Source: Eubacterium sp.
GTDB lineage: Bacteria > Bacillota > Clostridia > Lachnospirales > Lachnospiraceae
Assembly (NCBI GenBank): GCA_017477505.1
Contig: JAFUVQ010000060.1
Location: forward strand, 62,001-126,000
DNA length: 64,000 nucleotides
Direction: 5' to 3'
Positions 1 through 64,000 of this stretch are shown one piece after another. A program made the position numbers and the translations under genes. Each line of letters begins with the position of its first letter. Within the stretch, counting starts at the first letter, position 1. The notes under the pieces are model-generated. The model had not been told where the DNA came from, did not search any database, and was given only the letters and a program-made list of their open reading frames with translations.

Positions 1-315
1 ATTAAGGACGATATCGGCATATACCTGCATATTCTGCTTATGAAAAGCATTTATGGCAGCAAGATATTCCTTCTTGGTTCCGTATTTTGTAGCAACGCTG
101 CCCTTCTGGTTGAATTCACCCAGATCATAAAGGTCATATACTCCGTAGCCGGTGTCCTCCTTGCCTGCCGCACCTTTATATGCCGGCGGAAGCCATACAG
201 ATGTTACGCCCAGCTTGGCTAATTTTTCAGCTTCTTCAGCTGCAGTCTTCCACAGCTTGTCTGCCGCAGTTAAATACCACTCAAAATACTGCATCATTAA
301 TCCGTTATCTGACAT
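1..315 (-). CDS. alpha-amylase (GH13), N-terminal part only, runs off the window
   Basis: The first 105 codons of an intracellular GH13 alpha-amylase that hydrolyses alpha-1,4-glucans; the gene is cut by the window edge. The N-terminus has the family start 'LMMQYFEWYL', followed by the beta-1/beta-2 region with 'LGVTSVWLPPAYKG', 'GYGVYDLYDLGEF', 'KYGTKKEYLAAI' and 'VYADIVLN', the start of conserved region I. There is no signal peptide, which fits the cytoplasmic AmyS-type subgroup acting on intracellular glycogen or imported maltodextrin. The start is the ATG at 315, preceded by GGGAGG seven to eight bases upstream. Catalytic residues lie outside the window, so activity cannot be judged. Confidence 0.9.
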   Translation of the reverse strand, partial: MSDNGLMMQYFEWYLTAADKLWKTAAEEAEKLAKLGVTSVWLPPAYKGAAGKEDTGYGVYDLYDLGEFNQKGSVATKYGTKKEYLAAINAFHKQNMQVYADIVLN

Positions 316-396
316 ATCATTTCCTCCCATAATGTGACAGTTGATCATTTGCAGAAACCTATCCGATCAAGCATTTTCGCTACATGATCATTTTAA

Positions 397-1602
397 TTAC
401 ATTGCTTCAAGTGTTGTACGTATTGCCTTAATAAAGTTCTCTGTATTAAGAACTGTTACATCCTTCATTGATGTGATAAGTGCAAGGTCCTTGGTCATCT
501 GACCGCCTTCTATCGTATCTATGGTAGCCTTTTCAAGCTTATCTGCGAATTCAGAAAGTTCAGCGATTCCGTCGAGTTCGCCTCTCTTTCTGAGGGCACC
601 GGTCCATGCGAAGATAGTTGCTACAGGATTGGTTGATGTCTCCTCACCCTTAAGATGCTTGTAATAATGTCTCTGAACAGTTCCGTGAGCTGCTTCATAC
701 TCGTAGTAACCTTCAGGAGATACAAGTACTGATGTCATCATAGCCAGTGAACCGAAAGCTGATGAAAGCATATCACTCATAACATCGCCGTCGTAGTTCT
801 TGCAGGCCCAGATGAAACCACCCTTGGACTTCATGACTCTTGCTACCGCATCATCAATGAGTGTATAGAAATACTCAATACCGAGTTCGTCAAACTTCTC
901 TTTATATTCAGCATCGAATATCTCCTGGAAGATATCCTTAAATGTATGATCGTATTTCTTTGAAATTGTATCCTTTGAAGCAAACCAGAGAGTCTGCTTT
1001 GTATCTATAGCATAATTGAAGCAGCTTCTTGCAAAGCTTTCGATGGAACCTGTAAGGTTGTGCATACCCTGAACAATACCAGGACCGTCAAATTCATGTA
1101 CAAGAACACTATCTGTGCTTCCGTCTGCAGCTGTATATACAAGTTCAACCTTGCCCGGTCCCGGAATCTTCATCTCGCTTGCCTTATATACATCACCGTA
1201 AGCGTGTCTGGCTATAGTTATAGGCTTCTCCCAATTCCTTACACAAGGTTCTATTCCCTTTACTATAATAGGTGTCCTGAAAACAGTACCGTCGAGAATT
1301 GCTCTTATGGTTCCGTTCGGACTTTTCCACATTTCCTTAAGATTATATTCTTCTACTCTTGCAGCATTCGGAGTAATAGTTGCACATTTTACAGCAACGC
1401 CGTATTTCTTTGTTGCATAAGCAGAGTCAAATGTAACCTTGTCATCTGTCTCATTTCTATGCTCAAGTCCGAGATCATAATACTCAGTCTTAAGTTCAAT
1501 AAAAGGTGAAAGAAGTTCATCTTTGATAAGCTTCCAGAGAATTCTGGTCATCTCATCTCCATCCATCTCAACAAGCGGTGTAGTCATAACAATCTTTTCC
1601 AT
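397..1602 (-). CDS. icd: NADP-dependent isocitrate dehydrogenase
   Basis: Oxidative decarboxylation of isocitrate to 2-oxoglutarate with NADP+, in the cytoplasm. It supplies 2-oxoglutarate for glutamate synthesis in an anaerobe that usually runs an incomplete TCA cycle. The 401-residue length and motifs match the homodimeric 'eukaryote-like' IDH subfamily: '[11 protein letters not shown]' near the N-terminus, '[16 protein letters not shown]' (substrate-binding Ser/Asn/Arg), '[10 protein letters not shown]' (metal-binding Asp) and '[12 protein letters not shown]'. The open frame extends 51 codons further upstream, but that stretch has no IDH homology. A CGGAGG sits just before two adjacent ATGs (1605 and 1602); the second has the better spacing. 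It is divergent from the gene at 1821. Confidence 0.95.
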
Positions 1603-1820
1603 CATGTGCCTCCGAAAAACAAAATTCTTGATTATTTTATATACCTTGTGATACCCTTTACACGAACTTCTCTGTATGATATTCTCTTTTGCATATGTTC
1701 CTGTACGGCATATACAAAAAAAGGAACTCCTGGTAAGTTCATAAAACGCTATCCCCATAAGAATACCATAATTGGTTTAAAGATTCAACGTACTAAAGTA
1801 ATAAAAAGGACTTATAAAAA

Positions 1821-2288
1821 ATGCATTATACTGTAAGAAAAAACAAAACGACCCGCATTACATACCGTCTTGCGGCCGGCATCATCATAGTGGTTCCTGC
1901 CTGCGAAATCTGGGCTTTTATCATGGGATACGGAAGAGACAAAAAGCTCCTCTTCATAATATGCATACTGCTCATTCTGTACGGACTGTATCTTTTCCTG
2001 CATACATTCAGAAAAACCATGTATGACATAACCTATAATTTTGAAGAGGAAGGACTCAGGATCAGGCATGTCCGCGGCGAGACTGTATATCCCTATGATA
2101 AGATAGATGATGTTTCACTCATTACGCCGGAAGACCCCAACCAGTACAATATAATCAGTATCAGAACAGGAAAGGAAACCTTCGTGATTCCGTTTACACT
2201 GAAAAAAGCACAGTGCGATACAGTATACGAATTCCTCATGAGTCATGTGACCGCTGCCAAAATAGCGGATGATAACAGTCAGCAGTAA
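1821..2288 (+). CDS. small membrane protein with PH-like C-terminal domain, function unknown
   Basis: A 155-residue protein with two hydrophobic helices (about residues 17-36 and 43-62) followed by a soluble domain of about 85 residues. The soluble part ('YNFEEEGLRIRHVRGETVYPYDKIDDVSLI...') alternates beta strands in the way of bacterial PH-like (bPH) domains on short membrane anchors. No catalytic motif is visible and I do not recognise a named family. The start at 1821 is preceded by AAAGGA about ten bases upstream. It is transcribed alone, divergent from icd and convergent with gpmA; a strong hairpin follows at 2317-2350. Confidence 0.7.
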   Translation: MHYTVRKNKTTRITYRLAAGIIIVVPACEIWAFIMGYGRDKKLLFIICILLILYGLYLFLHTFRKTMYDITYNFEEEGLRIRHVRGETVYPYDKIDDVSLITPEDPNQYNIISIRTGKETFVIPFTLKKAQCDTVYEFLMSHVTAAKIADDNSQQ

Positions 2289-2316
2289 CCGTACATCATA
2301 CCGGTATCTATATAAC

Positions 2317-2350
2317 AAATCCCCGACCTGCTTACGCAGACCGGGGATTT
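2317..2350. terminator. bidirectional intrinsic terminator between convergent genes
   Basis: Stem AAATCCCCG / CGGGGATTT with an inner CTGC/GCAG helix and a TTAC tetraloop. It lies between the stop of the PH-like gene (2288) and the stop of gpmA (2366). The A/T ends can act as a U-tract in either direction. Confidence 0.8.
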
Positions 2351-2365
2351 ACTGTTTCTAAATTA

Positions 2366-3112
2366 TTACTGCTTCTTACCCTGATTAGCTACAGCTTCCA
2401 TCTTAGCCTTAAGAGCTTCCTGGTCGCCAAGGTAATAGTGGTTGATTGCATTGAAATTGTCATCGAACTCGTATACGAGCGGTGTACCTGTAGGTATGTT
2501 AACACCGATGATATCCTCATCTGAAATGTTATCAAAATACTTAACAAGTGCACGGAGTGAGTTACCGTGAGCAGCGATGATAACTCTCTTGCCGGCTTCC
2601 ATATCCTTCTTGATAACTTCATTGAAGAAAGGAACTGCTCTCTCGATAGTTATCTCAAGGCTCTCTGTAAGCGGAAGAACTGACTTGTCAACGTCTCTGA
2701 ACATATCCTGATTGATAGGTGCTCTCTCATCGCTTGGATCAAGTGGTGGAGGTGTGATATTGAAAGATCTTCTCCAGATCTTAACCTGCTCCTCACCGTA
2801 CTTCTCAGCTGTCTCTGACTTATTAAGGCCCTGAAGAGCACCGTAATGACGCTCATTCAGCTTCCAGCTCTTAACAACAGGAAGCCATGTTCTGTCCATC
2901 TCATCAAGAACATGATTAAGTGTATGGATTGCACGCTTAAGATATGAAGTATAGCAGATATCAAAATCATATCCTTCAGCCTTAAGAAGCTTTCCGGCAT
3001 TCTTTGCCTCCTCATGTCCTTTCTCACTAAGATCAACATCTGTCCAGCCTGTGAAGAGATTAAGCTTATTCCACTCACTCTCGCCATGACGGATCAATAC
3101 AAGTTTCATCAT
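2366..3112 (-). CDS. gpmA: 2,3-bisphosphoglycerate-dependent phosphoglycerate mutase
   Basis: Interconverts 3-phosphoglycerate and 2-phosphoglycerate in glycolysis through a phosphohistidine intermediate. The signature '[10 protein letters not shown]' with the catalytic His is at residues 6-15. Further family motifs are '[13 protein letters not shown]', '[19 protein letters not shown]', 'PPPLDPSD' and the second catalytic His in '[15 protein letters not shown]'. The length of 248 residues is typical of the dPGM class. Two ATGs are adjacent (3112, 3109); GGGGA lies about ten bases upstream of the first. A possible promoter (TTGCAA, 17-base spacer, TAACAT on the minus strand, 3181-3209) lies between this gene and atpC, so it is probably transcribed separately from the ATP synthase cluster. 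Confidence 0.97.
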
Positions 3113-3240
3113 ATGTCTTTATTCCCCTTTCTATGAAAATGTATAAAAATGTTCTGTAATTTAAAACATACAGTGACTAAATGTTATCATATGTTCAGTA
3201 TTGTTGCAACTAATTATAGGATGCCTGATCATCTGTCATA

Positions 3241-3660
3241 CTAGAACATATTTCTCTCTTTAAGGCTCATTCTGGCTATGGAACGGCGGAGTCTGGCCTC
3301 TGCAAGATTATACTCAAATGAGTTCTGCTGCTGCTGTGAAAGAAGCTTTTCTCTCGCTCTTTCCTCATGTGCCCTGACTCTGGCTTCATCTATCTCATCA
3401 GGGTGTTCCGCCGCCTCTATCATAAGCATGACATCATTATTGTAGATACGAAGGAAACCGTTGGAAATTGATGCTTCCCTGTAATCCTTCTCGCCGGGCA
3501 CCCTGTATTTTATGATTCCCGGAACTACCGCCATAAATACATTCTGATGGTGTGCCAGTACTCCGTACATTCCACCCTCAGTCGGTATTATGAGCGACTC
3601 CAGTGGCCCTTCATAAAACATACTGTCCGCTTCAATTATATGTGCACTGAATTCCGACAT
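3241..3660 (-). CDS. atpC: F1Fo ATP synthase epsilon subunit
   Basis: Central-stalk subunit that couples gamma rotation to F1 and can inhibit ATP hydrolysis. Its 139 residues have the usual beta-sandwich ('IIEADSMFYEGPLESLIIPTEGG', 'YGVLAHHQN') followed by the helical hairpin ('EARVRAHEERAREKL...LRRSIARMSL'). It is the last gene of the cluster atpB-E-F-A-G-D-C. The ATG at 3660 follows GGAGAGATA. No clear U-tract terminator was found in the 128 bases between it and gpmA. Confidence 0.95.
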   Translation of the reverse strand: MSEFSAHIIEADSMFYEGPLESLIIPTEGGMYGVLAHHQNVFMAVVPGIIKYRVPGEKDYREASISNGFLRIYNNDVMLMIEAAEHPDEIDEARVRAHEERAREKLLSQQQQNSFEYNLAEARLRRSIARMSLKERNMF

Positions 3661-3717
3661 ATTATCTCTCCGTTAAATCAATGACCGGTGATTCATCCTG
3701 ATACAGGCCGAAAACAA

Positions 3718-6091
<2,374 letters not shown>

Positions 6092-6092
6092 A

Positions 6093-7838
6093 TCAGTTAT
6101 CCTCCATGAATTCCTTCGCTACCCTGATAATCTCCGCCTTATCTTCATCAGAAAGGACCTTGTCTTTTTCTATACGCTGCATGAGCAGTGGTTCAAATCT
6201 ATGAAAATGATGCAGGAGTTTTTCTCTCTTATCTACCACTTCTTCCACCGGAACCTCAAGGAATACCTTGCCTATGGCAGCAACAAGAGTTACCACCTGC
6301 TCCGAAAGTGAAAGAGGATTATTCTCTTTCTGGCGAAGCAGTCTCATCAGACCCTGGCCATACTTTAACTGTTTCTTGGTAGTATCATCCAGTTCACTTG
6401 AGAACTGAGTAAACACTTCCATCTCTCTGTACTGTGCAAGATCAAGACGAAGGCTTCCCGATGCCTTCTTCATGGCCTTGGTCTGTGCGGCGCCGCCTAC
6501 ACGCGAAACCGAAAGACCTACATTTACTGCCGGTCTCTGTCCGGTGAAGAACAGACTGCTCTCCAGGAATATCTGACCGTCTGTGATGGAAATGATATTT
6601 GTAGGAATATAAGCGGATACATCACCCGCCTGAGTCTCAACTATAGGCAGTGCCGTAAGGCTTCCGCCGCCCAGATCATCCGAAAGATGCGCCGAACGTT
6701 CAAGCAGTCTCGAATGGAGATAGAATACATCTCCCGGATATGCCTCACGCCCCGGTGACCTTTCAAGAAGGAGACTCATGGATCTGTATGCTATAGCATG
6801 CTTGCTGAGGTCATCATAAATGATAAGGACATCCCTGCCCTTATTCATGAAATACTCTCCAAGGGCTGTTCCCGCATATGGAGCTATATACTGTATAGGT
6901 GCAGTCTCTGCAGCGGATGCATTTACGATTATCGTATAATCCATGGCGCCCTTCTTCTCGAGAGAATGCCAGAGTCTTGCAACAGAACTTGCCTTCTGAC
7001 CTATTGCAACATATATACAGACAACATTCTTACCCTTCTGATTGATGATGGTATCCACAGCTATGGCCGTCTTGCCGGTCTGCCTGTCTCCTATTATGAG
7101 CTCTCTCTGACCTCTTCCTATAGGGAACATGGAGTCAATAGCAAGAAGCCCCGTATCCATAGGTTCATTTACAGGCTGTCTTGAAATAATGCCGGGAGCA
7201 GGACTTTCTATAGCCCTGTAGCCGTCCTCTGCTATAACGCCCTTGCCGTCCACAGGATTGCCCAGTGCATCTATGACTCTTCCGAGAAATGCATCGCCAA
7301 CAGGTATACCTGCTGTTTTCTTGGTCCTTCTGACACGGCTTCCCTCGGAAATATCATCATCGTCATTGAAAAGAATGGCTCCGACCTCATTTCGTCTCAG
7401 TTCCTGAACCATTCCTCTGGTACCGGTCTCAAATTCCACAATCTCACCGTAAGTAACATGATTAAGCCCGGTAAGGATGGCAATACCGTCACCGACAGTC
7501 TTTACCACACCCTCTTCGTAGGGAACCACTTCAAGAGACCAGCCGTCCACAGCCTGCTTAACCATACTGGTTACATTATCCGCATCACCGGTAACATGGG
7601 ACAGAACATCACGAAGCTGTTTCAGACGTCCCTTCGCGGACCAGTCGTAGGTTTCCGGACCGGCTTTAAGTCTGAAGCCCGATCTTACACTCTTATCTTC
7701 TACGAAGATTATCTTATAATCTTTATTGTATTTTCTCTTAAGAAATGCGCGGAATCTCTCCTCCTGCTCCGGTGATGGCGGAGTCAGAGCATAGAGATAC
7801 GCTTTATATTCAGAACTAACGTTACTGTTACTGCTCAT
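6093..7838 (-). CDS. atpA: F1Fo ATP synthase alpha subunit with N-terminal delta-C-like domain
   Basis: Regulatory F1 subunit. The body is a standard alpha subunit: '[11 protein letters not shown]', non-catalytic P-loop 'GDRQTGKTA' near residue 250, 'DDLSKHA' and the arginine-finger segment '[10 protein letters not shown]'. It is 581 residues long against about 500-510 normally. The extra 75-80 residues at the N-terminus match the C-terminal domain of the delta subunit (AtpH): '[20 protein letters not shown]', then '[13 protein letters not shown]', then '[10 protein letters not shown]', against the delta pattern 'D.SV..G..I.AG....D.S..GRL..L..VL'. No separate atpH lies between atpF and atpA. 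The start at 7838 has AAGGAGCTTAG and overlaps atpF by 11 bases, so the fusion is not a miscalled start. Confidence 0.95.
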
Positions 7839-8316
7839 CTAAGCTCCTTTCGGCATCATCCAGGAATCTTTCATAAGTATCGGAAACATCCTCTCCCATG
7901 AGAAGCTTTGAAGCTGCATCCATGGCGAGATTCTTAATCTGGGCATTTGCATTCTCGAGAATTCTGTCACGCTCATCCTGTGCAGTACGTTTTGCTCTCT
8001 GAATGATCTCCTCTGCCTCCTGCTTTGCTTCCTTGATTCTGGCAGCATTTTCCTTTGAGACTTTCTCATCGGCCTCTTTCCTCATGGCACTGATCTCATC
8101 TTCTGCTGCGGCTATCTTCTCTTCATATTCCTTCTTTATAGCCTCGGCCTCTTCCTTGTCATGGACGCTGTCTTCTTTGGTTTTCTTGTAATCAGCCATT
8201 CTTTTGTCCATAAAATCTCTTACCGGCTTATATAAAATGAAATACAGGCCGAAGAAAAGAAGCACGAGATTGAACATATGAAGAAGTATCTGTTGAAAAT
8301 CTATATTTAGTGGCAT
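7828..8316 (-). CDS. atpF: F1Fo ATP synthase b subunit
   Basis: Peripheral-stalk subunit of Fo, 162 residues from the chosen start. A single N-terminal membrane helix ('[20 protein letters not shown]') is followed by a long charged coiled coil (about residues 40-140) and a short C-terminal segment. The frame is open 15 codons further upstream, but the ATG at 8316 has GGAGG seven bases before it and gives the normal length. The C-terminus is ordinary b, so the delta domain is not fused here as it is in mycobacteria. It overlaps atpA by 11 bases, which suggests translational coupling. Confidence 0.93.
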
Positions 8317-8370
8317 TCCGGTTCCTCCAAATAATATCCTGTATGCATCTCCCGATGACATACTGACCCG

Positions 8371-8778
8371 TTACATGACGAATACAATAAGTATGGTAAC
8401 GATCAACGCATAAATAACAACAGTCTCTATGAATACGAGACCCAGCATAAGGGTTGTTCTTATCTTACCCTCTGCCTCCGGCTGACGGGCTATACCGTCA
8501 ACTGACTTAAAGATTGCCATACCCATGGCCAGCGCACCGCCAAGGGCACCGAGTCCGATTGCGATACCTGCTGCAAGCGCCTTTGTTCCTGTTTCAGATG
8601 CAGCCTCATTGATCACAGTTGTAGGATTCTCTTTATCTTCAACAGTCTGTTCCATAAGATTCTCAGGTCCGTCAATTCCTGCCGCTTCTGCCTTTTTTGC
8701 AGGAGCAAAAACTGCCAATGCAGCTGCCGCAAATGCTAAAAGTAAAAATGTTGCAATTTTTCTTTTCATTGTTTTCAT
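8371..8778 (-). CDS. atpE: F1Fo ATP synthase c subunit with signal-peptide-like extension
   Basis: Ion-carrying rotor ring subunit. The last 80 or so residues form the usual hairpin: glycine-rich helix 1 ('ALAAGIAIGLGALGGALAMG'), polar loop 'ARQPEAEGK' and helix 2 'LMLGLVFIETVVIYALI', with the ion-binding Glu in 'FIET'. Ahead of this is a 55-residue extension: a basic start, a hydrophobic Ala/Leu core, a possible cleavage site 'KAEAAG', and an acidic linker. Normal c subunits are 70-90 residues; this is 135. The helix-1 position that carries Gln in Na+-type rings appears to be Met, so proton use is more likely, but 'ET..IY' also resembles Na+-type rings. The start at 8778 was chosen because GAGG lies six bases upstream. 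Confidence 0.93.
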   Translation of the reverse strand: MKTMKRKIATFLLLAFAAAALAVFAPAKKAEAAGIDGPENLMEQTVEDKENPTTVINEAASETGTKALAAGIAIGLGALGGALAMGMAIFKSVDGIARQPEAEGKIRTTLMLGLVFIETVVIYALIVTILIVFVM

Positions 8779-8816
8779 ATCCATCCTCACTATTCTCATT
8801 TTAAAATGTATTTCTT

Positions 8817-9665
8817 TTAATTGCTCTCAGCCTTAAGCTCCGGCTGTTTATGCTTTTTCTCTTTAGGAGCCGTCTTCTCCGACACCTCTCCATAGTAGGT
8901 GGCTGTCAGCATCGTAAGTACGTATGCCTGGATTATGGCATGCATCAATGTGAACAGGATTCCCACTATCACAGGAAGTACAAATGAAAGCGTTATATAG
9001 TAATAAACAAGTTCCGTAACCAGCATTCCCGAGAGGAGTGCACCGAAAAGTCGGAAGCTCATGGATATAGGAAGCGAAAACTCCTTCAATGTTTTCAGAA
9101 GACCCTTAAATCCGTTGGATGTAATTCCTCCCAGCATGATGATGAGAAATGATGTTACACCCATGGCTATCGCCGCATTTATATCACAGAGCGGGGCCGG
9201 AAGTGTTATAACCTGCCCTTTTGTTCCGTTTACCTGAACTCCGAGAAGCTCAAACAGCGTTCCCAGGAAAATATATGTTCCGGCAGTAAATATATAACCT
9301 GCCACAGTACTGTATCTGTGCGGACTGTTGCTCCTCGCAAGCCCGGTGAAGAGATCCACCCAGGATTCGATGATCATCTGAAACTTTCCCGGTATCTCTT
9401 TAAATTTCGGAACTGCAAATATTCTTACCAATATAGCAAAGAGAAGTATCGCAGCCGACACGATATAAGCCGATATGAGGGATGGATTCACGGTTCGGAA
9501 CCCGAAGAGGTTCACTACATTGTCCTCGTGAAGAACTGCATCCTTCATGACCTCTCTGATGGTTTCCTCTTTCTCTCTGGTGCCCGTAAGAATGATACCT
9601 ACGAGAAGAATAACAAGAAGAGAAATGAAAATCGTCCAGGAGACAATCTTTCTTTTCTTACTCAA
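8817..9665 (-). CDS. atpB: F1Fo ATP synthase a subunit
   Basis: Membrane stator subunit with the ion half-channels, 282 residues. Five to six hydrophobic helices are visible. The essential Arg lies in 'PISMSFRLFGALLSGM', and the last helices ('PVIVGILFTLMHAIIQAYVLTML') carry the usual Gln and polar residues. The start codon is TTG at 9663-9665, with AAAGGAGGG seven bases upstream; no ATG in a sensible position competes. It is the first atp gene of the cluster; no atpI is present. DUF1846 ends only 14 bases upstream, so the atp genes probably belong to a longer transcript. Confidence 0.95.
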   Translation of the reverse strand: MSKKRKIVSWTIFISLLVILLVGIILTGTREKEETIREVMKDAVLHEDNVVNLFGFRTVNPSLISAYIVSAAILLFAILVRIFAVPKFKEIPGKFQMIIESWVDLFTGLARSNSPHRYSTVAGYIFTAGTYIFLGTLFELLGVQVNGTKGQVITLPAPLCDINAAIAMGVTSFLIIMLGGITSNGFKGLLKTLKEFSLPISMSFRLFGALLSGMLVTELVYYYITLSFVLPVIVGILFTLMHAIIQAYVLTMLTATYYGEVSEKTAPKEKKHKQPELKAESN

Positions 9666-9679
9666 ACAAATCCCTCCTT

Positions 9680-11164
9680 TTACTTATGGAAAAGCTTCTT
9701 GGTCTGGTAAACAGGCTCGCATGTCAGGTTCACGCCCAGTTTCTTAAATGTATTCTCATCAACGCTTGAGAGAATAACCGATGAATGAACTTCGCAGCCC
9801 TTCAGCTTGTCCAGCTGATCCATGGCTTTTCTTGTATTTTCATCCGTCCTTGCGCAGATGGTAAGGGCGATAAGAATCTCATCTATATGAAGTCTCGGAT
9901 TATGACCGCCGAGCCTTTCTGTCTTAAGGTGCATGATAGGCTCTATGATTTCAGGTGTAATGAGTTTTATGCTGTCATCAAGGCCTGCAAGAACCTTCAG
10001 TGAATTAAGAAGCATTGCTGATGAAGCTCCGAGAAGCTCGGAAGTCTTACCTGTTACTATCTTACCGTCAGGAAGCTCTATAGCCGCTGCCGGTTCACCT
10101 GTTATCTCAGCCTTGGTATTTGCAGCCGCAACTACCGGTCTGTCCTGAACGCCTATGCCGCTCTTCTCCATAAGGAGCTTGATCTTGTCGATCTCAGCTT
10201 CGGTACCGTTACCTTTTCTGAGCTCGCAGCGTGCCGCATAATATCTTCTGATGATTTCCTGATTGGATGCTGCCCTTACGACTTCATCATCCACTATGCA
10301 GTTACCTGCCATATTTACGCCCATATCCGTAGGTGACTTATATGGAGACTCGCCGTAAATCTTCTTAAACATTCCATTTAATACAGGGAATACTTCCACA
10401 TCACGGTTATAATTGACCGTGGTCTCGTTATACGCCTCAAGATGGAACGGATCGATCATGTTTATATCATTCAGATCTGCTGTTGCAGCTTCATATGCAA
10501 GATTTACCGGATGATTGAGAGGAATATTCCATATAGGGAAGGTTTCGAACTTTGCATATCCGGCATCTATACCTCTCTTATGCTCATTGTAAAGCTGTGA
10601 AAGACATACTGCCATCTTTCCGCTTCCCGGTCCCGGTGCCGTTACAACAACAAGTGAATGCTTTGTCTCAATATAATCATTTTTACCATAGCCCTCATCA
10701 CTGAGTATAAGCGGCACATTGCTCGGATATCCCGGAATGGAATAATGTCTGTAAACCTTAATTCCAAGAGCTTCAAGTCTCTTCTGATAATTAATCGCAC
10801 TTTCCTGACCTGCGAATCTGGTAAGAACCACACTTCCTATGTAAAGACCGTATCCACGGAAAGCGTCTATGAGGCGAAGTACATCCATATCATATGTTAT
10901 TCCAAGATCGCCTCTTACCTTATTCTTCTCGATATCACCTGCATTTATTACTATGACTATCTCAACATCTTCCTTAATCTGAACCAGCATATTTATCTTA
11001 CTGTCTGCAGCAAAGCCGGGAAGCACTCTCATCGCATGATAGTCATCGAAGAGTTTGCCGCCGAATTCGAGATAAAGCTTTCCACCGAATTTACCTATTC
11101 TTTCCTTGATATGCTCAGACTGCATCTTAAGGTATTTGTCATTATCAAAACCAACCTTGTTCAT
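9680..11164 (-). CDS. DUF1846 family protein
   Basis: A 494-residue cytoplasmic protein of the DUF1846 (UPF0371) family, recognised from its start 'KVGFDNDKYLKMQSEHIKER', 'FGGKLYLEFGGKLFDDYHA', the central 'APGPGSGKMAVCLSQLY' and 'NIPLNHPVNLAYEAATADL'. The glycine-rich segment 'TAPGPGSGKM' looks like a nucleotide- or phosphate-binding loop, but the biochemical role of the family is not established. It ends 14 bases before atpB and begins 49 bases after the antiporter, so the three are probably one transcription unit. Linkage to the ATP synthase cluster is the only functional clue here. Confidence 0.88.
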   Translation of the reverse strand: MNKVGFDNDKYLKMQSEHIKERIGKFGGKLYLEFGGKLFDDYHAMRVLPGFAADSKINMLVQIKEDVEIVIVINAGDIEKNKVRGDLGITYDMDVLRLIDAFRGYGLYIGSVVLTRFAGQESAINYQKRLEALGIKVYRHYSIPGYPSNVPLILSDEGYGKNDYIETKHSLVVVTAPGPGSGKMAVCLSQLYNEHKRGIDAGYAKFETFPIWNIPLNHPVNLAYEAATADLNDINMIDPFHLEAYNETTVNYNRDVEVFPVLNGMFKKIYGESPYKSPTDMGVNMAGNCIVDDEVVRAASNQEIIRRYYAARCELRKGNGTEAEIDKIKLLMEKSGIGVQDRPVVAAANTKAEITGEPAAAIELPDGKIVTGKTSELLGASSAMLLNSLKVLAGLDDSIKLITPEIIEPIMHLKTERLGGHNPRLHIDEILIALTICARTDENTRKAMDQLDKLKGCEVHSSVILSSVDENTFKKLGVNLTCEPVYQTKKLFHK

Positions 11165-11213
11165 CTTTTTTGTACCTCTTACTCTGATTGACGAATTACT
11201 ATAAAACTACTCT

Positions 11214-12197
11214 CTATCTGAATATTGCAAATGCCATATCCGCCGCATAAAGAAGCACCATCAATGCTCCCTCAAGCTTGTTTATGGCTCTGCCCTTGAT
11301 CGTAAATATATAAACTATTGTGCTGACTACTATAAGAATAGTAAGGTCATAAAGTGATGCCGTATTCACGGATATAGGATGTATGGTCGAAGATACTCCC
11401 AATATCAGGAGAAGATTGAAAAGATTCGAACCCACTACGTTTCCTACAGCCAGTCCTGTTTCACCCTTTCTTGCTGCAACTATAGAAGTTACAAGTTCCG
11501 GAAGTGATGTTCCAAGAGCAACAACTGTAAGTCCTATCAGAGTCTCGGACATACCAAAAACTCTTGCAATACTCTTTGCAGAATATACAACTGCCTCACC
11601 GCCGCTGACGATAAGAGCTATGCCTATAAGGATAAGAAGTATACACTGCCATACCGGAAGTTTCTTGCTGTCTTCATCATCTTCCGTAGGATGCTTCTTT
11701 GCATCGATGATGAGATATACGATATAGCAGACAAAGAGCACCAGCAGTATGATTCCTGTATAACGTCTTACATATCCTGCTTCATCAGCCATGGCAAGGG
11801 CCGGAAGCTTACCTGTAAAAATAGTAGCGCTGCAGGTAAGAAGAAGTACCAGTGCGGTGACTGCTATTGAAAACGGAAAATCTCTCTTTATAATGATCTC
11901 ATCAACGGGAACCTTATGAATCAGGGCACATATTCCCAACACCACAAGAAGGTTAAAAAGATTTGAACCGACAACGTTACTGAGGGCTATCTCATTTGAA
12001 CCGGCTATAGCCGCTGCCGAACTGACTGCAAGCTCCGGTGCACTGGTTCCCATAGCCACTACCGTGAGCCCTATGATAACTCCCGGGACCTTAAAAATCC
12101 TTGCCAGCCCCGCGCTGCCGTCTACAAACCAGTCAGCGCCCTTGATAAGTGCCGCAAAGCCGATGATAAGTACTAAAAAATCAATTAAAAGCTTCAT
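11214..12197 (-). CDS. CaCA-family Na+/Ca2+ (cation) antiporter
   Basis: Integral membrane antiporter, 327 residues and ten hydrophobic helices, built from two homologous halves. The alpha-repeats are 'GTSAPELAVSSAAA...NVVGSNLFNLLVVLG' in the N-terminal half and 'GTSLPELVTSIVAA...NVVGSNLFNLLLILG' in the C-terminal half. Each has the acidic Glu and the G-SN-F motif that bind Na+ and Ca2+. This is the YrbG-type bacterial subgroup. Its position just ahead of DUF1846 and the ATP synthase suggests a role in ion homeostasis tied to the membrane gradient, which is inference. A consensus-like promoter lies at 12235-12263. Confidence 0.93.
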   Translation of the reverse strand: MKLLIDFLVLIIGFAALIKGADWFVDGSAGLARIFKVPGVIIGLTVVAMGTSAPELAVSSAAAIAGSNEIALSNVVGSNLFNLLVVLGICALIHKVPVDEIIIKRDFPFSIAVTALVLLLTCSATIFTGKLPALAMADEAGYVRRYTGIILLVLFVCYIVYLIIDAKKHPTEDDEDSKKLPVWQCILLILIGIALIVSGGEAVVYSAKSIARVFGMSETLIGLTVVALGTSLPELVTSIVAARKGETGLAVGNVVGSNLFNLLLILGVSSTIHPISVNTASLYDLTILIVVSTIVYIFTIKGRAINKLEGALMVLLYAADMAFAIFR

Positions 12198-12234
12198 TTT
12201 GAAGAGTCTCCCACATTATTTCTTTAACCTAATA

Positions 12235-12263
12235 ATTATTGCAACATTCAACTCATTCGTCAA
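12235..12263 (-). promoter_or_regulatory. probable sigma-A promoter of the antiporter-DUF1846-atp unit
   Basis: On the minus strand TTGACG (12258-12263), a 17-base spacer and AATAAT (12235-12240). It lies 38 bases upstream of the antiporter ATG. It is the best promoter seen ahead of the whole cluster. Confidence 0.55.
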
Positions 12264-12295
12264 TAACCAAAAAGGTTTTTGTCAATATTTTGTCA

Positions 12296-13516
12296 TTATT
12301 TTGCTGTGATTTCAGTAATCTTACGGTTAGGAATCATTGAAAATGAAAGAATTCCGTTTTCAAATGACAGCTTCTCCCCTGCCGCATCATAGAATTCAGT
12401 GTCCCCGGGGATATCATCAGTCAGTGTAAGATTAACGGTAAGCGGCACATCAAGCCTTTCATCCGTGAGCTTTCCTTCATTCATTCCGGTATTTATCGTA
12501 ATAGTTCCATCCTTATATACGGCATCAATCGTTACATGTTCTTTTTCATAAATGTATAAAGTTGCTGTTTCAAAATCGGTAACCCAGATATCTCCGGACC
12601 CGCTCTTCTTCTCGAGATAGGCAAGGTGCTGATCCGCATCGGGAATGAGTATGGTCTGATACATATTATCGTCTTCGGGCTTCACATTATGCCACATCTC
12701 TATAAGCCATCCATTTTCATTTATGGCCTCGTCTACCCATGCATTTCTTCCTTCAGTAGTTTCTTCGTCCAGAATGCCCCTGGTCCTGAGGTTGAACCAC
12801 TGCCCCGGTTCGGTACCCTCCTCAGGTGAAAGACTGTTCAGTCCTCTGTCACCACGTCTTACCGCAACATATCCGTCTTCCTCAAGTATCTTATAACCCT
12901 TTTCACACATCTTATTCTCCGGACATACAAAGCATATAGGTTTTTCCCCGAGAAAGTCCTCGAAATAACTGCCGGCATCACTTATCTCATTTCTAAGAGC
13001 CTCTTCGTCACCTGAAATGGCACTTCCCTCCTCCATAGGCTGGTGCCACCTTCCGTGACTCACCATTTTAATTCTGTTATGAGAGAGGGTATCCTGCCAC
13101 TCATTTTCAGCCTGGGATACTATTACCACAGCACCTGCAACCGTTGCTGTGAGATTATGTTTTTCCAGAAGCTGATCAAGATATATGCCCGAATCAAAAT
13201 GTCCGTCATCAGACACTATCGTGACTATGGCTTTCCTGTTTCCGAACACAGGTGCAATCTCTGTGGAAAGAGTTATCTCTCCCTCAGACTCTTCCTTCAC
13301 CTCTTTATTTTCGGAATCAGCTTCTGTTTTTGTGGATGTATCCGTCCTGATAGTAGTCTCTGTTTCTGTCATTATCTCCGTCACTTCCTCAGTGGAGTTG
13401 ATTACAAGCTCCGGATCGGCTTTCCCGCAGCCGGTGATCCCGCTCAAAACTGCAGCGGCGCACATAAGGGCAATCGCTTTCTTCAGAATCTTATTTCCTT
13501 TAACATTAATTCGCAT
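12296..13516 (-). CDS. polysaccharide deacetylase-like lipoprotein
   Basis: Secreted lipoprotein of 406 residues. It has a lipobox 'LSGITGC' at about residue 30, a Thr/Glu-rich linker of about 50 residues, then a NodB-type (carbohydrate esterase 4) domain. Motifs are 'VTIVSDDGHFDSG' (motif 1, the catalytic Asp and metal Asp) and 'MVSHGRWHQP' (motif 2, two metal His). The C-terminal 110 residues form a beta-rich domain. It probably de-N-acetylates a cell-wall or capsular glycan on the outer face of the membrane. The frame is open nine codons further up, but the ATG at 13516 has AGGAG with good spacing. It is divergent from mutS2. Confidence 0.85.
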   Translation of the reverse strand: MRINVKGNKILKKAIALMCAAAVLSGITGCGKADPELVINSTEEVTEIMTETETTIRTDTSTKTEADSENKEVKEESEGEITLSTEIAPVFGNRKAIVTIVSDDGHFDSGIYLDQLLEKHNLTATVAGAVVIVSQAENEWQDTLSHNRIKMVSHGRWHQPMEEGSAISGDEEALRNEISDAGSYFEDFLGEKPICFVCPENKMCEKGYKILEEDGYVAVRRGDRGLNSLSPEEGTEPGQWFNLRTRGILDEETTEGRNAWVDEAINENGWLIEMWHNVKPEDDNMYQTILIPDADQHLAYLEKKSGSGDIWVTDFETATLYIYEKEHVTIDAVYKDGTITINTGMNEGKLTDERLDVPLTVNLTLTDDIPGDTEFYDAAGEKLSFENGILSFSMIPNRKITEITAK

Positions 13517-13566
13517 ATTCACGTCTCCTAAGTCAGTTGTCATTTCATCAAAAAACCGCTCAGCAT

Positions 13567-13594
13567 ATTATACACCCATTTTCCATATATGAAA
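13567..13594 (-). promoter_or_regulatory. probable promoter of the deacetylase lipoprotein
   Basis: Minus strand TTTCAT (13589-13594), 16-base spacer, TATAAT (13567-13572), about 50 bases from the ATG. An inverted repeat ATATGAAAG / CTTTCATAT (about 13587-13624) lies between this promoter and the one for mutS2 and could be a shared control site. Confidence 0.5.
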
Positions 13595-13639
13595 GTTTAG
13601 TTTTCATAAATTTTCTTTCATATGATTAAAGTCTCTACT

Positions 13640-13668
13640 TTTCAAGATACAGTACTGAATGGTATAAT
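13640..13668 (+). promoter_or_regulatory. probable promoter of mutS2
   Basis: TTTCAA (13640-13645), 17-base spacer and a perfect TATAAT (13663-13668), 66 bases upstream of the mutS2 ATG. The -35 is weak, so the assignment rests mainly on the -10. Confidence 0.5.
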
Positions 13669-13734
13669 AACATAGATTATGCGCATAGTTTTTTTACTTC
13701 GTTACTACATAGATATGCGCAGGTGAGGTTTGAC

Positions 13735-16119
13735 ATGAATAAGCGTTCTGAAAGAGTTTTGGAATTTAATAAAGTTTTGGAAATGTTATCCGGCTTCGCG
13801 TCCACTGACGCAGCCAAAAAAAAGGCAGTAAAAATAAGCCCCCGTACTGATATTGCAGAGATTCAGACTCTGCAGCAGGAAACACGTGCAGCTTTCTTGA
13901 GGATGAGTCATTTCGGCAATCTTTCCTTTTCGGGAATCAGGGATATAACTCCCATCACCAGGGCTCTTTCCATAAAGTCTCCTCTTTCCTCAGCGGAACT
14001 TCTGACAGTTGCTTCCCTTCTGGATGCTGCGGCAGCGGTCCAGTCATATGGAGATAAACTCGGTGATATTGCAGAATCCGATATTCTCAGTGAGAGGTTC
14101 TCCATGCTGGCTCCCCTTGCAAATGTTTCCGGCGAGATAAGAAGGTGCATCATATCAGAAGGCGAGATTGCAGACAATGCATCCGGCACTCTCAGAAGTA
14201 TCAGAAAAGAGCTCTCTCAGGCGGATGACAGGCTCCACAGCAAGCTTGACAAGATAATCAAGAGCGAAGCCATGAGGGATATGATGCAGGAGGTTCTTAT
14301 AACTCAGAGGAACGGCCGTTACTGTATCCCGATAAAAGCTGAATACAGAACAAGGATTCCGGGAATGGTGCATGACCAGTCCAAGACCGGAGCAACACTT
14401 TTCATAGAGCCTCTGGAAATAGTTACATTTAATAATCAGATAAGAGAACTGGAGACAAAGGAAGCTGTCGAGATTGAGAAGATTCTCGGGGAACTATCTC
14501 TTATGTGTTCCGATTATACCGATGATATTCTGTTTGATTATAAGCTCCTTACAGAGCTGGACTTTATATTTGCCAAAGCAAAACTGGCCGAAAAAATGAA
14601 AGCCGTTGAACCTGTCATGAGAGATGACGGCATAGTCGATATCAAGAAGGGAATCCATCCTCTTCTTGCAAGAGAAACCGCTGTCCCGGTTGATATAAAG
14701 CTGGGTAAAGATTATACCCTTCTCATCGTTACCGGTCCCAATACAGGCGGTAAGACGGTTTCTCTTAAAACTCTCGGTCTTCTCACCCTCATGGGGCAGT
14801 CAGGGCTACATGTTCCTGCCATGGAAGGCACCGAGCTTTCGGTTTTCACCGACGTTTTTGCCGATATCGGGGATGAACAGTCGATAGAACAGAATCTGTC
14901 TACATTTTCATCTCATATGAGTAATATCGTTTATATAACAAAGCATGCCGACTATCGTTCTCTCTGTCTCTTTGATGAACCCGGCGGAGGAACGGATCCT
15001 GTGGAGGGCGCGGCTCTTGCCATTTCCATACTCTCCTATCTCAAAGATAAAGGTGCAAGGGTAATGGCAACCACTCACTACAGTGAACTGAAAACCTTCG
15101 CAATTTCCGAAGAAGGTGTCATGAACGCCTCATTTGAATTTGACCTTGAAAAGATGCAGCCGACCTACAGGCTTGTGATAGGTGTTCCCGGCAAATCAAA
15201 TGCATTTGCCATTTCCAGGAGACTGGGGCTCTCCGATACCATAATTGATTCGGCGAAGGAAAGGCTTGATACAAATGCCCTTCTTATGGAAAATGCCATA
15301 ACGGATCTCGAGGAACTCAGGAAGGAGACCGAGAAAGACAAGGCTGCTATAGAAAGTTATGAAGAGGAAGTCAGGCGTCTCAGACAGTCTCTTAAAGATA
15401 AAGAAACAAATCTTGATAAGAAGAAAGCTGATATTCTTGATGCAGCAAGAGCCGAGGCGAAGGAACTGATCGACGCCGCCAAGGAGGAGGCCGACCGTTC
15501 CATAAGGGAATACAACAAATGGCTCAAGAATCCATCGAAAGCTGATATCAGCAGGATGGAAAAACGAAGAAGTGAACTCAGGGATAAAAGCAAGAAGCTC
15601 GTAAAAGAGGATAAGTCCGGGACTGAACGTACCGTATCAGGTCATAGAAGCAGTGACTTCCACATCGGCGATACCGTCAAAGTGATCAGCCTTGATACTG
15701 AAGGTCATATCTTAGAGCTTCCTGACAGTAAGGGAATGGCCCTGGTCGGAATGGGAATCCTTTCTTCAAGAGTACATATCGACGACCTACTGATCATTGA
15801 TGGCAGGACAGATAATAATGCAAATGAAAAGAAATCCTATGCTAAAGCCGGGGATACCAGTTTCGGCAAAGGATATACATTTAAACCGGAAATCAATCTT
15901 CTGGGAAAGACAGTTGATGAAGCCGTATCCGAACTTGATAAATTCCTGGACGATGCCATACTGGCTCACGCCGAGACCGTAAGGGTTGTTCATGGAAAAG
16001 GAACCGGAGCGTTAAGAAAAGGCGTTCATGAATATCTACGGAAGAAGAAATTCGTCAAAAAATTTGAACTCGCTGAATTCGGTGAGGGAGATGCAGGTGT
16101 AACTATCGTAAAGCTGTAA
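13735..16119 (+). CDS. mutS2: MutS2 family ATPase/nuclease
   Basis: A 794-residue MutS paralogue implicated in recombination suppression and rescue of collided ribosomes. The order is clamp/lever helices (residues 1-310), an ABC-type ATPase with Walker A 'GPNTGGKT' near residue 334, 'STFSSHMSNI' and Walker B 'LFDEPGGGTDP', then a long coiled coil (about 520-640), a KOW-like stretch, and a C-terminal Smr domain with 'HGKGTGALR'. The Smr box normally read as LDLRG is 'INLLG' here, so the Asp and Arg of the nuclease motif are missing. The ATG at 13735 follows GTGAGG; the upstream GTG at 13723 is less likely. The stop codon lies in a hairpin (GCTGTAACA / TGTTACAGC, 16113-16138). Confidence 0.95.
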   Translation: MNKRSERVLEFNKVLEMLSGFASTDAAKKKAVKISPRTDIAEIQTLQQETRAAFLRMSHFGNLSFSGIRDITPITRALSIKSPLSSAELLTVASLLDAAAAVQSYGDKLGDIAESDILSERFSMLAPLANVSGEIRRCIISEGEIADNASGTLRSIRKELSQADDRLHSKLDKIIKSEAMRDMMQEVLITQRNGRYCIPIKAEYRTRIPGMVHDQSKTGATLFIEPLEIVTFNNQIRELETKEAVEIEKILGELSLMCSDYTDDILFDYKLLTELDFIFAKAKLAEKMKAVEPVMRDDGIVDIKKGIHPLLARETAVPVDIKLGKDYTLLIVTGPNTGGKTVSLKTLGLLTLMGQSGLHVPAMEGTELSVFTDVFADIGDEQSIEQNLSTFSSHMSNIVYITKHADYRSLCLFDEPGGGTDPVEGAALAISILSYLKDKGARVMATTHYSELKTFAISEEGVMNASFEFDLEKMQPTYRLVIGVPGKSNAFAISRRLGLSDTIIDSAKERLDTNALLMENAITDLEELRKETEKDKAAIESYEEEVRRLRQSLKDKETNLDKKKADILDAARAEAKELIDAAKEEADRSIREYNKWLKNPSKADISRMEKRRSELRDKSKKLVKEDKSGTERTVSGHRSSDFHIGDTVKVISLDTEGHILELPDSKGMALVGMGILSSRVHIDDLLIIDGRTDNNANEKKSYAKAGDTSFGKGYTFKPEINLLGKTVDEAVSELDKFLDDAILAHAETVRVVHGKGTGALRKGVHEYLRKKKFVKKFELAEFGEGDAGVTIVKL

Positions 16120-16176
16120 CAGGATACATTGTTACAGCAGCTAACTGAAAAAAGACGTATATAAAGAGAGGTTAAC

Positions 16177-16902
16177 ATGGAAAAACAGAAAATACTTATA
16201 GTAGATGACGATGAAAATATTGCAGAGCTTATATCACTTTATCTTCTGAAGGAATGCTTCGATACAAAGATTGCGTATGACGGCGAAGCAGCCCTTAACA
16301 TGATAGACACATATAATCCGGATCTTATACTTCTGGATCTGATGCTTCCCGGCATCGACGGATATGAAGTATGCCAGCGTGTAAGAAAAACAAGGAACAC
16401 ACCTGTCATAATTCTTTCAGCTAAGGGTGAGGTATTTGATAAAGTCCTCGGTCTTAAGATAGGCGCCGATGATTATATAGTAAAACCATTTGATTCAAAT
16501 GAGCTTGTGGCCAGAGTAAGAGCCGTTCTGAGAAGAACCGACGCTCTTATGGAAGCACAGCCTCCTCAGGATGAAGAACAGACAGATTACAGCCATACAG
16601 GCGAATTCGTTGAGTATGACGGTCTTCTCGTCAACATATCAAATTATACAGTCACATTTGAAGGCAAACCGGTTGAAATGCCGCCCAAGGAACTTGAGCT
16701 TCTCTACTTCCTTGCATCAAGACCGAATCAGGTATTTACGAGAGAACAGCTGCTCTCGCAATTATGGGGCTATGACTTTATGGGTGATACCAGAACTGTT
16801 GATGTTCATATCAAGAGACTCCGCGAAAAGCTGAATACCAACCACAACTGGCAGATTACTACCATTTGGAGAATTGGATATAAATTTGAAACTCTGAACT
16901 AA
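16177..16902 (+). CDS. OmpR/PhoB-family response regulator
   Basis: DNA-binding response regulator of 241 residues. The receiver domain (1-120) has acidic pocket 'DDDE' near residues 10-13, phospho-acceptor Asp in 'LILLDLMLPG' and Lys in 'YIVKPF'. The C-terminal winged helix ('MPPKELELLYFLASRPNQVFTREQLLSQLWGYD...RTVDVHIKRLREKL') is OmpR type. It is followed 33 bases later by its histidine kinase, forming a two-gene operon. AGAGAGG is its ribosome binding site. The stimulus is unknown. Confidence 0.96.
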   Translation: MEKQKILIVDDDENIAELISLYLLKECFDTKIAYDGEAALNMIDTYNPDLILLDLMLPGIDGYEVCQRVRKTRNTPVIILSAKGEVFDKVLGLKIGADDYIVKPFDSNELVARVRAVLRRTDALMEAQPPQDEEQTDYSHTGEFVEYDGLLVNISNYTVTFEGKPVEMPPKELELLYFLASRPNQVFTREQLLSQLWGYDFMGDTRTVDVHIKRLREKLNTNHNWQITTIWRIGYKFETLN

Positions 16903-16935
16903 CCGGACTGTTATTCGTCATGAAAAGGATAAAAT

Positions 16936-18456
16936 ATGCAACGTTCAATTCTCGACAGAATCTACCTCTTCTTCCTTATGGTTCTTCTGTCCACATTTTT
17001 CATCATAATAGTAATTACATCAATCTCCACAAGAAGAACTCTGTCCCAGGAGAAGGTTGAGACTCTCAGAAGCGAAACAAAGCTGGTTGCCAATCAGACT
17101 ATCGGCTTTTATCTGAATAATGATATTACGAAAGAGCAGCTTTCTGATTCACTCCGATACTACGGTGAAGTTCTGAATGCCGATTTCTGGTATGCGGATG
17201 CTTACGGCCGTATCGTTGCAATCTCCAACAGACGGGATGATGATATTAAGAAAACTGAAAACGCTTCCAAAGGCGATGCTGTAAAAAAATCAACTATAGC
17301 ATATGAGAATATTCCGGCAAACATTTATGAGGTGGATAAAACCTACAAGCTGAACGAAGAATTTATAGAAACCGGTAAATTCTATGAACTGTATTCAGCC
17401 GATGTCCTTACCATCAATATGCCGCTTATCTTCTCCCGCTATGATAATCACGGAACTGAAGTACGTTCAAACGGCGGAACTCTTATCTGCCACGCGACCA
17501 TAACTTCCGTTAACAGCCTGCTCATGAATATCTACGGAATGATATATATCCCCTGTCTTTTTATCATTCTGATATCCTTCGTACTTCTATGGATACTGTC
17601 CAACAGAGTAATCCAGCCGGTTAAGAAGCTGTCTGCGGTTGCCAAGGAATATTCACAGGGAAATTTCGATGAGAAGACCGGCATAAAGAGTAATGATGAG
17701 ATAGGACAGCTTGCCCAGTCCATGGAATACATGGCTGAGGAATTCTCAAAACTCGAACAGTACAGACATGATTTCATTTCCAATATTTCCCACGATTTCC
17801 GTTCACCTCTTACATCTATCAAGGGGTATGTCGAAGCCATACTCGACGGAACCATTCCGCCGGAGATGCAGGACAGATACCTCGGAATCGTACTGGATGA
17901 GACACAGCGTCTGACCAAGCTTACCCAGGGACTTCTCGACCTCAATAACTTTGACCTTTACGGGCAGTACCTTAAGCTTTCAAAATTCGACATCGCAGAG
18001 ATCATCAATCCGATGCTCAATACATTTGAAATAAAATGTATCGAAAAGAATATAGCCATCTACCTGAACAATTCCGCAAAGGATACTATAGTCTATGCGG
18101 ATCAGACCAAGATTCAGCAGGTCATCTACAACCTTATCGATAATGCCCTTAAGTTTACACCTGAAGGCAAGCGGATCTTTCTTACCATTACCGAGACAAA
18201 GAGTAAACTTATAATTTCAGTCAGGGATGAGGGCATAGGAATGGATGAAGAGACCACCCGTAAGATATGGACAAGATTCTATAAGGGTGATACATCAAGA
18301 GGAAAAGACAAACAGGGTTCAGGTCTCGGTCTTGCGATCATCAAAGAAATCATAAAGGCTCATAAAGAAACCATAGATGTCAAGAGTACTCCGGGCGGCG
18401 GTTCCAATTTCTTCTTCACACTTACCAAAGCCTCAGCAGTAAAAATTGAAGAATAA
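16936..18456 (+). CDS. membrane sensor histidine kinase (HAMP-HisKA-HATPase)
   Basis: A 506-residue partner of the upstream regulator. TM1 is at about residues 10-32, an extracellular sensor of about 160 residues lies between, and TM2 is at about 195-217. A HAMP domain follows ('NRVIQPVKKLSAVAKEYSQG'), then the HisKA dimerisation domain with phospho-acceptor His in 'ISNISHDFRSPLTSI', then an HATPase with N box 'IYNLIDNALKF', G1 'DEGIGM' and G2 'GSGLGLAI'. All catalytic boxes look intact. The ligand of the extracellular domain cannot be told. A strong terminator follows directly. Confidence 0.95.
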   Translation: MQRSILDRIYLFFLMVLLSTFFIIIVITSISTRRTLSQEKVETLRSETKLVANQTIGFYLNNDITKEQLSDSLRYYGEVLNADFWYADAYGRIVAISNRRDDDIKKTENASKGDAVKKSTIAYENIPANIYEVDKTYKLNEEFIETGKFYELYSADVLTINMPLIFSRYDNHGTEVRSNGGTLICHATITSVNSLLMNIYGMIYIPCLFIILISFVLLWILSNRVIQPVKKLSAVAKEYSQGNFDEKTGIKSNDEIGQLAQSMEYMAEEFSKLEQYRHDFISNISHDFRSPLTSIKGYVEAILDGTIPPEMQDRYLGIVLDETQRLTKLTQGLLDLNNFDLYGQYLKLSKFDIAEIINPMLNTFEIKCIEKNIAIYLNNSAKDTIVYADQTKIQQVIYNLIDNALKFTPEGKRIFLTITETKSKLIISVRDEGIGMDEETTRKIWTRFYKGDTSRGKDKQGSGLGLAIIKEIIKAHKETIDVKSTPGGGSNFFFTLTKASAVKIEE

Positions 18457-18505
18457 AAAAATGAACAGCAGCTCCGTATAAATCCGGTCGCTGCTGTTCA
18501 TTTTT
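18457..18505. terminator. strong bidirectional intrinsic terminator
   Basis: A 16-bp perfect stem AAAAATGAACAGCAGC / GCTGCTGTTCATTTTT with a 17-base loop. It separates the kinase (ends 18456) from the convergent glycosyltransferase (ends 18512) and gives a U-run in both directions. Confidence 0.9.
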
Positions 18506-18511
18506 GTTTTA

Positions 18512-19564
18512 TCAGAACACGTATTTCTGCTGTATGTGATAACTGATGAAGAAAAGTATCATATCAATTATTGCTTTGATTATAACCTCTGGTATCACGG
18601 TTATAAAGTGACATGCCAGTGTAACAAGTACTGCGCTGCAGCACATCTGCACTATGGCGAGTATTACATATTTCCCGGCTGAGATTGCAACCTGCTTGCG
18701 GCTGTTGAATACCAGCTTGTAATTGATAATATAATTATATGTTGCCGAAAGCACCCTCGCCACAACTGTGGAAATGACTATATAGCTTCCGAGGTGCGGT
18801 TTAAGGAAGAAACACAGCACTCCGAAAAGCAGCAGATCCAGCAGACTTGATGAAAGTGATGCAAATATGAATTTCAGGAATTTTGCACCCAGTATCTTAT
18901 ATATCTTTATGGAATCCCTGAATGGATTGAAGTGTGACTGATGATTTTCTTTTGAATCATAAATGGTCTTTATCGGCACTTCTATAATAGGATAAGGACC
19001 TGCTTCAAGAAGCATTCTTGTTTCAAACTCAAATCTTTCTCCCTTCACATCTATAAGCTCTTTCATAAATGCAAGAGGTATGCCACGGAGTCCGGTCTGA
19101 GTATCCGTTACATGAACACCGGCAACATAAGCAAAAACCTTCTCGGTTATCTTATTTCCGGCCCTGCTCTTCCACGGCACATTATCCATGTCAAAATTTC
19201 TGACACCGAGTATAAGATTATTCTTTGTTTCCTCAAGTTTGGCGGAAACCGCCTTTATACATTCCACTGAATGCTGTCCGTCCGAATCAGCCGTTACAGA
19301 ACCCACGGCATCGGGAAATCTGTCTATGACAGCCTGGAACGCAGTCTTAAGGGCACGTCCCTTTCCTTTATTTACCTCATGTACGAGGAGGAAGCCCCCA
19401 TGCTTCTTAATGATGGCCTCCGATTCCTCAAACAAAGGATTATACTTTTCATCACTGCCGTCATTTACGATGATTACCGGCTCTTCGGTATTGGCATCCA
19501 GATCCTTCAGTAATGCAATTAATCTTTCATCCGGCTCATAAGACGGAATTATAATAGGGATCAT
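18512..19564 (-). CDS. family 2 glycosyltransferase with C-terminal GtrA-like membrane domain
   Basis: A 350-residue membrane enzyme. Residues 1-215 form a GT2 domain of the dolichyl-phosphate-mannose-synthase type: 'IPIIIPSYEPDERL', 'VNDGSDEKY', 'KGKGRALKTAF', and the DxD-like 'TADSDGQHS'. Residues 225-350 have four hydrophobic helices typical of GtrA proteins, which flip or position polyprenyl-linked sugars. The fusion suggests synthesis and translocation of a polyprenyl-phosphate sugar for decoration of a wall polymer. It is the last gene of a minus-strand operon with the two genes upstream (19584, 21266). Confidence 0.9.
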   Translation of the reverse strand: MIPIIIPSYEPDERLIALLKDLDANTEEPVIIVNDGSDEKYNPLFEESEAIIKKHGGFLLVHEVNKGKGRALKTAFQAVIDRFPDAVGSVTADSDGQHSVECIKAVSAKLEETKNNLILGVRNFDMDNVPWKSRAGNKITEKVFAYVAGVHVTDTQTGLRGIPLAFMKELIDVKGERFEFETRMLLEAGPYPIIEVPIKTIYDSKENHQSHFNPFRDSIKIYKILGAKFLKFIFASLSSSLLDLLLFGVLCFFLKPHLGSYIVISTVVARVLSATYNYIINYKLVFNSRKQVAISAGKYVILAIVQMCCSAVLVTLACHFITVIPEVIIKAIIDMILFFISYHIQQKYVF

Positions 19565-19583
19565 AAAAGACTCCTCTTAATCT

Positions 19584-21263
19584 TTATTCGTCACTGTCTC
19601 CGGCATTGTTGGTAACAGCAACCATATCTACCATGCACCACTTGCCATCATGATTAACAAAGAGATACTCACTGTCTGTTGAGTCTATGATGGTCTCTCC
19701 GGTTCTGGTCAGATGCATAGGCTTATCAAAGCTGATTCTGACTGAGAAGCAGTCATCTGTATAACGTCTGTACTGAGTTACATTTACATTTTCAAATGCA
19801 GGTGAATTAAGCGTATGAGGTGATGTAAATGTAATGTCGATTCCGCCTGCCCACTGCTTTGCAAGGCTGTCATAATATGAATCAGGAATAAGGAATGCAC
19901 GTACTGTATCCAGACCGTGGCTGCCGCCTGAAAGGTCAGCTGTATTGAAGAGACTCCATGTTTCAGCCGCATTGAGTGCAGTTTCCTTAAGATCGGAAGG
20001 AATCTCGCTTTCCTGTCCGAATACTACTTCGTAATTTGTTCCTTCGTGATTATAGCTTACTGATGAACCTGATGCATCTGCTATAGAAACTTCCGGTTCA
20101 TTTGCAAGGGACGGAATCTTGTATTCCACGAGTTTTGGGAAGCTTACGTATTCTTTTGCATTTTCGAAAAGCTTCTGATCGGATTCATTTCCTGTAAGGA
20201 ATTCATCGCTGACATCGATTCCGTTTACTTTGATACTGTAGCCTTCCGGAACCCATATTGTGTAATCCGTAAGATCCGGCAGGTTAAGAAGCTCAGCGCT
20301 CTTTACCTTCCAGTCCATTATAGTAAGGATTCCAAAAACAGTCCTTGAATTATAAGCACTGAGAGTAACTCTTGCAAGAGGATTGCCATCTGCAAGTATA
20401 TCGTAAATAGGCTCTTCAGTATTGTAACTCTTGGAGTTTTTCTCGTAAGTAAGTTCCTTGCCGTCAGCCTGAGCTATAAGAGCATTAAGCTTGATATTAG
20501 GATCTTCAAATGTATTTGCTTCCTCTGCCGCGAAGCCTTCCGGAAGCTTTTTCTTGGAAATGCTCTTCTGGAAATCCTTGATATAGTCTTCTATAGCATA
20601 ATTGGACTGTGACTTTTCAAAACGATGTATACAGATATCCGCATATACAAGGAATATTCCTGCAAGTATCAAAAGAAGAATCGTATATCCCGCAAGTATT
20701 CTGAGGAAGTAATTCGGCTTCTTTCTCTGTCTTCCGCCGCTTCTCACAGGTCTGTCAGCATCAGGTCTCTGTCTTCTCGGTCTGTCTGCCGGCGCTGTTC
20801 TTCTGACCTCGCCTTCAGGTCTCGGTCTCCTTGGTCTGGCAGCATCTGTTCTTATATTCAGTTCACTGTCAGCCCTTAGTGTTCTGCTGCCTTCAGGTCT
20901 TGGTCTTCTTGGTCTGTCACCATCAGGTCTTACTCTGTCTCCTTCAGGTCTAGGCCTTCTTGGTCTGTCGCCATCAGGTCTTACTCTATCGCCTTCAGGT
21001 CTAGGCCTTCTTGGTCTCTCACCGTCAGGTCTTACTCTTTCACCATCAGGTCTCGGTCTTCTTGGTCTCTCACCATCCGGCCTGACTCTGTCGCCTTCAG
21101 GTCTCGGTCTTCTTGGTCTCTCACCGTCAGGTCTTATTCTTTCACCATCAGGTCTCGGCCTTCTCGGTCTGTCACCTGTAGTTGTTCGAGGTGTTCTGTC
21201 GCCTTCAGGTCTTGGTCTCTTTCTTGGTCTTTCGTCTGATGTATTCATATTCTCTGTACCCAT
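19584..21263 (-). CDS. membrane protein with Arg/Pro-rich tandem-repeat cytoplasmic domain
   Basis: A 559-residue single-pass membrane protein of unknown function. Residues 1-180 are almost only Arg, Pro, Glu, Asp and Gly, with five tandem 17-residue units (residues 32-116; consensus RPRRPRPEGDRVRPDGE). A hydrophobic helix follows at about 187-208, then a 350-residue extracellular part with no motif I recognise. The repeat domain, being before the helix and very basic, should face the cytoplasm. The start is strong (AAAGGAGGT overlapping the stop of the gene upstream). It lies between a phosphodiester glycosidase and a GT2-GtrA gene, so a role in making or anchoring a surface polymer is likely but inferred. 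Confidence 0.8.
   Translation of the reverse strand: MGTENMNTSDERPRKRPRPEGDRTPRTTTGDRPRRPRPDGERIRPDGERPRRPRPEGDRVRPDGERPRRPRPDGERVRPDGERPRRPRPEGDRVRPDGDRPRRPRPEGDRVRPDGDRPRRPRPEGSRTLRADSELNIRTDAARPRRPRPEGEVRRTAPADRPRRQRPDADRPVRSGGRQRKKPNYFLRILAGYTILLLILAGIFLVYADICIHRFEKSQSNYAIEDYIKDFQKSISKKKLPEGFAAEEANTFEDPNIKLNALIAQADGKELTYEKNSKSYNTEEPIYDILADGNPLARVTLSAYNSRTVFGILTIMDWKVKSAELLNLPDLTDYTIWVPEGYSIKVNGIDVSDEFLTGNESDQKLFENAKEYVSFPKLVEYKIPSLANEPEVSIADASGSSVSYNHEGTNYEVVFGQESEIPSDLKETALNAAETWSLFNTADLSGGSHGLDTVRAFLIPDSYYDSLAKQWAGGIDITFTSPHTLNSPAFENVNVTQYRRYTDDCFSVRISFDKPMHLTRTGETIIDSTDSEYLFVNHDGKWCMVDMVAVTNNAGDSDE
20916..21170 (-). repeat. five in-frame 51-bp tandem repeats
   Basis: Five copies of a 51-base unit encode the 17-residue Arg/Pro/Asp-Gly repeat. 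Copies differ mostly by synonymous changes and Glu/Asp swaps. A degenerate half-unit flanks each side. It is coding, not a CRISPR array: there are no unique spacers. Confidence 0.9.
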
Positions 21264-21265
21264 CT

Positions 21266-22408
21266 TTAGTTACCTCCTTTCGGCTTTACTACAAAAGCGT
21301 CAGGAAGTCTCCAGGATGAATTCTTATAGTAAAATGTAACGGAAGACATCTCATATACTCCCTTGTAATACATACTTGATGAACTGCCGCCATCAAGGTT
21401 GGCTGCATTTACTGCGCCGTATTCCTGCATTATCGCGATAAGATCAGAAGCTGTAGCTCCCAAATGTCCTGATGTACCACGTCCGTCAGTTACAAGGAGG
21501 AGGATTGAACCATCCTTTCTCTGACCTATAGCTGTTCTCGGATTGGCACCACTACCCTGACCACCGAGCTGTCTTGGCTCACCGTTTATGATAAGAGGAA
21601 CGAAATGGTTATTTGAATCGGATGCTTCGTCCTGGAAGGCAACTGCATCACGGATACCCTTATCCTTGACGTATGTCTCAAAGTCCGCTCCGGACATACC
21701 TGTTATCTCATCAACGATGAGAATGTTATCATTATTAAGACCTATTACATAAAGTCCGGAAAGTCCGTAAGGATTGTTATAGGTTATCTCGCCACCCTGA
21801 ACAACGACGCCCATAGGTGAACCACCGGAATTGGCTGTTGATACATACAGACCACCGTTAACACCTGCAACTGCGCCCGAGTCCTCAACGAGCTCTCCCA
21901 GTTCCTTACCGTATTTACCCCAGGGATATGTACTTCCCACACTTACTGTAGAAGGATCCTTTATTATCATCATCTTAGCGAAGAAGGAACGTCCGGATAT
22001 CTCTTCGATACGGATTCCGTTTTCATCATATTCTTCTTCATCTTCAACATCAGCAACCGCATCTGTGGCTGTTGATGTTGTATCCATCTCGATAAGAGAT
22101 GTATCCTGATCAACATCCATAGTCTGCATGGAGTTTACTGAAACAATCTCCTCTATCTCTTCATCAGAGCATACCATATGAGCAACGAACTTCAGCTGTC
22201 CACTCTCCATAAGCGTTGTTATAAGCAGATTCCTTGCAGCTTCCGAGCTGTTCTTGATCTTGGTCAGTGTCAGGTAAAGAGTACCGATAAATACCAGAAG
22301 AGTCACCAGAACAAATACAAGAATTTTGCCTACAATCTTCAAAGCTATCATGCCTGTGCTGTCTTGCTGTTTCTTTCTTCTTCTATCCTGTTCGGAATAG
22401 TTAGCCAT
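21266..22408 (-). CDS. phosphodiester glycosidase (NAGPA/DUF2233 family), membrane-anchored
   Basis: A 380-residue protein. A basic N-terminus and one membrane helix (about residues 22-45) anchor an extracellular NAGPA-type domain (about 150-375). Family hallmarks are 'AVAGVNGGLYV', 'NPRTAIGQRKDGSILLLVTDGRG' and 'NAANLDGGSSSSMYY'; these contain the conserved Asn/Asp-Gly-Gly residues of the active site. Members cleave N-acetylglucosamine-1-phosphodiester bonds or process exopolysaccharide. It is the first gene of a three-gene operon with 19584 and 18512 and ends two bases before its neighbour. Confidence 0.9.
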   Translation of the reverse strand: MANYSEQDRRRKKQQDSTGMIALKIVGKILVFVLVTLLVFIGTLYLTLTKIKNSSEAARNLLITTLMESGQLKFVAHMVCSDEEIEEIVSVNSMQTMDVDQDTSLIEMDTTSTATDAVADVEDEEEYDENGIRIEEISGRSFFAKMMIIKDPSTVSVGSTYPWGKYGKELGELVEDSGAVAGVNGGLYVSTANSGGSPMGVVVQGGEITYNNPYGLSGLYVIGLNNDNILIVDEITGMSGADFETYVKDKGIRDAVAFQDEASDSNNHFVPLIINGEPRQLGGQGSGANPRTAIGQRKDGSILLLVTDGRGTSGHLGATASDLIAIMQEYGAVNAANLDGGSSSSMYYKGVYEMSSVTFYYKNSSWRLPDAFVVKPKGGN

Positions 22409-22538
22409 ATTCCCTCCTTATAATAAGCCTGTTGCTTGTTTAACGCCTGCAACTTGTGCCACTTTAACCACGATATTATACATCAAGATATTGTGGTTGT
22501 ACACCCAAATTATACAATTTATCAAAATTTAATAAAAC

Positions 22539-22567
22539 TTGGACAGTTTATCTCCCTGTGTTATACT
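22539..22567 (+). promoter_or_regulatory. promoter of the Rrf2-family regulator
   Basis: TTGGAC (22539-22544), 17-base spacer, TATACT (22562-22567), 57 bases upstream of the ATG. The -10 runs into ACTAGGTA (22565-22572). The same eight bases occur in the metY promoter operator (minus strand, 27317-27324), hinting at a shared regulator. The rest of 22409-22624 is A/T rich with no further feature. Confidence 0.6.
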
Positions 22568-22624
22568 AGGTAATACAAATAATTATGATATAATATATCA
22601 AATCAAAAGACCGGGAGGCAGGAT

Positions 22625-23026
22625 ATGATATCAACCAGAGGACGATACGCACTGCGCGTTATGATAGATTTGGCCGAACATGAAGAAGGAGCAAGAATCC
22701 CTCTCAAGGAAATTGCAGAAAGACAGGGTATCTCAAAAAAATACCTGGAGATCATCATGAAGGATATGGTTACCGCTGGCTTTGTAAAAAGTGCAAGCGG
22801 CAAAAACGGCGGATACAGTCTGTCCCGCCGTCCTGAAGAATATACGGTATTTGAAATCCTGGAAACCATGGAGGGAACCCTTTCCCCTGTCGCCTGCCTT
22901 GCCGACTGCAGCTACGAGTGTAACAGGAAAGAAAGCTGCAAGACACTTCCCATGTGGACGGATTTTGATAAGACCATCAGGGATTTCTTCGGCAGCAGGA
23001 CACTGGCGGATTTTACTTTATCATAG
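22625..23026 (+). CDS. Rrf2-family transcriptional regulator with Cys cluster
   Basis: A 133-residue winged-helix repressor. The N-terminus 'ISTRGRYALRVMIDLAEH', helix-turn-helix 'IPLKEIAERQGISKKYLEII' and wing 'GKNGGYSLSRRPEEYTV' are diagnostic. Four Cys at residues 91, 95, 99 and 105 lie where IscR-type members bind a [2Fe-2S] cluster, so it may sense Fe-S status, redox or cysteine. CymR-type regulators of sulfur metabolism belong to this family but often lack these Cys. The cysK and metY genes are 2-4 kb away, which makes them plausible targets. Ribosome binding site GGGAGG. Confidence 0.92.
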   Translation: MISTRGRYALRVMIDLAEHEEGARIPLKEIAERQGISKKYLEIIMKDMVTAGFVKSASGKNGGYSLSRRPEEYTVFEILETMEGTLSPVACLADCSYECNRKESCKTLPMWTDFDKTIRDFFGSRTLADFTLS

Positions 23027-23110
23027 AATTATCTCAACTTTACAAAAGCAATAATTACATTTAATATACTTGATATAGATCACGAAAGAAATAAAACGGA
23101 GGCTCTAAAA

Positions 23111-23815
23111 ATGGGTGAATCAATGAAAGATTACGAGGCTATGCTGGAAGAATCATACAGTCTGATGGGTGATGGAGTTCATGATACAGACACTCTCCTG
23201 GCATGGAGAAAAGCAAAAGAACTTCAGGAATCTCAGGAGAATATTAAGGTTACAGTGAGCGAGATTGTTAAGGGCGGCGTGGTCGCCGATTTTGAAGGCA
23301 TCAGGGCTTTTATCCCTATATCAAAGCTGTCCCTTGAAAGAATAGATGATTTAAATCCATTTTTCGAAAAAGAGCTCGAGGTAAGAGTTTTCGAAGCTGA
23401 TATGGACTCGGACAAACTGATTCTCTCCGCAAAAGAAATTCTGAAAGAAAGACAGGAAATCAGCAAAAAGAAAAAGCTTTCCGATATACAGATCGGCCAG
23501 GTATTCCACGGCACAGTAGCGACGATCAAGGATTACGGTGCATTTATAGACCTTGGTGACGGCTTATCCGGACTGGTTCATATCTCTCAGATATCACACC
23601 AGAGGATCAAGCATCCGAAGGTCGTACTCAGTGAAGGCCAGGAAGTTGATGTAAAGGTTATCGATATAAAAGACGGTAAGATATCACTTTCGATAAAGGC
23701 ACTACAGGATGATCCGGAGGATCAGTCTTTCGAGGATGAAGAGATTGTGATCCCCGAATCCGAAGAAATAGGTACATCTCTTGGCGATCTTCTTAAGGAC
23801 TTCAAATTTGACTAA
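23111..23815 (+). CDS. S1 RNA-binding domain protein
   Basis: A 234-residue protein with two S1 (OB-fold) domains, about residues 42-102 ('GVVADFEGIRAFIPISKLS') and 126-196 ('GTVATIKDYGAFIDLGDGLSGLVHISQIS'). The second is a near-consensus S1 repeat. The C-terminal 30 residues are acidic. It resembles the short RpsA-like S1 proteins of Firmicutes, which bind RNA and may assist translation. It is preceded by ACGGAGG and starts at ATG 23111. It may be co-transcribed with the DUF3737 gene 11 bases downstream. Confidence 0.9.
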   Translation: MGESMKDYEAMLEESYSLMGDGVHDTDTLLAWRKAKELQESQENIKVTVSEIVKGGVVADFEGIRAFIPISKLSLERIDDLNPFFEKELEVRVFEADMDSDKLILSAKEILKERQEISKKKKLSDIQIGQVFHGTVATIKDYGAFIDLGDGLSGLVHISQISHQRIKHPKVVLSEGQEVDVKVIDIKDGKISLSIKALQDDPEDQSFEDEEIVIPESEEIGTSLGDLLKDFKFD

Positions 23816-23826
23816 GGTATTTCTAA

Positions 23827-24666
23827 ATGGACAAGACTATCATTATCAATAAAACCTTTGATGAGGAGCGGGCACTTTACGGAAGCCGTGATGTGCTTAT
23901 AGAAGCATGCCGTTTTGACGGTCCCGCCGACGGGGAAAGCGCACTTAAGGAAAGCAGTCATATAACAGTTAAGGACAGCCTTTTCAATCTGCGATATCCT
24001 TTCTGGCATGATGACGACCTCATTATAGAAAACTGCGAACTTACTGATAAATGCAGGGCTGCCCTGTGGTACACAAAAAACGCTGTTATCTCCGATTCGA
24101 AGCTTCACGGCATTAAAGCACTACGGGAGTGCTCAGATATTAAAATTATAAACTGTGATATCGATTCTCCTGAATTCGGATGGTCGGTAAACGGCATTGA
24201 GATGCTGGATTCCACTGCACAGGCCGAGTATTTCATGATGCGTTCGGAGAAGCTTTCATTTGCAAATGTAAAAATGAAGGGTAAATATTCCTTCCAGTAC
24301 ATTTCCGATTCAGTTTTTGAGAACTGCCTTTTCGACACGAAGGACGCTTTCTGGCATGCAAAAAATGTAGTTATAAAGAACTGCACCGTCAAAGGCGAAT
24401 ATCTGGCCTGGTATTCAGAAAATATAACCTTTGAAAACTGTACCATATCAGGCACACAGCCTTTTTGTTACTGCAAAGGTCTGCGTCTTATCAATTGCAG
24501 CATGACAGACACAGACCTTGCATTTGAGAAATCAGAAGTTGATGCATATATTACAACTCCTGTGATCAGTATTAAAAATCCTCTTTCCGGAATCATCAGA
24601 GTTCCGGAGGTTTCAGAAATCATAATGGATGATGAAAACGCAAAAGGCGAGATTCTTATCCATTAA
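23827..24666 (+). CDS. DUF3737 family beta-helix protein
   Basis: A 279-residue protein with the regular short strands and Cys/Asn ladders of a right-handed parallel beta-helix: repeated patterns such as '[11 protein letters not shown]', '[10 protein letters not shown]', '[12 protein letters not shown]', '[11 protein letters not shown]' and '[11 protein letters not shown]'. This matches DUF3737. No signal peptide, so cytoplasmic. Function unknown; beta-helix proteins often bind or modify carbohydrate, but no catalytic residues can be named. The stop overlaps the stop of cysK on the other strand by four bases. Confidence 0.85.
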
Positions 24667-25607
24667 TCCTCACTTGTGAAAAGTGGTGTTGAATAGTATC
24701 TGTCACCACTGTCCGGAAGAAGTGCAACTATGGTCTTGCCCTTGTTCTCAGGTCTCTTTGCCAGTTCAATGGCACCATAGAGCGCTGCTCCGGAAGATAT
24801 ACCTACAGATATTCCTTCCTTTCTTGCAAGAAGCTTTGCAGTTTCAAATGCAGCTTCATTCGGTGCCTTGAATACTTCATCAAATACCTCTGTATTAAGT
24901 ACATCAGGCACAAATCCCGCACCTATACCATGAATCTTATGCGCGCCTGCGTGGCCATCCGAAAGTACCGGTGAATCTGCAGGTTCAAGTGCAACTACCC
25001 TGATATCCGGATTCTGTTCCTTAAGGTATTCACCTGTTCCCGTCACTGTTCCGCCGGTTCCCACACCTGCGATGAATATATCTACATTTCCATCCGTGTC
25101 CTTCCAGATTTCAGGACCGGTAGTAGCCTTATGTATAGCCGGATTGGCAGGATTAACGAACTGTCCCGGTATGAAGGCTCCCTCTATCTCCGAAGCCAGC
25201 TCTTCAGCCTTTGCGATCGCACCCTTCATACCCTTTGCGCCTTCTGTAAGAACTATCTCAGCGCCATATGCCTTGAGTATATTTCTACGCTCAACGCTCA
25301 TGGTTTCAGGCATAGTAAGGATAGCACGATAGCCCTTTGCAGCTGCGATGGCAGCAAGTCCGATACCCGTATTACCAGAAGTCGGCTCGATGATAACAGA
25401 ACCCTCTTTGATAAGACCTTTTGCTTCAGCATCCTCGATCATTGCCTTTGCAATACGATCCTTAACACTTCCGGCCGGATTGAAGTACTCAAGCTTTACA
25501 AGAATTGTTGCTTCAAGTCCCAGCTCTTTCTCGATATTAACCACTTCAACAAGTGGAGTATTACCTATAAGTCCCAGTGTGCCTTTATAAATATTAGCCA
25601 TATTCAT
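24663..25607 (-). CDS. cysK: cysteine synthase A (O-acetylserine sulfhydrylase)
   Basis: PLP enzyme making L-cysteine from O-acetylserine and sulfide. Its 314 residues include the PLP lysine in '[11 protein letters not shown]', the substrate loop '[12 protein letters not shown]', the phosphate cup '[12 protein letters not shown]' and '[11 protein letters not shown]'. Length and motifs are normal. It is downstream of metY (140-base gap holding a long palindrome), so the two may share a transcript and the leader control described at 27090-27337, or cysK may have its own promoter in the gap. The ATG at 25607 has AGAAGGGAATGA upstream; a second in-frame ATG is two codons later. Confidence 0.96.
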
Positions 25608-25646
25608 TCCCTTCTTTCTTTTTTATTTTTATATTCAGTATTCAAT

Positions 25647-25731
25647 AACTGTTCCAGGATAAACATATAACTATAACTCTTACAGCTGCAAGCAGCTGAC
25701 AAGTCATAGTTATATGTATATCTGAACAGTT
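25647..25731. repeat. 85-bp near-perfect palindrome between metY and cysK
   Basis: The outer arms AACTGTTC (25647-25654) and GAACAGTT (25724-25731) are perfect. Inner arms ACATATAACTAT / ATAGTTATATGT and CAGCTGC / GCAGCTG continue the symmetry to the centre, with small mismatches. As RNA it would fold into one long hairpin on either strand. There is no U-tract after it in the metY direction, so it is not a classic terminator. It could be an mRNA-processing or stability element, an attenuator of cysK, or a MITE-like insertion. Confidence 0.75.
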
Positions 25732-25747
25732 AGGACTATTTTACATT

Positions 25748-27028
25748 TTATATCGCATTAAATGCATTTTCAAGGTCTTCTATGATATCCGCAATGTTTT
25801 CTGTACCGATTGAAAGTCTGATCGTGCTCTGGAAAATGCCCTGATCAGTGAGTTCTTCCTCTGAAAGCTGTGAATGTGTTGTTGATGCCGGATGGATAAC
25901 AAGGCTCTTCACATCCGCTACATTTGCAAGAAGTGAGAATATCTTAAGGTTATCGATAAACTTCCATGCCTCTTCTTTTCCACCCTTGATATCAAATGTG
26001 AATATGGAAGCTCCGCCATTCGGGAAGTACTTCTCATAAAGCGCATGATCCGGATGATCCGGAAGTGATGGATGGTTAACCTTTTCAACAAGCGGATGAT
26101 TGCTGAGGAATTCCACTACCTTCTTTGTGTTCTCAGCATGTCTCTCAAGTCTGAGGGAAAGTGTCTCAACTCCCTGAAGAAGGAGGAACGCATTAAATGG
26201 TGAAATTGTTGCTCCTGTATCACGGAGAAGTATTGCACGGATATATGTTACAAATGCTGCAGGTCCTACAACATCATAGAATGATACGCCATGGTAGCTT
26301 GGATTAGGAGCTGCTATGTTAGGATACTTTCCGCTTGCACTCCAGTCAAACTTTCCTGACTCAACTATGATTCCACCAAGTGTTGTTCCGTGTCCGCCGA
26401 TGAACTTTGTAGCAGAATGTACAACGATATCCGCACCATGCTCTATAGGTCTGATAAGATATGGTGTTCCGAATGTATTGTCGATTACAAGCGGAAGGCC
26501 ATGCTTATGTGCTATCTCAGAAATGGCATCGATATCCGGAATGTCACTGTTAGGATTTCCGAGAGTTTCAAGATAGATGGCTCTTGTATTCTCCTTGATC
26601 GCAGCTTCAACTTCCTCCAGGTTGTGTGCGTCTACAAATGTAGTTTCGATTCCATACTGTGGAAGTGTATGTGCCAGAAGGTTGTAACTTCCGCCATATA
26701 TAGTCTTCTGCGCTACAATGTGTCCGCCGTTAGCTGCGAGTGCTTCGATGGTATATGTGATAGCTGCTGCTCCCGATGCAAGTGCAAGTGCTGCCGAACC
26801 GCCTTCAAGAGCTGCTATTCTCTTCTCAAGAACATCCTGAGTTGAGTTTGTAAGTCTTCCGTAGATATTTCCTGCATCTGCAAGACCGAATCTGTCTGCC
26901 GCATGCTGGCTGTTATGGAATACATATGATGTTGTCTGGTAAATCGGCACTGCTCTTGAATCTGTTGCCGGGTCTGCCTGTTCCTGTCCTACGTGTAACT
27001 GTAATGTTTCAAATCTGTAATCGCTCAT
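25748..27028 (-). CDS. metY: O-acetylhomoserine aminocarboxypropyltransferase (sulfhydrylase)
   Basis: PLP enzyme that makes homocysteine from O-acetylhomoserine and sulfide, the direct-sulfurylation route to methionine. Its 426 residues carry the MetY-type N-terminus 'ETLQLHVGQEQADPATDSRAVP', 'YQTTSYVF', the PLP lysine in 'HSATKFIGGHGTTLGG' and 'SIGTENIADIIEDLE'. The length and long C-terminal domain favour MetY over cystathionine gamma-synthase. The ribosome binding site is AAGGAG nine bases from ATG 27028. Upstream lies a leader-peptide attenuator, so expression should respond to charged tRNA-Cys; a SAM riboswitch was looked for and not found. Confidence 0.94.
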   Translation of the reverse strand: MSDYRFETLQLHVGQEQADPATDSRAVPIYQTTSYVFHNSQHAADRFGLADAGNIYGRLTNSTQDVLEKRIAALEGGSAALALASGAAAITYTIEALAANGGHIVAQKTIYGGSYNLLAHTLPQYGIETTFVDAHNLEEVEAAIKENTRAIYLETLGNPNSDIPDIDAISEIAHKHGLPLVIDNTFGTPYLIRPIEHGADIVVHSATKFIGGHGTTLGGIIVESGKFDWSASGKYPNIAAPNPSYHGVSFYDVVGPAAFVTYIRAILLRDTGATISPFNAFLLLQGVETLSLRLERHAENTKKVVEFLSNHPLVEKVNHPSLPDHPDHALYEKYFPNGGASIFTFDIKGGKEEAWKFIDNLKIFSLLANVADVKSLVIHPASTTHSQLSEEELTDQGIFQSTIRLSIGTENIADIIEDLENAFNAI

Positions 27029-27089
27029 TTCTTTTTTCTCCTTTTTATTATCTGTTTTTTCTATATATCCTTAATAAATCCTATTATAC

Positions 27090-27119
27090 AAAAAAACGGG
27101 ACCTCATATGGGGCTCCCG
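27090..27119 (-). terminator. intrinsic terminator of the metY leader
   Basis: Minus strand: CGGGAGCC...GGTCCCG stem (one bulged G; 27097-27119) followed by seven T (27090-27096). It lies 62 bases upstream of the metY ATG, so it would stop transcription before the gene. Its 5' half is shared with the antiterminator pairing at 27114-27123. Confidence 0.85.
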
Positions 27120-27206
27120 GGCAAATGGCTTATGCATCAACATCGCATTGTTTCGAGGCGGTAAGGTACACAACCTGACGCCCCAGCCACAGGGTATGCC
27201 CGGGAG
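27114..27206 (-). promoter_or_regulatory. antiterminator pairing of the metY attenuator
   Basis: CTCCCGGGCA (minus strand, 27197-27206, inside leader codons 20-23) is perfectly complementary to TGCCCGGGAG (27114-27123), which contains the 5' side of the terminator stem. A smaller hairpin between the arms (GGGGCG...CGCCTC with inner AGGT/ACCT, about 27155-27184) would bring them together. A ribosome stalled on the Cys codons leaves the first arm free and favours antitermination. A ribosome that moves on covers it and favours the terminator. Confidence 0.75.
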
Positions 27207-27265
27207 ATCTGCATTCGACAGCAGCACATCAGATATGAAGTTGTAAATGATGTAGAATTTGTCAT
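27137..27265 (-). CDS. cysteine-rich leader peptide of metY (42 aa)
   Basis: Unannotated 42-codon ORF with ATG at 27265, AGGAGG at 27275-27280 (nine-base spacing) and a TGA stop at 27137-27139. Residues 14-16 are three consecutive Cys (TGC TGC TGT) followed by Arg; two more Cys are at 32 and 42. It starts about 27 bases after the predicted transcription start and ends 18 bases before the terminator stem. This layout is that of a translated attenuator leader such as trpL or hisL, with cysteine as the sensed amino acid. It is probably cis-acting only, with no function for the peptide itself. A longer reading frame on the same strand (27084-27311) is in another phase and lacks a ribosome binding site. 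Confidence 0.8.
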   Translation of the reverse strand: MTNSTSFTTSYLMCCCRMQISRAYPVAGASGCVPYRLETMRC

Positions 27266-27298
27266 AACCTTTTTCCTCCTCTTCATTATCATGTGTGC

Positions 27299-27327
27299 AT
27301 ATTATCACCAATAACCTACCTAGTCAA
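27299..27327 (-). promoter_or_regulatory. promoter of the metY leader
   Basis: Minus strand TTGACT (27322-27327), 17-base spacer, TAATAT (27299-27304). The predicted start near 27292 gives a short 5' end before the leader ribosome binding site. Confidence 0.8.
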
Positions 27328-27337
27328 TAGGTTATTG
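27309..27337 (-). promoter_or_regulatory. inverted-repeat operator over the metY -35 region
   Basis: Perfect 10-bp arms CAATAACCTA and TAGGTTATTG separated by nine bases. They cover the -35 hexamer and most of the spacer, so a bound protein would block RNA polymerase. The site is a likely repressor operator; the nearby Rrf2 regulator (22625) is a candidate because its own promoter contains the shared ACTAGGTA. Confidence 0.65.
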
Positions 27338-27353
27338 CCTTATAGCCCATACA

Positions 27354-27397
27354 TAAAAATTATCGCTCGCTATAGAGATTATCTATAACGAGCGATA
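27354..27397 (-). terminator. terminator of feoAB
   Basis: Stem TATCGCTCG / CGAGCGATA (27361-27397) with an inner TATAGA/TCTATA helix. On the minus strand it is followed by ATTTTTATG. It lies 50 bases after the feoAB stop and directly before the metY promoter region. Confidence 0.75.
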
Positions 27398-27446
27398 CAT
27401 ACAAATAATCTGAGAAAATATATGTTTTTTCTTTATTTCCCCGCAT

Positions 27447-29864
27447 TTACAACATGGAGAAAATCAACGTTACCACCAGCGCAGCCACCCAGGCAACTAA
27501 GCATTGCCAGAGGACCACTCCCAGCGCCCATTTCCTGCCAAGTTCCCTCCTGATGGAAGCAATCGCGGCAACACAGGGAGTGTAAAGAAGTGAGAATACC
27601 AGCATCGCAGCCGCAGTAGCCGATGACATTACAGTACTGATACCCTGTCCGTAGAGAACCTCCAGTGTCGACACAACGCTCTCCTTAGCCATAAATCCGC
27701 TTATAAGTGCGGTGCATATACGCCAGTCTCCCAGTCCCACAGGTCTCATAACAGGAACAAGCCAGCCGGCAACTACCGAAAGTATGCTGTTTTGCTGATC
27801 ATTTACAAAGTTAAAATGCATATCGAAGCTCTGAAGGAGCCATATTATTATTGTTGCGATAAAGATTACGGAGAATGCTCTCTGAAGAAAATCCTTAGCC
27901 TTATCCCAAAGGAGCTGCAGTACATTTTTCCATCCCGGAAGCCTGTAATTCGGAAGCTCCATAACAAAAGGAACTGCTTCTCCCCTGAAGAGAGTCTTCT
28001 TGAATACCAGTGCTATGAGTATGGAAATCAGAACACCGAGCAGATACAGCCCTATAAGTATCAACGCCTTATATCTTGGAAAAAATGCATCTACAAAGAA
28101 TGCATATATAGGCATCTTCGCCGTACAGCTCATAAACGGAGTCAGCAGTATGGTCATCTTCCTGTCTCTCTCACTCGGAAGGGTTCTGGTTGACATAACT
28201 GCAGGAACTGTACATCCGAAACCTATTAGCATAGGTACTATACTTCTTCCCGACAGACCTATCTTTCTAAGGAGCTTATCCATGAAAAATGCGACTCTGG
28301 CGATGTACCCCGAATCCTCAAGCATGGAAAGGAAGAAGAAAAGCGTAACGATTATAGGAAGAAAACTCAGTACACTTCCCACTCCGACAAAGATTCCGTC
28401 TATGACCAGACCATGAAGCACCTCATTTATACCTGCATTGGTCATGGCTTTATCGGTCACCTGCTTCAGAGCATCAATTCCGATCTCGAGCCAGCCCTGA
28501 AGTGTACCTCCAATCACATTGAAGGTAAGCCACGAGATAAGAAACATGATTGCCATGAAAAGCGGGATCGCAGTCCATTTTCCGGTAAGGACTTTATCGA
28601 TTTTCTCGCTTCTGATACTCTCTTTGCTCTTCGCCGGGCGCCTTACAAAGGCCGAGCATATTTTATTGATAAATGAATAGCGCATGTCCGCTATAGCCGC
28701 ATTACTGTCCAGCCCGCGTTTCTTCTCCATATTGTGGACTATCTTATGAACCATTTCTGTCTCCTCATCGGACAGTGACAGTTTATTTCGGACAAGCTCA
28801 TCCCCGTCGATCAGCTTACTTGCCGCAAATCTTACCGGAAGGCCGGTCTGTCTGGAGCGGTTTTCAATAAGATGGATAACTGCATGAATGCATCGATGAA
28901 CCGCACCGCCGTTTTCATTTTCATCACAGAAATCCTGACGAAGGGGTTTCTCCTGATAATAAGCCACATGAACAGCGTGCTCTATAAGTTCGTTTATACC
29001 CTGATTCCTGGCTGCGGAGATAGGTACTACCGGGACGCCCAGGGCTGCCTCCATCTCATTTATATCGATGGTTCCGCCATTGGTACGGACCTCGTCCATC
29101 ATGTTAAGGGCTATTACCATGGGAATATCCATCTCAAGAAGCTGCATGGTAAGATACAGATTACGTTCAATATTTGTAGCATCGACAATATTGATGATTG
29201 CCCTGGGTTTCTCCTCCAGAACGAAATTACGGGACACTATCTCCTCGTTGCTGTATGGGGACATTGAATATATCCCCGGAAGGTCAGTTACAAGAGTATT
29301 GGGGTAGCCCTTGATAACGCCATCCTTTCGGTCGACAGTAACACCCGGGAAGTTACCTACATGCTGGTTTGACCCCGTGAGCTGATTGAAAAGCGTAGTC
29401 TTGCCGCTGTTCTGATTACCTACAAGTGCAAATGTAAGAGTCGTGCCCTCCGGAAGGGGATTACCGCTGCCCTTGGGGTGATGCTTTCCGCCCTCACCGA
29501 GACCGGGGTGCTCCGTCACCTTACATGGTACATACTTTTCGTCCCCGGTGACAGAAGTCTTATCATTCTTACTGCCACCTGAATTTGAAGCTGCAGCATG
29601 TGAATCCTCTTTGGGCTCACCGTCTTCAGAGACATCCCTGGTGACAGGTTCCACTTCTATCTTCTCTGCATCATCCAGCCTGAGGGTAAGCTGATATCCG
29701 TGTATGAGAAGCTCCACGGGATCACCCATGGGAGCAAACTTGACCACTTTAACTTCTACTCCCGGAATCAGACCCATATCGAGGAAATGCTGTCTCAGAG
29801 CCCCCTCGCTTCCTACAGTCTTTACTATACAGCTTTCACCTATTTTCAGTTCCCTTAATGTCAT
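27447..29864 (-). CDS. feoB: fused FeoA-FeoB ferrous iron transporter
   Basis: Fe2+ uptake GTPase-permease with FeoA fused to the N-terminus. Residues 1-75 are the SH3-like FeoA domain ('MTLRELKIGESC'). A polar linker of about 60 residues includes 'GGKHHPKGSG'. The G domain has G1 'GNQNSGKTTLFN', G2 'FPGVTVDRK', G3 'DLPG' and G4 'NMMD'. The remainder is the polytopic channel with Gate motifs 'SGRSIVPMLIGFGCTVPAVM' and 'PFMSCTAKMPIY'. Start is uncertain: ATG 29864 matches the usual FeoA N-terminus, but in-frame ATG 29900 is possible and neither has a strong ribosome binding site. Monocistronic between two terminators. Confidence 0.95.
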   Translation of the reverse strand: MTLRELKIGESCIVKTVGSEGALRQHFLDMGLIPGVEVKVVKFAPMGDPVELLIHGYQLTLRLDDAEKIEVEPVTRDVSEDGEPKEDSHAAASNSGGSKNDKTSVTGDEKYVPCKVTEHPGLGEGGKHHPKGSGNPLPEGTTLTFALVGNQNSGKTTLFNQLTGSNQHVGNFPGVTVDRKDGVIKGYPNTLVTDLPGIYSMSPYSNEEIVSRNFVLEEKPRAIINIVDATNIERNLYLTMQLLEMDIPMVIALNMMDEVRTNGGTIDINEMEAALGVPVVPISAARNQGINELIEHAVHVAYYQEKPLRQDFCDENENGGAVHRCIHAVIHLIENRSRQTGLPVRFAASKLIDGDELVRNKLSLSDEETEMVHKIVHNMEKKRGLDSNAAIADMRYSFINKICSAFVRRPAKSKESIRSEKIDKVLTGKWTAIPLFMAIMFLISWLTFNVIGGTLQGWLEIGIDALKQVTDKAMTNAGINEVLHGLVIDGIFVGVGSVLSFLPIIVTLFFFLSMLEDSGYIARVAFFMDKLLRKIGLSGRSIVPMLIGFGCTVPAVMSTRTLPSERDRKMTILLTPFMSCTAKMPIYAFFVDAFFPRYKALILIGLYLLGVLISILIALVFKKTLFRGEAVPFVMELPNYRLPGWKNVLQLLWDKAKDFLQRAFSVIFIATIIIWLLQSFDMHFNFVNDQQNSILSVVAGWLVPVMRPVGLGDWRICTALISGFMAKESVVSTLEVLYGQGISTVMSSATAAAMLVFSLLYTPCVAAIASIRRELGRKWALGVVLWQCLVAWVAALVVTLIFSML

Positions 29865-29900
29865 ATCGTCTATTCTCTTCTCATTTTTTATATGATTCAT

Positions 29901-29950
29901 AACGAGTGGCAGTAACCCCCCGACCTCAGGTCCCGCTCCTGTCACCCGCA
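29901..29950 (-). promoter_or_regulatory. GC-rich structured leader upstream of feoAB
   Basis: A TATACT -10-like hexamer (minus strand, 29953-29958) precedes a 50-base leader that can fold: GTGACAG pairs with CTGCCAC (one mismatch), enclosing the perfect hairpin GACCT-G-AGGTC and a run of six G. It is much more GC rich than its surroundings. It may control feoAB translation; I do not recognise it as a known riboswitch class, and at this length it is shorter than the NiCo/czcD family. No good -35 was found. Confidence 0.4.
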
Positions 29951-29962
29951 TCAGTATAACAC

Positions 29963-29999
29963 AAAAAAGTGACAAAAGCGCACGCCTTTGTCACTTTTT
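29963..29999 (-). terminator. terminator of the por operon
   Basis: Stem AAAAAGTGACAAA / TTTGTCACTTTTT with a short GC-rich loop, followed on the minus strand by TTTTTT. It lies six bases after the porB stop. It also borders the feoAB promoter. Confidence 0.9.
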
Positions 30000-30005
30000 A
30001 TCAGA

Positions 30006-30938
30006 CTATCTTGAACATTTATAGAGAAGGTCTTCCCATCTCCTGTCAACCTCTGCCTGGTACTGAGCAAGAAGCTCTTCATTTTCAGGCTTGAAGAGAT
30101 GCTTGAAACGTCCCTGCGGACGAAGGAAGTCCTCTATCGGAAGCTTATGCTTCGGTTCGTAGTTAAGAATCCATTTCCCTTCAACCACTTCGAAGAGCGG
30201 CCAGTAACAGGTCTCAACCGCAAGCCGGCAGATCTCCATGATATTCGGAGTATCATATCTCCAGCCTCTCGGACATGGTGCCATGACATTGAGGAATGCC
30301 GCACCCGGTGTATATATGGCCTTCTCTGCTTTGACATAAAGGTCCTTCATTGTACTTGTAAATGTACTCTGACCAACATAAGGAACGTCATGAGCGGCTA
30401 TGATGCTTGCAAGATCCTTACGGTTCTGCATCTTACCTGTACTCTGTGTTCCTACAGGTGTTGTGGTTGTATCGGCATACATAGGTGTAGCCGATGAACG
30501 CTGAATACCTGTATTCATATATGCACCGTTATCGTAACATACATAAACCAGATCATGATTACGTTCCATGGCACCTGAGAGTGACTGTATACCTATATCA
30601 TAAGTACCGCCGTCACCACCAAATGTGATAAACTTGTATGTATCATCAATCTTTCCACGTTTCTTAAGTGCATTGTACGCTGCCTCAACTCCGGAAAGTG
30701 TTGCACCCGCGCAGGCAAATGCATTGTGTATATAACTGTCTTCATAAGCGGTATAAGGATACATGAAGGTAGAAACCTCAAGACATCCTGTTGCATTACC
30801 GATTACTGCATGGTCCTCTTCCTTAAGTGCACGGAGGACTGTTCTTACTGCTATAGATGCGCCGCAGCCAGCGCAGAGTCTGTGTCCCGGAGCAAGTCGT
30901 TCCGGTTTATTCATTACTTCTTTGAAATTATAAGCCAT
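30006..30938 (-). CDS. porB: 2-oxoacid (pyruvate):ferredoxin oxidoreductase, beta subunit
   Basis: Thiamine-diphosphate subunit of a four-subunit POR, 310 residues. Cys ligands for a [4Fe-4S] cluster are in 'LCAGCGASIAVR' plus 'GNATGCLEV'. The TPP/Mg motif is 'FGGDGGTYDIGIQSLSGAMER', followed by 'YDNGAYMNTGIQRSSATP', which is typical of pyruvate-specific enzymes. It catalyses pyruvate + CoA to acetyl-CoA + CO2 with reduction of ferredoxin. It is the last gene of porC-D-A-B; a strong terminator follows. Confidence 0.94.
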   Translation of the reverse strand: MAYNFKEVMNKPERLAPGHRLCAGCGASIAVRTVLRALKEEDHAVIGNATGCLEVSTFMYPYTAYEDSYIHNAFACAGATLSGVEAAYNALKKRGKIDDTYKFITFGGDGGTYDIGIQSLSGAMERNHDLVYVCYDNGAYMNTGIQRSSATPMYADTTTTPVGTQSTGKMQNRKDLASIIAAHDVPYVGQSTFTSTMKDLYVKAEKAIYTPGAAFLNVMAPCPRGWRYDTPNIMEICRLAVETCYWPLFEVVEGKWILNYEPKHKLPIEDFLRPQGRFKHLFKPENEELLAQYQAEVDRRWEDLLYKCSR

Positions 30939-30939
30939 C

Positions 30940-32133
30940 CTACTTCTCCTCTCTGCTTCTCAGTCCGATGTACTGATACTGCTCTACTTCTTCGCCCGCA
31001 GCAAACCTCTTAAGGTCTTCATAAACCGCAATGGCTTCCTCTTCCGTGTAATCACGCCCACCGATACCATAGAAGTAATTAAGAACTTTGGAAGTAACTC
31101 CGGCATCCATAAGAGCAGCCTTGGTTTCAGTACCTACAGGACCGCCCATTCCCGAGAAGCTTTCAGCTCTGTCAAGGACAGCAACCGCTTTGGTATTCTT
31201 AAGTGCCTCGGCAATCTCCTCACCCGGGAACGGTCTGAATACTCTCAGCTTGAGAAGGCCAACCTTCTCGCCCTTTTCACGGAGCAAATCAACCGCATCC
31301 TTGGTATTACCAGCAGCAGAACCGATTATAACGATCGCGTACTCCGCATCCTCCAGCATATATTCCTCGAAGAGTCCGTATTTTCTTCCGGAAATCTTCT
31401 CGAACTTCTCACACACATCAAGAATTACCTTCTTTGCATTCTTCATGGCAATTCTCTGATTCATCTTTGTTTCCATATAAAACGGACTGTTGGCATATGG
31501 TCCTATTGCCATAGGCATCTCAGCATTGAGAAGGAAATTCTCAGGCTTGTAATCGCCTACGAATTCTCTTACCACTTCTGTATCCAGAGTTTCGATATTC
31601 ATAACAGCGTGGCTTGTTATGAAACCATCCTGGCATACCATCATCGGAAGCTTAACATCCGGATGCTCAGTTACGAGATATGCCATTATGAAGTTATCAT
31701 ATGCCTCCTGATTGGTCTCGGCATATACCTGCATCCAGCCTGAATCTCTTGCACCCATACTGTCCGAATGGTCGCAGTTGATATTTATAGGTCCCGTAAG
31801 GGCTCTGTTAACAAGACAGAGTACCAGCGGAAGCCTGTCAGATGCAGCTATATAAAGTTCTTCCCACATAAATGCAAGTCCGCATGATGATGTTGCTGTA
31901 AGGGCTCTGGCGCCTGCCGCTGACGCACCTATGGCAGCACTCATAGAACTGTGTTCTGATTCTACGGGAATAAACTCTGTATCAATCTCGCCATTTGCAA
32001 TAAATGTAGAAACCATCTGAGGTATCTCAGTTGATGGTGTTATAGGGAATGCCGGCATAACATCAGGATTAACCTGCTTTATAGCAAGGGCAACCGCCTC
32101 ATTTCCGGACATCCTGTCTCTTTTACCTGCCAT
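30940..32133 (-). CDS. porA: 2-oxoacid (pyruvate):ferredoxin oxidoreductase, alpha subunit
   Basis: Alpha subunit of 397 residues with the pyrimidine-binding half of the TPP site ('AFPITPSTEIPQM', 'FIPVESEHSSMSAAIGASAAGARALTATSSCGLAFM') and the C-terminal domain II ('YAIVIIGSAAGNTKDAVDLLREKGEKVGLLKLRVFRPFP'). Length and motifs match PorA of archaeal-type four-subunit POR. It is separated from porB by one base and from porD by one base. VOR or KOR specificity cannot be excluded, but the beta-subunit motif favours pyruvate. Confidence 0.93.
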   Translation of the reverse strand: MAGKRDRMSGNEAVALAIKQVNPDVMPAFPITPSTEIPQMVSTFIANGEIDTEFIPVESEHSSMSAAIGASAAGARALTATSSCGLAFMWEELYIAASDRLPLVLCLVNRALTGPININCDHSDSMGARDSGWMQVYAETNQEAYDNFIMAYLVTEHPDVKLPMMVCQDGFITSHAVMNIETLDTEVVREFVGDYKPENFLLNAEMPMAIGPYANSPFYMETKMNQRIAMKNAKKVILDVCEKFEKISGRKYGLFEEYMLEDAEYAIVIIGSAAGNTKDAVDLLREKGEKVGLLKLRVFRPFPGEEIAEALKNTKAVAVLDRAESFSGMGGPVGTETKAALMDAGVTSKVLNYFYGIGGRDYTEEEAIAVYEDLKRFAAGEEVEQYQYIGLRSREEK

Positions 32134-32134
32134 C

Positions 32135-32443
32135 CTACAGACCCTCCTTCATACTTATTGCTTTGAAGCTGCAGACAGCTGCACATATGCCACAGCCTTT
32201 GCAGTGATCATAATCAAAATCCAGTCTCTTTCCATCCTCTACAGGAATACATGAATCAGGGCAGCATGGTGCGCAGAGAAGGCAGTTAACACATTTCTCC
32301 CAGTTCATAACAGGAGTTTCAGTACGCCATTCACCTGTCTTGAATTCTACCGAACCGCCGCCGCCATATATCTGATTGCCCTCAGTCATGTCCTGATATG
32401 GGCTTTTTTCATTTATCTTACTAAGATCTGATTTCTGTGACAT
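32135..32443 (-). CDS. porD: POR delta subunit (2[4Fe-4S] ferredoxin-like)
   Basis: A 102-residue electron-transfer subunit. Two [4Fe-4S] motifs are visible: 'CVNCLLCAPCCPDSCIP' and 'CKGCGICAAVCSFKAI'. The N-terminal 50 residues are the usual PorD extension that packs on the complex. It overlaps the porC stop by one base and ends one base before porA. Confidence 0.94.
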   Translation of the reverse strand: MSQKSDLSKINEKSPYQDMTEGNQIYGGGGSVEFKTGEWRTETPVMNWEKCVNCLLCAPCCPDSCIPVEDGKRLDFDYDHCKGCGICAAVCSFKAISMKEGL

Positions 32444-33015
32444 TACTGTACCTCCTCAAAAGCTCTTCTTAAAGCCTGCATATTACCCTCGATAACCTCA
32501 GGCTTTTTAGCAAATTTATGCTTATAGGAAGCTTCCATCTGATTAAGGAATTCATCCTTGTCCATAATATTTGCAACCTTGACTATTCCGGCAAGCATAG
32601 GAGAATTCGGGAAATACTTGCCGAGAGTCTCCATGGAAATCTTTCTTGCATCTATAGTATAAACCTTGCCTTCATATCCATTAAGAAGAGAAACAATCTC
32701 TTCCTTGCTTCTTTCGGTATTTATAAGAATACCGCCGTCCTTTGAAAGACCTTTTGTAACATCTACGGAATGAAGCAGTGTTTCATCAACCACAACTACA
32801 AAGTCCGGATAATAAATATTAGAATGAGCTCTTATCTCGGTATCACCTATTCTGTTATAAGCAGTGATAGGCGCACCCATTCTCTCCGGGCCGTATTCAG
32901 GAAATCCCTGAACATACATACCTGTACTCCATGCAACATCGGCAAGAAGGAGAGCTGCTGTTTTTGCGCCCTGACCGCCTCTGCCATGCCATCTGATTTC
33001 AATATGCTTCCTCAT
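32443..33015 (-). CDS. porC: POR gamma subunit
   Basis: Gamma subunit of 190 residues, with 'IEIRWHGRGGQGAKTAALLLADVAW' at the start and 'QGFPEYGPERMGAPITAYNRI' in the middle, both typical of the family that binds CoA. The frame is open to a TTG at 33027, but ATG 33015 has TTGGAGTG seven bases upstream and is preferred. It is the first gene of the operon. It is preceded by a leader of about 130 bases with a perfect 12-bp hairpin and a good promoter at 33150-33177. Confidence 0.93.
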   Translation of the reverse strand: MRKHIEIRWHGRGGQGAKTAALLLADVAWSTGMYVQGFPEYGPERMGAPITAYNRIGDTEIRAHSNIYYPDFVVVVDETLLHSVDVTKGLSKDGGILINTERSKEEIVSLLNGYEGKVYTIDARKISMETLGKYFPNSPMLAGIVKVANIMDKDEFLNQMEASYKHKFAKKPEVIEGNMQALRRAFEEVQ

Positions 33016-33074
33016 GATACACTCCAATCTATTTATGAAAATGTAATTATTTTTGTTCCTAATCGTAATTTAGA

Positions 33075-33113
33075 AAAATATTCTGTGATTCCGTAATAAT
33101 AACAGAATATTTT
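33075..33113 (-). promoter_or_regulatory. perfect 12-bp inverted repeat in the por leader
   Basis: AAAATATTCTGT and ACAGAATATTTT separated by 15 bases. It lies about 60 bases upstream of porC, inside the transcribed leader, and on the minus strand is followed by further T residues. It could act as a leader terminator/attenuator or as a DNA operator. No leader ORF with a ribosome binding site was found. Confidence 0.5.
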
Positions 33114-33149
33114 GCGATATTTTTAGACAAAAACACACAAAGTACGTCT

Positions 33150-33177
33150 ATTATAGCACGAATAATAGATTTGTAAA
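33150..33177 (-). promoter_or_regulatory. promoter of porCDAB
   Basis: Minus strand TTTACA (33172-33177), 16-base spacer, perfect TATAAT (33150-33155). Confidence 0.65.
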
Positions 33178-33192
33178 GAGAAAAATAACACT

Positions 33193-33220
33193 TTGAGAAC
33201 TCTTCTCCAGGGGTTATAAT
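33193..33220 (+). promoter_or_regulatory. promoter of the HAD-cls operon
   Basis: TTGAGA (33193-33198), 16-base spacer, perfect TATAAT (33215-33220), 43 bases before the ATG. It is back to back with the por promoter. Confidence 0.65.
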
Positions 33221-33262
33221 AGTGTAGTCACAGACGATAGGTTTCAACGATCAGAGGTTTTT

Positions 33263-33877
33263 ATGAAAGAGTACAGGAATATTATTTTTGATGTAGGAGG
33301 CGTGCTGGCTGATTTCAGATACAGAGCCTATATGAAGGATCTGGGTTTCACTCCCGAAGAGATAGAATTCTTTGTGGAAAATATGGTCATGACGCAGTTT
33401 TGGAAAGATCTGGACAGAGGTATCATTGATCATGCCGAGGCTCCGGCATACTTTAAAGAACGAATGCCGGAATACGCAGAAAAGATAGACCTTTTCTGGG
33501 AACATATCGAATATATCACACTCCCCTATGATTATTCTGAAGGACTGCTCAAGTCCATTAAGGACGCCGGCTATAATATCTACATCCTTTCCAACTACCC
33601 GAAGAGACTTTCGGATATTCATTGGAAGAGATTCACATTCAATAAATACTCTGACGGAACAGTTATCTCCGGTTATGAGCTGATGCTAAAACCGGAACCG
33701 GAATTCTATCAGCTGCTTTTTGACAGATATAATATAAATCCTGAGGAATCAATCTTTATAGATGACCGTCAGGATAATGTAGAGGCTTCCGAAGCCTTCG
33801 GTGTTACAGGCATTGTCTTTACCGGACTGGATGACCTTCTGAAACGCTTTGCCGAGCTTGGAGTGACAATAAAATGA
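33263..33877 (+). CDS. HAD-superfamily phosphatase
   Basis: A 204-residue HAD hydrolase with subclass IA cap. Motif I 'NIIFDVGGVLADF' has the nucleophile Asp, with Gly in the place of the second Asp, as is common in YihX-like members. Motif II is in 'IYILSNYPKRL', motif III Lys in 'MLKPEPEFYQLL' and motif IV in 'IFIDDRQDNVEAS'. It probably dephosphorylates a sugar phosphate or similar small molecule. It overlaps cls by four bases (ATGA), so the two are translationally coupled. Confidence 0.9.
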   Translation: MKEYRNIIFDVGGVLADFRYRAYMKDLGFTPEEIEFFVENMVMTQFWKDLDRGIIDHAEAPAYFKERMPEYAEKIDLFWEHIEYITLPYDYSEGLLKSIKDAGYNIYILSNYPKRLSDIHWKRFTFNKYSDGTVISGYELMLKPEPEFYQLLFDRYNINPEESIFIDDRQDNVEASEAFGVTGIVFTGLDDLLKRFAELGVTIK

Positions 33878-35448
33878 AACGCTACAAAAACATTATCTTC
33901 AGCAGAATATTTGCCGTAATATTCTTCATAGTTCTTCAGATTGCATGGATTATCATGTATTACTTCAAACTTCTTGAAACATCCAAGGCTCTTGGCATCG
34001 TTCTTGAAGTACTGGCAGTGATATTCTCCATCTTTCTGATGAATTCCAGTCATGAGACCCAGGAGTATAAAGTCGGATGGATTGCACTGGTACTTATAGT
34101 TCCTTTTATCGGAGTGCCCCTCTATCTTTTCTATGGTGATAAGAAGCAGGGCTACCGTTACAGAAAAAACTCCGATCCGGCAAAGGAGAGGTATTATAAG
34201 TATTCCATTCAGGACAGCACCGTTTTGGATGAAATGCAGCACTTCGATAAGAGGGCTGCAGCAACTTCCAGATATCTTATGTCGGAAATGAACTTTCCTG
34301 TGTATAAGAACACTGAAGTAACGTACTACTCTACCGGAGAAACCCTCTACAATTCCATGCTTTATGCCATGAAAGGTGCAAAGCATTTCATTTTCCTGGA
34401 ATATTTTACAATAGAAAATGCACAGCTATGGAATCATATACTGGATGTCCTTGTTGAAAAAGCCAGGGAAGGCGTGGAAGTCAGGATAATGTATGACGAT
34501 CTTGGATGCGCAGCTTATCTTCCTTATAACTACGCCAGAAAGCTGAATGAACTTCATGAGAATATTCATTGCCACAGATTCAATATCGTTGCACCTATCT
34601 TCTCGCTTGTTATGAATAACCGTGATCACAGGAAGATGCTCATAGTGGATGGTTATAAGGCATTTACCGGTGGCATCAATCTTTCGGACAGATATGTTAA
34701 TATCAATTCACCGTACGGCCGCTGGAAGGACGCAGGAATCCGCCTTAAAGGCGAGGCAGTATGGAGCATGACTCTGCTGTATCTTACCATGTGGGATACG
34801 CTGAACAGGCGAGGCAAGAGACTCTACGAATCCTCCGCTCTCAAGACCCGTCTTACGGAAATGTATATGCCCCACGCCTATCATAACGGGCGTTTCAAGG
34901 GTGATGGTTATGTGCAGCCATACGGCGATGAGCCATATGACGACATTACATTATCCGAAAATGTATATCTTGAAATGATCAATCAGGCAGAAAAGTATCT
35001 CTATGTATTCACGCCTTATCTGATAATGAGTGAAGAGCTGACAGACGCTTTCTGCATAGCTGCCAAAAGGGGTGTTGATGTCCGTATCGTTACTCCGGGA
35101 ATTCCTGACAAAGCTATAGTATACCGCCTTACAAGAGCAAGCTACAAAAGGCTCTACGAATCCGGCGTTGATATCTATGAATATTCACCGGGCTTCATAC
35201 ATTCAAAATGCATGGTTTCAGATGATACCAAGGCGGTAGTCGGAACGGTTAATCTCGACTACAGAAGTCTTTTCCTTCATTTTGAAAATGCAGTTTATTT
35301 CTGCAAATGTGATGCGGTACTCGCCGTTCGCCGCGATGCTGAACGTACCTTTAAAGTATGCAGGCGTGTAAAACCTGATGACGTAAGAACCACACTTGTA
35401 GGCGGAATATTCAATTCATTGCTGAGGGTATTTGCCCCGCTTATGTAA
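33874..35448 (+). CDS. cls: cardiolipin synthase (phospholipase D family)
   Basis: Makes cardiolipin from two phosphatidylglycerols at the membrane. The 524 residues have two N-terminal membrane helices (about 10-30 and 38-90 region), then two PLD domains. HKD motifs are 'DHRKMLIVDGYKAFTGG' (first, with His-x-Lys as HRK) and 'IHSKCMVSDDTKAVVGTVNLDYRSL' (second). The length is typical of ClsA-type enzymes of Firmicutes. It is second in an operon with the HAD phosphatase; a strong terminator follows. Confidence 0.94.
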   Translation: MKRYKNIIFSRIFAVIFFIVLQIAWIIMYYFKLLETSKALGIVLEVLAVIFSIFLMNSSHETQEYKVGWIALVLIVPFIGVPLYLFYGDKKQGYRYRKNSDPAKERYYKYSIQDSTVLDEMQHFDKRAAATSRYLMSEMNFPVYKNTEVTYYSTGETLYNSMLYAMKGAKHFIFLEYFTIENAQLWNHILDVLVEKAREGVEVRIMYDDLGCAAYLPYNYARKLNELHENIHCHRFNIVAPIFSLVMNNRDHRKMLIVDGYKAFTGGINLSDRYVNINSPYGRWKDAGIRLKGEAVWSMTLLYLTMWDTLNRRGKRLYESSALKTRLTEMYMPHAYHNGRFKGDGYVQPYGDEPYDDITLSENVYLEMINQAEKYLYVFTPYLIMSEELTDAFCIAAKRGVDVRIVTPGIPDKAIVYRLTRASYKRLYESGVDIYEYSPGFIHSKCMVSDDTKAVVGTVNLDYRSLFLHFENAVYFCKCDAVLAVRRDAERTFKVCRRVKPDDVRTTLVGGIFNSLLRVFAPLM

Positions 35449-35467
35449 CATGATGTTTCCTGTAATA

Positions 35468-35511
35468 AAAACCGGGTGACATACCAGAATAAAGGTATAT
35501 CACCCGGTTTC
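35468..35511. terminator. bidirectional intrinsic terminator
   Basis: Stem AAACCGGGTGA / TCACCCGGTTT extended by ATACC/GGTAT across the loop. It lies between cls and the convergent orphan gene at 35519. Confidence 0.88.
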
Positions 35512-35518
35512 ATTTATT

Positions 35519-38506
35519 CTATTTTGCTATTATTTCATTCTTCTTCTGTCTTGCTCTCTGCTTTTTGATCTGCTTTATCTCTTTCTTGATATTTGGATTT
35601 GAAGCTATTCTTGAGAGTTCTTTCACGATACCATCAACCACTTTTTCATTTTTAATATCCTTTATGATTGCCGTAGGAGCCTTCTCATATATACCACTCT
35701 TCTCAACATAATTACCAACCCACTCTTTTAATGAGTCTGTTGTTTTTGAATTATGAAGAGTATTGAAAAGCTTATTCTCTTTACCGTTTGCAGCTGACGC
35801 CTTCATGCTGCTGTCAAGCACAGCCTTTTCTATAAGCTTTGTAACAAGTTCTTTCTTGTAGTTCTCATCGACTGCTGCATTCTCAGCGAGTACCTGGGTG
35901 GATGCCATCTGGGCATCAACAGCTATCCTTCTTGCAGCCTGTATATTGTCAACAGTCTTTAAGTCATTTGGAGTAAGTCCTTCTCTTGCAGCGAGCTTCA
36001 TCAATTCCTTATCCTTCTTAAGAATGTCTACCATATGCTTCTGATATACGGATTCCACAACAAGCTGATCATCAAAGCTTGAACTCTTCAGTGCCTTGTC
36101 GTTTAATGCTTTTACAGAATTCTTGATAAGTATCGCGAGTTCCTTCTTATTGCCTCTTCCGTATTCCATGAGTGCATGCTTTGCCTTATCTCTTCCTGCC
36201 GCAGCATTAACAAGATAATCATTTTCATGAATACCCGGTTTTACATCCTTCTGTGAAACTTCAAATGCGGAAGCGCCATAAGCAATCGCGATAAACTCAT
36301 GGTCTCTTAATGCTGCATCCCTTCCGATTGCAGGAAGCTTTTCATTTATCTCCTGCAGAGAATGCATTGCCTCGTCTGAATAGTATCTATGATTCGGTAC
36401 AGGTCTTTTTCCATAAATTCTTTCAAATTCCTCAAGCTTCTGATCAAATGCCCCGTGCAATGTGAAAGGTCTTTTCTCTCTGAAGAAGGTTACTTCCTCA
36501 TTATTTATCATACTGTCAAGATGAGCTTCATATTCTGCTTTCTTACCATTATAAGAATCAAGGGCAATGTGTCCTCTCTTATCAGGACGTCTGGCTTTTC
36601 TTCTGGAATTTACACTGGTTACAACAGTTTCAAATCCCTCCTTGGTCATAGTCTCTTTAATGATAGTCATGGCAGCATCAAACTTTGCCTGTTCCGATTC
36701 ACTCTTTGGAATTCCTGCATTCATGTCTATATAGGCCGCTGCAGCATCCATAAGTTCACCCTTAAGTTCAGGAATATCCTCTCCGCATCTGAGGGCCTTT
36801 TCATAAGTGACTGCCGCCTTATACATTTTCTTATATTCTTCGGACTTCGAGAATATTCCATTCTCTCTGTCTGTGGCATCGGTTTCCTTAAGTCTTTCAA
36901 TAATTCCTTTAAGATACTTGCCCCGAAAATCCTTATCTTTGTAATTCAGCACATCTGAAGGAGCCACTAAACCGGCAAGCTCTCCTGCCTTTTCCTTATA
37001 ATAAGCCTTGTTAACAAAGCCTTCATCTTCCGCAGTCTTAGCCCCTCTTTTCTTATTTACCGCGAGGATTAATTTCTCATATTCATTAGGATCCATATTC
37101 TTCATAAGGATGGTCATTACGGTGTCAAATCTTTCCTTACCAAACTCATGACTTCTTACACTGAATTTATCCTTTATATATGTAAGACATTCCCTGACCA
37201 TCTTATCCTTCAGGTCATGCGCCTTTCCGCCTCTTGCCTCATCAACCGCACTTTCGTATTCCTTTACGGCTTTAAGCATGTTCTCGTATTCTTTTGAATT
37301 ACTCTTTCGTGAGGTTCCTGTACCTTTGCCGGTCTCTTCAAGCATCCTCACTGCACCCTTAAGATATGATATATCCTTCAGTTCTGAATTAAAGATTTCA
37401 GTAATGACAGGCTTATGGCTCATATTAAGAGGCTTTTCTGAACCAAGCTCGGATCTGACAGCCTTAATTGATTTAACAATGGAATTAGCCCTGTTGACGT
37501 CTATAAGGTGTTCGCCCTCACCCTCTACCCAGGCCTTGGTTTCCTCTGAAGCATGTGGCCCATCAGGATTCTGCCCGATGAGATCACCGCCTCTTATCAC
37601 GTCCTGCTTTTCCTTTTCACTTGCATTATTGATATACTGATTTCTTCCCTCTTCCAGCCATTTGAGCATTATGTCAGCGAAGAACTGTGTTGCAAGAAGC
37701 TCCATACCCTCCGGCTGATTGTTCGCTCCCTGAGTTGTGACCATAGCAGTCTCAGGCTGCACGTTATTGGTACGGCAGAACTGATTTATAGCCTCAGGAG
37801 ATTTCCCAAGTAGCGTATAATACTCCTGAACAGTTGTATTCTCATTTATACCATGGTGCTTAAGGAGCTCCATCTTCCATCCCGGATAGAATTGGGATAT
37901 ATCACCATCTATGTTCATCTGAAGGGATGAAACAGAATCATAAAGAGCTGAAGCCTCGCTTCTTTCTGAATATGATAACTGATCAGCCTTTTCATCGCGA
38001 AGCGGATCCTCCGGATTGATGCCATCCCTTATCTTATCTCTCTCCTTGGCTTTCAGTCCGCAGGTATATGCTTTAACAAAACCGATATAATTAATGAGTC
38101 TCTTTATACCCTCAGGTCCATCATTACCTATCACCTCTTTAAAAGCCACGGGCATCAGAGAAGAAGCCATGGAGTCTTCCGGCTCCCTTGACTTGATATT
38201 AAGCTTTGCATATTCTTCCTGATTAGCCAGATTCTTCAGTCGCAGAAGATCACTATAGGCATTTAATTTGATAGCATACATAAAGCTGTCAAAAGAATTT
38301 GTCTGGCTGTTAAATGTATTTATAATCTTTTCTCTCGTCTTCTTCTGCGAACGTGTCAGAGAAGATTCAAGTTCTTCATCATCAAAAGTAAAATCCTTAG
38401 AAACCTTATTACCGTTATAGTAATAAGCTTTTTCAATTTCCTCAAAGTCATCAAATACGCTTGGTCTGACTTCGTCTAATACTTCCTGTTCATTAACTTC
38501 TTTCAT
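35519..38506 (-). CDS. large orphan cytoplasmic protein with internal duplication
   Basis: A 995-residue, highly charged, mostly helical protein that I do not recognise. It has no signal peptide, membrane helix or nucleotide-binding motif. Residues of about 375-505 and 529-660 are two copies of one unit: each starts 'YLKG', then 'EY..M.KA...YE.A', 'L.DK/L.GE', a 'RFDTVMTI / KFDAAMTI' core and ends near 'VN.(K/R)R'. The C-terminus is very basic ('IKQIKKQRARQKKNE'). ATG 38506 has GGAGG with seven-base spacing; the frame is open 23 codons further up without a ribosome binding site. It stands alone between terminators. A secreted effector, structural or phage-derived role is possible, but nothing seen decides it. 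Confidence 0.8.
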   Translation of the reverse strand: MKEVNEQEVLDEVRPSVFDDFEEIEKAYYYNGNKVSKDFTFDDEELESSLTRSQKKTREKIINTFNSQTNSFDSFMYAIKLNAYSDLLRLKNLANQEEYAKLNIKSREPEDSMASSLMPVAFKEVIGNDGPEGIKRLINYIGFVKAYTCGLKAKERDKIRDGINPEDPLRDEKADQLSYSERSEASALYDSVSSLQMNIDGDISQFYPGWKMELLKHHGINENTTVQEYYTLLGKSPEAINQFCRTNNVQPETAMVTTQGANNQPEGMELLATQFFADIMLKWLEEGRNQYINNASEKEKQDVIRGGDLIGQNPDGPHASEETKAWVEGEGEHLIDVNRANSIVKSIKAVRSELGSEKPLNMSHKPVITEIFNSELKDISYLKGAVRMLEETGKGTGTSRKSNSKEYENMLKAVKEYESAVDEARGGKAHDLKDKMVRECLTYIKDKFSVRSHEFGKERFDTVMTILMKNMDPNEYEKLILAVNKKRGAKTAEDEGFVNKAYYKEKAGELAGLVAPSDVLNYKDKDFRGKYLKGIIERLKETDATDRENGIFSKSEEYKKMYKAAVTYEKALRCGEDIPELKGELMDAAAAYIDMNAGIPKSESEQAKFDAAMTIIKETMTKEGFETVVTSVNSRRKARRPDKRGHIALDSYNGKKAEYEAHLDSMINNEEVTFFREKRPFTLHGAFDQKLEEFERIYGKRPVPNHRYYSDEAMHSLQEINEKLPAIGRDAALRDHEFIAIAYGASAFEVSQKDVKPGIHENDYLVNAAAGRDKAKHALMEYGRGNKKELAILIKNSVKALNDKALKSSSFDDQLVVESVYQKHMVDILKKDKELMKLAAREGLTPNDLKTVDNIQAARRIAVDAQMASTQVLAENAAVDENYKKELVTKLIEKAVLDSSMKASAANGKENKLFNTLHNSKTTDSLKEWVGNYVEKSGIYEKAPTAIIKDIKNEKVVDGIVKELSRIASNPNIKKEIKQIKKQRARQKKNEIIAK

Positions 38507-38585
38507 ACAGTTACCTCCAAAAGAAACATACATCTCATCGAATCGTAGAGTATCATAACACGGAAAGGATAACAAATGCGCAACA

Positions 38586-38617
38586 AAAAAGAATCATGCT
38601 TTCACATGATTCTTTTT
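38586..38617 (-). terminator. terminator of the DUF4177-like gene
   Basis: Stem AAAAAGAATCATG / CATGATTCTTTTT with a six-base loop, followed on the minus strand by TTGTTG after a T-run. It lies 24 bases past the stop at 38642. Confidence 0.85.
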
Positions 38618-38641
38618 CGCGATCGACATGCTTTACTATGA

Positions 38642-38842
38642 CTATCTGCCAAATACAAGTGTAAATACTGTACGGTCACCACCGCCGATACCCTTGTCAC
38701 CGGCAAGTGTTGTTGTCATTGTAACGAGTGTCCAGCCCTGACCGGCCATCTCATTTAATGTATCATCAAGAAGATGAAGATTCTTTGCATCGTGTCCGAT
38801 GAACTTTTCCTTTAAAACTACCTGTCTAGCGGTATACTGCAT
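38642..38842 (-). CDS. small DUF4177-like protein
   Basis: A 66-residue protein whose pattern ('LDDTLNEMAGQGWTLVTMTT....GDRTVFTLVFGR') resembles DUF4177: a helix ending in GW followed by beta strands. Cytoplasmic, function unknown. It has a clear GGGAGGG ribosome binding site eight bases before ATG 38842 and its own terminator, so it is a real monocistronic gene. Confidence 0.8.
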   Translation of the reverse strand: MQYTARQVVLKEKFIGHDAKNLHLLDDTLNEMAGQGWTLVTMTTTLAGDKGIGGGDRTVFTLVFGR

Positions 38843-38958
38843 TGTTTTGCCCTCCCTTATTAAAACATTTTTAACCTCAGTTAGAGATTATATCACCTTC
38901 AATTAAGGCAAGGCAAGCATTTTTGTTCTGAGACAGGAAACACTCCGGGGAAGTACTC

Positions 38959-39687
38959 TCACACTTTCCGAATTATGCCCACGATTTCCTTCAGTCTTTC
39001 ATCAAACTCCGGATAAAATTCCTCTTCAGTCTCTGCCGCGTAAGGCTTACTGTAAAATGTACTGAGTATGCTCAGCATTATGATTTTGGCATTCTCCTCA
39101 TTTTCGGCATAGCGGGCCTTCTTTTCGGCGAACTCTTTGAAATTATGCCACTTACGGACGAAGCTTTCGTATAATTCAAGATTTTCCGTATCTATCCACT
39201 TACTGACCTTTACCTTGGAGCGGTTCTCCGAAATACATTCATTTTTCTGTAAAAAGTATTTGAACTTTCCGCCTTCATATACTCTTCCGAGAGGGAAAAG
39301 GCGGCAGATTCCGGGACGTATGGAATGAATGGAGCATCTTCCGTCCTCCGAAAGAAACTGGCAGCCCACAGGAATATCATGAACCACAGGTTCATCGCTT
39401 CCGTTTTCATATACAGGCGCCGACTTTCCGGACATTCTCATATGGGGCTGGATAAGTCCGTCCACAAGGCTGAGCTCCAGCTCACGGAAGATGAGGCTGT
39501 CGAAATCACGTCCCAGGCCATGCATCAGTCTATAGACATCCAGCGGGTCCAGAAGTATGGACTGCCCCATATCCGAACTACAGCACTTACTGCAGCCGTG
39601 ACATTCGTGGCAGTCGGCCTTCACCATATCATTCAGTTCATACAGACGTCCGTCTGAAATCTCATTTAAATCTACTTCTCTTATCAT
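38959..39687 (-). CDS. YkgJ-family cysteine cluster protein
   Basis: A 242-residue protein with the YkgJ (Zn- or Fe-chelating, PF03692-type) cluster: 'CHECHGCSKCCSS' near residues 26-38 and 'GRCSIHSIRPGICRLFPLG' near 125-145. These eight or so Cys probably bind a metal ion or Fe-S cluster. No signal peptide. The C-terminal 90 residues are helical without a motif. Ribosome binding site GGGAGC. Function is unknown for the family. It is monocistronic and follows the tandem repeat region on the minus strand. Confidence 0.88.
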   Translation of the reverse strand: MIREVDLNEISDGRLYELNDMVKADCHECHGCSKCCSSDMGQSILLDPLDVYRLMHGLGRDFDSLIFRELELSLVDGLIQPHMRMSGKSAPVYENGSDEPVVHDIPVGCQFLSEDGRCSIHSIRPGICRLFPLGRVYEGGKFKYFLQKNECISENRSKVKVSKWIDTENLELYESFVRKWHNFKEFAEKKARYAENEENAKIIMLSILSTFYSKPYAAETEEEFYPEFDERLKEIVGIIRKV

Positions 39688-39755
39688 AATGCTCCCAATC
39701 CCTGACTGTTAACGCATATCTCCAACATATGTCAGATTCGCCTTGCAGGTCATAT

Positions 39756-39826
39756 CTACTCACTGGTCTGATCTATTCACCGGTCTGATCTACTCACCGG
39801 TCGAATCTACCGCACAAGTCAGATTT
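39756..39826. repeat. short 17-bp tandem repeat, about four copies
   Basis: Three good copies and one decayed copy of CTACTCACCGGTCTGAT in the spacer between the BI-1 gene and the YkgJ gene. There are no spacers between copies, so it is not CRISPR. It is probably a slippage product in noncoding DNA. Confidence 0.75.
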
Positions 39827-39850
39827 ACCCCACGGAGTGAACCGCGGGGT
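39827..39850. terminator. hairpin downstream of the BI-1 gene
   Basis: ACCCCACGG / CCGCGGGGT stem in the 37-60 bases after the BI-1 stop. There is no U-tract, so termination is uncertain. Confidence 0.4.
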
Positions 39851-39886
39851 ATATCAATTCTCATTTTATAAATCAGTATCAGCTTA

Positions 39887-40936
39887 TTATCTTCTCCTAC
39901 CCATAAGTCTGAGGAGTTTAAGGAAGAGGTTAATGAAATCAAGATATAATTCCATAGCTCCCCACAGACTCAGCACGGTAACGCTGTAGCCCATGTGGTT
40001 ACTTGCCACTTTCTTGATCTTCTGAACATCATAAGCTGTAAGTCCGAGGAATACAACGATTCCGACGATTGTTATGATGTATTCAACGCCTGTTGAACGA
40101 AGGAACATATTAACAAGTGAACCGAGCAGTATTCCGATAAGTCCTATAAGGCAGATGCTTCCAAGTCCTGTAAGATCTTTCTTTGTAATCTTTCCGAAAA
40201 TTGCCATTCCGCCGAAAAGTGCTGCTGTGATGAAGAATACCTGTGCTATTGATTCGCCTGCATACAAGAAATAAATATAAGAAATCGTTATTCCGTTCAT
40301 TACAGCATAAAGTCCGAAGAAAACAGCTGAAAGAACAACATTATTCTTTCTCATTGCACCGGTAGCAATAAAAGCTATGATCAGTTCTACAACAAGAAGT
40401 CCGATAAAGAGATACGGTGTTTGAATAATGTTTAAAAACAGTCCTGACTGAGCTGTGAACAGTGACACAATACCTGTAATCAGAAGTGCTATGAACATAT
40501 ACATAAATGAACCGGTCAAAACATCCTGGAACGGAGCTGCGATGCCTGCTCCGCCGATTCCTGTCATTCCGTTTCCTGAGTTACCGTAAGGATCGTTATA
40601 TCCGTAAGAATCCTGGCTTCCTACATTTGCAAGTCTTCCAAGACGGTTCATAGCTCCGCCTCTTCCCACAGCCTGTCCGTTCAGCATAGTACGCTCCGCT
40701 GCGATACGTCTCTGCATCTCAAGCTCAGCATACTGAGCACTGTAAGGGCTTCCCATCTGCTGACCGTACTGATTGGTCATAGGAGCCTCATATCCCTGCT
40801 GGTACTGATTCTGCTGATAAGCACTGTTATCTCCATAAGGAGTCTGGCCTGTCTGCTGGAAGATGTTGCCGCCCTGACCCTGTGGCTGATTGTACTGATT
40901 CATTTCAGGATGATCTTCATAATAAAACTGTGACAT
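39887..40936 (-). CDS. Bax inhibitor-1 (YccA/TMBIM) family membrane protein
   Basis: A 349-residue protein. The C-terminal 215 residues have seven hydrophobic helices and the BI-1 signature 'FLGLTAYDVQKIKKVA' before the last helices. Bacterial members act as pH-sensitive Ca2+ leak channels or modulate FtsH. The first 130 residues are unusual: disordered and rich in Gln, Asn, Gly and Tyr ('QPQGQGGNIFQQTGQ', 'QQNQYQQGYE'). Ribosome binding site GGGAGG. It appears monocistronic. Confidence 0.9.
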   Translation of the reverse strand: MSQFYYEDHPEMNQYNQPQGQGGNIFQQTGQTPYGDNSAYQQNQYQQGYEAPMTNQYGQQMGSPYSAQYAELEMQRRIAAERTMLNGQAVGRGGAMNRLGRLANVGSQDSYGYNDPYGNSGNGMTGIGGAGIAAPFQDVLTGSFMYMFIALLITGIVSLFTAQSGLFLNIIQTPYLFIGLLVVELIIAFIATGAMRKNNVVLSAVFFGLYAVMNGITISYIYFLYAGESIAQVFFITAALFGGMAIFGKITKKDLTGLGSICLIGLIGILLGSLVNMFLRSTGVEYIITIVGIVVFLGLTAYDVQKIKKVASNHMGYSVTVLSLWGAMELYLDFINLFLKLLRLMGRRR

Positions 40937-41040
40937 TTTTTCTTTTCCTCCCTGTCAAAGTTCCGCCGCCTGCCCGTACATGCACATCCGTGCATGCACG
41001 GCACTGCGGCTATCTGGTCGTTTCCTTCGGAAACGGCCTA

Positions 41041-42216
41041 CTAGTGATGAAACAATCTGATTCCTGTAAATGCCATGGCAATGCCATACTTGTTACAGGT
41101 TTCAATTACATTATCATCTCTTATAGATCCGCCCGGCTCAGCTATATATTCTACACCCGAACGGTGTGCTCTTTCAATATTATCTCCGAATGGGAAGAAT
41201 GCATCCGAACCGAGTGAAACACCCTTGTTATTCTTAAGCCATTCTTTCCTCTCTTCTCTTGTGAATACTTCAGGCTTCTCTGTAAAGAAAAGCTCCCATG
41301 TTCCGTCACGGAGTACATCATCATAATCATCACTTGTATAAACATCTATGGTATTATCTCTGTCAGCTCTCTTGATGCCCTCTTTAAATGGAAGGTTAAG
41401 TACCTTTGGAGCCTGACGGAGGAACCATTTGTCAGCCTTATCTCCGGCAAGACGTGTACAGTGGATTCTCGACTGCTGTCCCGCGCCGATTCCTATAGCC
41501 TGTCCGCCCTTAACATAGCAGACGGAATTGGACTGTGTATACTTAAGTGTGATCATTGCGATGGCAAGGTCAATCTTTGCTGATTCAGGGATATCCTTTG
41601 CCTCTGTCACTACATTTCCAAAGAAATCATCATCTATAACAAGTTCATTTCTTCCCTGTTCAAATGTAATGCCGTATACATCCTTCTGCTCTATCGGAGC
41701 AGGAACATAATCAGGGTCGATCTTGATAACGCAATAGTTTCCGTTTTTCTTCTGCTTAAGGATCTCAAGAGCTTCATCTGTATATCCCGGAGCAACGATT
41801 CCGTCAGAAACCTCTCTCTTTACAAGTCTTGCGGTATCTGCATCACATTCATCCGAAAGAGATATGAAATCTCCGAAGGAAGACATTCTGTCTGCTCCTC
41901 TGGCTCTTGCATATGCAGAAGCAAGTGGTGAAAGTTCACCGAGATCGTCTACCCAGTAAATCTTCTTCTCAATATCGCTGAGAGGAAGTCCTACTGCTGC
42001 GCCGGCAGGTGATACATGCTTAAATGATGTTGCTGCAGGAAGTCCGGTTGCCTTCTTAAGCTCCTTAACAAGCTGATAACCGTTAAGAGCGTCAAGAAGA
42101 TTGATATATCCGGGACGTCCCGAAAGAACTTCTATCGGAAGTTCACCCTCCTTCATGAATACTCTTGATGGCTTCTGGTTCGGATTACATCCGTATTTTA
42201 ATTCTATCTCTCTCAC
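41041..42216 (-). CDS. stand-alone AICAR transformylase (PurH C-terminal-type)
   Basis: Formylates AICAR to FAICAR with 10-formyl-THF, the ninth step of purine synthesis. The 391 residues correspond only to the transformylase half of bifunctional PurH: 'LKYGCNPNQKPSRVF', 'AATSFKHVSPAGAAVG' (catalytic Lys-His), 'SNSVCYVKGGQAIGIGAGQQSRIHC' and 'SDAFFPFGDNIERAHRSGVEYI'. The cyclohydrolase half is missing and replaced by the PurO gene just upstream. The initiation codon is GTG (42214-42216) with GAGGAG nearby. It forms an operon with purO, 42 bases apart. Confidence 0.93.
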   Translation of the reverse strand: MREIELKYGCNPNQKPSRVFMKEGELPIEVLSGRPGYINLLDALNGYQLVKELKKATGLPAATSFKHVSPAGAAVGLPLSDIEKKIYWVDDLGELSPLASAYARARGADRMSSFGDFISLSDECDADTARLVKREVSDGIVAPGYTDEALEILKQKKNGNYCVIKIDPDYVPAPIEQKDVYGITFEQGRNELVIDDDFFGNVVTEAKDIPESAKIDLAIAMITLKYTQSNSVCYVKGGQAIGIGAGQQSRIHCTRLAGDKADKWFLRQAPKVLNLPFKEGIKRADRDNTIDVYTSDDYDDVLRDGTWELFFTEKPEVFTREERKEWLKNNKGVSLGSDAFFPFGDNIERAHRSGVEYIAEPGGSIRDDNVIETCNKYGIAMAFTGIRLFHH

Positions 42217-42258
42217 GTCATTCTCCTCGTCTTATTCGTCTTATGTTATCAATCATGC

Positions 42259-42972
42259 TCAATTATTCTTGTTAACAATCTTTGTCTCATACTCTCCGCT
42301 CTCAATGTCGATGAATCTTGTGAAGAGTGAAACCTTATTGTCAGCGTCAAGCGCATTCCATACCGTCTCTGTAAACTTATCCAGATCATCTGTAACGATA
42401 TCTACAGGAGTAGGCTCTCCCTCATAGCTTGGAAGCGGATTGCCGTCGCCCATGTAAGTATGAATGAAATGTCCTTCGCCTGCCTTAGGATTATCATATG
42501 AAAATGTAAATCTGAGGCACTGATCAGGGTCACCGTTATTGGACTTGAGTATGGACATCTCGTATGTATAATCTCCATCTATATGGAGGACTCCCGAAAT
42601 TCTAGGTGTATAGTTCGGAGCATCCGGCTCGAACTCACGATTTCTGAGAGATTCTTCAAATGTATCGCCCTGTTCCATATTTTCATATATGGTATCAGTC
42701 TGGTCTCCGTTTGTAACAATAGTATCAGTTCCGAGCACACGTACAGGTGCATAGATTATAAGGCTCGGATCCTCAAGTTTTGAAGGATCAAATGCTTCTG
42801 TCCTTATGCCTTCACCCTCGGTAACAAAGACTCTGTTACGGCTGTTACTGCTTCTTCCCATTATAAAATATGCTATTGCTGCTTTCTTACCGTCAGGGGT
42901 TCTGCCTATCACGATACCTCTTCCCGGATAACTGGTACTGCCAATCTCTGCTGCCAGATCTACTCTTTTCAT
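42259..42972 (-). CDS. purO: IMP cyclohydrolase, PurO type
   Basis: Closes the ring of FAICAR to IMP. Its 237 residues match the archaeal-type PurO fold: 'SYPGRGIVIGRTPDGKKAAIAYFIMGRSSNSRNRVF' is the diagnostic N-terminal stretch, with later 'RISGVLHIDG'. It is upstream of the stand-alone transformylase, so the pair replaces bifunctional PurH. ATG 42972. DegV (43002) lies 29 bases upstream in the same direction and may be co-transcribed. Confidence 0.9.
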   Translation of the reverse strand: MKRVDLAAEIGSTSYPGRGIVIGRTPDGKKAAIAYFIMGRSSNSRNRVFVTEGEGIRTEAFDPSKLEDPSLIIYAPVRVLGTDTIVTNGDQTDTIYENMEQGDTFEESLRNREFEPDAPNYTPRISGVLHIDGDYTYEMSILKSNNGDPDQCLRFTFSYDNPKAGEGHFIHTYMGDGNPLPSYEGEPTPVDIVTDDLDKFTETVWNALDADNKVSLFTRFIDIESGEYETKIVNKNN

Positions 42973-43001
42973 GCTTTTCTCCTTTTATATAAACAGTTTG
43001 A

Positions 43002-43886
43002 TCAATCCTTACGTTTTTTGCCCCAGAAGAAGAGCGCAACCGTACCCGGACCTGTATGAGCTCCGATGGTTCCTCCTATAGGGAATATAGTAACACTCTT
43101 AACACGAGGGAACTTCTCGCGAACAAGCTTTTCAACCTCTTCGGCATCAACCCTGCATGCCGAATGGCTTATAAATACCTTGCCGCTGTAATCATGACCG
43201 TCCTCGGCCAGTTCTTCCATCTTCTCAACGATTCTCTTTATTACCTTCTTCTTTGTCCTGATCTTCTCTCTCGGAATAAGTCTTCCCATATTATCTACAT
43301 TTAACAGAGGACAAATGTTAAGAAGGTTTCCTACGAAACCTGCAGTCTTGGACACTCTTCCTCCCCTGATATAAAACGTAAGGTCAGATGAGAAGAACCA
43401 GTGAACAAGATTAAGCTTATGCATTTCAGCATATGCATAAATCTCATCGATTGACTTTCCTTCATCACGAAGATCAGCCATCTTATCAACAAAAAGACCG
43501 AATCCCGAGGAAGCAGCCAGTGAATCAACCACATAAATCTTTCTGTCAGGATATTTATCCTCAAGTTCCATCTTGGCATTCATTGCGGAGTTAACCGTAC
43601 CAGAAATACCTGATGAAAGTGAGAAATGAATAAGGTCTTTGCCATCCTCAAGAATCTTTGTAAAGTGATCGATATATTCACCTACGGAAATCTGAGAAGT
43701 CTTACTTACCTCACCGGCAAGCATCCTTTCATACATTTCCTCGGGACGCATGCTCTGCCACATATCGTCCTTATAATCCACATCATTAAGAGAGATAGTA
43801 TGACTCACATAAACTATATCTCTTTGCTTCATGTACACATCCGATAAATCTGCAGAAGAACTGCAGCTTAAAACAAAATCCGCCAT
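43002..43886 (-). CDS. DegV family fatty-acid-binding protein
   Basis: A 294-residue protein of the DegV/FakB type that binds a fatty acid for phosphorylation by FakA. Motifs are 'SLSSGISGTVNSAM' (carboxylate-binding Ser/Thr), 'IYVVDSLAASSGFG', 'YIRGGRVSKTAGFVGNLLNICPLL' and the C-terminal 'IGGTIGAHTGPGTVALFFWG'. All hallmarks are intact. It could be co-transcribed with purO and the transformylase, though there is no functional link. Confidence 0.94.
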   Translation of the reverse strand: MADFVLSCSSSADLSDVYMKQRDIVYVSHTISLNDVDYKDDMWQSMRPEEMYERMLAGEVSKTSQISVGEYIDHFTKILEDGKDLIHFSLSSGISGTVNSAMNAKMELEDKYPDRKIYVVDSLAASSGFGLFVDKMADLRDEGKSIDEIYAYAEMHKLNLVHWFFSSDLTFYIRGGRVSKTAGFVGNLLNICPLLNVDNMGRLIPREKIRTKKKVIKRIVEKMEELAEDGHDYSGKVFISHSACRVDAEEVEKLVREKFPRVKSVTIFPIGGTIGAHTGPGTVALFFWGKKRKD

Positions 43887-43968
43887 AATATAACTCCTTT
43901 ACGCGTTTGATGTGTATTGTACCTTATTCACGCATTTTTGTCATCAAAAAAGTGGTCTTATACGCATT

Positions 43969-44883
43969 CTATTTCGTATTCTGTTTATTCATGAATTCTT
44001 TAATCTCTTCAAGGTACTTTCCAGCCAGCTCACTGAGCTTCATATTTTTCCTGACTATATATCCAACCGTCATTTTTTCATCACCCCGAAGCGGCACCGC
44101 GCAGTAGTCGGCACCATTAAGTTCCTCACAGATGACACCGGAACATATAGTATATCCGTGCACTCCAAGCATCAGATTGAGGCTGGTTGCACGGTCACTG
44201 ACTTTGATCAGCTGTCTGTATTTATAGGTCGGAAGCATTTCCTCTGAGAAATAAAATGAATTGTTATTTCCCTGTTCAAAGGTAAGGCAGGGATAATCCG
44301 CAAGTTCCTCAAATGCTATACTCTTTCTATCTGCGAGCGGATGAGACTTATGCATATAAACATAAGCATCGCAATCAGCTATCGGATGAAACTCCAGCCC
44401 GCCTTCATCGAACATTTTTGTCAGAACCTTGCGATTAAAATCATTAAGATAGAGAATACCTATCTCACTCTTAAAACCTTTAACATCAGAGATTACATTT
44501 GCAGTCCTGGTCTCATATATGGCGAACTCATATTCATCCATTCCGAACTGCTTAACCATCCTTGCAAACGCATCAACCGCAAATGCATAGTGCTGACACG
44601 AAACACTGAAATGCTTCTTCTGTTTTTCCCCGGTTATATATTTCTGCTCAATCAGCTCATACTGATCCACCACCTGCTTGGCATAACCCAGGAACTCTTC
44701 CCCCTCGGGTGTAAGCGTGATTCCCCTGTTACTCCTTACAAAGAGTTCTATCCCTGCCTCTTCTTCAAGTTCCCTGATAGTTGTAGAAAGGGACGGCTGG
44801 GAAATGAAAAGCTTTTTTGCCGCTTCATTCATGGAAGACGACTCAGCCACCGTTATTACATATCTTAACTGATTGATAGTCAT
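43969..44883 (-). CDS. LysR-family transcriptional regulator
   Basis: A 304-residue regulator. The N-terminal HTH is 'MTINQLRYVITVAESSSMNEAAKKLFISQPSLSTTIRELEEEAG', followed by the linker helix and a periplasmic-binding-like effector domain (about 90-300). The ATG overlaps the stop of the epimerase by four bases (ATGA), an unusual arrangement for LysR genes, which are more often divergent from their target. It may regulate the operon it sits in. Effector unknown. Confidence 0.93.
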   Translation of the reverse strand: MTINQLRYVITVAESSSMNEAAKKLFISQPSLSTTIRELEEEAGIELFVRSNRGITLTPEGEEFLGYAKQVVDQYELIEQKYITGEKQKKHFSVSCQHYAFAVDAFARMVKQFGMDEYEFAIYETRTANVISDVKGFKSEIGILYLNDFNRKVLTKMFDEGGLEFHPIADCDAYVYMHKSHPLADRKSIAFEELADYPCLTFEQGNNNSFYFSEEMLPTYKYRQLIKVSDRATSLNLMLGVHGYTICSGVICEELNGADYCAVPLRGDEKMTVGYIVRKNMKLSELAGKYLEEIKEFMNKQNTK

Positions 44884-45824
44884 ACAAAACCTCCATTTAC
44901 AAATGTTTCTACGAGCCCTTCGTAAAAATCCGTATATCTAAGAATCTCTTCATTTCTGTATTTGCTTATATAATAATTTGACTCTTCCTTCGTCATGGGA
45001 TAAGGAAAAGGAATCCCTCTCTCCAAAGCGTCATTAACTGTAATATCAATACGTTCAGCTTTCTTCCCAAGGCATTTCTCCGAAAGCTTTTCAAGAACCT
45101 CTGCCAGTCTTTCGTAAGTTAGGACTTCACCTCCGCAGAGATTAAGGGCTTTCAGATCCTCTCTTCCGAGGATATTAAGTATAGCCTTTGCCACATCCCT
45201 AACATAAACCGTTTGGAAGAACCCGTCCGCATCGGAAAGATGGAGAAACTGCGATGCATTTTTAATCCATTTAAAATACATACTCTCCCTCGGTGCATAG
45301 TTTCCTTCACCATAGATGAAGGCCGGACGGATCGATGTCGGGATAATCCCCTTTCTTTTGGCGATACGTGTCAGTTCTTCCTCCAGTGCGACCTTACCCA
45401 GTATATATGCCCCGGTTTCTCCGCCGAAATCTCTTCTTTCAAATGGAGCATCCTCATCCAGCTTTTCTCCGGTTCCGCGAAGGTATACATCAGAAGTGCT
45501 TATGAAAATGTACCGCATTCCTCTGATGTCACCCGGAAGTGCTTCAACAATCCCTTCAATGTCTCCGGGCCGGTATGCAGCAAAATCCACTACCGCATCA
45601 AAACCACCAACATCCGAATCATCATTTGTATTTACCTGGCGGGATTCACTGCTTAGTGCTTCGGATAGTGCATAGAGGTCATGTCTGTCACAGATTATAC
45701 TCCTGACCCCGTCAGGAGCAGGGCGACTGCCCCTGTTGACAAGCACTATATCATGCTCCCCCTTAGCCATATCCGTAAAAGCTTTTCCAAGGAAGTAGGT
45801 TCCCCCTATTACCAGTATTTTCAT
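44880..45824 (-). CDS. NAD-dependent epimerase/dehydratase (extended SDR)
   Basis: A 314-residue SDR with the Rossmann motif 'ILVIGGTYFLGKAF' at the N-terminus. It has 'FISTSDVY' (catalytic Ser region) and a 'GAYILGKVALEEEL' segment where the YxxxK is Y-I-L-G-K. It resembles the mRNA-binding or nucleotide-sugar branch of extended SDRs; the substrate cannot be named. Start ATG 45824 with CGGAGGTG upstream. It is the first gene of an operon with the LysR regulator. Confidence 0.88.
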   Translation of the reverse strand: MKILVIGGTYFLGKAFTDMAKGEHDIVLVNRGSRPAPDGVRSIICDRHDLYALSEALSSESRQVNTNDDSDVGGFDAVVDFAAYRPGDIEGIVEALPGDIRGMRYIFISTSDVYLRGTGEKLDEDAPFERRDFGGETGAYILGKVALEEELTRIAKRKGIIPTSIRPAFIYGEGNYAPRESMYFKWIKNASQFLHLSDADGFFQTVYVRDVAKAILNILGREDLKALNLCGGEVLTYERLAEVLEKLSEKCLGKKAERIDITVNDALERGIPFPYPMTKEESNYYISKYRNEEILRYTDFYEGLVETFVNGGFV

Positions 45825-46144
45825 TTATCTTTACACCTCCGATACCGGCAATACAGCCAAAACAAGCTAAGTCAATTAAGAAATCATAATAACGCATGTC
45901 GCGCGAGTGCGCTTCCCCCGGATGGTTTATTATATAGCAGATTATACGCATGCATCAAGCCTGCAAATGAGATTTCCTCCCGATTCCGAAAAAAACCGAT
46001 GTCCCCGCCTTTTTTCTCTGACCATATAAAAATAATCATAATTGACTATTTGTATATAACCAGTTTAGTGCTATAGTACGGCATTGTAAACTTACATGTA
46101 AACAAAAAGGTGACGATTTAGATTACACTAATGGGAGGTCCGTT
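45825..46144. other. 320-base divergent intergenic region
   Basis: Between the epimerase (minus) and pyridoxal kinase (plus). On the minus strand TTGATG (45953-45958), 18-base spacer and TATAAT (45929-45934) is a likely epimerase promoter. On the plus side the region ahead of the kinase has TTGACT, an A/T-rich stretch, TATAGT and the direct repeat GTAAAC-N6-GTAAAC, but no promoter of normal spacing could be fixed. No ORF or RNA gene was seen. Confidence 0.5.
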
Positions 46145-46987
46145 ATGAAAAGAATTTTAACCATTCAGGATATATCATGCTTCGGTAAGTGCAGCACAAC
46201 AGTGGCACTTCCTGTTATTTCAGCCATGGGAGTTGAAACAGTAATACTTCCAACTGCAGTTCTTTCAACACATACAATGTTTAAAGGCTTTACTGTAAGA
46301 GATCTTACAGAGGATCTCCTTCCTATATGCGAGCATTGGAAGAAAGAAGGATTTCATTTTGATGCAATCTATACAGGATATCTCGGATCTGCAGAAGAAA
46401 TCGAGATTGCGAAGAAGATTTTTGATGAATTCGGTGGAGATGATACCCTCATCTTTATAGATCCCGTTATGGCTGACAACGGAAAGCTCTATCCTGCTTT
46501 CGATGAAGCTTATGCAAAGCTCAATGCAGGTCTCTGCGGCAAGGCAGATATCATCGTGCCGAACATCACTGAAGCATGCTTCATGACCGATACGGAATAT
46601 AAAGAAGAATACGACGAAGAATATGTTAAGACACTGCTCGGAAAGCTTGCCGCACTCGGTGCTAAAACAGTTGTTCTTACCGGCGTTTCACTCAGTGCCG
46701 GAAATACCGGTGTATACGGATACGACACAGTAAATGATAAATATTTCATTTATCAGAATGAACATATAGATGCTGCATTCCACGGTACAGGCGATATATT
46801 TGCCAGCGTATGCGTCGGAGCACTCACAAGAGGCCTCAGCCTTGACGACGCATTCAAGCTTGCTGCCGATTATACCAAGGATACAATCCGTGTTACACTT
46901 GATAACCCTGAAAAGCCATGGTACGGAGTTGACTTTGAAGCAACGATACCTGAACTTGTGAACAGCCTTTCAGATGCTCTGAAATAA
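46145..46987 (+). CDS. pdxY: pyridoxal/pyridoxamine kinase
   Basis: Phosphorylates pyridoxal and related B6 vitamers in the salvage route to PLP. Its 280 residues belong to the ribokinase fold: 'ILTIQDISCFGKCSTTVALPV' at the start, 'IYTGYLGSAEEIEIA', 'IDPVMADNGKLY', 'IVPNITEACFMT' and the anion hole/catalytic base 'FHGTGDIFASV'. Ribosome binding site GGGAGG. It is convergent with a MocR regulator whose closest known role is PLP sensing (PdxR type). PdxY versus PdxK naming is by similarity only. Confidence 0.92.
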   Translation: MKRILTIQDISCFGKCSTTVALPVISAMGVETVILPTAVLSTHTMFKGFTVRDLTEDLLPICEHWKKEGFHFDAIYTGYLGSAEEIEIAKKIFDEFGGDDTLIFIDPVMADNGKLYPAFDEAYAKLNAGLCGKADIIVPNITEACFMTDTEYKEEYDEEYVKTLLGKLAALGAKTVVLTGVSLSAGNTGVYGYDTVNDKYFIYQNEHIDAAFHGTGDIFASVCVGALTRGLSLDDAFKLAADYTKDTIRVTLDNPEKPWYGVDFEATIPELVNSLSDALK

Positions 46988-47009
46988 CCTGATTACGACA
47001 TTTCCGATT

Positions 47010-48440
47010 CTAGCCAATCGCTTCATCCAGCAGTTTGACCGCTGCAGGAATTTCTTCAATGGGTATACTGGAGTAATTCAGAACCAGAACCCCGGTACCC
47101 TCAGACTTATCTCTGTAATAATCTGAAAGGGTATTGATCTTAATTCCATTACTCAGGGCTTTTGCCTTGATAATGCTATCAACGTTATCCTTACCTCTAA
47201 GCCAAAGGTATATAAGGATATGCTGTCCCGCTCCCTTTTCGCCGAGAGTTGCCGTCTCGAAAGAGCGGTAGCGGGACAGTTCTTTTATAAGAACCTCTTT
47301 TTCTCTGGCATAATATCTCCTGAGCCTTCTGATACGGCTCTCAAAAAATCCTTCATCAATAAAACTCGCAAGTGTATACTGCTGAAGATTTGAAACCGTA
47401 CACGAGTAAAAACCCAGGTTTTTGTGAAATCTTTCAGCCAGCTCGTCAGGCAGTATCATATAACTGATTCGAATTGTAGCTGAAAGTGTCTTTGTAAATG
47501 TATTCATATAGATGACTCTTCCGCCACGATCCATTTCCATCAAAGTCGGCATGGGTTTACCGCCTGTCCCAAGCTCGGAATCATAGTCATCCTCAATGAT
47601 GTAGCAGTCTCCCCTCTCCTCGGCAAGGCGAAGAATCTCATATCTTCTTGCTACCTGTGTAACTATTCCTGTAGGAAAATGATGCGTCGGCGAAATATGG
47701 AATATATCCGCATCACTCTCCGAAAGCCTGTCAATATCGATTCCGTTTTCATCTAAGGGAATATATCTTATATCGACTCCGTTAGCCGTATAAACCTTGG
47801 CGATCTTGTCATATCCCGGTTCCTCAAGAGCATATACCTTATCCCTTCCGAGAAGCTGGATTATAAGGCTGTAAAGATACTCGGTCCCCGCTCCTATCAC
47901 GATATTCTCCGGATTTACATTCATTCCCCGGAATCCCCAGATATGTCTGGCAATAGCATATCTTAGCTCCCTGATCCCGTTAGAAGGCGCAACAGTCAGG
48001 ATTTCATCCTGCTTATCAGCCATAACCTTACGGGTAAGCTTCGACCATGTTGAAAATGGATGGAGTGCTTTAATGGTCATATTGCTGGTGAAGTCGTACT
48101 TTATATCATCCACTTCCTGAACCGGAAGTCCCGGAGCTTTTTTCTCCCCTTTGGCTTTAGCACAGGAACCCTCCCCGTAATCAGAACTTACAGGCAGTTC
48201 TATATCCTCTACAAAGAATCCGCTCCGTGAAACAGAGCGGATATATCCTTCAGAAACCAGTTTTTCATAAGCATTCTCAACAGTTATAGTACTGACTCCG
48301 AGATTTTCCGCAAAATTCCGCTTGGACGGAAGTCTCGTCCCCGATGGGAGTTTTCCCTGCTCTATATCATCTTTGATGAATCTATAAAGCTGCATATATA
48401 GAGGCACTGCCTTCTTCTTATCAAAAACATAAGTAATCAT
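47010..48440 (-). CDS. MocR/PdxR-family regulator (GntR HTH + aminotransferase-like domain)
   Basis: A 476-residue chimeric regulator. Residues 1-75 are a GntR winged helix ('PLYMQLYRFIKDDIEQGKL', 'LPSKRNFAENLGVSTITVENAYEKL'). Residues 100-475 are a fold-type I aminotransferase domain that binds PLP, with the lysine region 'MNTFTKTLSATIRISYMI' and 'IEDDYDSELG'. Such proteins sense PLP or an amino-acid/PLP adduct. Being convergent with the pyridoxal kinase, 22 bases away, it may control vitamin B6 genes. ATG 48440 is preferred over the TTG at 48461; AGGA lies nine bases before it. Confidence 0.93.
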   Translation of the reverse strand: MITYVFDKKKAVPLYMQLYRFIKDDIEQGKLPSGTRLPSKRNFAENLGVSTITVENAYEKLVSEGYIRSVSRSGFFVEDIELPVSSDYGEGSCAKAKGEKKAPGLPVQEVDDIKYDFTSNMTIKALHPFSTWSKLTRKVMADKQDEILTVAPSNGIRELRYAIARHIWGFRGMNVNPENIVIGAGTEYLYSLIIQLLGRDKVYALEEPGYDKIAKVYTANGVDIRYIPLDENGIDIDRLSESDADIFHISPTHHFPTGIVTQVARRYEILRLAEERGDCYIIEDDYDSELGTGGKPMPTLMEMDRGGRVIYMNTFTKTLSATIRISYMILPDELAERFHKNLGFYSCTVSNLQQYTLASFIDEGFFESRIRRLRRYYAREKEVLIKELSRYRSFETATLGEKGAGQHILIYLWLRGKDNVDSIIKAKALSNGIKINTLSDYYRDKSEGTGVLVLNYSSIPIEEIPAAVKLLDEAIG

Positions 48441-48441
48441 T

Positions 48442-49500
48442 TTATCTAATCCTATAATCAACAGTCATTGTATTTCCTGAAAATGAAGCCTTTGCCTTTG
48501 CGCCGCATATAATCGGAACCATAGGCGGAAGATGTCCGATATCCAGGTCCATGATTATCGGAACTCCAAGTTTCCCAATGATATCAGTTACGGAGTTATA
48601 GCAGTCTGCTCCGAACATTTCCTCGCCTTTATGAAGCGGTCTTCCTATCATAAAGCCTCGAACATATTTAAACCATCCAGCTTCTCTCATCTGCCAGAAA
48701 GCTCTTCTCATGGACATGGGGTTCAGGTCACAACATTCCAGGAACCATATAAAACCGTCATCCTTATATTTCTCCAGAAAGTCCGCCGTTTTATCATATC
48801 TTGTTCCAAGCAGGTTTACGAGGCAGTCCACACACCCTCCGATGAGGCGTCCTTCCAATGTGATTTCGCTGTTCATTTCAGACCCTTTAACTTCGTCCGG
48901 CAGGTAATACACATATTCAGTCTTCTCTGTTACGTTATAAGGCAGAAGCGGATGCTCCTCGTCCTTAAGTCCTTCCTTCTCCCAGAGGGGATATCCACTG
49001 ACTGAATTCTTCTCCCCTTTTATCAGATCAAATGCATCTCTGAGAGATTCATGCCACGGTTCCATTCCGAAGGCAGGGGCACAAGGACCGTATATAGCAG
49101 CTGTGTCCGCAATTGTTGCGGACAGATATACGAAATTTGTATTGTCCGAATACCCCATATACCATTTGGGCTCAGCATTCTTAACAGCTTTGAAATCAAT
49201 GTATGGGATTACTTCGCACATCATCTCCCCACCACCGCAGGAGATTATCACATCCGGCGCGTCTTCCCCACTAAGAGTAAACGCATCAGTCAGTTCCTTC
49301 CCGCAAAGTTCGGGTTTATTACTGATTCCTATTCCTTCTCCCACAAAGCAGTTTGGTCCGAGCCACTTGCTGTAGCCCATTTCTTCAAAGCGCTTCAGCG
49401 CATTTTCAAATGAAGATTTATATGGTTCAATATTACATCCGAAGGACGGTGCCACAAAACCTATGGTTCCATTTTCCGGAAGAAACTTTGGAATTCTCAT
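48442..49500 (-). CDS. S66 family serine carboxypeptidase (LdcA/MccF-like)
   Basis: A 352-residue cytoplasmic peptidase of family S66. The nucleophile Ser is in 'YMGYSDNTNF', the Glu in 'WFLECCDLNP' and the His in 'LDIGHLPPMVPI'. The family includes LD-carboxypeptidase for muropeptide recycling and MccF, which cleaves toxic aminoacyl-nucleotides. 'GGCVDCLVNLLGT' is a family pocket segment. Length fits the MccF-like branch. It ends one base before the MocR ATG, so they are co-transcribed. Confidence 0.9.
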   Translation of the reverse strand: MRIPKFLPENGTIGFVAPSFGCNIEPYKSSFENALKRFEEMGYSKWLGPNCFVGEGIGISNKPELCGKELTDAFTLSGEDAPDVIISCGGGEMMCEVIPYIDFKAVKNAEPKWYMGYSDNTNFVYLSATIADTAAIYGPCAPAFGMEPWHESLRDAFDLIKGEKNSVSGYPLWEKEGLKDEEHPLLPYNVTEKTEYVYYLPDEVKGSEMNSEITLEGRLIGGCVDCLVNLLGTRYDKTADFLEKYKDDGFIWFLECCDLNPMSMRRAFWQMREAGWFKYVRGFMIGRPLHKGEEMFGADCYNSVTDIIGKLGVPIIMDLDIGHLPPMVPIICGAKAKASFSGNTMTVDYRIR

Positions 49501-49644
49501 ACCTTTTTCCTTTCTTCTTACATTGTACCTTACAATATGACTATCAATATACTTCTATATCTATATATACGTACTTCAAACGATTCGTAATATATCACAT
49601 TATGCCCTACAGTACGTTTCGTAATAAATACTACTATACTACCT

Positions 49645-50991
49645 TCATAATGAGGTCAGCAGTAAAGTCACTTCGGTTTCATTGTCTCCCGCTCTCATCC
49701 ATATATCACCGCCCAGTTTTCGTGCTATAAATCTTGCCTCATACAGCCCGATACCACTGCCCTTTACTACAGTAGAATTTGAGCCTCTCCAGAGACTGTT
49801 GAATACATACGGAAGTTCACTCGCCGGGAGCGGCTTGCCCTTATTTACTATACTGATAAGATTCCCCTCGTCTGTCTTTGACATCCGAAGAGTAATCCCG
49901 TTTCCGTCTCCATACTTAATCGCATTATCCATAAGCTGCCTTATTATCCTGCGCACGCCATTTAGGTCGCTCTTAATCAGAGGATTACCTTCTGCTTCCA
50001 CATTGAACGGAATTCTGTTTACTTTCAGACGGTTGGTATATTCTTCTCTTATAAAATCTTCAATCTCTTTAGAATAAAACGGATTAACATCGGGATTAAA
50101 TTCGAATATAGCTGCGTTTGCTGTATCTACGGCTTCAGATACAATACGTTCTATCTCATCAGCATTTTTCTCAATCTTTCCGGCAAGCTCCGCATCTTTT
50201 TCATTTACTTTACCTTCGGGATCATAGAGTCCCGTGGATATCGCTTCCGAAAACAGCTTGATATTTGCGGCAGGAGTTTTTATGCCATGAACCAGTACCG
50301 TAACCAGTTTCTGGTGATCATCAGAAATCCTGCGTATAGTATTCCTGTCATTCTCCAGCTTATCCGCAAGCATATTCATTCCCCAGACATATCGCCCGAA
50401 GAATCTGTTTTTCGTCTCCGGAAGTTTTTCCACTGTCCCGCCCCTGGATAATCTTTCCGGATAATCCGATAATCGGTTAAACGGAACAATAACCGCTGCA
50501 TATATGTAGAGTCCGTATACTATTACAATAAGTGCCGCAAGAATCAGTGTTATATTCATAAGAAGGAGAAAGCCGGAATAACCTGTTTGGGCAAATTCAT
50601 AAATGGCAACTCCCATATAATTTCCATCCGGACAGATGCCGCATACTATCGTATTCTGTCCTCCGTTATTAAATGACATGTCGCCACCCGACATTTTCCC
50701 TTGAAAAAACAAAAAAGCTGTAACTGTTTTGGGGCTGTAATCGGCACCATAAAGCTTATCCCATTCACCCTTTCGCGAATAGAATACTCTTTCAATCATT
50801 GCTTCTTCATTAATAAGTGAAGTATCAGTATTCCTTATATAAGTTTCCAGATCCTCATTAATACGTGCAACAACCACATTTCTCCGGCTGTATTTTTTAT
50901 CCTCAAGCTTCTTCCCGCAGATATTTGCTCCCAGAGCAACTATCGCGAGAACTGATAATGCCAGAAGGAACCTGACTATATACGCTCTCAT
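49645..50991 (-). CDS. membrane sensor histidine kinase
   Basis: A 448-residue kinase. TM1 is at about residues 3-22, an extracellular loop of about 110 residues follows, and TM2 is at about 135-165. The phospho-acceptor is in 'LVTVLVHGIKTPAANIKLF' and the ATPase boxes are 'IRQLMDNAIKYGDGNG' and 'GSGIGLYEARFIARKLGG'. The HGIKTP box is a variant of the usual H-E-hydrophobic-(K/R)-TP. Its start overlaps the response regulator by four bases. The ABC transporter and lipoprotein upstream suggest that this pair regulates or is regulated with them. Confidence 0.92.
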   Translation of the reverse strand: MRAYIVRFLLALSVLAIVALGANICGKKLEDKKYSRRNVVVARINEDLETYIRNTDTSLINEEAMIERVFYSRKGEWDKLYGADYSPKTVTAFLFFQGKMSGGDMSFNNGGQNTIVCGICPDGNYMGVAIYEFAQTGYSGFLLLMNITLILAALIVIVYGLYIYAAVIVPFNRLSDYPERLSRGGTVEKLPETKNRFFGRYVWGMNMLADKLENDRNTIRRISDDHQKLVTVLVHGIKTPAANIKLFSEAISTGLYDPEGKVNEKDAELAGKIEKNADEIERIVSEAVDTANAAIFEFNPDVNPFYSKEIEDFIREEYTNRLKVNRIPFNVEAEGNPLIKSDLNGVRRIIRQLMDNAIKYGDGNGITLRMSKTDEGNLISIVNKGKPLPASELPYVFNSLWRGSNSTVVKGSGIGLYEARFIARKLGGDIWMRAGDNETEVTLLLTSL

Positions 50992-51671
50992 GACGATTCT
51001 CCGAACTGATATCCGACCTTATATACGGTCTTTATAAGCTTAGGCTCCCGCGGATTATCCTCAATTTTATCCCGAAGCCAGCTGACATATACGCCCAGAG
51101 AAGAAAGTTCACTGAAACAGCTCTCGCCCCAGACATTATTGAATATAGTTTCTTTTTTCAGCGCCCTTCCCCGGTTCTTCATAAGATATAAAAGAAGATC
51201 AAATTCTTTGCCCTTAACATCAATAAGAGTTTCTCCCTTATAAACCTTCCTTGCACTGACATCAACTGTTAATCCCTCCGCAGAAATCAGTTCCTTATCA
51301 TCGGCGATTTCATAGGTACGCCGCATAAGCGCTTTGATCTTGGTAGTAAGAACAGGTATTGAAAATGGCTTGTCCACATAATCATCGGCACCTATTTCCA
51401 TCCCCAGAATCTTGCTGTCATCATCTGTCTTTGCACTCATCATAAGGACAGGAAGATTTCTGTTTTTCCTGATTTCGGTAAGAGCTTCGAAGCCATCCTT
51501 CCCCGGAAGCATCACATCAAGAAGAAGCAGCTTGAAGCTTTCATTTCCAAGCAGAAGAAGACCGTCTTCTGCGCTTTTTGCCCATTCAACGGTCCATCCT
51601 TCTTTCTTTAAAAAATCAGTAATCAGCTGTCCAAGGTCTTCATTATCTTCAATGATGAGAATATCTGTCAT
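50988..51671 (-). CDS. OmpR-family response regulator
   Basis: A 227-residue regulator with receiver ('DILIIEDNEDLGQL', phospho-acceptor in 'LLLLDVMLPGKDG', 'YVDKPFS') and OmpR winged helix ('LIDVKGKEFDLLLYLMKNRGRALKKETIFNNVW', 'YVSWLRDKI'). The frame is open 17 codons upstream, but ATG 51671 has AAAGGAGCGGG directly before it. It is followed by its kinase with a four-base overlap. Confidence 0.94.
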   Translation of the reverse strand: MTDILIIEDNEDLGQLITDFLKKEGWTVEWAKSAEDGLLLLGNESFKLLLLDVMLPGKDGFEALTEIRKNRNLPVLMMSAKTDDDSKILGMEIGADDYVDKPFSIPVLTTKIKALMRRTYEIADDKELISAEGLTVDVSARKVYKGETLIDVKGKEFDLLLYLMKNRGRALKKETIFNNVWGESCFSELSSLGVYVSWLRDKIEDNPREPKLIKTVYKVGYQFGESS

Positions 51672-51760
51672 ACCCGCTCCTTTATGATACTTTGTAACAA
51701 CCTTCCACTCCTGATTATACACGATTATTCATTTATATTTCAACATAAGCCACCATAATC

Positions 51761-53212
51761 TTAGTAGCTTCCTATATCTGTAAAAATCACATCATCCGAC
51801 GGGCCGCTTTCCGGTGTAAAAGCCACCTGAACTCTTCCTGTATGATAATCCACTATTATCATCTGCGCAGTTCCGGTATTTCTTACATTGACGACATAAG
51901 CTTCACCCTTTTTTTGACCTTGATTTACCTTTTCTTTTGTCAGTGCAGTCTTTAATTCACCTACAGTAAATTTATCCTCTGCACCTACCCATTCATTATA
52001 TTTGTTCCATCTTACTGCGTTACCATCCTGATAAAGATAATCCTGATTTCCCTTCGCGGCAAATGAATTAACAACACACAGGCTGTCCGGATTGTCCCAC
52101 GTAAGTCCATTTAAAAGCGGAGTCTCATTATCACGAAGTATAGAATAAGCCTTACCTTTCTCCTGAAGCTGGCTGACAGCATCCTCTGCGCAGTAACCGG
52201 AATTATCATCGGATATTATAAGGTTATGACTCCAGGTATAGTTTGCACTGTTCCCCACCATATAATCGCCAACCTCTTTGGCTGTATCAAATTCTTCCAG
52301 TGCATACCTGAGATCATAAGTATAGCATCTTCTATTCTCATATATATAGGGTTCATTAAGGCTTCCCACATCAAGGATTCCGGCAAAAACGCCATCATCA
52401 TTTACGGCTGAAACAATGCTTTCAAATCCGAAAAATGAAATACCGGTATAAGATCTGTCCCCCTTCTTTGCATGAATTACGGAATGAACTTCGCACATCT
52501 GATACTCGGTTCCGAGATTCCAGTCCAGCAGACGAACAGTAATCCTGTCACCGGTCTCTGTCTTGTCGCCCCATAGGGAAAGCGCTGAGCATGCAGTTCC
52601 CCTTAAAGCTTCAGGAATAAAACTGAAGGTCACTGCTTCTTCGTAACTTATGTGGCCATCTTCCGAATATCCATGTACTCCACCGGAAATCGTCTCGGCA
52701 TAAGCATCCAGTTCCTTCCAGTAATCAGAAAGCTTCGGGTCGTCTTCTACTGTTTTTGCCAGATATGAAACTCTTTCCCATACAGGATCAAAGTCATCAA
52801 CCAGAGCCGGAAATCCCCAATATATATTTTCATATATATACGGTTCCATTACCTCGTGAATCTCCGGATAAGCTTCCATAACCTCCTCAGCATAGGCTTT
52901 TCCTACTTCCTCCGGTGTATGGTTTTCGAAATCCAGAGTAACGTCATAATAGTGCTCCATTTTCTTTACTACGCAGGCTCCATCGGAAGATGAAAATGTA
53001 GCGAGTGTCTTATCTGGAGTTCCCGCATCTTCGTATTCTGCAGACTTCTCAACATATGTGTTAGATACCTCAACCAGATTACTCTCTTCTGTTTCCGGGA
53101 ATGTATAGTTTTCGTAAGTTTCCATCTTTCCACAACCTGTGAGAGAAGCTGCCAGAAGAACTGAAAAGGCTATAGTGATTATTTTTGAAATTTTACTGTA
53201 TTTATATTTCAT
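51761..53212 (-). CDS. secreted C45-type Ntn hydrolase lipoprotein
   Basis: A 483-residue lipoprotein with lipobox 'LAASLTGC' near residue 20-27. The rest resembles the C45 (acyl-CoA:6-APA acyltransferase-like) Ntn hydrolases: a nucleophile Cys in 'EALRGTACSALSLWG', then 'RLLDWNLGTEYQ', and later 'SHNLIISDDNSG', 'NSFAA'. Family members self-cleave before the Cys and hydrolyse amide bonds, for instance of peptides or beta-lactam-like compounds. With a FtsX-type ABC transporter upstream and a two-component system downstream it probably acts in peptide or antibiotic response, which is inference. Confidence 0.75.
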   Translation of the reverse strand: MKYKYSKISKIITIAFSVLLAASLTGCGKMETYENYTFPETEESNLVEVSNTYVEKSAEYEDAGTPDKTLATFSSSDGACVVKKMEHYYDVTLDFENHTPEEVGKAYAEEVMEAYPEIHEVMEPYIYENIYWGFPALVDDFDPVWERVSYLAKTVEDDPKLSDYWKELDAYAETISGGVHGYSEDGHISYEEAVTFSFIPEALRGTACSALSLWGDKTETGDRITVRLLDWNLGTEYQMCEVHSVIHAKKGDRSYTGISFFGFESIVSAVNDDGVFAGILDVGSLNEPYIYENRRCYTYDLRYALEEFDTAKEVGDYMVGNSANYTWSHNLIISDDNSGYCAEDAVSQLQEKGKAYSILRDNETPLLNGLTWDNPDSLCVVNSFAAKGNQDYLYQDGNAVRWNKYNEWVGAEDKFTVGELKTALTKEKVNQGQKKGEAYVVNVRNTGTAQMIIVDYHTGRVQVAFTPESGPSDDVIFTDIGSY

Positions 53213-53283
53213 ATCGTATTCTCTTTCTGTTTTAGATTCTTAGCTTCACCCAGAATGACATTATGCTTTATAATTATTTGACT

Positions 53284-54048
53284 TTACCAGTCACGTTCCT
53301 GAAGCCAGTTTCTGAGTTTTCTTTCACGCACCGGGAGGTCATCCTCTGATTCCATCTTCCCAAGTACAAGTTCTCCCTGGATATTGCCATCGACAAGGAA
53401 GATTACTCTCTCACTGCAGCTGGAAACTTTTTCACTGTGAGTTACCATCATGACTGAAGTCCCTTCTCTGTTGGCATTTACAAGCTCTCTTATTACTTCC
53501 ATAGATGCTTTCTGATTAAGAGCTCCAGTTGGTTCATCTGCAAAAACCATCTTTGGACTATTTATGAGTGATCTGCATAGACACGCCCTCTGAAGCTGAC
53601 CGCCGGATACTTCCGTGATAAATCTGTCTGCGGTATCAATAATACCAAGTCTTCTCATAAGTGTCTCGGCATCTTTATTAACCTCAGCTCTAGGTTTCTG
53701 CCCGGCCTGATAACCCGGAAGGATAACATTATCCATGATATTCAGCTTCTTCATCATATACATCTGCTGAAATACAAAACCCATCTTATTAAGACGAACC
53801 CTGGCCATAGCTTTCCTGTCCAGCTTAGATATATCTTCTCCGTCAAATGATACACTTCCGGAAGTCATACTGTCCATACCGCTTACTGTATAAAGAAGAG
53901 TTGATTTACCGGAACCTGAAGGACCCATTATTGAAACGAACTCGCCTTCTTCCATACTGAAATTAACATTCTGAAGGACATTGTTACTGTATTCATCTAT
54001 CACATAAGTCTTACACAGATCCTTAACCTCTAAAACCTTATTACTCAT
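53284..54048 (-). CDS. ABC transporter ATP-binding protein (MacB/LolD type)
   Basis: A 254-residue ATPase: Walker A 'GPSGSGKST', Q loop 'FQQMYMMKKL', signature 'VSGGQLQRACL', Walker B 'MVFADEPTGALN', H loop 'MVTHSEKV'. It is the partner of the FtsX-type permease upstream and overlaps it by eight bases. The type VII (MacB-like) class uses ATP to move envelope proteins or expel peptides from the membrane. Start ATG 54048 follows GGAGG. Confidence 0.95.
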   Translation of the reverse strand: MSNKVLEVKDLCKTYVIDEYSNNVLQNVNFSMEEGEFVSIMGPSGSGKSTLLYTVSGMDSMTSGSVSFDGEDISKLDRKAMARVRLNKMGFVFQQMYMMKKLNIMDNVILPGYQAGQKPRAEVNKDAETLMRRLGIIDTADRFITEVSGGQLQRACLCRSLINSPKMVFADEPTGALNQKASMEVIRELVNANREGTSVMMVTHSEKVSSCSERVIFLVDGNIQGELVLGKMESEDDLPVRERKLRNWLQERDW

Positions 54049-56470
54049 TTCTAATCCTCCATATTTCGATATTTCTGATCTTTCTTATCACCAGCATCAT
54101 AACTACCGCTATAAACATCGCTATAAATACTGTCCATATTATTGAAAGAAGTACTCCGCCACTGAATACAAATCCCGTAAGTCCAAGCATTGCGTTAAAT
54201 AATAAACCTATTACTCGCGATACAATCGACGGTGTTACAAGCAGTGAGATTATTGTAGCAGTTGCAAAAAGTATCATCATTCTTAAGAACTGCCATCTCT
54301 TTACCGTTTTTTCTTCTACTCCGGTGCTCATAAGAAGCGCGATCTCCGGTTCCTCATCCTTCATAAATACTGTCTGATACATTACAACCAAAAATCCAAG
54401 GACACCCGTTACAACCACCATCATGAGATTACGTAAAAACGAGAATAATACATCATACATTCCGAGAAATGCAGCTATCAGCTCATCATCCGTCATCATT
54501 TGTCCCGGGAACAACTTTTCAAGCTTTTCATATTCAGCATCCTTCTCTGAATCCGGTACATCCAATGTAAAACCTACGACATCCCAGCCTTCGGATTCTG
54601 CATCATTAAACTCCGCTGACATAATTACGTCTCTGTCATTAAACGCGGAAAGCCTGTCAACAAAACCGGTTACTATAAATTCTTCCTGTGCTTCTTTTAC
54701 CGTAAGCCGGTCCTCAGAATACTTGTTATAGGCAATTAATACTTTATCTCCTATATCCACTCCGTGAGAAGATGCTGTGTAATAATCCATAAGGATTTCA
54801 TTTCGAAGCTTCGGATATTGACCGCCATCCCTTATTACTATCCCTTCCGGATTAAAATTAAAACTAAGAAGTATTGTTTCGGTTTCATTTCCAAAAAGCA
54901 TTTTCGCATTCTGGCAATCTTTGGTTTCTAAAGTTCCGGAAATATCATTTTGCTCAAAAAGGGCGTCAATATTACTCTTAAAAATATCAGATCTGTTGGT
55001 TCCGTTCGTCAGTTCATCAAATTTTTTATCATCTAACATAGTCACAGCATCAAGCTTCTTCCAGGTATAAAACTTATATAAAAAATCAGAACTGATAACG
55101 GTATCTCTAATCTGGATATTTATGAGCACCACACTGCTTCCTATGGCAAATGCTATAAATAAAAGTATGTACCTCTTGAAATTACCAAATATGTCCGAAA
55201 GTGAAAGGAACACTGGAAGTGACATCTTACTTCTTTTACTTAAACTGAAACGATCACTATGTTTAATCCTTTCCGATCTTGTCTCTCCATGAAGAACATC
55301 CATAACCGATATCTTATTTATCCTCCTCATTGAGAGCAGGATAAAGAGGCATACTGTTACAATGATCATTACAGCTGATATAGCAGCTACAAGATAGTCA
55401 ACCCAGCTAAGTGAGTAGGATATATTGTAATAGAAACGTCCTATCAGGGCATTTCCCGCAACTATGCCGATAAACAGCCCTGCAATCCCTCCAACAATCG
55501 AAAATGCAACATATTTTGCTGCTACAAGCCACCTGAAAGAAACCGAATCCGTTCCGAGAGCTTTCATGATTCCCAGCTCACGTTCCTCTTTCTTGATAGC
55601 GGATCTGATCGTAAATCCGATAGTAAGAAGGATGATCAGTATCATAAATATACAGGTTATAAACATAAAAAATGTAATCAATACAGAAATAAGTGCAGCG
55701 TTACTTGCTATATGTCCATCCGGGAGACAGGATCTGAAATAATATTTATAGTTTTCATCCTTTGCAAAATCCGAATTAAGATTTTTACGGTCATTCTCGG
55801 AAAATTCCTGTTTTGTATCAAATCCGGTAATACCCGATTTCTGCGGGCATTCAGAACTCATTTTTTCATAATCGGCATCTGATAAGAGAAACCTGAACAA
55901 ATAGTCATGAATCGGATCTCTTGTTATCACTGATACAGTAAACTTAAACTGTTTTCCCGAAGGCGCCGTAATATATATATCATCTCCTGCCTTAAGCCCC
56001 ATCTGCATGGAATATGCATATGAAATAGCCAACTCGCCACTCTTTAATGAAAACGGCTTATTGTTCTGATCATAAACCAGATTCATTTCTCTCGGCTGCT
56101 TCATAAAAGCATAAAATTTATTTCCGGAATTTTGATTCAGATAATCATAATCAATTCCATCATAGTAAAAATTTGTATAATCCACTTCAATGCACTCGTT
56201 ATGCTCTATCTTTGCATCCGGGAACCTGGCCAGTATGATATCTTCCAAGGCCTTCTTTTGTCCCTCAGCATCACCCGAAAGCCTGCTATATATAACAAGC
56301 GCATCATAAGGCTTACATCTTTCCTGCGAAACCTTCACACCTCTTATATTTGCAAACATCAGGAGGGCACTGGCTGTAACCAGAGCAGACACCATCACCA
56401 TGAAAAGCAGGATGATGACATTCAGTCCCTTACTGTCCTTTAAATCCTTTTTAATCATTCTGAAAAACAT
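54041..56470 (-). CDS. FtsX-like ABC transporter permease
   Basis: An 809-residue permease with two FtsX units: TM1 at about 18-42, an extracellular domain of about 200 residues, three helices (about 260-390), then a second TM/extracellular/three-TM block. 'KKEERELGIMKALGT' before a helix is a FtsX hallmark. The layout is that of BceB/YknZ-like permeases in peptide resistance or envelope-stress modules. AAGGAG precedes ATG 56470. It is the first gene of a run that continues with its ATPase, the C45 lipoprotein and the two-component system. Confidence 0.92.
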   Translation of the reverse strand: MFFRMIKKDLKDSKGLNVIILLFMVMVSALVTASALLMFANIRGVKVSQERCKPYDALVIYSRLSGDAEGQKKALEDIILARFPDAKIEHNECIEVDYTNFYYDGIDYDYLNQNSGNKFYAFMKQPREMNLVYDQNNKPFSLKSGELAISYAYSMQMGLKAGDDIYITAPSGKQFKFTVSVITRDPIHDYLFRFLLSDADYEKMSSECPQKSGITGFDTKQEFSENDRKNLNSDFAKDENYKYYFRSCLPDGHIASNAALISVLITFFMFITCIFMILIILLTIGFTIRSAIKKEERELGIMKALGTDSVSFRWLVAAKYVAFSIVGGIAGLFIGIVAGNALIGRFYYNISYSLSWVDYLVAAISAVMIIVTVCLFILLSMRRINKISVMDVLHGETRSERIKHSDRFSLSKRSKMSLPVFLSLSDIFGNFKRYILLFIAFAIGSSVVLINIQIRDTVISSDFLYKFYTWKKLDAVTMLDDKKFDELTNGTNRSDIFKSNIDALFEQNDISGTLETKDCQNAKMLFGNETETILLSFNFNPEGIVIRDGGQYPKLRNEILMDYYTASSHGVDIGDKVLIAYNKYSEDRLTVKEAQEEFIVTGFVDRLSAFNDRDVIMSAEFNDAESEGWDVVGFTLDVPDSEKDAEYEKLEKLFPGQMMTDDELIAAFLGMYDVLFSFLRNLMMVVVTGVLGFLVVMYQTVFMKDEEPEIALLMSTGVEEKTVKRWQFLRMMILFATATIISLLVTPSIVSRVIGLLFNAMLGLTGFVFSGGVLLSIIWTVFIAMFIAVVMMLVIRKIRNIEIWRIRNE

Positions 56471-56590
56471 GATCAGATCTCCTTATCTATCAGTCTTCTG
56501 ATAACATTAAGTTACCGCTTTGCTCCGAGCTTGTACATAATATAATACACCACTTCTTAAAAAGTCTTTAAATCCCGGAAACTTTTTTGA

Positions 56591-56700
56591 ATCGAGGAGG
56601 AATTTCTCACAAGTGAGAAATTCCGACCTCTCACACCACTGTGCGTACCGTTCGGTACACGGCGGTTCAATCAACTTAACAAGTAACACACCTTTCGGTG
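56591..56700 (-). mobile_element. group II intron 3'-end relic (domains V-VI)
   Basis: On the minus strand GAACCGCCGTGTACC, a GAAC tetraloop and GGTACGCACAGTGG form a domain-V-like hairpin with a two-base bulge, followed by GTGTGAGAGGTCGG. A domain-VI-like stem GGAATTTCTCA / TGAGAAATTCC ends in CTCCTCGAT. The branch-point A usually found before CTCGAT appears lost. No reverse transcriptase and no 5' domains are present, so this is a dead remnant. A 60-codon frame over it (56507-56689) is this RNA read as protein, not a gene. Confidence 0.6.
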
Positions 56701-56715
56701 TAGTAATCTAACATT

Positions 56716-56742
56716 GAGACTAATCCAAATGAGGTTAGTCTC
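56716..56742. terminator. hairpin in the FtsX-higB intergenic region
   Basis: GAGACTAA / TTAGTCTC stem with CC/GG inner pairs. The 56471-56952 gap otherwise holds the intron relic, A/T-rich DNA and the higB promoter. Confidence 0.4.
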
Positions 56743-56907
56743 TTATTTGATACAAGCAGTCCATTTATATTCTTTATAAATGTGAACTTATTGGCGCAAC
56801 AAACACTAGCATTTTCTATAGATTGTTAACATGCAAATACAGCACATGGTTCTTATAATGTCATTGTGAGGTCAAAAACTCACATCATAGTATCAACGAA
56901 CAAACAA

Positions 56908-56936
56908 TTGACAATATGTGATATATCACATATTAT
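56908..56936 (+). promoter_or_regulatory. higBA promoter with perfect palindromic operator
   Basis: TTGACA (56908-56913), 17-base spacer, TATTAT (56931-56936). A perfect 22-bp palindrome (half-site AATATGTGATA, 56913-56934) fills the spacer. This is where HigA would bind to autorepress. Confidence 0.85.
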
Positions 56937-56952
56937 TATTGAAAGGAATCAA

Positions 56953-57309
56953 ATGAACAAATACACTACCTTGTTTTATGAAACGGCCGATGGAAAGATA
57001 CCTGCAAAAGATTTTTTGCTGAGTTTAGATTATGACATGCGTGCTAAAATGATCAGAACTCTTGAAATATTACAGAGAAATGGTCCTTCACTTCGAGAAC
57101 CACACTCAAAAGAATTAGAAGATGGCATTTTTGAATTAAGAGCAAGAGTAGGCACAAACATTTCAAGGCTACTATATTTTTATGACGAAGGAAAAGTTGT
57201 TTTGCTCACCAATGGATTCATAAAGAAAACACAACGTACTCCTCGTAAGGAAATAGACCTGGCTAAATCATATAGAGCTGATTACTACGCTAGAAAGGAG
57301 AAATCATGA
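56953..57309 (+). CDS. higB: HigB-type (RelE superfamily, Gp49-like) toxin
   Basis: A 118-residue RelE-fold toxin, predicted to cleave mRNA on the ribosome. Features are the N-terminal 'YTTLFYETADGKIPAKDFLLSL' and the core 'HSKELEDGIFELRARVGTNISRLLYFY' followed by 'VLLTNGFIKKTQRTPRKEIDLAKSYRADY'. The Arg and Lys residues of the RelE active site are kept. The frame extends 29 codons upstream, but ATG 56953 has GAAAGGAA. Toxin-first order and four-base overlap with the antitoxin are typical of higBA. Confidence 0.92.
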   Translation: MNKYTTLFYETADGKIPAKDFLLSLDYDMRAKMIRTLEILQRNGPSLREPHSKELEDGIFELRARVGTNISRLLYFYDEGKVVLLTNGFIKKTQRTPRKEIDLAKSYRADYYARKEKS

Positions 57310-57590
57310 CTACATTAGATGAATTAATTGAAGAACAATTACACGATCCGAAATTCAAAGAAGAATATGATGCTTTGGAACCAGAGTTCACCGTTATGCA
57401 AGCCATAATTGATGCAAGAAAAGAAAGAGGCATGACACAGAAAGACTTAGCAAGAGTAACAGGGATATCCCAGGCTGACATTAGTAGGTTGGAACGCGGG
57501 ACCGGCAATCCATCTTTAAAGACATTGCAAAGAGTCGCTCAGGCATTGCAGATGGTATTAAAGATAGAATTTGTTCCTAAGAACACTTAA
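57306..57590 (+). CDS. higA: HigA-type XRE antitoxin
   Basis: A 94-residue antitoxin with an XRE helix-turn-helix at about residues 37-90 ('MTQKDLARVTGISQADISRLERGTGNPSLKTLQRVAQAL'). The N-terminal 35 residues form the toxin-binding helices. It neutralises HigB and represses the operon through the palindrome at 56913-56934. Start overlaps higB by four bases. Confidence 0.94.
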   Translation: MTTLDELIEEQLHDPKFKEEYDALEPEFTVMQAIIDARKERGMTQKDLARVTGISQADISRLERGTGNPSLKTLQRVAQALQMVLKIEFVPKNT

Positions 57591-57669
57591 AACCGGCAAA
57601 AATTGCTATCCATGACAGTGCCCATAACAGCTTGTTCTCTTTTTTCTCTACGTTATAATTCTTGATCAT
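57577..57669 (-). CDS. putative 30-residue small membrane peptide
   Basis: Unannotated small ORF, antisense to the end of higA. ATG 57669 has AGGAGG with an eight-base spacing, one of the best ribosome binding sites in this region; stop TAG at 57577-57579. The peptide has a charged N-terminus ('VEKKENK') then a hydrophobic helix 'LLWALSWIAIFAGF' and a short 'KCS' tail, like a single-pass small membrane protein. No -35 is obvious; TAATAT at about 57700 could be a -10. Expression is not shown, so this is a candidate. Confidence 0.5.
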   Translation of the reverse strand: MIKNYNVEKKENKLLWALSWIAIFAGFKCS

Positions 57670-57854
57670 TTTCGTATCCTCCTAAATAAATAATCACGAT
57701 ATTATTAAATGTCTGGGTTTTCCCCTTCATCTGATGTATAGACAATGCTTAGGTTCAATCGGTTTCATTTTTTGAAAATTTTTTTGAAAAATTAGAAAGA
57801 ACATAAAACCACACCCGAGAATTTACTGTCTATATAACAGAAGGAGGAACTCAA

Positions 57855-57995
57855 ATGGGAAATGAACATTATTCAGAAACTAAATACAGCCTGAAAGATT
57901 TCTTCCGAATCATAGCCGAGGACTGCAATCCGCCACCCGAACTGGACCAAAAAATGAAAGAAACCATCGCCGCATTAACTGCAGACAAGAAATAA
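57855..57995 (+). CDS. putative 46-residue small protein
   Basis: Unannotated small ORF with AAGGAGG eight bases before ATG 57855 and stop TAA at 57993. The product is hydrophilic and helical ('SLKDFFRIIAEDCN', 'PPPELDQKMKETIAAL'), with one Cys. A hairpin follows three bases after the stop. I do not recognise it. The strong ribosome binding site and terminator-like hairpin argue for a real gene. Confidence 0.55.
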   Translation: MGNEHYSETKYSLKDFFRIIAEDCNPPPELDQKMKETIAALTADKK

Positions 57996-57997
57996 AA

Positions 57998-58024
57998 AGC
58001 GCGGGGCATTTTTCGCTCCGCGCT
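57998..58024 (+). terminator. hairpin after the 46-residue ORF
   Basis: AGCGCGG / CCGCGCT stem with an inner GC/GC pair and a loop of T residues. No U-tract follows, so termination strength is uncertain. Confidence 0.45.
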
Positions 58025-58158
58025 GATTGATATATACCGTGAAGATAATAACTATTATTGATTGAATCTTCATCACATAATCATAATATTTGTAATCATA
58101 CATTTCATCATGACCTCATAACATCATTCTTACCACGCATATTACCATTTTCAGAATT

Positions 58159-58833
58159 TTACTGCAATCCTTCTATCCAGGACCTGATCTCATCCTCCGA
58201 CGCTCCTGCTCCAAATCTTTGGCCGTCAAGCCACTTACCGCTTCCTGCATTGTCCGCCAGATTTCGGCCGCTTCTTCCTATACCGCTGCTGCCGGATGTG
58301 CAGAAAGGAATCATGGTAATTCCGTCAAAGTTATAGCTTTCCACAAATGTATCCATGATACGCGGCTCTTCACCCCACCATATCGGATAACCGATATAAA
58401 TCGTTGAATATCCATCAAGTGAGATTGCTTCACTTCCGATTTCAGGTCTGGCAGATGCATCATTCTGCTCCTTAGTAGACCTGCTGTCAGAATCATTCCA
58501 GTTCAGGTCTGCAGCCGAATATTCTTTTGCAGCTTTAATCTCATAAGTATCTGCCCCTGTAATACCTGCAATTTTCTCGGCAACTCCCTTAGTGGTTCCT
58601 GTTGCAGAGAAATATACAACAAGCACACCGCCATTTGCCTGGGTATCTACTTTTTCTTCTGAATTATCTTCTTCGACCGGCGCTTCAGTTTTACCGGAAC
58701 CGGTTTCTTCAGTAGTACTGTCCACAGTATGTGTCTCCGTATTCTCATTTACAGTCGGAGTTTCTGTATTTCCGCATGCAGTAAGTCCCAGAACCAGTAG
58801 AATCACCGCAAGTATCGATATCTTTTTCTTCAT
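58159..58833 (-). CDS. flavodoxin-like lipoprotein
   Basis: A 224-residue exported flavodoxin. A lipobox 'LVLGLTAC' near residue 20 is followed by a Thr/Glu-rich linker of about 50 residues, then a flavodoxin_4-type domain: FMN loop 'VVYFSATGTTKGVAEKIA', 'IYIGYPIWWGEEPRIMDTF' and 'IPFCTSGSSGIG'. It should carry FMN on the outer face of the membrane and transfer electrons. The ATG at 58833 (AGATAGGA) overlaps the AKR stop by four bases. It is a paralogue of the cytoplasmic flavodoxin at 59924 in the same operon. Confidence 0.9.
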   Translation of the reverse strand: MKKKISILAVILLVLGLTACGNTETPTVNENTETHTVDSTTEETGSGKTEAPVEEDNSEEKVDTQANGGVLVVYFSATGTTKGVAEKIAGITGADTYEIKAAKEYSAADLNWNDSDSRSTKEQNDASARPEIGSEAISLDGYSTIYIGYPIWWGEEPRIMDTFVESYNFDGITMIPFCTSGSSGIGRSGRNLADNAGSGKWLDGQRFGAGASEDEIRSWIEGLQ

Positions 58834-59876
58834 TTTCCTATCTTCTGATCTCCCGTTGACCATACATGTTTTTTTGATGCATCACTTCTCTTGTTCTGCG
58901 CCATAACTCCTGCAAGAGAATGAGGAATATATGGTTCTTCAAGGTAAGTAAGTTCTTCATCCGTAAGTTCCAGATCCACTGCCCCGGCAGCGCCCTCGAT
59001 ATGATGAAGCTTGGTTGCTCCTACTACCGGAGATGTTACTTTAATCAGCAGCCATGCCAGAGACACCTCCGTCATAGTTACGCCATGTTTCCCTGCAAGT
59101 TCCGCCACACGACCTATGATTACAGCATCCTGCTCTGCAGTGGCATCATATTTAAATTTTGCATAGGAATCCTCGGCAGCTCTTCTGGTTTCACCTTCGC
59201 CGGGCATTCTGGAAAGCCTTCCGCTTGCCAGTGCGCTGTAAGGAGTGAGTGCTATATTTTCTTCTTCACAGTATGGAACCATCTCTCGCTCTTCTTCACG
59301 GAATATAAGATTATAATGTCCCTGTACAGAAACAAACTTTGCAAAACCTTCTTTATCTGCCAAAGCGTTAGCCTTTGCAATCTGCCATGCAAAGCAATTG
59401 GAAATGCCGATATATCTTGCTTTACCTGCTTTCACGATACGGTTTAATCCATCCATGATATCATAAATATCCGTATTCCAATCCCACATGTGATATATAT
59501 ACAGGTCCACATAGTCCATACCCAGATTCTGAAGACTTGTATTTATCATATTTTCAATATGCTGCTGACCGGTGATTCCTTTTTCTATCTCTTCCTGTGT
59601 TCTGGGAAGGAATTTTGTTGCCACAACTACATCCTCACGCTTTGCAAAATCCCTGAGAGCACGTCCAACATACTGTTCACTGGTTCCACTCTGATAAGCG
59701 ATTGCAGTATCATAGAAATTAACTCCAAGATCGAGACCTCTTTTAATAATCTCCCTTGAATGCTCTTCGTCAATAGTCCAGCTGTGCTGCCCTCTCGTAG
59801 AATCACCAAATCCCATACATCCCATACAGATACGGGATACATTTAAATCCGAGTTTCCGAGTCTTGAATATTTCAT
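58830..59876 (-). CDS. aldo/keto reductase
   Basis: A 348-residue NAD(P)H-dependent oxidoreductase of the AKR family. The TIM-barrel start 'YSRLGNSDLNVSRICMGCMGFG', catalytic Asp/Tyr region 'GVNFYDTAIAYQSGTSEQYVGRAL', Lys in 'DVVVATKF' and His in 'LYIYHMW' are present. Substrate is not predictable. It lies between two flavodoxin genes, and such AKR-flavodoxin operons are common in Clostridia and often controlled by MerR or TetR regulators. Confidence 0.94.
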   Translation of the reverse strand: MKYSRLGNSDLNVSRICMGCMGFGDSTRGQHSWTIDEEHSREIIKRGLDLGVNFYDTAIAYQSGTSEQYVGRALRDFAKREDVVVATKFLPRTQEEIEKGITGQQHIENMINTSLQNLGMDYVDLYIYHMWDWNTDIYDIMDGLNRIVKAGKARYIGISNCFAWQIAKANALADKEGFAKFVSVQGHYNLIFREEEREMVPYCEEENIALTPYSALASGRLSRMPGEGETRRAAEDSYAKFKYDATAEQDAVIIGRVAELAGKHGVTMTEVSLAWLLIKVTSPVVGATKLHHIEGAAGAVDLELTDEELTYLEEPYIPHSLAGVMAQNKRSDASKKHVWSTGDQKIGK

Positions 59877-59889
59877 CGTTTCGCCCCTT

Positions 59890-59934
59890 TCTGCTTACAA
59901 CACATCGTCAAGTTCATCTCTGCTTACAACACAT
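59890..59934. repeat. 16-bp direct duplication at the flavodoxin 3' end
   Basis: TCTGCTTACAACACAT occurs at 59890-59905 and 59919-59934. The second copy includes the flavodoxin stop codon. It looks like a small local duplication of the gene end. Confidence 0.7.
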
Positions 59935-60403
59935 TATCGATCCATTTTCTGATTACCGTTTCATCCGGACGATTGATCTCTTTGCCCTTCTCCCATTTCA
60001 CATTGCCTTTTACATATTTATGAAGCTCCTCGTCGCTTCTGCCTACACCGCTTCCTCCTGAAGTGCAGAATGGAATAATTGTCTTTCTGTTAAAATCATA
60101 GCTTTCAAGGAAAGTATCAATGATTCTCGGTGCAACACCCCACCAGATTGGGAATCCGATGATCACTTTATCGTAAGAAGCCATATCCGATACAATTCCC
60201 GCCATCTCCGGTCTGGCAGAAGGATCATTCATCTCAACACTGCTTCGACTCTGCTTGTTCATCCAGTTAAGATCATCATCTGTATATATTTCCTTTGGTA
60301 CGATTTCAAAAAAGTCTGCGCCGGCTATACGTGCAATTTCTTCTCCTACTTCTTTTGTTACTCCGCTTGCTGAAAAGACAGCCACCAAGATTTTACCTGC
60401 CAT
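59924..60403 (-). CDS. flavodoxin
   Basis: A 159-residue cytoplasmic flavodoxin_4-type protein: FMN loop 'VAVFSASGVTKEVGEEIARI', 'DDDLNWMNKQSRSSVEMNDPSARPE', 'VIIGFPIWWGVAPRIIDTFLESYDF' and 'IPFCTSGGSGVG'. It carries electrons at low potential. It is the first gene of the operon flavodoxin-AKR-flavodoxin lipoprotein, under the promoter at 60467-60495. Similarity with 58159 suggests duplication within the operon. Confidence 0.93.
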   Translation of the reverse strand: MAGKILVAVFSASGVTKEVGEEIARIAGADFFEIVPKEIYTDDDLNWMNKQSRSSVEMNDPSARPEMAGIVSDMASYDKVIIGFPIWWGVAPRIIDTFLESYDFNRKTIIPFCTSGGSGVGRSDEELHKYVKGNVKWEKGKEINRPDETVIRKWIDNVL

Positions 60404-60447
60404 TTTATTTCATCTCCTTTTCCCAAAATCGAATCGCATTAAGTTTC

Positions 60448-60495
60448 TGACATCGTGTCAATATGAATTATAGCTGTATTCTGACATCATGTCAA
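60448..60495 (-). promoter_or_regulatory. flavodoxin operon promoter with two palindromic operators
   Basis: Minus strand TTGACA (60490-60495), 17-base spacer, TATAAT (60467-60472): a full consensus promoter. TGACATCATGTCA (60482-60494) overlaps the -35 and TGACATCGTGTCA (60448-60460) lies at the start site, 34 bases centre to centre. Two near-identical sites flanking the core promoter indicate a dimeric repressor. The regulator is not adjacent. Confidence 0.85.
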
Positions 60496-60509
60496 GATAT
60501 TTTTGGAGG

Positions 60510-60563
60510 AAAATAAAAGAGCAGTAAAGCAAATGACCTTATCGGTCAGTCACTTTGCCGCTC
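60510..60563 (-). terminator. terminator of the TetR-CPBP-PAP2 operon
   Basis: Imperfect long stem from GAGC/GCTC (60519-60563) with GGTC/GACC near the loop, followed on the minus strand by TTTTATTTT. It lies 25 bases past the PAP2 stop. Confidence 0.7.
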
Positions 60564-60587
60564 CGTAACAAATGAGGAAAATGATCT

Positions 60588-61478
60588 TCATTCAGCAGAA
60601 AAGGCTGTGCTTACCACTGAAAAAATAAGATAGGTAATAAGTGTTCCAAAGCACACATCCGTAAGAAAATGGTTTGTCATATGTATTCTGTTATAACCAT
60701 AAATCAGAACGAAAAGTACGGCAATAACAAAACAGATCATATTCCTGGCATCTGAACGCTTCTTTAACACATCTGACAGCATTGGCAAAGAGAACATCAT
60801 GCTTGCAATTGTCATATTACCACTTGGCCAGCTCTTAAAGTTGTCATCCGAGCCTGCCAGATTTGGAACCATCTGCCACCAGTTCCTGTATTCTGACAAG
60901 GGTTCATCCAGCGTAATCAGGTACTTATACCGGGGCCTTGATGCCACCTGCTTCAGCCACAGGTTCATATTGTCAGCAAGTATACCGGCAACCAGTATTG
61001 CGGCGCCTGTCATGATCAGTTTATCTGCATCCCTGTCATCGAATATACGATAGCAAACAATCGGTACCCACATATACAAAACCACCCAGAATGCCCAGCT
61101 TACAAATGATAATGCCACGGAAGAATCACCTGCGGTATAACCAAACATTTCTCTTACCTTGGAGCCATTATAGTTATTGCTATAGTAAACAGCCATGAAA
61201 TATGAAGCTGCCATAATTACCCACGCAAGCATCCTGTATCTGCTTCCCTTTTTCATGAGCCCTTTGAAAATGCACATACCGGCTGCAGGATACAGGCAAT
61301 AAGAAAAATAGGATCCGTATGTAGCAAAAAAAGCTCCGATCTCTGTCTTATTTGCCAGGGCAACATTTATTCTGTAATCGAAAAAGGATCCGACGATTAT
61401 GCCCAGTATGCATGCGATTACTACGACCATAAAACAGGCTTTCGGAACCGCCATTATTGTTTTTCTTTTGTTTTTCAT
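60588..61478 (-). CDS. PAP2-like membrane phosphatase, motif altered
   Basis: A 296-residue protein with six to seven hydrophobic helices. PAP2 motifs are 'KQVASRPRY' (C1), 'SWPSGNMTIASM' (C2) and 'YNRIHMTNHFLTDV' (C3). In C2 the usual PSGH is PSGN, so the general-acid His is Asn here; activity may be altered or lost. PAP2 proteins dephosphorylate undecaprenyl or other lipid phosphates. It is third in an operon with TetR and the CPBP-like gene. Confidence 0.85.
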   Translation of the reverse strand: MKNKRKTIMAVPKACFMVVVIACILGIIVGSFFDYRINVALANKTEIGAFFATYGSYFSYCLYPAAGMCIFKGLMKKGSRYRMLAWVIMAASYFMAVYYSNNYNGSKVREMFGYTAGDSSVALSFVSWAFWVVLYMWVPIVCYRIFDDRDADKLIMTGAAILVAGILADNMNLWLKQVASRPRYKYLITLDEPLSEYRNWWQMVPNLAGSDDNFKSWPSGNMTIASMMFSLPMLSDVLKKRSDARNMICFVIAVLFVLIYGYNRIHMTNHFLTDVCFGTLITYLIFSVVSTAFSAE

Positions 61479-61545
61479 CGTTTTTACACCTCCGGCATTT
61501 TATTCTCTTCACAAGTTTTTCCGATGTGATGTACTTCCAATTCCT

Positions 61546-62268
61546 TTATTTCAACATATTAATCATAGTTTCATAGAATCCCGGCACCAAAGATGTAGCC
61601 AGTACCTCCAATACAGTCATCAGATCTATTATCGCATGCCCAACCATGATAGGAACCGGGTTTCTCTTTTTCTGAAAATAATAACACAGAATAATAGTAA
61701 GTGGAAGAAAAGATAAAAACCGATACAGAATATATCTGCCATCAATCAGCGTTGGTATAAAACAGTGTTGAAGAGCATAGAAGAAAGCCGGAACGATAAT
61801 ACCAAGTGTTTTATTCTTTATCACATTTACCCCACATCCAAGATAGAGACCATCCTCTGCAAATGCAGTTGTAACAGGAAGAAGAAAGAAATTAATTATT
61901 GCAAGAAACTTCATTATAGGAGCAATCATCATAGGCGGAGCATAAGGAAATCTTCCGTAGCAGAGAAATCCCGCCAGATACATTACGCCCCCTCCAACAA
62001 CAAGAACAAGGATTGATATTAACACAACCTGTCCGACTTTCGTTTCAGCCTTCTTATAATTTATCAATTCCCAATATGTCATATCATTCTTTTTCGATAC
62101 AACAATCAACAGCAAAATTGTAAAAATATTTACAACAGTGGCTACAATAGTCCACCAGTTACTGATTGCACTAAGCTCTTTACCCGTTATTAGGGAGCCA
62201 AGTACAAATATCAATAAGAACGCAAAAGAACGTACCGGAAGTAGATATGGTAATTTATCACGATTCAT
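61546..62268 (-). CDS. CPBP-like intramembrane protease family protein
   Basis: A 240-residue protein with six or seven membrane helices. Motifs resemble CPBP/Abi: an acidic pair in 'TAFAEDGLYLGCG' (normally EExxxR), 'FFYALQHCFIP' (FxxxH) and 'MVGHAIIDLMT' (HxxxD). The Arg of motif 1 is missing. Such proteins process membrane substrates or act in bacteriocin immunity. ATG 62268 with GAGG is preferred over the ATG five codons upstream. Co-transcribed between TetR and PAP2. Confidence 0.7.
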   Translation of the reverse strand: MNRDKLPYLLPVRSFAFLLIFVLGSLITGKELSAISNWWTIVATVVNIFTILLLIVVSKKNDMTYWELINYKKAETKVGQVVLISILVLVVGGGVMYLAGFLCYGRFPYAPPMMIAPIMKFLAIINFFLLPVTTAFAEDGLYLGCGVNVIKNKTLGIIVPAFFYALQHCFIPTLIDGRYILYRFLSFLPLTIILCYYFQKKRNPVPIMVGHAIIDLMTVLEVLATSLVPGFYETMINMLK

Positions 62269-62295
62269 ATTTTTTAACCTCATATATTATAAATT

Positions 62296-62892
62296 TCATG
62301 CTACAGGAGTAATATCATTCATTAGCATCGTAACTACATCTGAAATAAAGATATCTCTTTGTTCTTTACTTTTTAAGCTATATCCAATGATCAGCCCAGA
62401 ATTATCACCGGCAAGGAAAGCTGTCTGCATTATAGACGCAAGTGAAAATGCAATAAGTTTTTTCTTTCTTTCCGAAATATCCCCCCTTAAAGCCATTTGA
62501 AATCCCTTCTGGGTAAGAGAAGAATTTCCCGCCGGGTCATAATCCTTAAAGTCCGATATTATCGATATTTTTGCTATCGAAGGATTTGAATATATATAGT
62601 CAAAGGTCTGTCTTGCAAATGAGATCAAACGTTCCAAGTCCGATAGTCCATCATCTGCCATGTAATCAACTTTATCAGGAGCTAATCCAAAAAGCTTTTC
62701 ATTTATAATCTCCCTGCTGCACTGTGCTATCAGATTCTCTTTGCTTCCAAAGTGATAATTGATGAGTCCCAATGCCACTCCGCTTTTATCAGCAATCTTT
62801 CTGGCAGTAATGTTTTTTATATCCCCGTCTGATTTTTCTATTATTTCTATAGTCGCTTTAATAATAGATTTTTTTACATCATCATTTTTCAT
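62296..62892 (-). CDS. TetR-family transcriptional repressor
   Basis: A 198-residue regulator with an N-terminal HTH ('DVKKSIIKATIEIIEKSDGDIKNITARKIADKSGVALGLINYHFGSKENLI') and a helical ligand domain. ATG 62892 has AAGGAGG with eight-base spacing; the open frame upstream is not supported. Two TTGAAC...GTTCAA operators overlap its promoter, so it almost certainly represses itself and the downstream CPBP-like and PAP2-like genes. Confidence 0.94.
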   Translation of the reverse strand: MKNDDVKKSIIKATIEIIEKSDGDIKNITARKIADKSGVALGLINYHFGSKENLIAQCSREIINEKLFGLAPDKVDYMADDGLSDLERLISFARQTFDYIYSNPSIAKISIISDFKDYDPAGNSSLTQKGFQMALRGDISERKKKLIAFSLASIMQTAFLAGDNSGLIIGYSLKSKEQRDIFISDVVTMLMNDITPVA

Positions 62893-62904
62893 ATGATAAC
62901 CTCC

Positions 62905-62952
62905 TTGAACAACGTTCAAATTTATTATATTGAACATTGTTCAAAATGTCAA
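62905..62952 (-). promoter_or_regulatory. tetR promoter with two operators
   Basis: Minus strand TTGACA (62947-62952), 17-base spacer, TATAAT (62924-62929): full consensus. TTGAACATTGTTCAA (62930-62944) fills the spacer; TTGAACAACGTTCAA (62905-62919) lies over the start site, 25 bases centre to centre. Confidence 0.88.
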
Positions 62953-62953
62953 T

Positions 62954-62995
62954 AAAAAAATCGGCATAGAATCCATTTCTGAACTCTTTGCCGAT
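62954..62995 (-). terminator. terminator of the aldose-epimerase-like gene
   Basis: Minus strand ATCGGCA / TGCCGAT stem with a 22-base loop that has an AGAA/TTCT inner pairing, followed by seven T. It ends right before the tetR -35, insulating the two units. The gap up to 63101 holds nothing else. Confidence 0.75.
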
Positions 62996-63101
62996 ATACC
63001 TATGCCACGCCTTTATAGTACGTTTATCCAGCGAAATATATAATAAATCTCAAAGCCTTTTTTAGCAAAATAAAGTGAAGACATCTAAAGTATTATTTCT
63101 T

Positions 63102-63995
63102 TCATTTCTTCTCTGACTTAAGTGTCGGGAATTCAATATCATACTCAGCCTCAAAAGCCTCATCAGGTTCAAGGGCGTTTCCGTACTCACGCTCTTCAAG
63201 CTTTTTGCTGAAGTCCTCTCTGTCTGCGCGGCCATACCATGGTTCTATGCAGACAAATGGAGCGTTTTTCCCGACCGGTGACCATATTCCGCAGAGCGGT
63301 GCAGTAAAGCTGACTTTCACAAGTCTGGTTCCGTCCTCTCTCGCAACTGTCACCTCGTGAATCTGTTCATCTTCGATTATCAATGCATCCTCACTGAAAA
63401 GCTCAGCTGACATTTTAATCTGGCTGTCCCTCACCTCCACGGTTTTAACCTTTGAAGAAAGTACACCCTTATCACTGAGTACATTTACTTTTAAATCCTT
63501 ATTGGTATCAAAGATGAGGCTATCCCTGTCGCTGTCGCAGTTGAATGCAGGGTGTGCGCCTATGGAGAAGTACATCTTCTTATCATTTATATTCTCCACC
63601 TTCCACATAACCTTTATGCTCCTGCCTGAAAGCACATACTTTATGAAAAGCCTGAACCTGAAAGGATATACCTTAAGGGTATCAACACTGTCGGTCAGCA
63701 TAAAGAGTGCTGCAGAATCATGATTCTCATCCGGTTCAGCTATTCTGACAAATTCCATATCTCTTGCAAAGCCGTGCTGTCCCAGTGTATAAGTCACTCC
63801 ATCATAGATACTCTCCTTATCCTTATACTGCCCTACAACAGGAAACAGAACGGGCGAAGTTCTGCCCCAGAACTCAGGGTCAGCCTGCCACATATATTCG
63901 TAACCGGTCTTATTATCTTTAACCGATCTCAGTTCTGCTCCATGGTATGAAATCCCAACTGTAAGTTCATCATTTTTCAGTATTACATCCACCAT
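63102..63995 (-). CDS. aldose 1-epimerase family protein (LacX-like)
   Basis: A 297-residue protein of the galactose mutarotase fold. 'ISYHGAELRSVKDNKTGYEYMW', 'FPVVGQYKD', 'GQHGFARDMEF' (His), 'FSIGAHPAFNCD' (His) and 'VCIEPWYGRADRE' (catalytic Glu) are present. This LacX-like branch interconverts anomers of free or phosphorylated sugars. ATG 63995 lies five bases from the window end, so promoter and ribosome binding site are out of view. Confidence 0.93.
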   Translation of the reverse strand: MVDVILKNDELTVGISYHGAELRSVKDNKTGYEYMWQADPEFWGRTSPVLFPVVGQYKDKESIYDGVTYTLGQHGFARDMEFVRIAEPDENHDSAALFMLTDSVDTLKVYPFRFRLFIKYVLSGRSIKVMWKVENINDKKMYFSIGAHPAFNCDSDRDSLIFDTNKDLKVNVLSDKGVLSSKVKTVEVRDSQIKMSAELFSEDALIIEDEQIHEVTVAREDGTRLVKVSFTAPLCGIWSPVGKNAPFVCIEPWYGRADREDFSKKLEEREYGNALEPDEAFEAEYDIEFPTLKSEKK

Positions 63996-64000
63996 TTTTC

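Follow-up and report, generated by a model that had tools for sequence, protein, structure and literature searches.

A conserved cysteine-codon leader upstream of metY in a Eubacterium species of the Lachnospiraceae, with the anatomy of a ribosome-mediated attenuator

S-box and T-box leaders exert terminator/antiterminator control over sulfur genes in clostridia. In the Eubacterium sp. analyzed here, metY is preceded by a leader of another kind, a short open reading frame (ORF) with three successive Cys codons, and the question is whether this leader adjusts metY transcription to cysteine supply through its own translation. Terminator/antiterminator control of sulfur genes would be common to both kinds, but the window (i.e., the whole 64,000-nucleotide stretch of DNA that was analyzed) has no S-box or T-box match; no Rfam family reached its gathering score in the window, and none overlapped the element at E values of up to 5 in five loci. 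The sole S-box match in this genome precedes a metK-like gene (read by eye), and five T-box matches, two of them over the cutoff, lie elsewhere in the genome. A preliminary description made from the sequence had proposed that a cysteine attenuator stands here in place of an S-box, which fits these results, and its attenuator interpretation is largely supported by the analysis below. We put at roughly 0.86 the probability that the element attenuates transcription through a translating ribosome and in this way responds to cysteine supply, charged tRNA-Cys being the most likely signal. Its parts are as follows.

27314..27332, minus strand: dyad ACCTATTGACTAGGTAGGT (ACCTA-N9-TAGGT) over the -35 box, operator-like
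27299..27327, minus strand: promoter match, TTGACT (27327-27322), 17-nt spacer and TAATAT (27304-27299), with TG before the -10; a consensus match only
27275..27280, minus strand: leader Shine-Dalgarno (SD) sequence AGGAGG, read from the sequence
27261..27281, minus strand: 5' strand of helix P1 (SD and start region), predicted fold
27137..27265, minus strand: leader ORF, ATG at 27265, 42 codons, MTNSTSFTTSYLMCCCRMQISRAYPVAGASGCVPYRLETMRC, stop at 27139-27137
27218..27226, minus strand: Cys cluster I, codons 14-16
27212..27217, minus strand: CGAATG (Arg-Met) directly after Cys cluster I, near-invariant in relatives
27197..27206, minus strand: arm B, the antiterminator 5' strand, CTCCCGGGCA, inside the leader ORF
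27177..27209, minus strand: predicted protector hairpin P2 in its window form, B paired with the segment just 3' of it
27185..27190, minus strand: inner antiterminator helix, 5' strand GTGGCT
27170-27172, minus strand: late Cys codon 32
27155..27171, minus strand: 3' strand of P1, late in the leader ORF, GTGTACCTTACCGCCTC, predicted fold
27140..27142, minus strand: late Cys codon 42, the last before the stop
27125..27130, minus strand: inner antiterminator helix, 3' strand AGCCAT
27114..27123, minus strand: arm E, exact complement of B, antiterminator 3' strand and terminator 5' side, TGCCCGGGAG, beyond the ORF stop
27090..27119, minus strand: intrinsic terminator, bulged stem from 27119, U-tract of seven T at 27096-27090
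25748..27028, minus strand: metY (ATG at 27028), O-acetylhomoserine sulfhydrylase family, OAH_OAS_sulfhy model above its cutoff
24663..25607, minus strand: cysK, the next gene after metY, on the same strand

The AGGAGG-led 42-codon ORF with Cys at codons 14-16 and the 10-nt perfect complement (27197-27206 with 27114-27123), both named in the preliminary description, are present in the sequence. That description had also listed a consensus promoter and an intrinsic terminator. The hexamers TTGACT and TAATAT do stand 17 nt apart, but a score of 9/12 is not above what shuffles give (1 match in the sequence versus a shuffle mean of 2.0); the terminator is there with its seven T residues, but its stem is imperfect and has no entry in a simple scan. 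The SD-sequestering helix P1, the hairpin around B, and the late Cys codons are additions to the earlier account. An alternative in-frame ATG at 27292, which would give 51 codons, was rejected, the AGGAGG-led ATG at 27265 being the better start.

Could these parts have met by chance? A perfect complement of at least 10 nt, with arms at least 40 nt apart, arose within the leader in 6 of 500 dinucleotide shuffles, and the B/E core is a palindrome. Among the 65 SD-led ORFs of 20 to 60 codons in the window, only the leader ORF itself encodes CCC. The chance evidence from the window alone is moderate; a chance origin is ruled out because the element is conserved in relatives.

Relatives were sought by DNA similarity, covariance models, and pattern. 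The DNA similarity search gave matches in 18 of 61 genomes, several only at the promoter or elsewhere, and yielded homologous leaders in the same genus as well as a second leader copy in the same genome (L019). One carrier of the same genus, Lachnospiraceae bacterium AC2029 (L136), appears to be an isolate. Covariance model R1, built from 12 leaders, had matches in 39 of 397 family genomes and 13 of 391 class genomes. Model R2, built from 62 diverse sequences (of 65 selected), had matches in 47 of 397 family genomes, spanning 42 of the 334 genera sampled in the family, and in 5 of 398 phylum genomes; all of these counts include this genome. Matches to R1 and R2 outnumber loci, and counts by locus refer to the loci examined. 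A pattern scan of titled genomes gave at least 117 stretches. Most of the 80 titles listed belong to Lachnospiraceae or to other Clostridia, with rumen or gut as a frequent sample source, and two are Anaerovibrio, a Negativicutes genus, in which both leaders stand before metY-type genes. A few matches in unrelated taxa, having no arm E or no fitting gene, were set aside as chance. Thirteen of 163 unique matches failed the arm-E filter (cut off, N-containing, or chance), leaving 150, which still contain the chance matches L081, L099, and L126; these three are outside the 147 matches used for reading frames. For the comparative set, ten chance or off-target loci were removed and a start, 20 to 60 residues, and no N were required. 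The resulting 150 rows were reduced to 134 by dropping short ones and those with at least 80% anchored identity; 132 have arm E. The pattern set overlaps with the 46 leaders found by model or DNA similarity in seven cases.

The leader ORF appears translatable by every sign in its sequence. An SD sequence with an ATG 10 to 22 codons upstream, open to the anchor CGA, was found in the Cys frame for 133 of 147 matches and in the other frames for 4 and 2; the median length of the leader peptide was 39. Within the 46 leaders from model or DNA similarity, Cys accounts for 106 of 230 codons at positions -5 to -1, whereas the N part has 3 Cys among 464 codons and the late ORF 74 among 399. At least one Cys lies at -5 to -1 in all 46 of them, a figure to be read with the origin of model R1, itself built from Cys-bearing leaders, and in 131 of 132 in the whole set. 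Comparison thus establishes the placement of the Cys codons as well as their frame. Late Cys codons occur in 38 of the 46, and 107 of 132 leaders have Cys at or beyond +15. The Cys triplet that had been taken as the core is in the window, but the usual core in relatives is Met-Cys-Cys-Arg-Met. Alternating MCMCMCRM leaders were also found, and some divergent leaders have a single Cys before CGA (RCGRM, L237 and L238).

CGAATG was present in all 45 R1-found loci examined (43 in one listing, and L176 and L183 in another) and, on a by-eye reading, in 15 of 20 mostly weaker R2 matches; a 5-nt spacer separates it from B in 43 of the 45. In the pattern set its invariance is by construction, as the pattern itself prescribed CGAATG, a narrowly defined arm B, and 5 nt between the two. 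The hexamer is complementary to a segment at +34 to +56 in about half of the relatives, and the CGTTCG-like partner common among them was not found in the window. Its conservation is stronger than any of the pairings found would account for: the P2 partner varies, so P2 would not demand invariance. A slow CGA codon is one idea that might account for it. Pairing of CGAATG with CATTTG beside arm E was considered and rejected, as it fails where that sequence is CATATG (judged by eye).

The antiterminator, consisting of the outer helix B:E and an inner helix ATGGC:GCCAT, has 93.2% of its cells paired in 62 sequences, a value that 0 of 500 shuffles equaled, and shows compensatory change at 9 of 15 pairs, again reached by 0 of 500 shuffles. 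Folded to a consensus without constraints, these 62 sequences yielded only the outer helix. Across 132 leaders, GC occupies pair 6 in 120 and pair 8 in 114, and AU occupies them in 12 and 11, respectively; arm E was located through its match to B, which favors the outer helix in the covariation and pair counts. When B was allowed to choose freely in a fixed downstream window, its own windows beat permuted or foreign ones (z = -14.1). For the terminator, TTTT follows E at 8 to 52 nt in 136 of 144 matches, and the own-versus-foreign comparison of E:F gave a z of -5.0 (127 sequences). On these comparisons, the B:E helices and the terminator are both features of the leader family. The preliminary description had looked to relatives for conservation, and it was found there: at least one Cys codon at -5 to -1 in each of 46 leaders, two covarying antiterminator helices, and mostly cognate genes downstream. 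The fold energy of the whole leader is not unusual (z = -1.52).

The bearing of a ribosome on this switch was modeled by blocking a footprint codon by codon (-15 to +12 from the A site) and folding the remaining RNA. In the window, the predicted antiterminator probability was 1.00 with codons 14-16 in the A site and 0.46 at codon 18. From codon 19 to codon 27 it was 0.00, with a terminator probability of 0.62 to 0.65 over that stretch, and the antiterminator returned from codon 29. The predicted fold therefore flips from antiterminator to terminator within three codons past the last Cys codon. That a ribosome on B blocks B is trivial; that the Cys codons end where the predicted coverage of B begins is not. 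In 139 of 145 homologues used for this folding, the mean antiterminator probability fell from 0.73 at the codon preceding CGA to 0.48 at CGA itself and to 0.00 two codons further on, although the terminator was still favored in 32 of 139 with the stall one codon before CGA. With the ribosome at a late Cys codon or at the stop codon the predicted fold was undecided, the mean for the antiterminator being 0.51, against 0.44, in the first case and 0.49 in the second. We also computed the cost of freeing E in 130 leaders. Its median was 13.4 kcal/mol with the ribosome stalled on the last Cys codon; it dropped to 3.1 two codons past CGA and was still 9.7 at the stop. The stall at Cys cluster I strengthened the hold on E in 113 of 130 leaders when compared with the ribosome-free RNA, and in 114 of 130 when compared with a ribosome at the stop. 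In ribosome-free RNA the antiterminator had a mean probability of 0.61, exceeding 0.5 in 86 of 139 homologues, and the window likewise preferred the antiterminator at equilibrium. Since equilibrium favors the antiterminator in the absence of a ribosome, the OFF state would need kinetics, either P2 re-forming behind the ribosome or the timing of RNA polymerase.

Two further helices may take part in the switch. Helix P1 pairs the leader SD and start region with a late-ORF segment and has a predicted duplex energy of -14.9 kcal/mol in the window. Against permutation it scored a z of -10.6, with SD controls at 0.5 and -0.7 and upstream coding sequence paired with the P1 3' segment at -3.2. In narrower segments the z was -7.5, but the intended control (+80 to +104 with the P1 3' segment) came out at -7.3 and a second one at -2.9. 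Because base composition or relatedness inflates permutation z scores, shuffles were added: P1 was 3.20 kcal stronger than its shuffles (-3.20 kcal), and the own pairing ranked among the top 10% of its shuffles for 65 of 134 leaders, compared with 0.08 to -1.03 kcal and 12 to 31 of 134 for the controls. The predicted effect on the SD is modest: its mean unpaired probability is 0.57 before the P1 strand is made and 0.36 afterwards (123 leaders), while a ribosome at Cys cluster I gives 0.39 (123 leaders) and a ribosome at a late Cys codon gives 0.48 (70 leaders).

In the window, helix P2 is predicted as a hairpin between B and the stretch directly following; in many relatives it is built otherwise, TGTCGAATG pairing with a segment after B and so enclosing B. 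Runs of at least 7 P2 pairs occur in 67 of 134 leaders versus 14.5% of shuffles, with control segments at 17, 7, and 9 of 134; P2 is stronger than shuffles by -3.81 kcal and inner P2 by -2.14 kcal. Covariation across 127 sequences was not found for outer P2 (z = -1.4), one side of which hardly varies. P1 pairing is thus supported by sequence comparison, and P2 by the shuffles only. A further hairpin, P3 (GGGGCG with CGCCTC), had an own-foreign z of -7.3, but its -1.33 kcal against shuffles is close to the -1.03 that controls reach, and it is not claimed.

From this anatomy we infer ribosome stalling, sensing of tRNA, a kinetic decision, and roles for P1, P2, and the late Cys codons. Under a shortage of Cys-tRNA, a ribosome would stall on the Cys codons with the next 11 nt beneath it and B, just beyond, free. 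The stalled ribosome would break P2, B would pair with E, the terminator would be blocked, and metY would be transcribed. When Cys-tRNA is ample, the ribosome would run over B, and P2 would re-form behind it and keep B occupied; E could then pair with the terminator strand, and transcription would stop. P1 would afterwards hide the leader SD and so limit the decision to early ribosomes, and late Cys codons would hold P1 open under shortage. An extended version, in which the first ribosome or ribosomes decide, P1 locks translation by hiding the SD, and the late Cys codons re-open it under shortage, would give two successive readings of Cys (possibly also of Met) in one RNA across a broad Bacillota family reaching Anaerovibrio; we regard it as possible, with the odds against it, the undecided fold at the late Cys codons lowering them slightly.

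The same ribosome switch might read sulfur amino acids generally, the Met and Cys codons around CGAATG both acting as control codons. Met is indeed enriched at -5 to -1 (162 of 657 codons versus 31 of 1,178 in the N part), the MCMCMCRM leaders alternate the two residues, and one main target type joins a cystine-type substrate-binding protein (SBP) with a MetQ/NlpA domain (in the representative tested). Cys nevertheless dominates, at -1 in 125 of 132 leaders and at -2 in 101 of 132, although the pattern behind many of these rows prescribes a Cys at -1; Trp is raised as well (27 of 657 versus 8 of 1,178), so that an enriched codon need not be a control codon; and Met shortage would lower initiation too. 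We judge this wider reading rather unlikely. Much further down in probability is a small-molecule riboswitch or protein-binding RNA in which the ORF is incidental. It would suit the long, highly conserved RNA segments and a near-invariant CGAATG beyond pairing, and it is at odds with the frame-specific start and SD, the in-frame Cys clusters at two places, and the element's lack of an Rfam match; we find it very improbable.

Another reading makes the peptide itself the agent, a small Cys-rich protein that is conserved and acts in trans while the hairpins are secondary; it would explain why MCCRM..SRA..MAG is recognizable across families. The SRA and MAG segments, however, sit on strands that pair and covary with E, the change of pair 6 from GC to AU (12 of 132) is also the change from Arg to Gln in the peptide (12 of 132), and variation in the N part is free. 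Synonymous variation in SRA is scarce but was left uncounted, as the search expression allowed little. Such a protein is hardly credible. Slimmer still are the chances that the promoter dyad and an Rrf2-type repressor are the sole control and the leader is a relic. The dyad, as CCTA[AT]TGAC..TAGG, occurs in 89 of 130 leaders, an Rrf2 gene lies in the window, and a metY of the same genus (L003) has the promoter without the leader, but the frame, codons, and helices of the leader are conserved across families.

How does such an attenuator compare with known systems? The trp and his attenuators of Proteobacteria combine a control-codon leader peptide, a competing antiterminator and terminator, and a hairpin that protects the antiterminator strand, and older work described long-range pairing that lowers trpL translation. 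The present element resembles them in its leader peptide with control codons, in its antiterminator opposed to an intrinsic terminator, and perhaps in a protecting hairpin, for which P2 is the candidate. It differs in its amino acid (cysteine), its setting in Bacillota with conservation across families, its SD-sequestering helix and late Cys codons, and the position of B inside the leader ORF, with 19 further codons after B in the window. Polycysteine leaderless short ORFs have been reported from mycobacteria (Canestrari 2020, cited in PMC13236596); they share a Cys-rich leader peptide before sulfur genes, but they are leaderless by the title of that work and the ORF here is SD-led. The cys leaders of Actinobacteria share the same feature and, as far as PMC1262725 was available, have Cys runs near the stop with no conserved terminator hairpin found, in contrast to the Cys cluster before an antiterminator strand and the intrinsic terminator seen here. 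The element uORFC-8-2, upstream of cysS in Rhodobacterales, is likewise a short ORF with tandem Cys codons (usually codons 14 and 15) and a terminator, for which cysteine attenuation was proposed (PMC8632094); it has a two-stem consensus of its own. The available part of that paper describes it only before cysS in Alphaproteobacteria, and it is by description only that it is set apart from the present element; cysS was not among the downstream types seen here. Leader-peptide control does exist in Bacillota for other amino acids and genes, as the available parts of the reports on a his leader before hisS/hisZ in bacilli (PMC2965389) and on ilv leaders in S. aureus and Listeria (PMC5794164, PMC5864092) indicate. 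No description of this cysteine leader was found among the literature matches listed, subscription papers and preprints being mostly or wholly beyond reach. The best reading of the element is thus, by its anatomy, a conserved ribosome-mediated attenuator of a form not previously described in the literature searched. In Bacillota, leaders are usually T-boxes or riboswitches, and few members are reported to use leader-peptide attenuation. This element provides a model in which sensing may occur at two points and the ribosome site would close itself.

The element is a conserved, testable and probable cysteine sensor that stands mostly before genes for homocysteine synthesis and cystine/methionine-type uptake. 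Among the 150 unique matches with arm E, 78 precede metY-type genes and 47 precede SBP genes, and all 125 of these genes start within 380 nt of CGA; comparison across matches thereby identifies the main targets. Other types are ABC permeases or ATPases (7), cysK (2), and glutamate-cysteine ligase (1). Five more (two glutathione S-transferase-type genes and one each of M20 peptidase, PFL-like, and LanC-like) have no demonstrable link to cysteine, and the rest comprise three chance matches, six at contig ends, and one unclear case (L124). The downstream gene was taken as the longest ORF starting within 900 nt of CGA, so 6 of the 140 typed genes, which start 636 to 894 nt away, may not be the first gene. 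Pfam typing covered one representative per type, apart from the second ATPase/permease members and the more distant cysK copy. The SBP representative (L163) carries a cystine-type SBP_bac_3 domain and a MetQ/NlpA domain in one protein (Pfam, NCBIfam), and the gene behind the second leader copy in this genome (L019) belongs to the SBP cluster. Dual cystine/methionine uptake is a possible function of the fusion protein, for L019 by its place in that cluster. These targets bear on the sulfur amino acid economy of the gut, many carriers being named from rumen and gut samples. Leaders also stand before a LanC-like gene (L171) and, judged by eye, before glutathionyl-reductase-like and LysR-type genes (L240, L242, and L250), from which the regulon may be wider than biosynthesis and uptake. 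The PFL-like glycyl radical enzyme behind another leader (L053) is perhaps sulfonate-using.

The promoter dyad may serve as operator for a regulator of the cysteine or iron-sulfur type. In its own genome, CCTATTGACNNNNTAGGT occurs exactly only at the two leaders, with one-mismatch copies at two further places; one (L200) precedes a glutamate-cysteine ligase-like gene (by eye), and the other (L199) appears to lie within coding sequence. A candidate for the regulator of the dyad is the Rrf2-family gene at 22625-23026, near metY and cysK, which scored below the cutoffs of the IscR and CymR models. At another locus (L012), an Rrf2-like gene adjoins the leader (by eye). The same-genus metY at L003, which by eye has the promoter dyad and no attenuator, represents a natural loss or absence. 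Between the preceding feoB-like gene and the leader promoter, a strong hairpin with a T tail at 27361-27397 is terminator-like in the scan.
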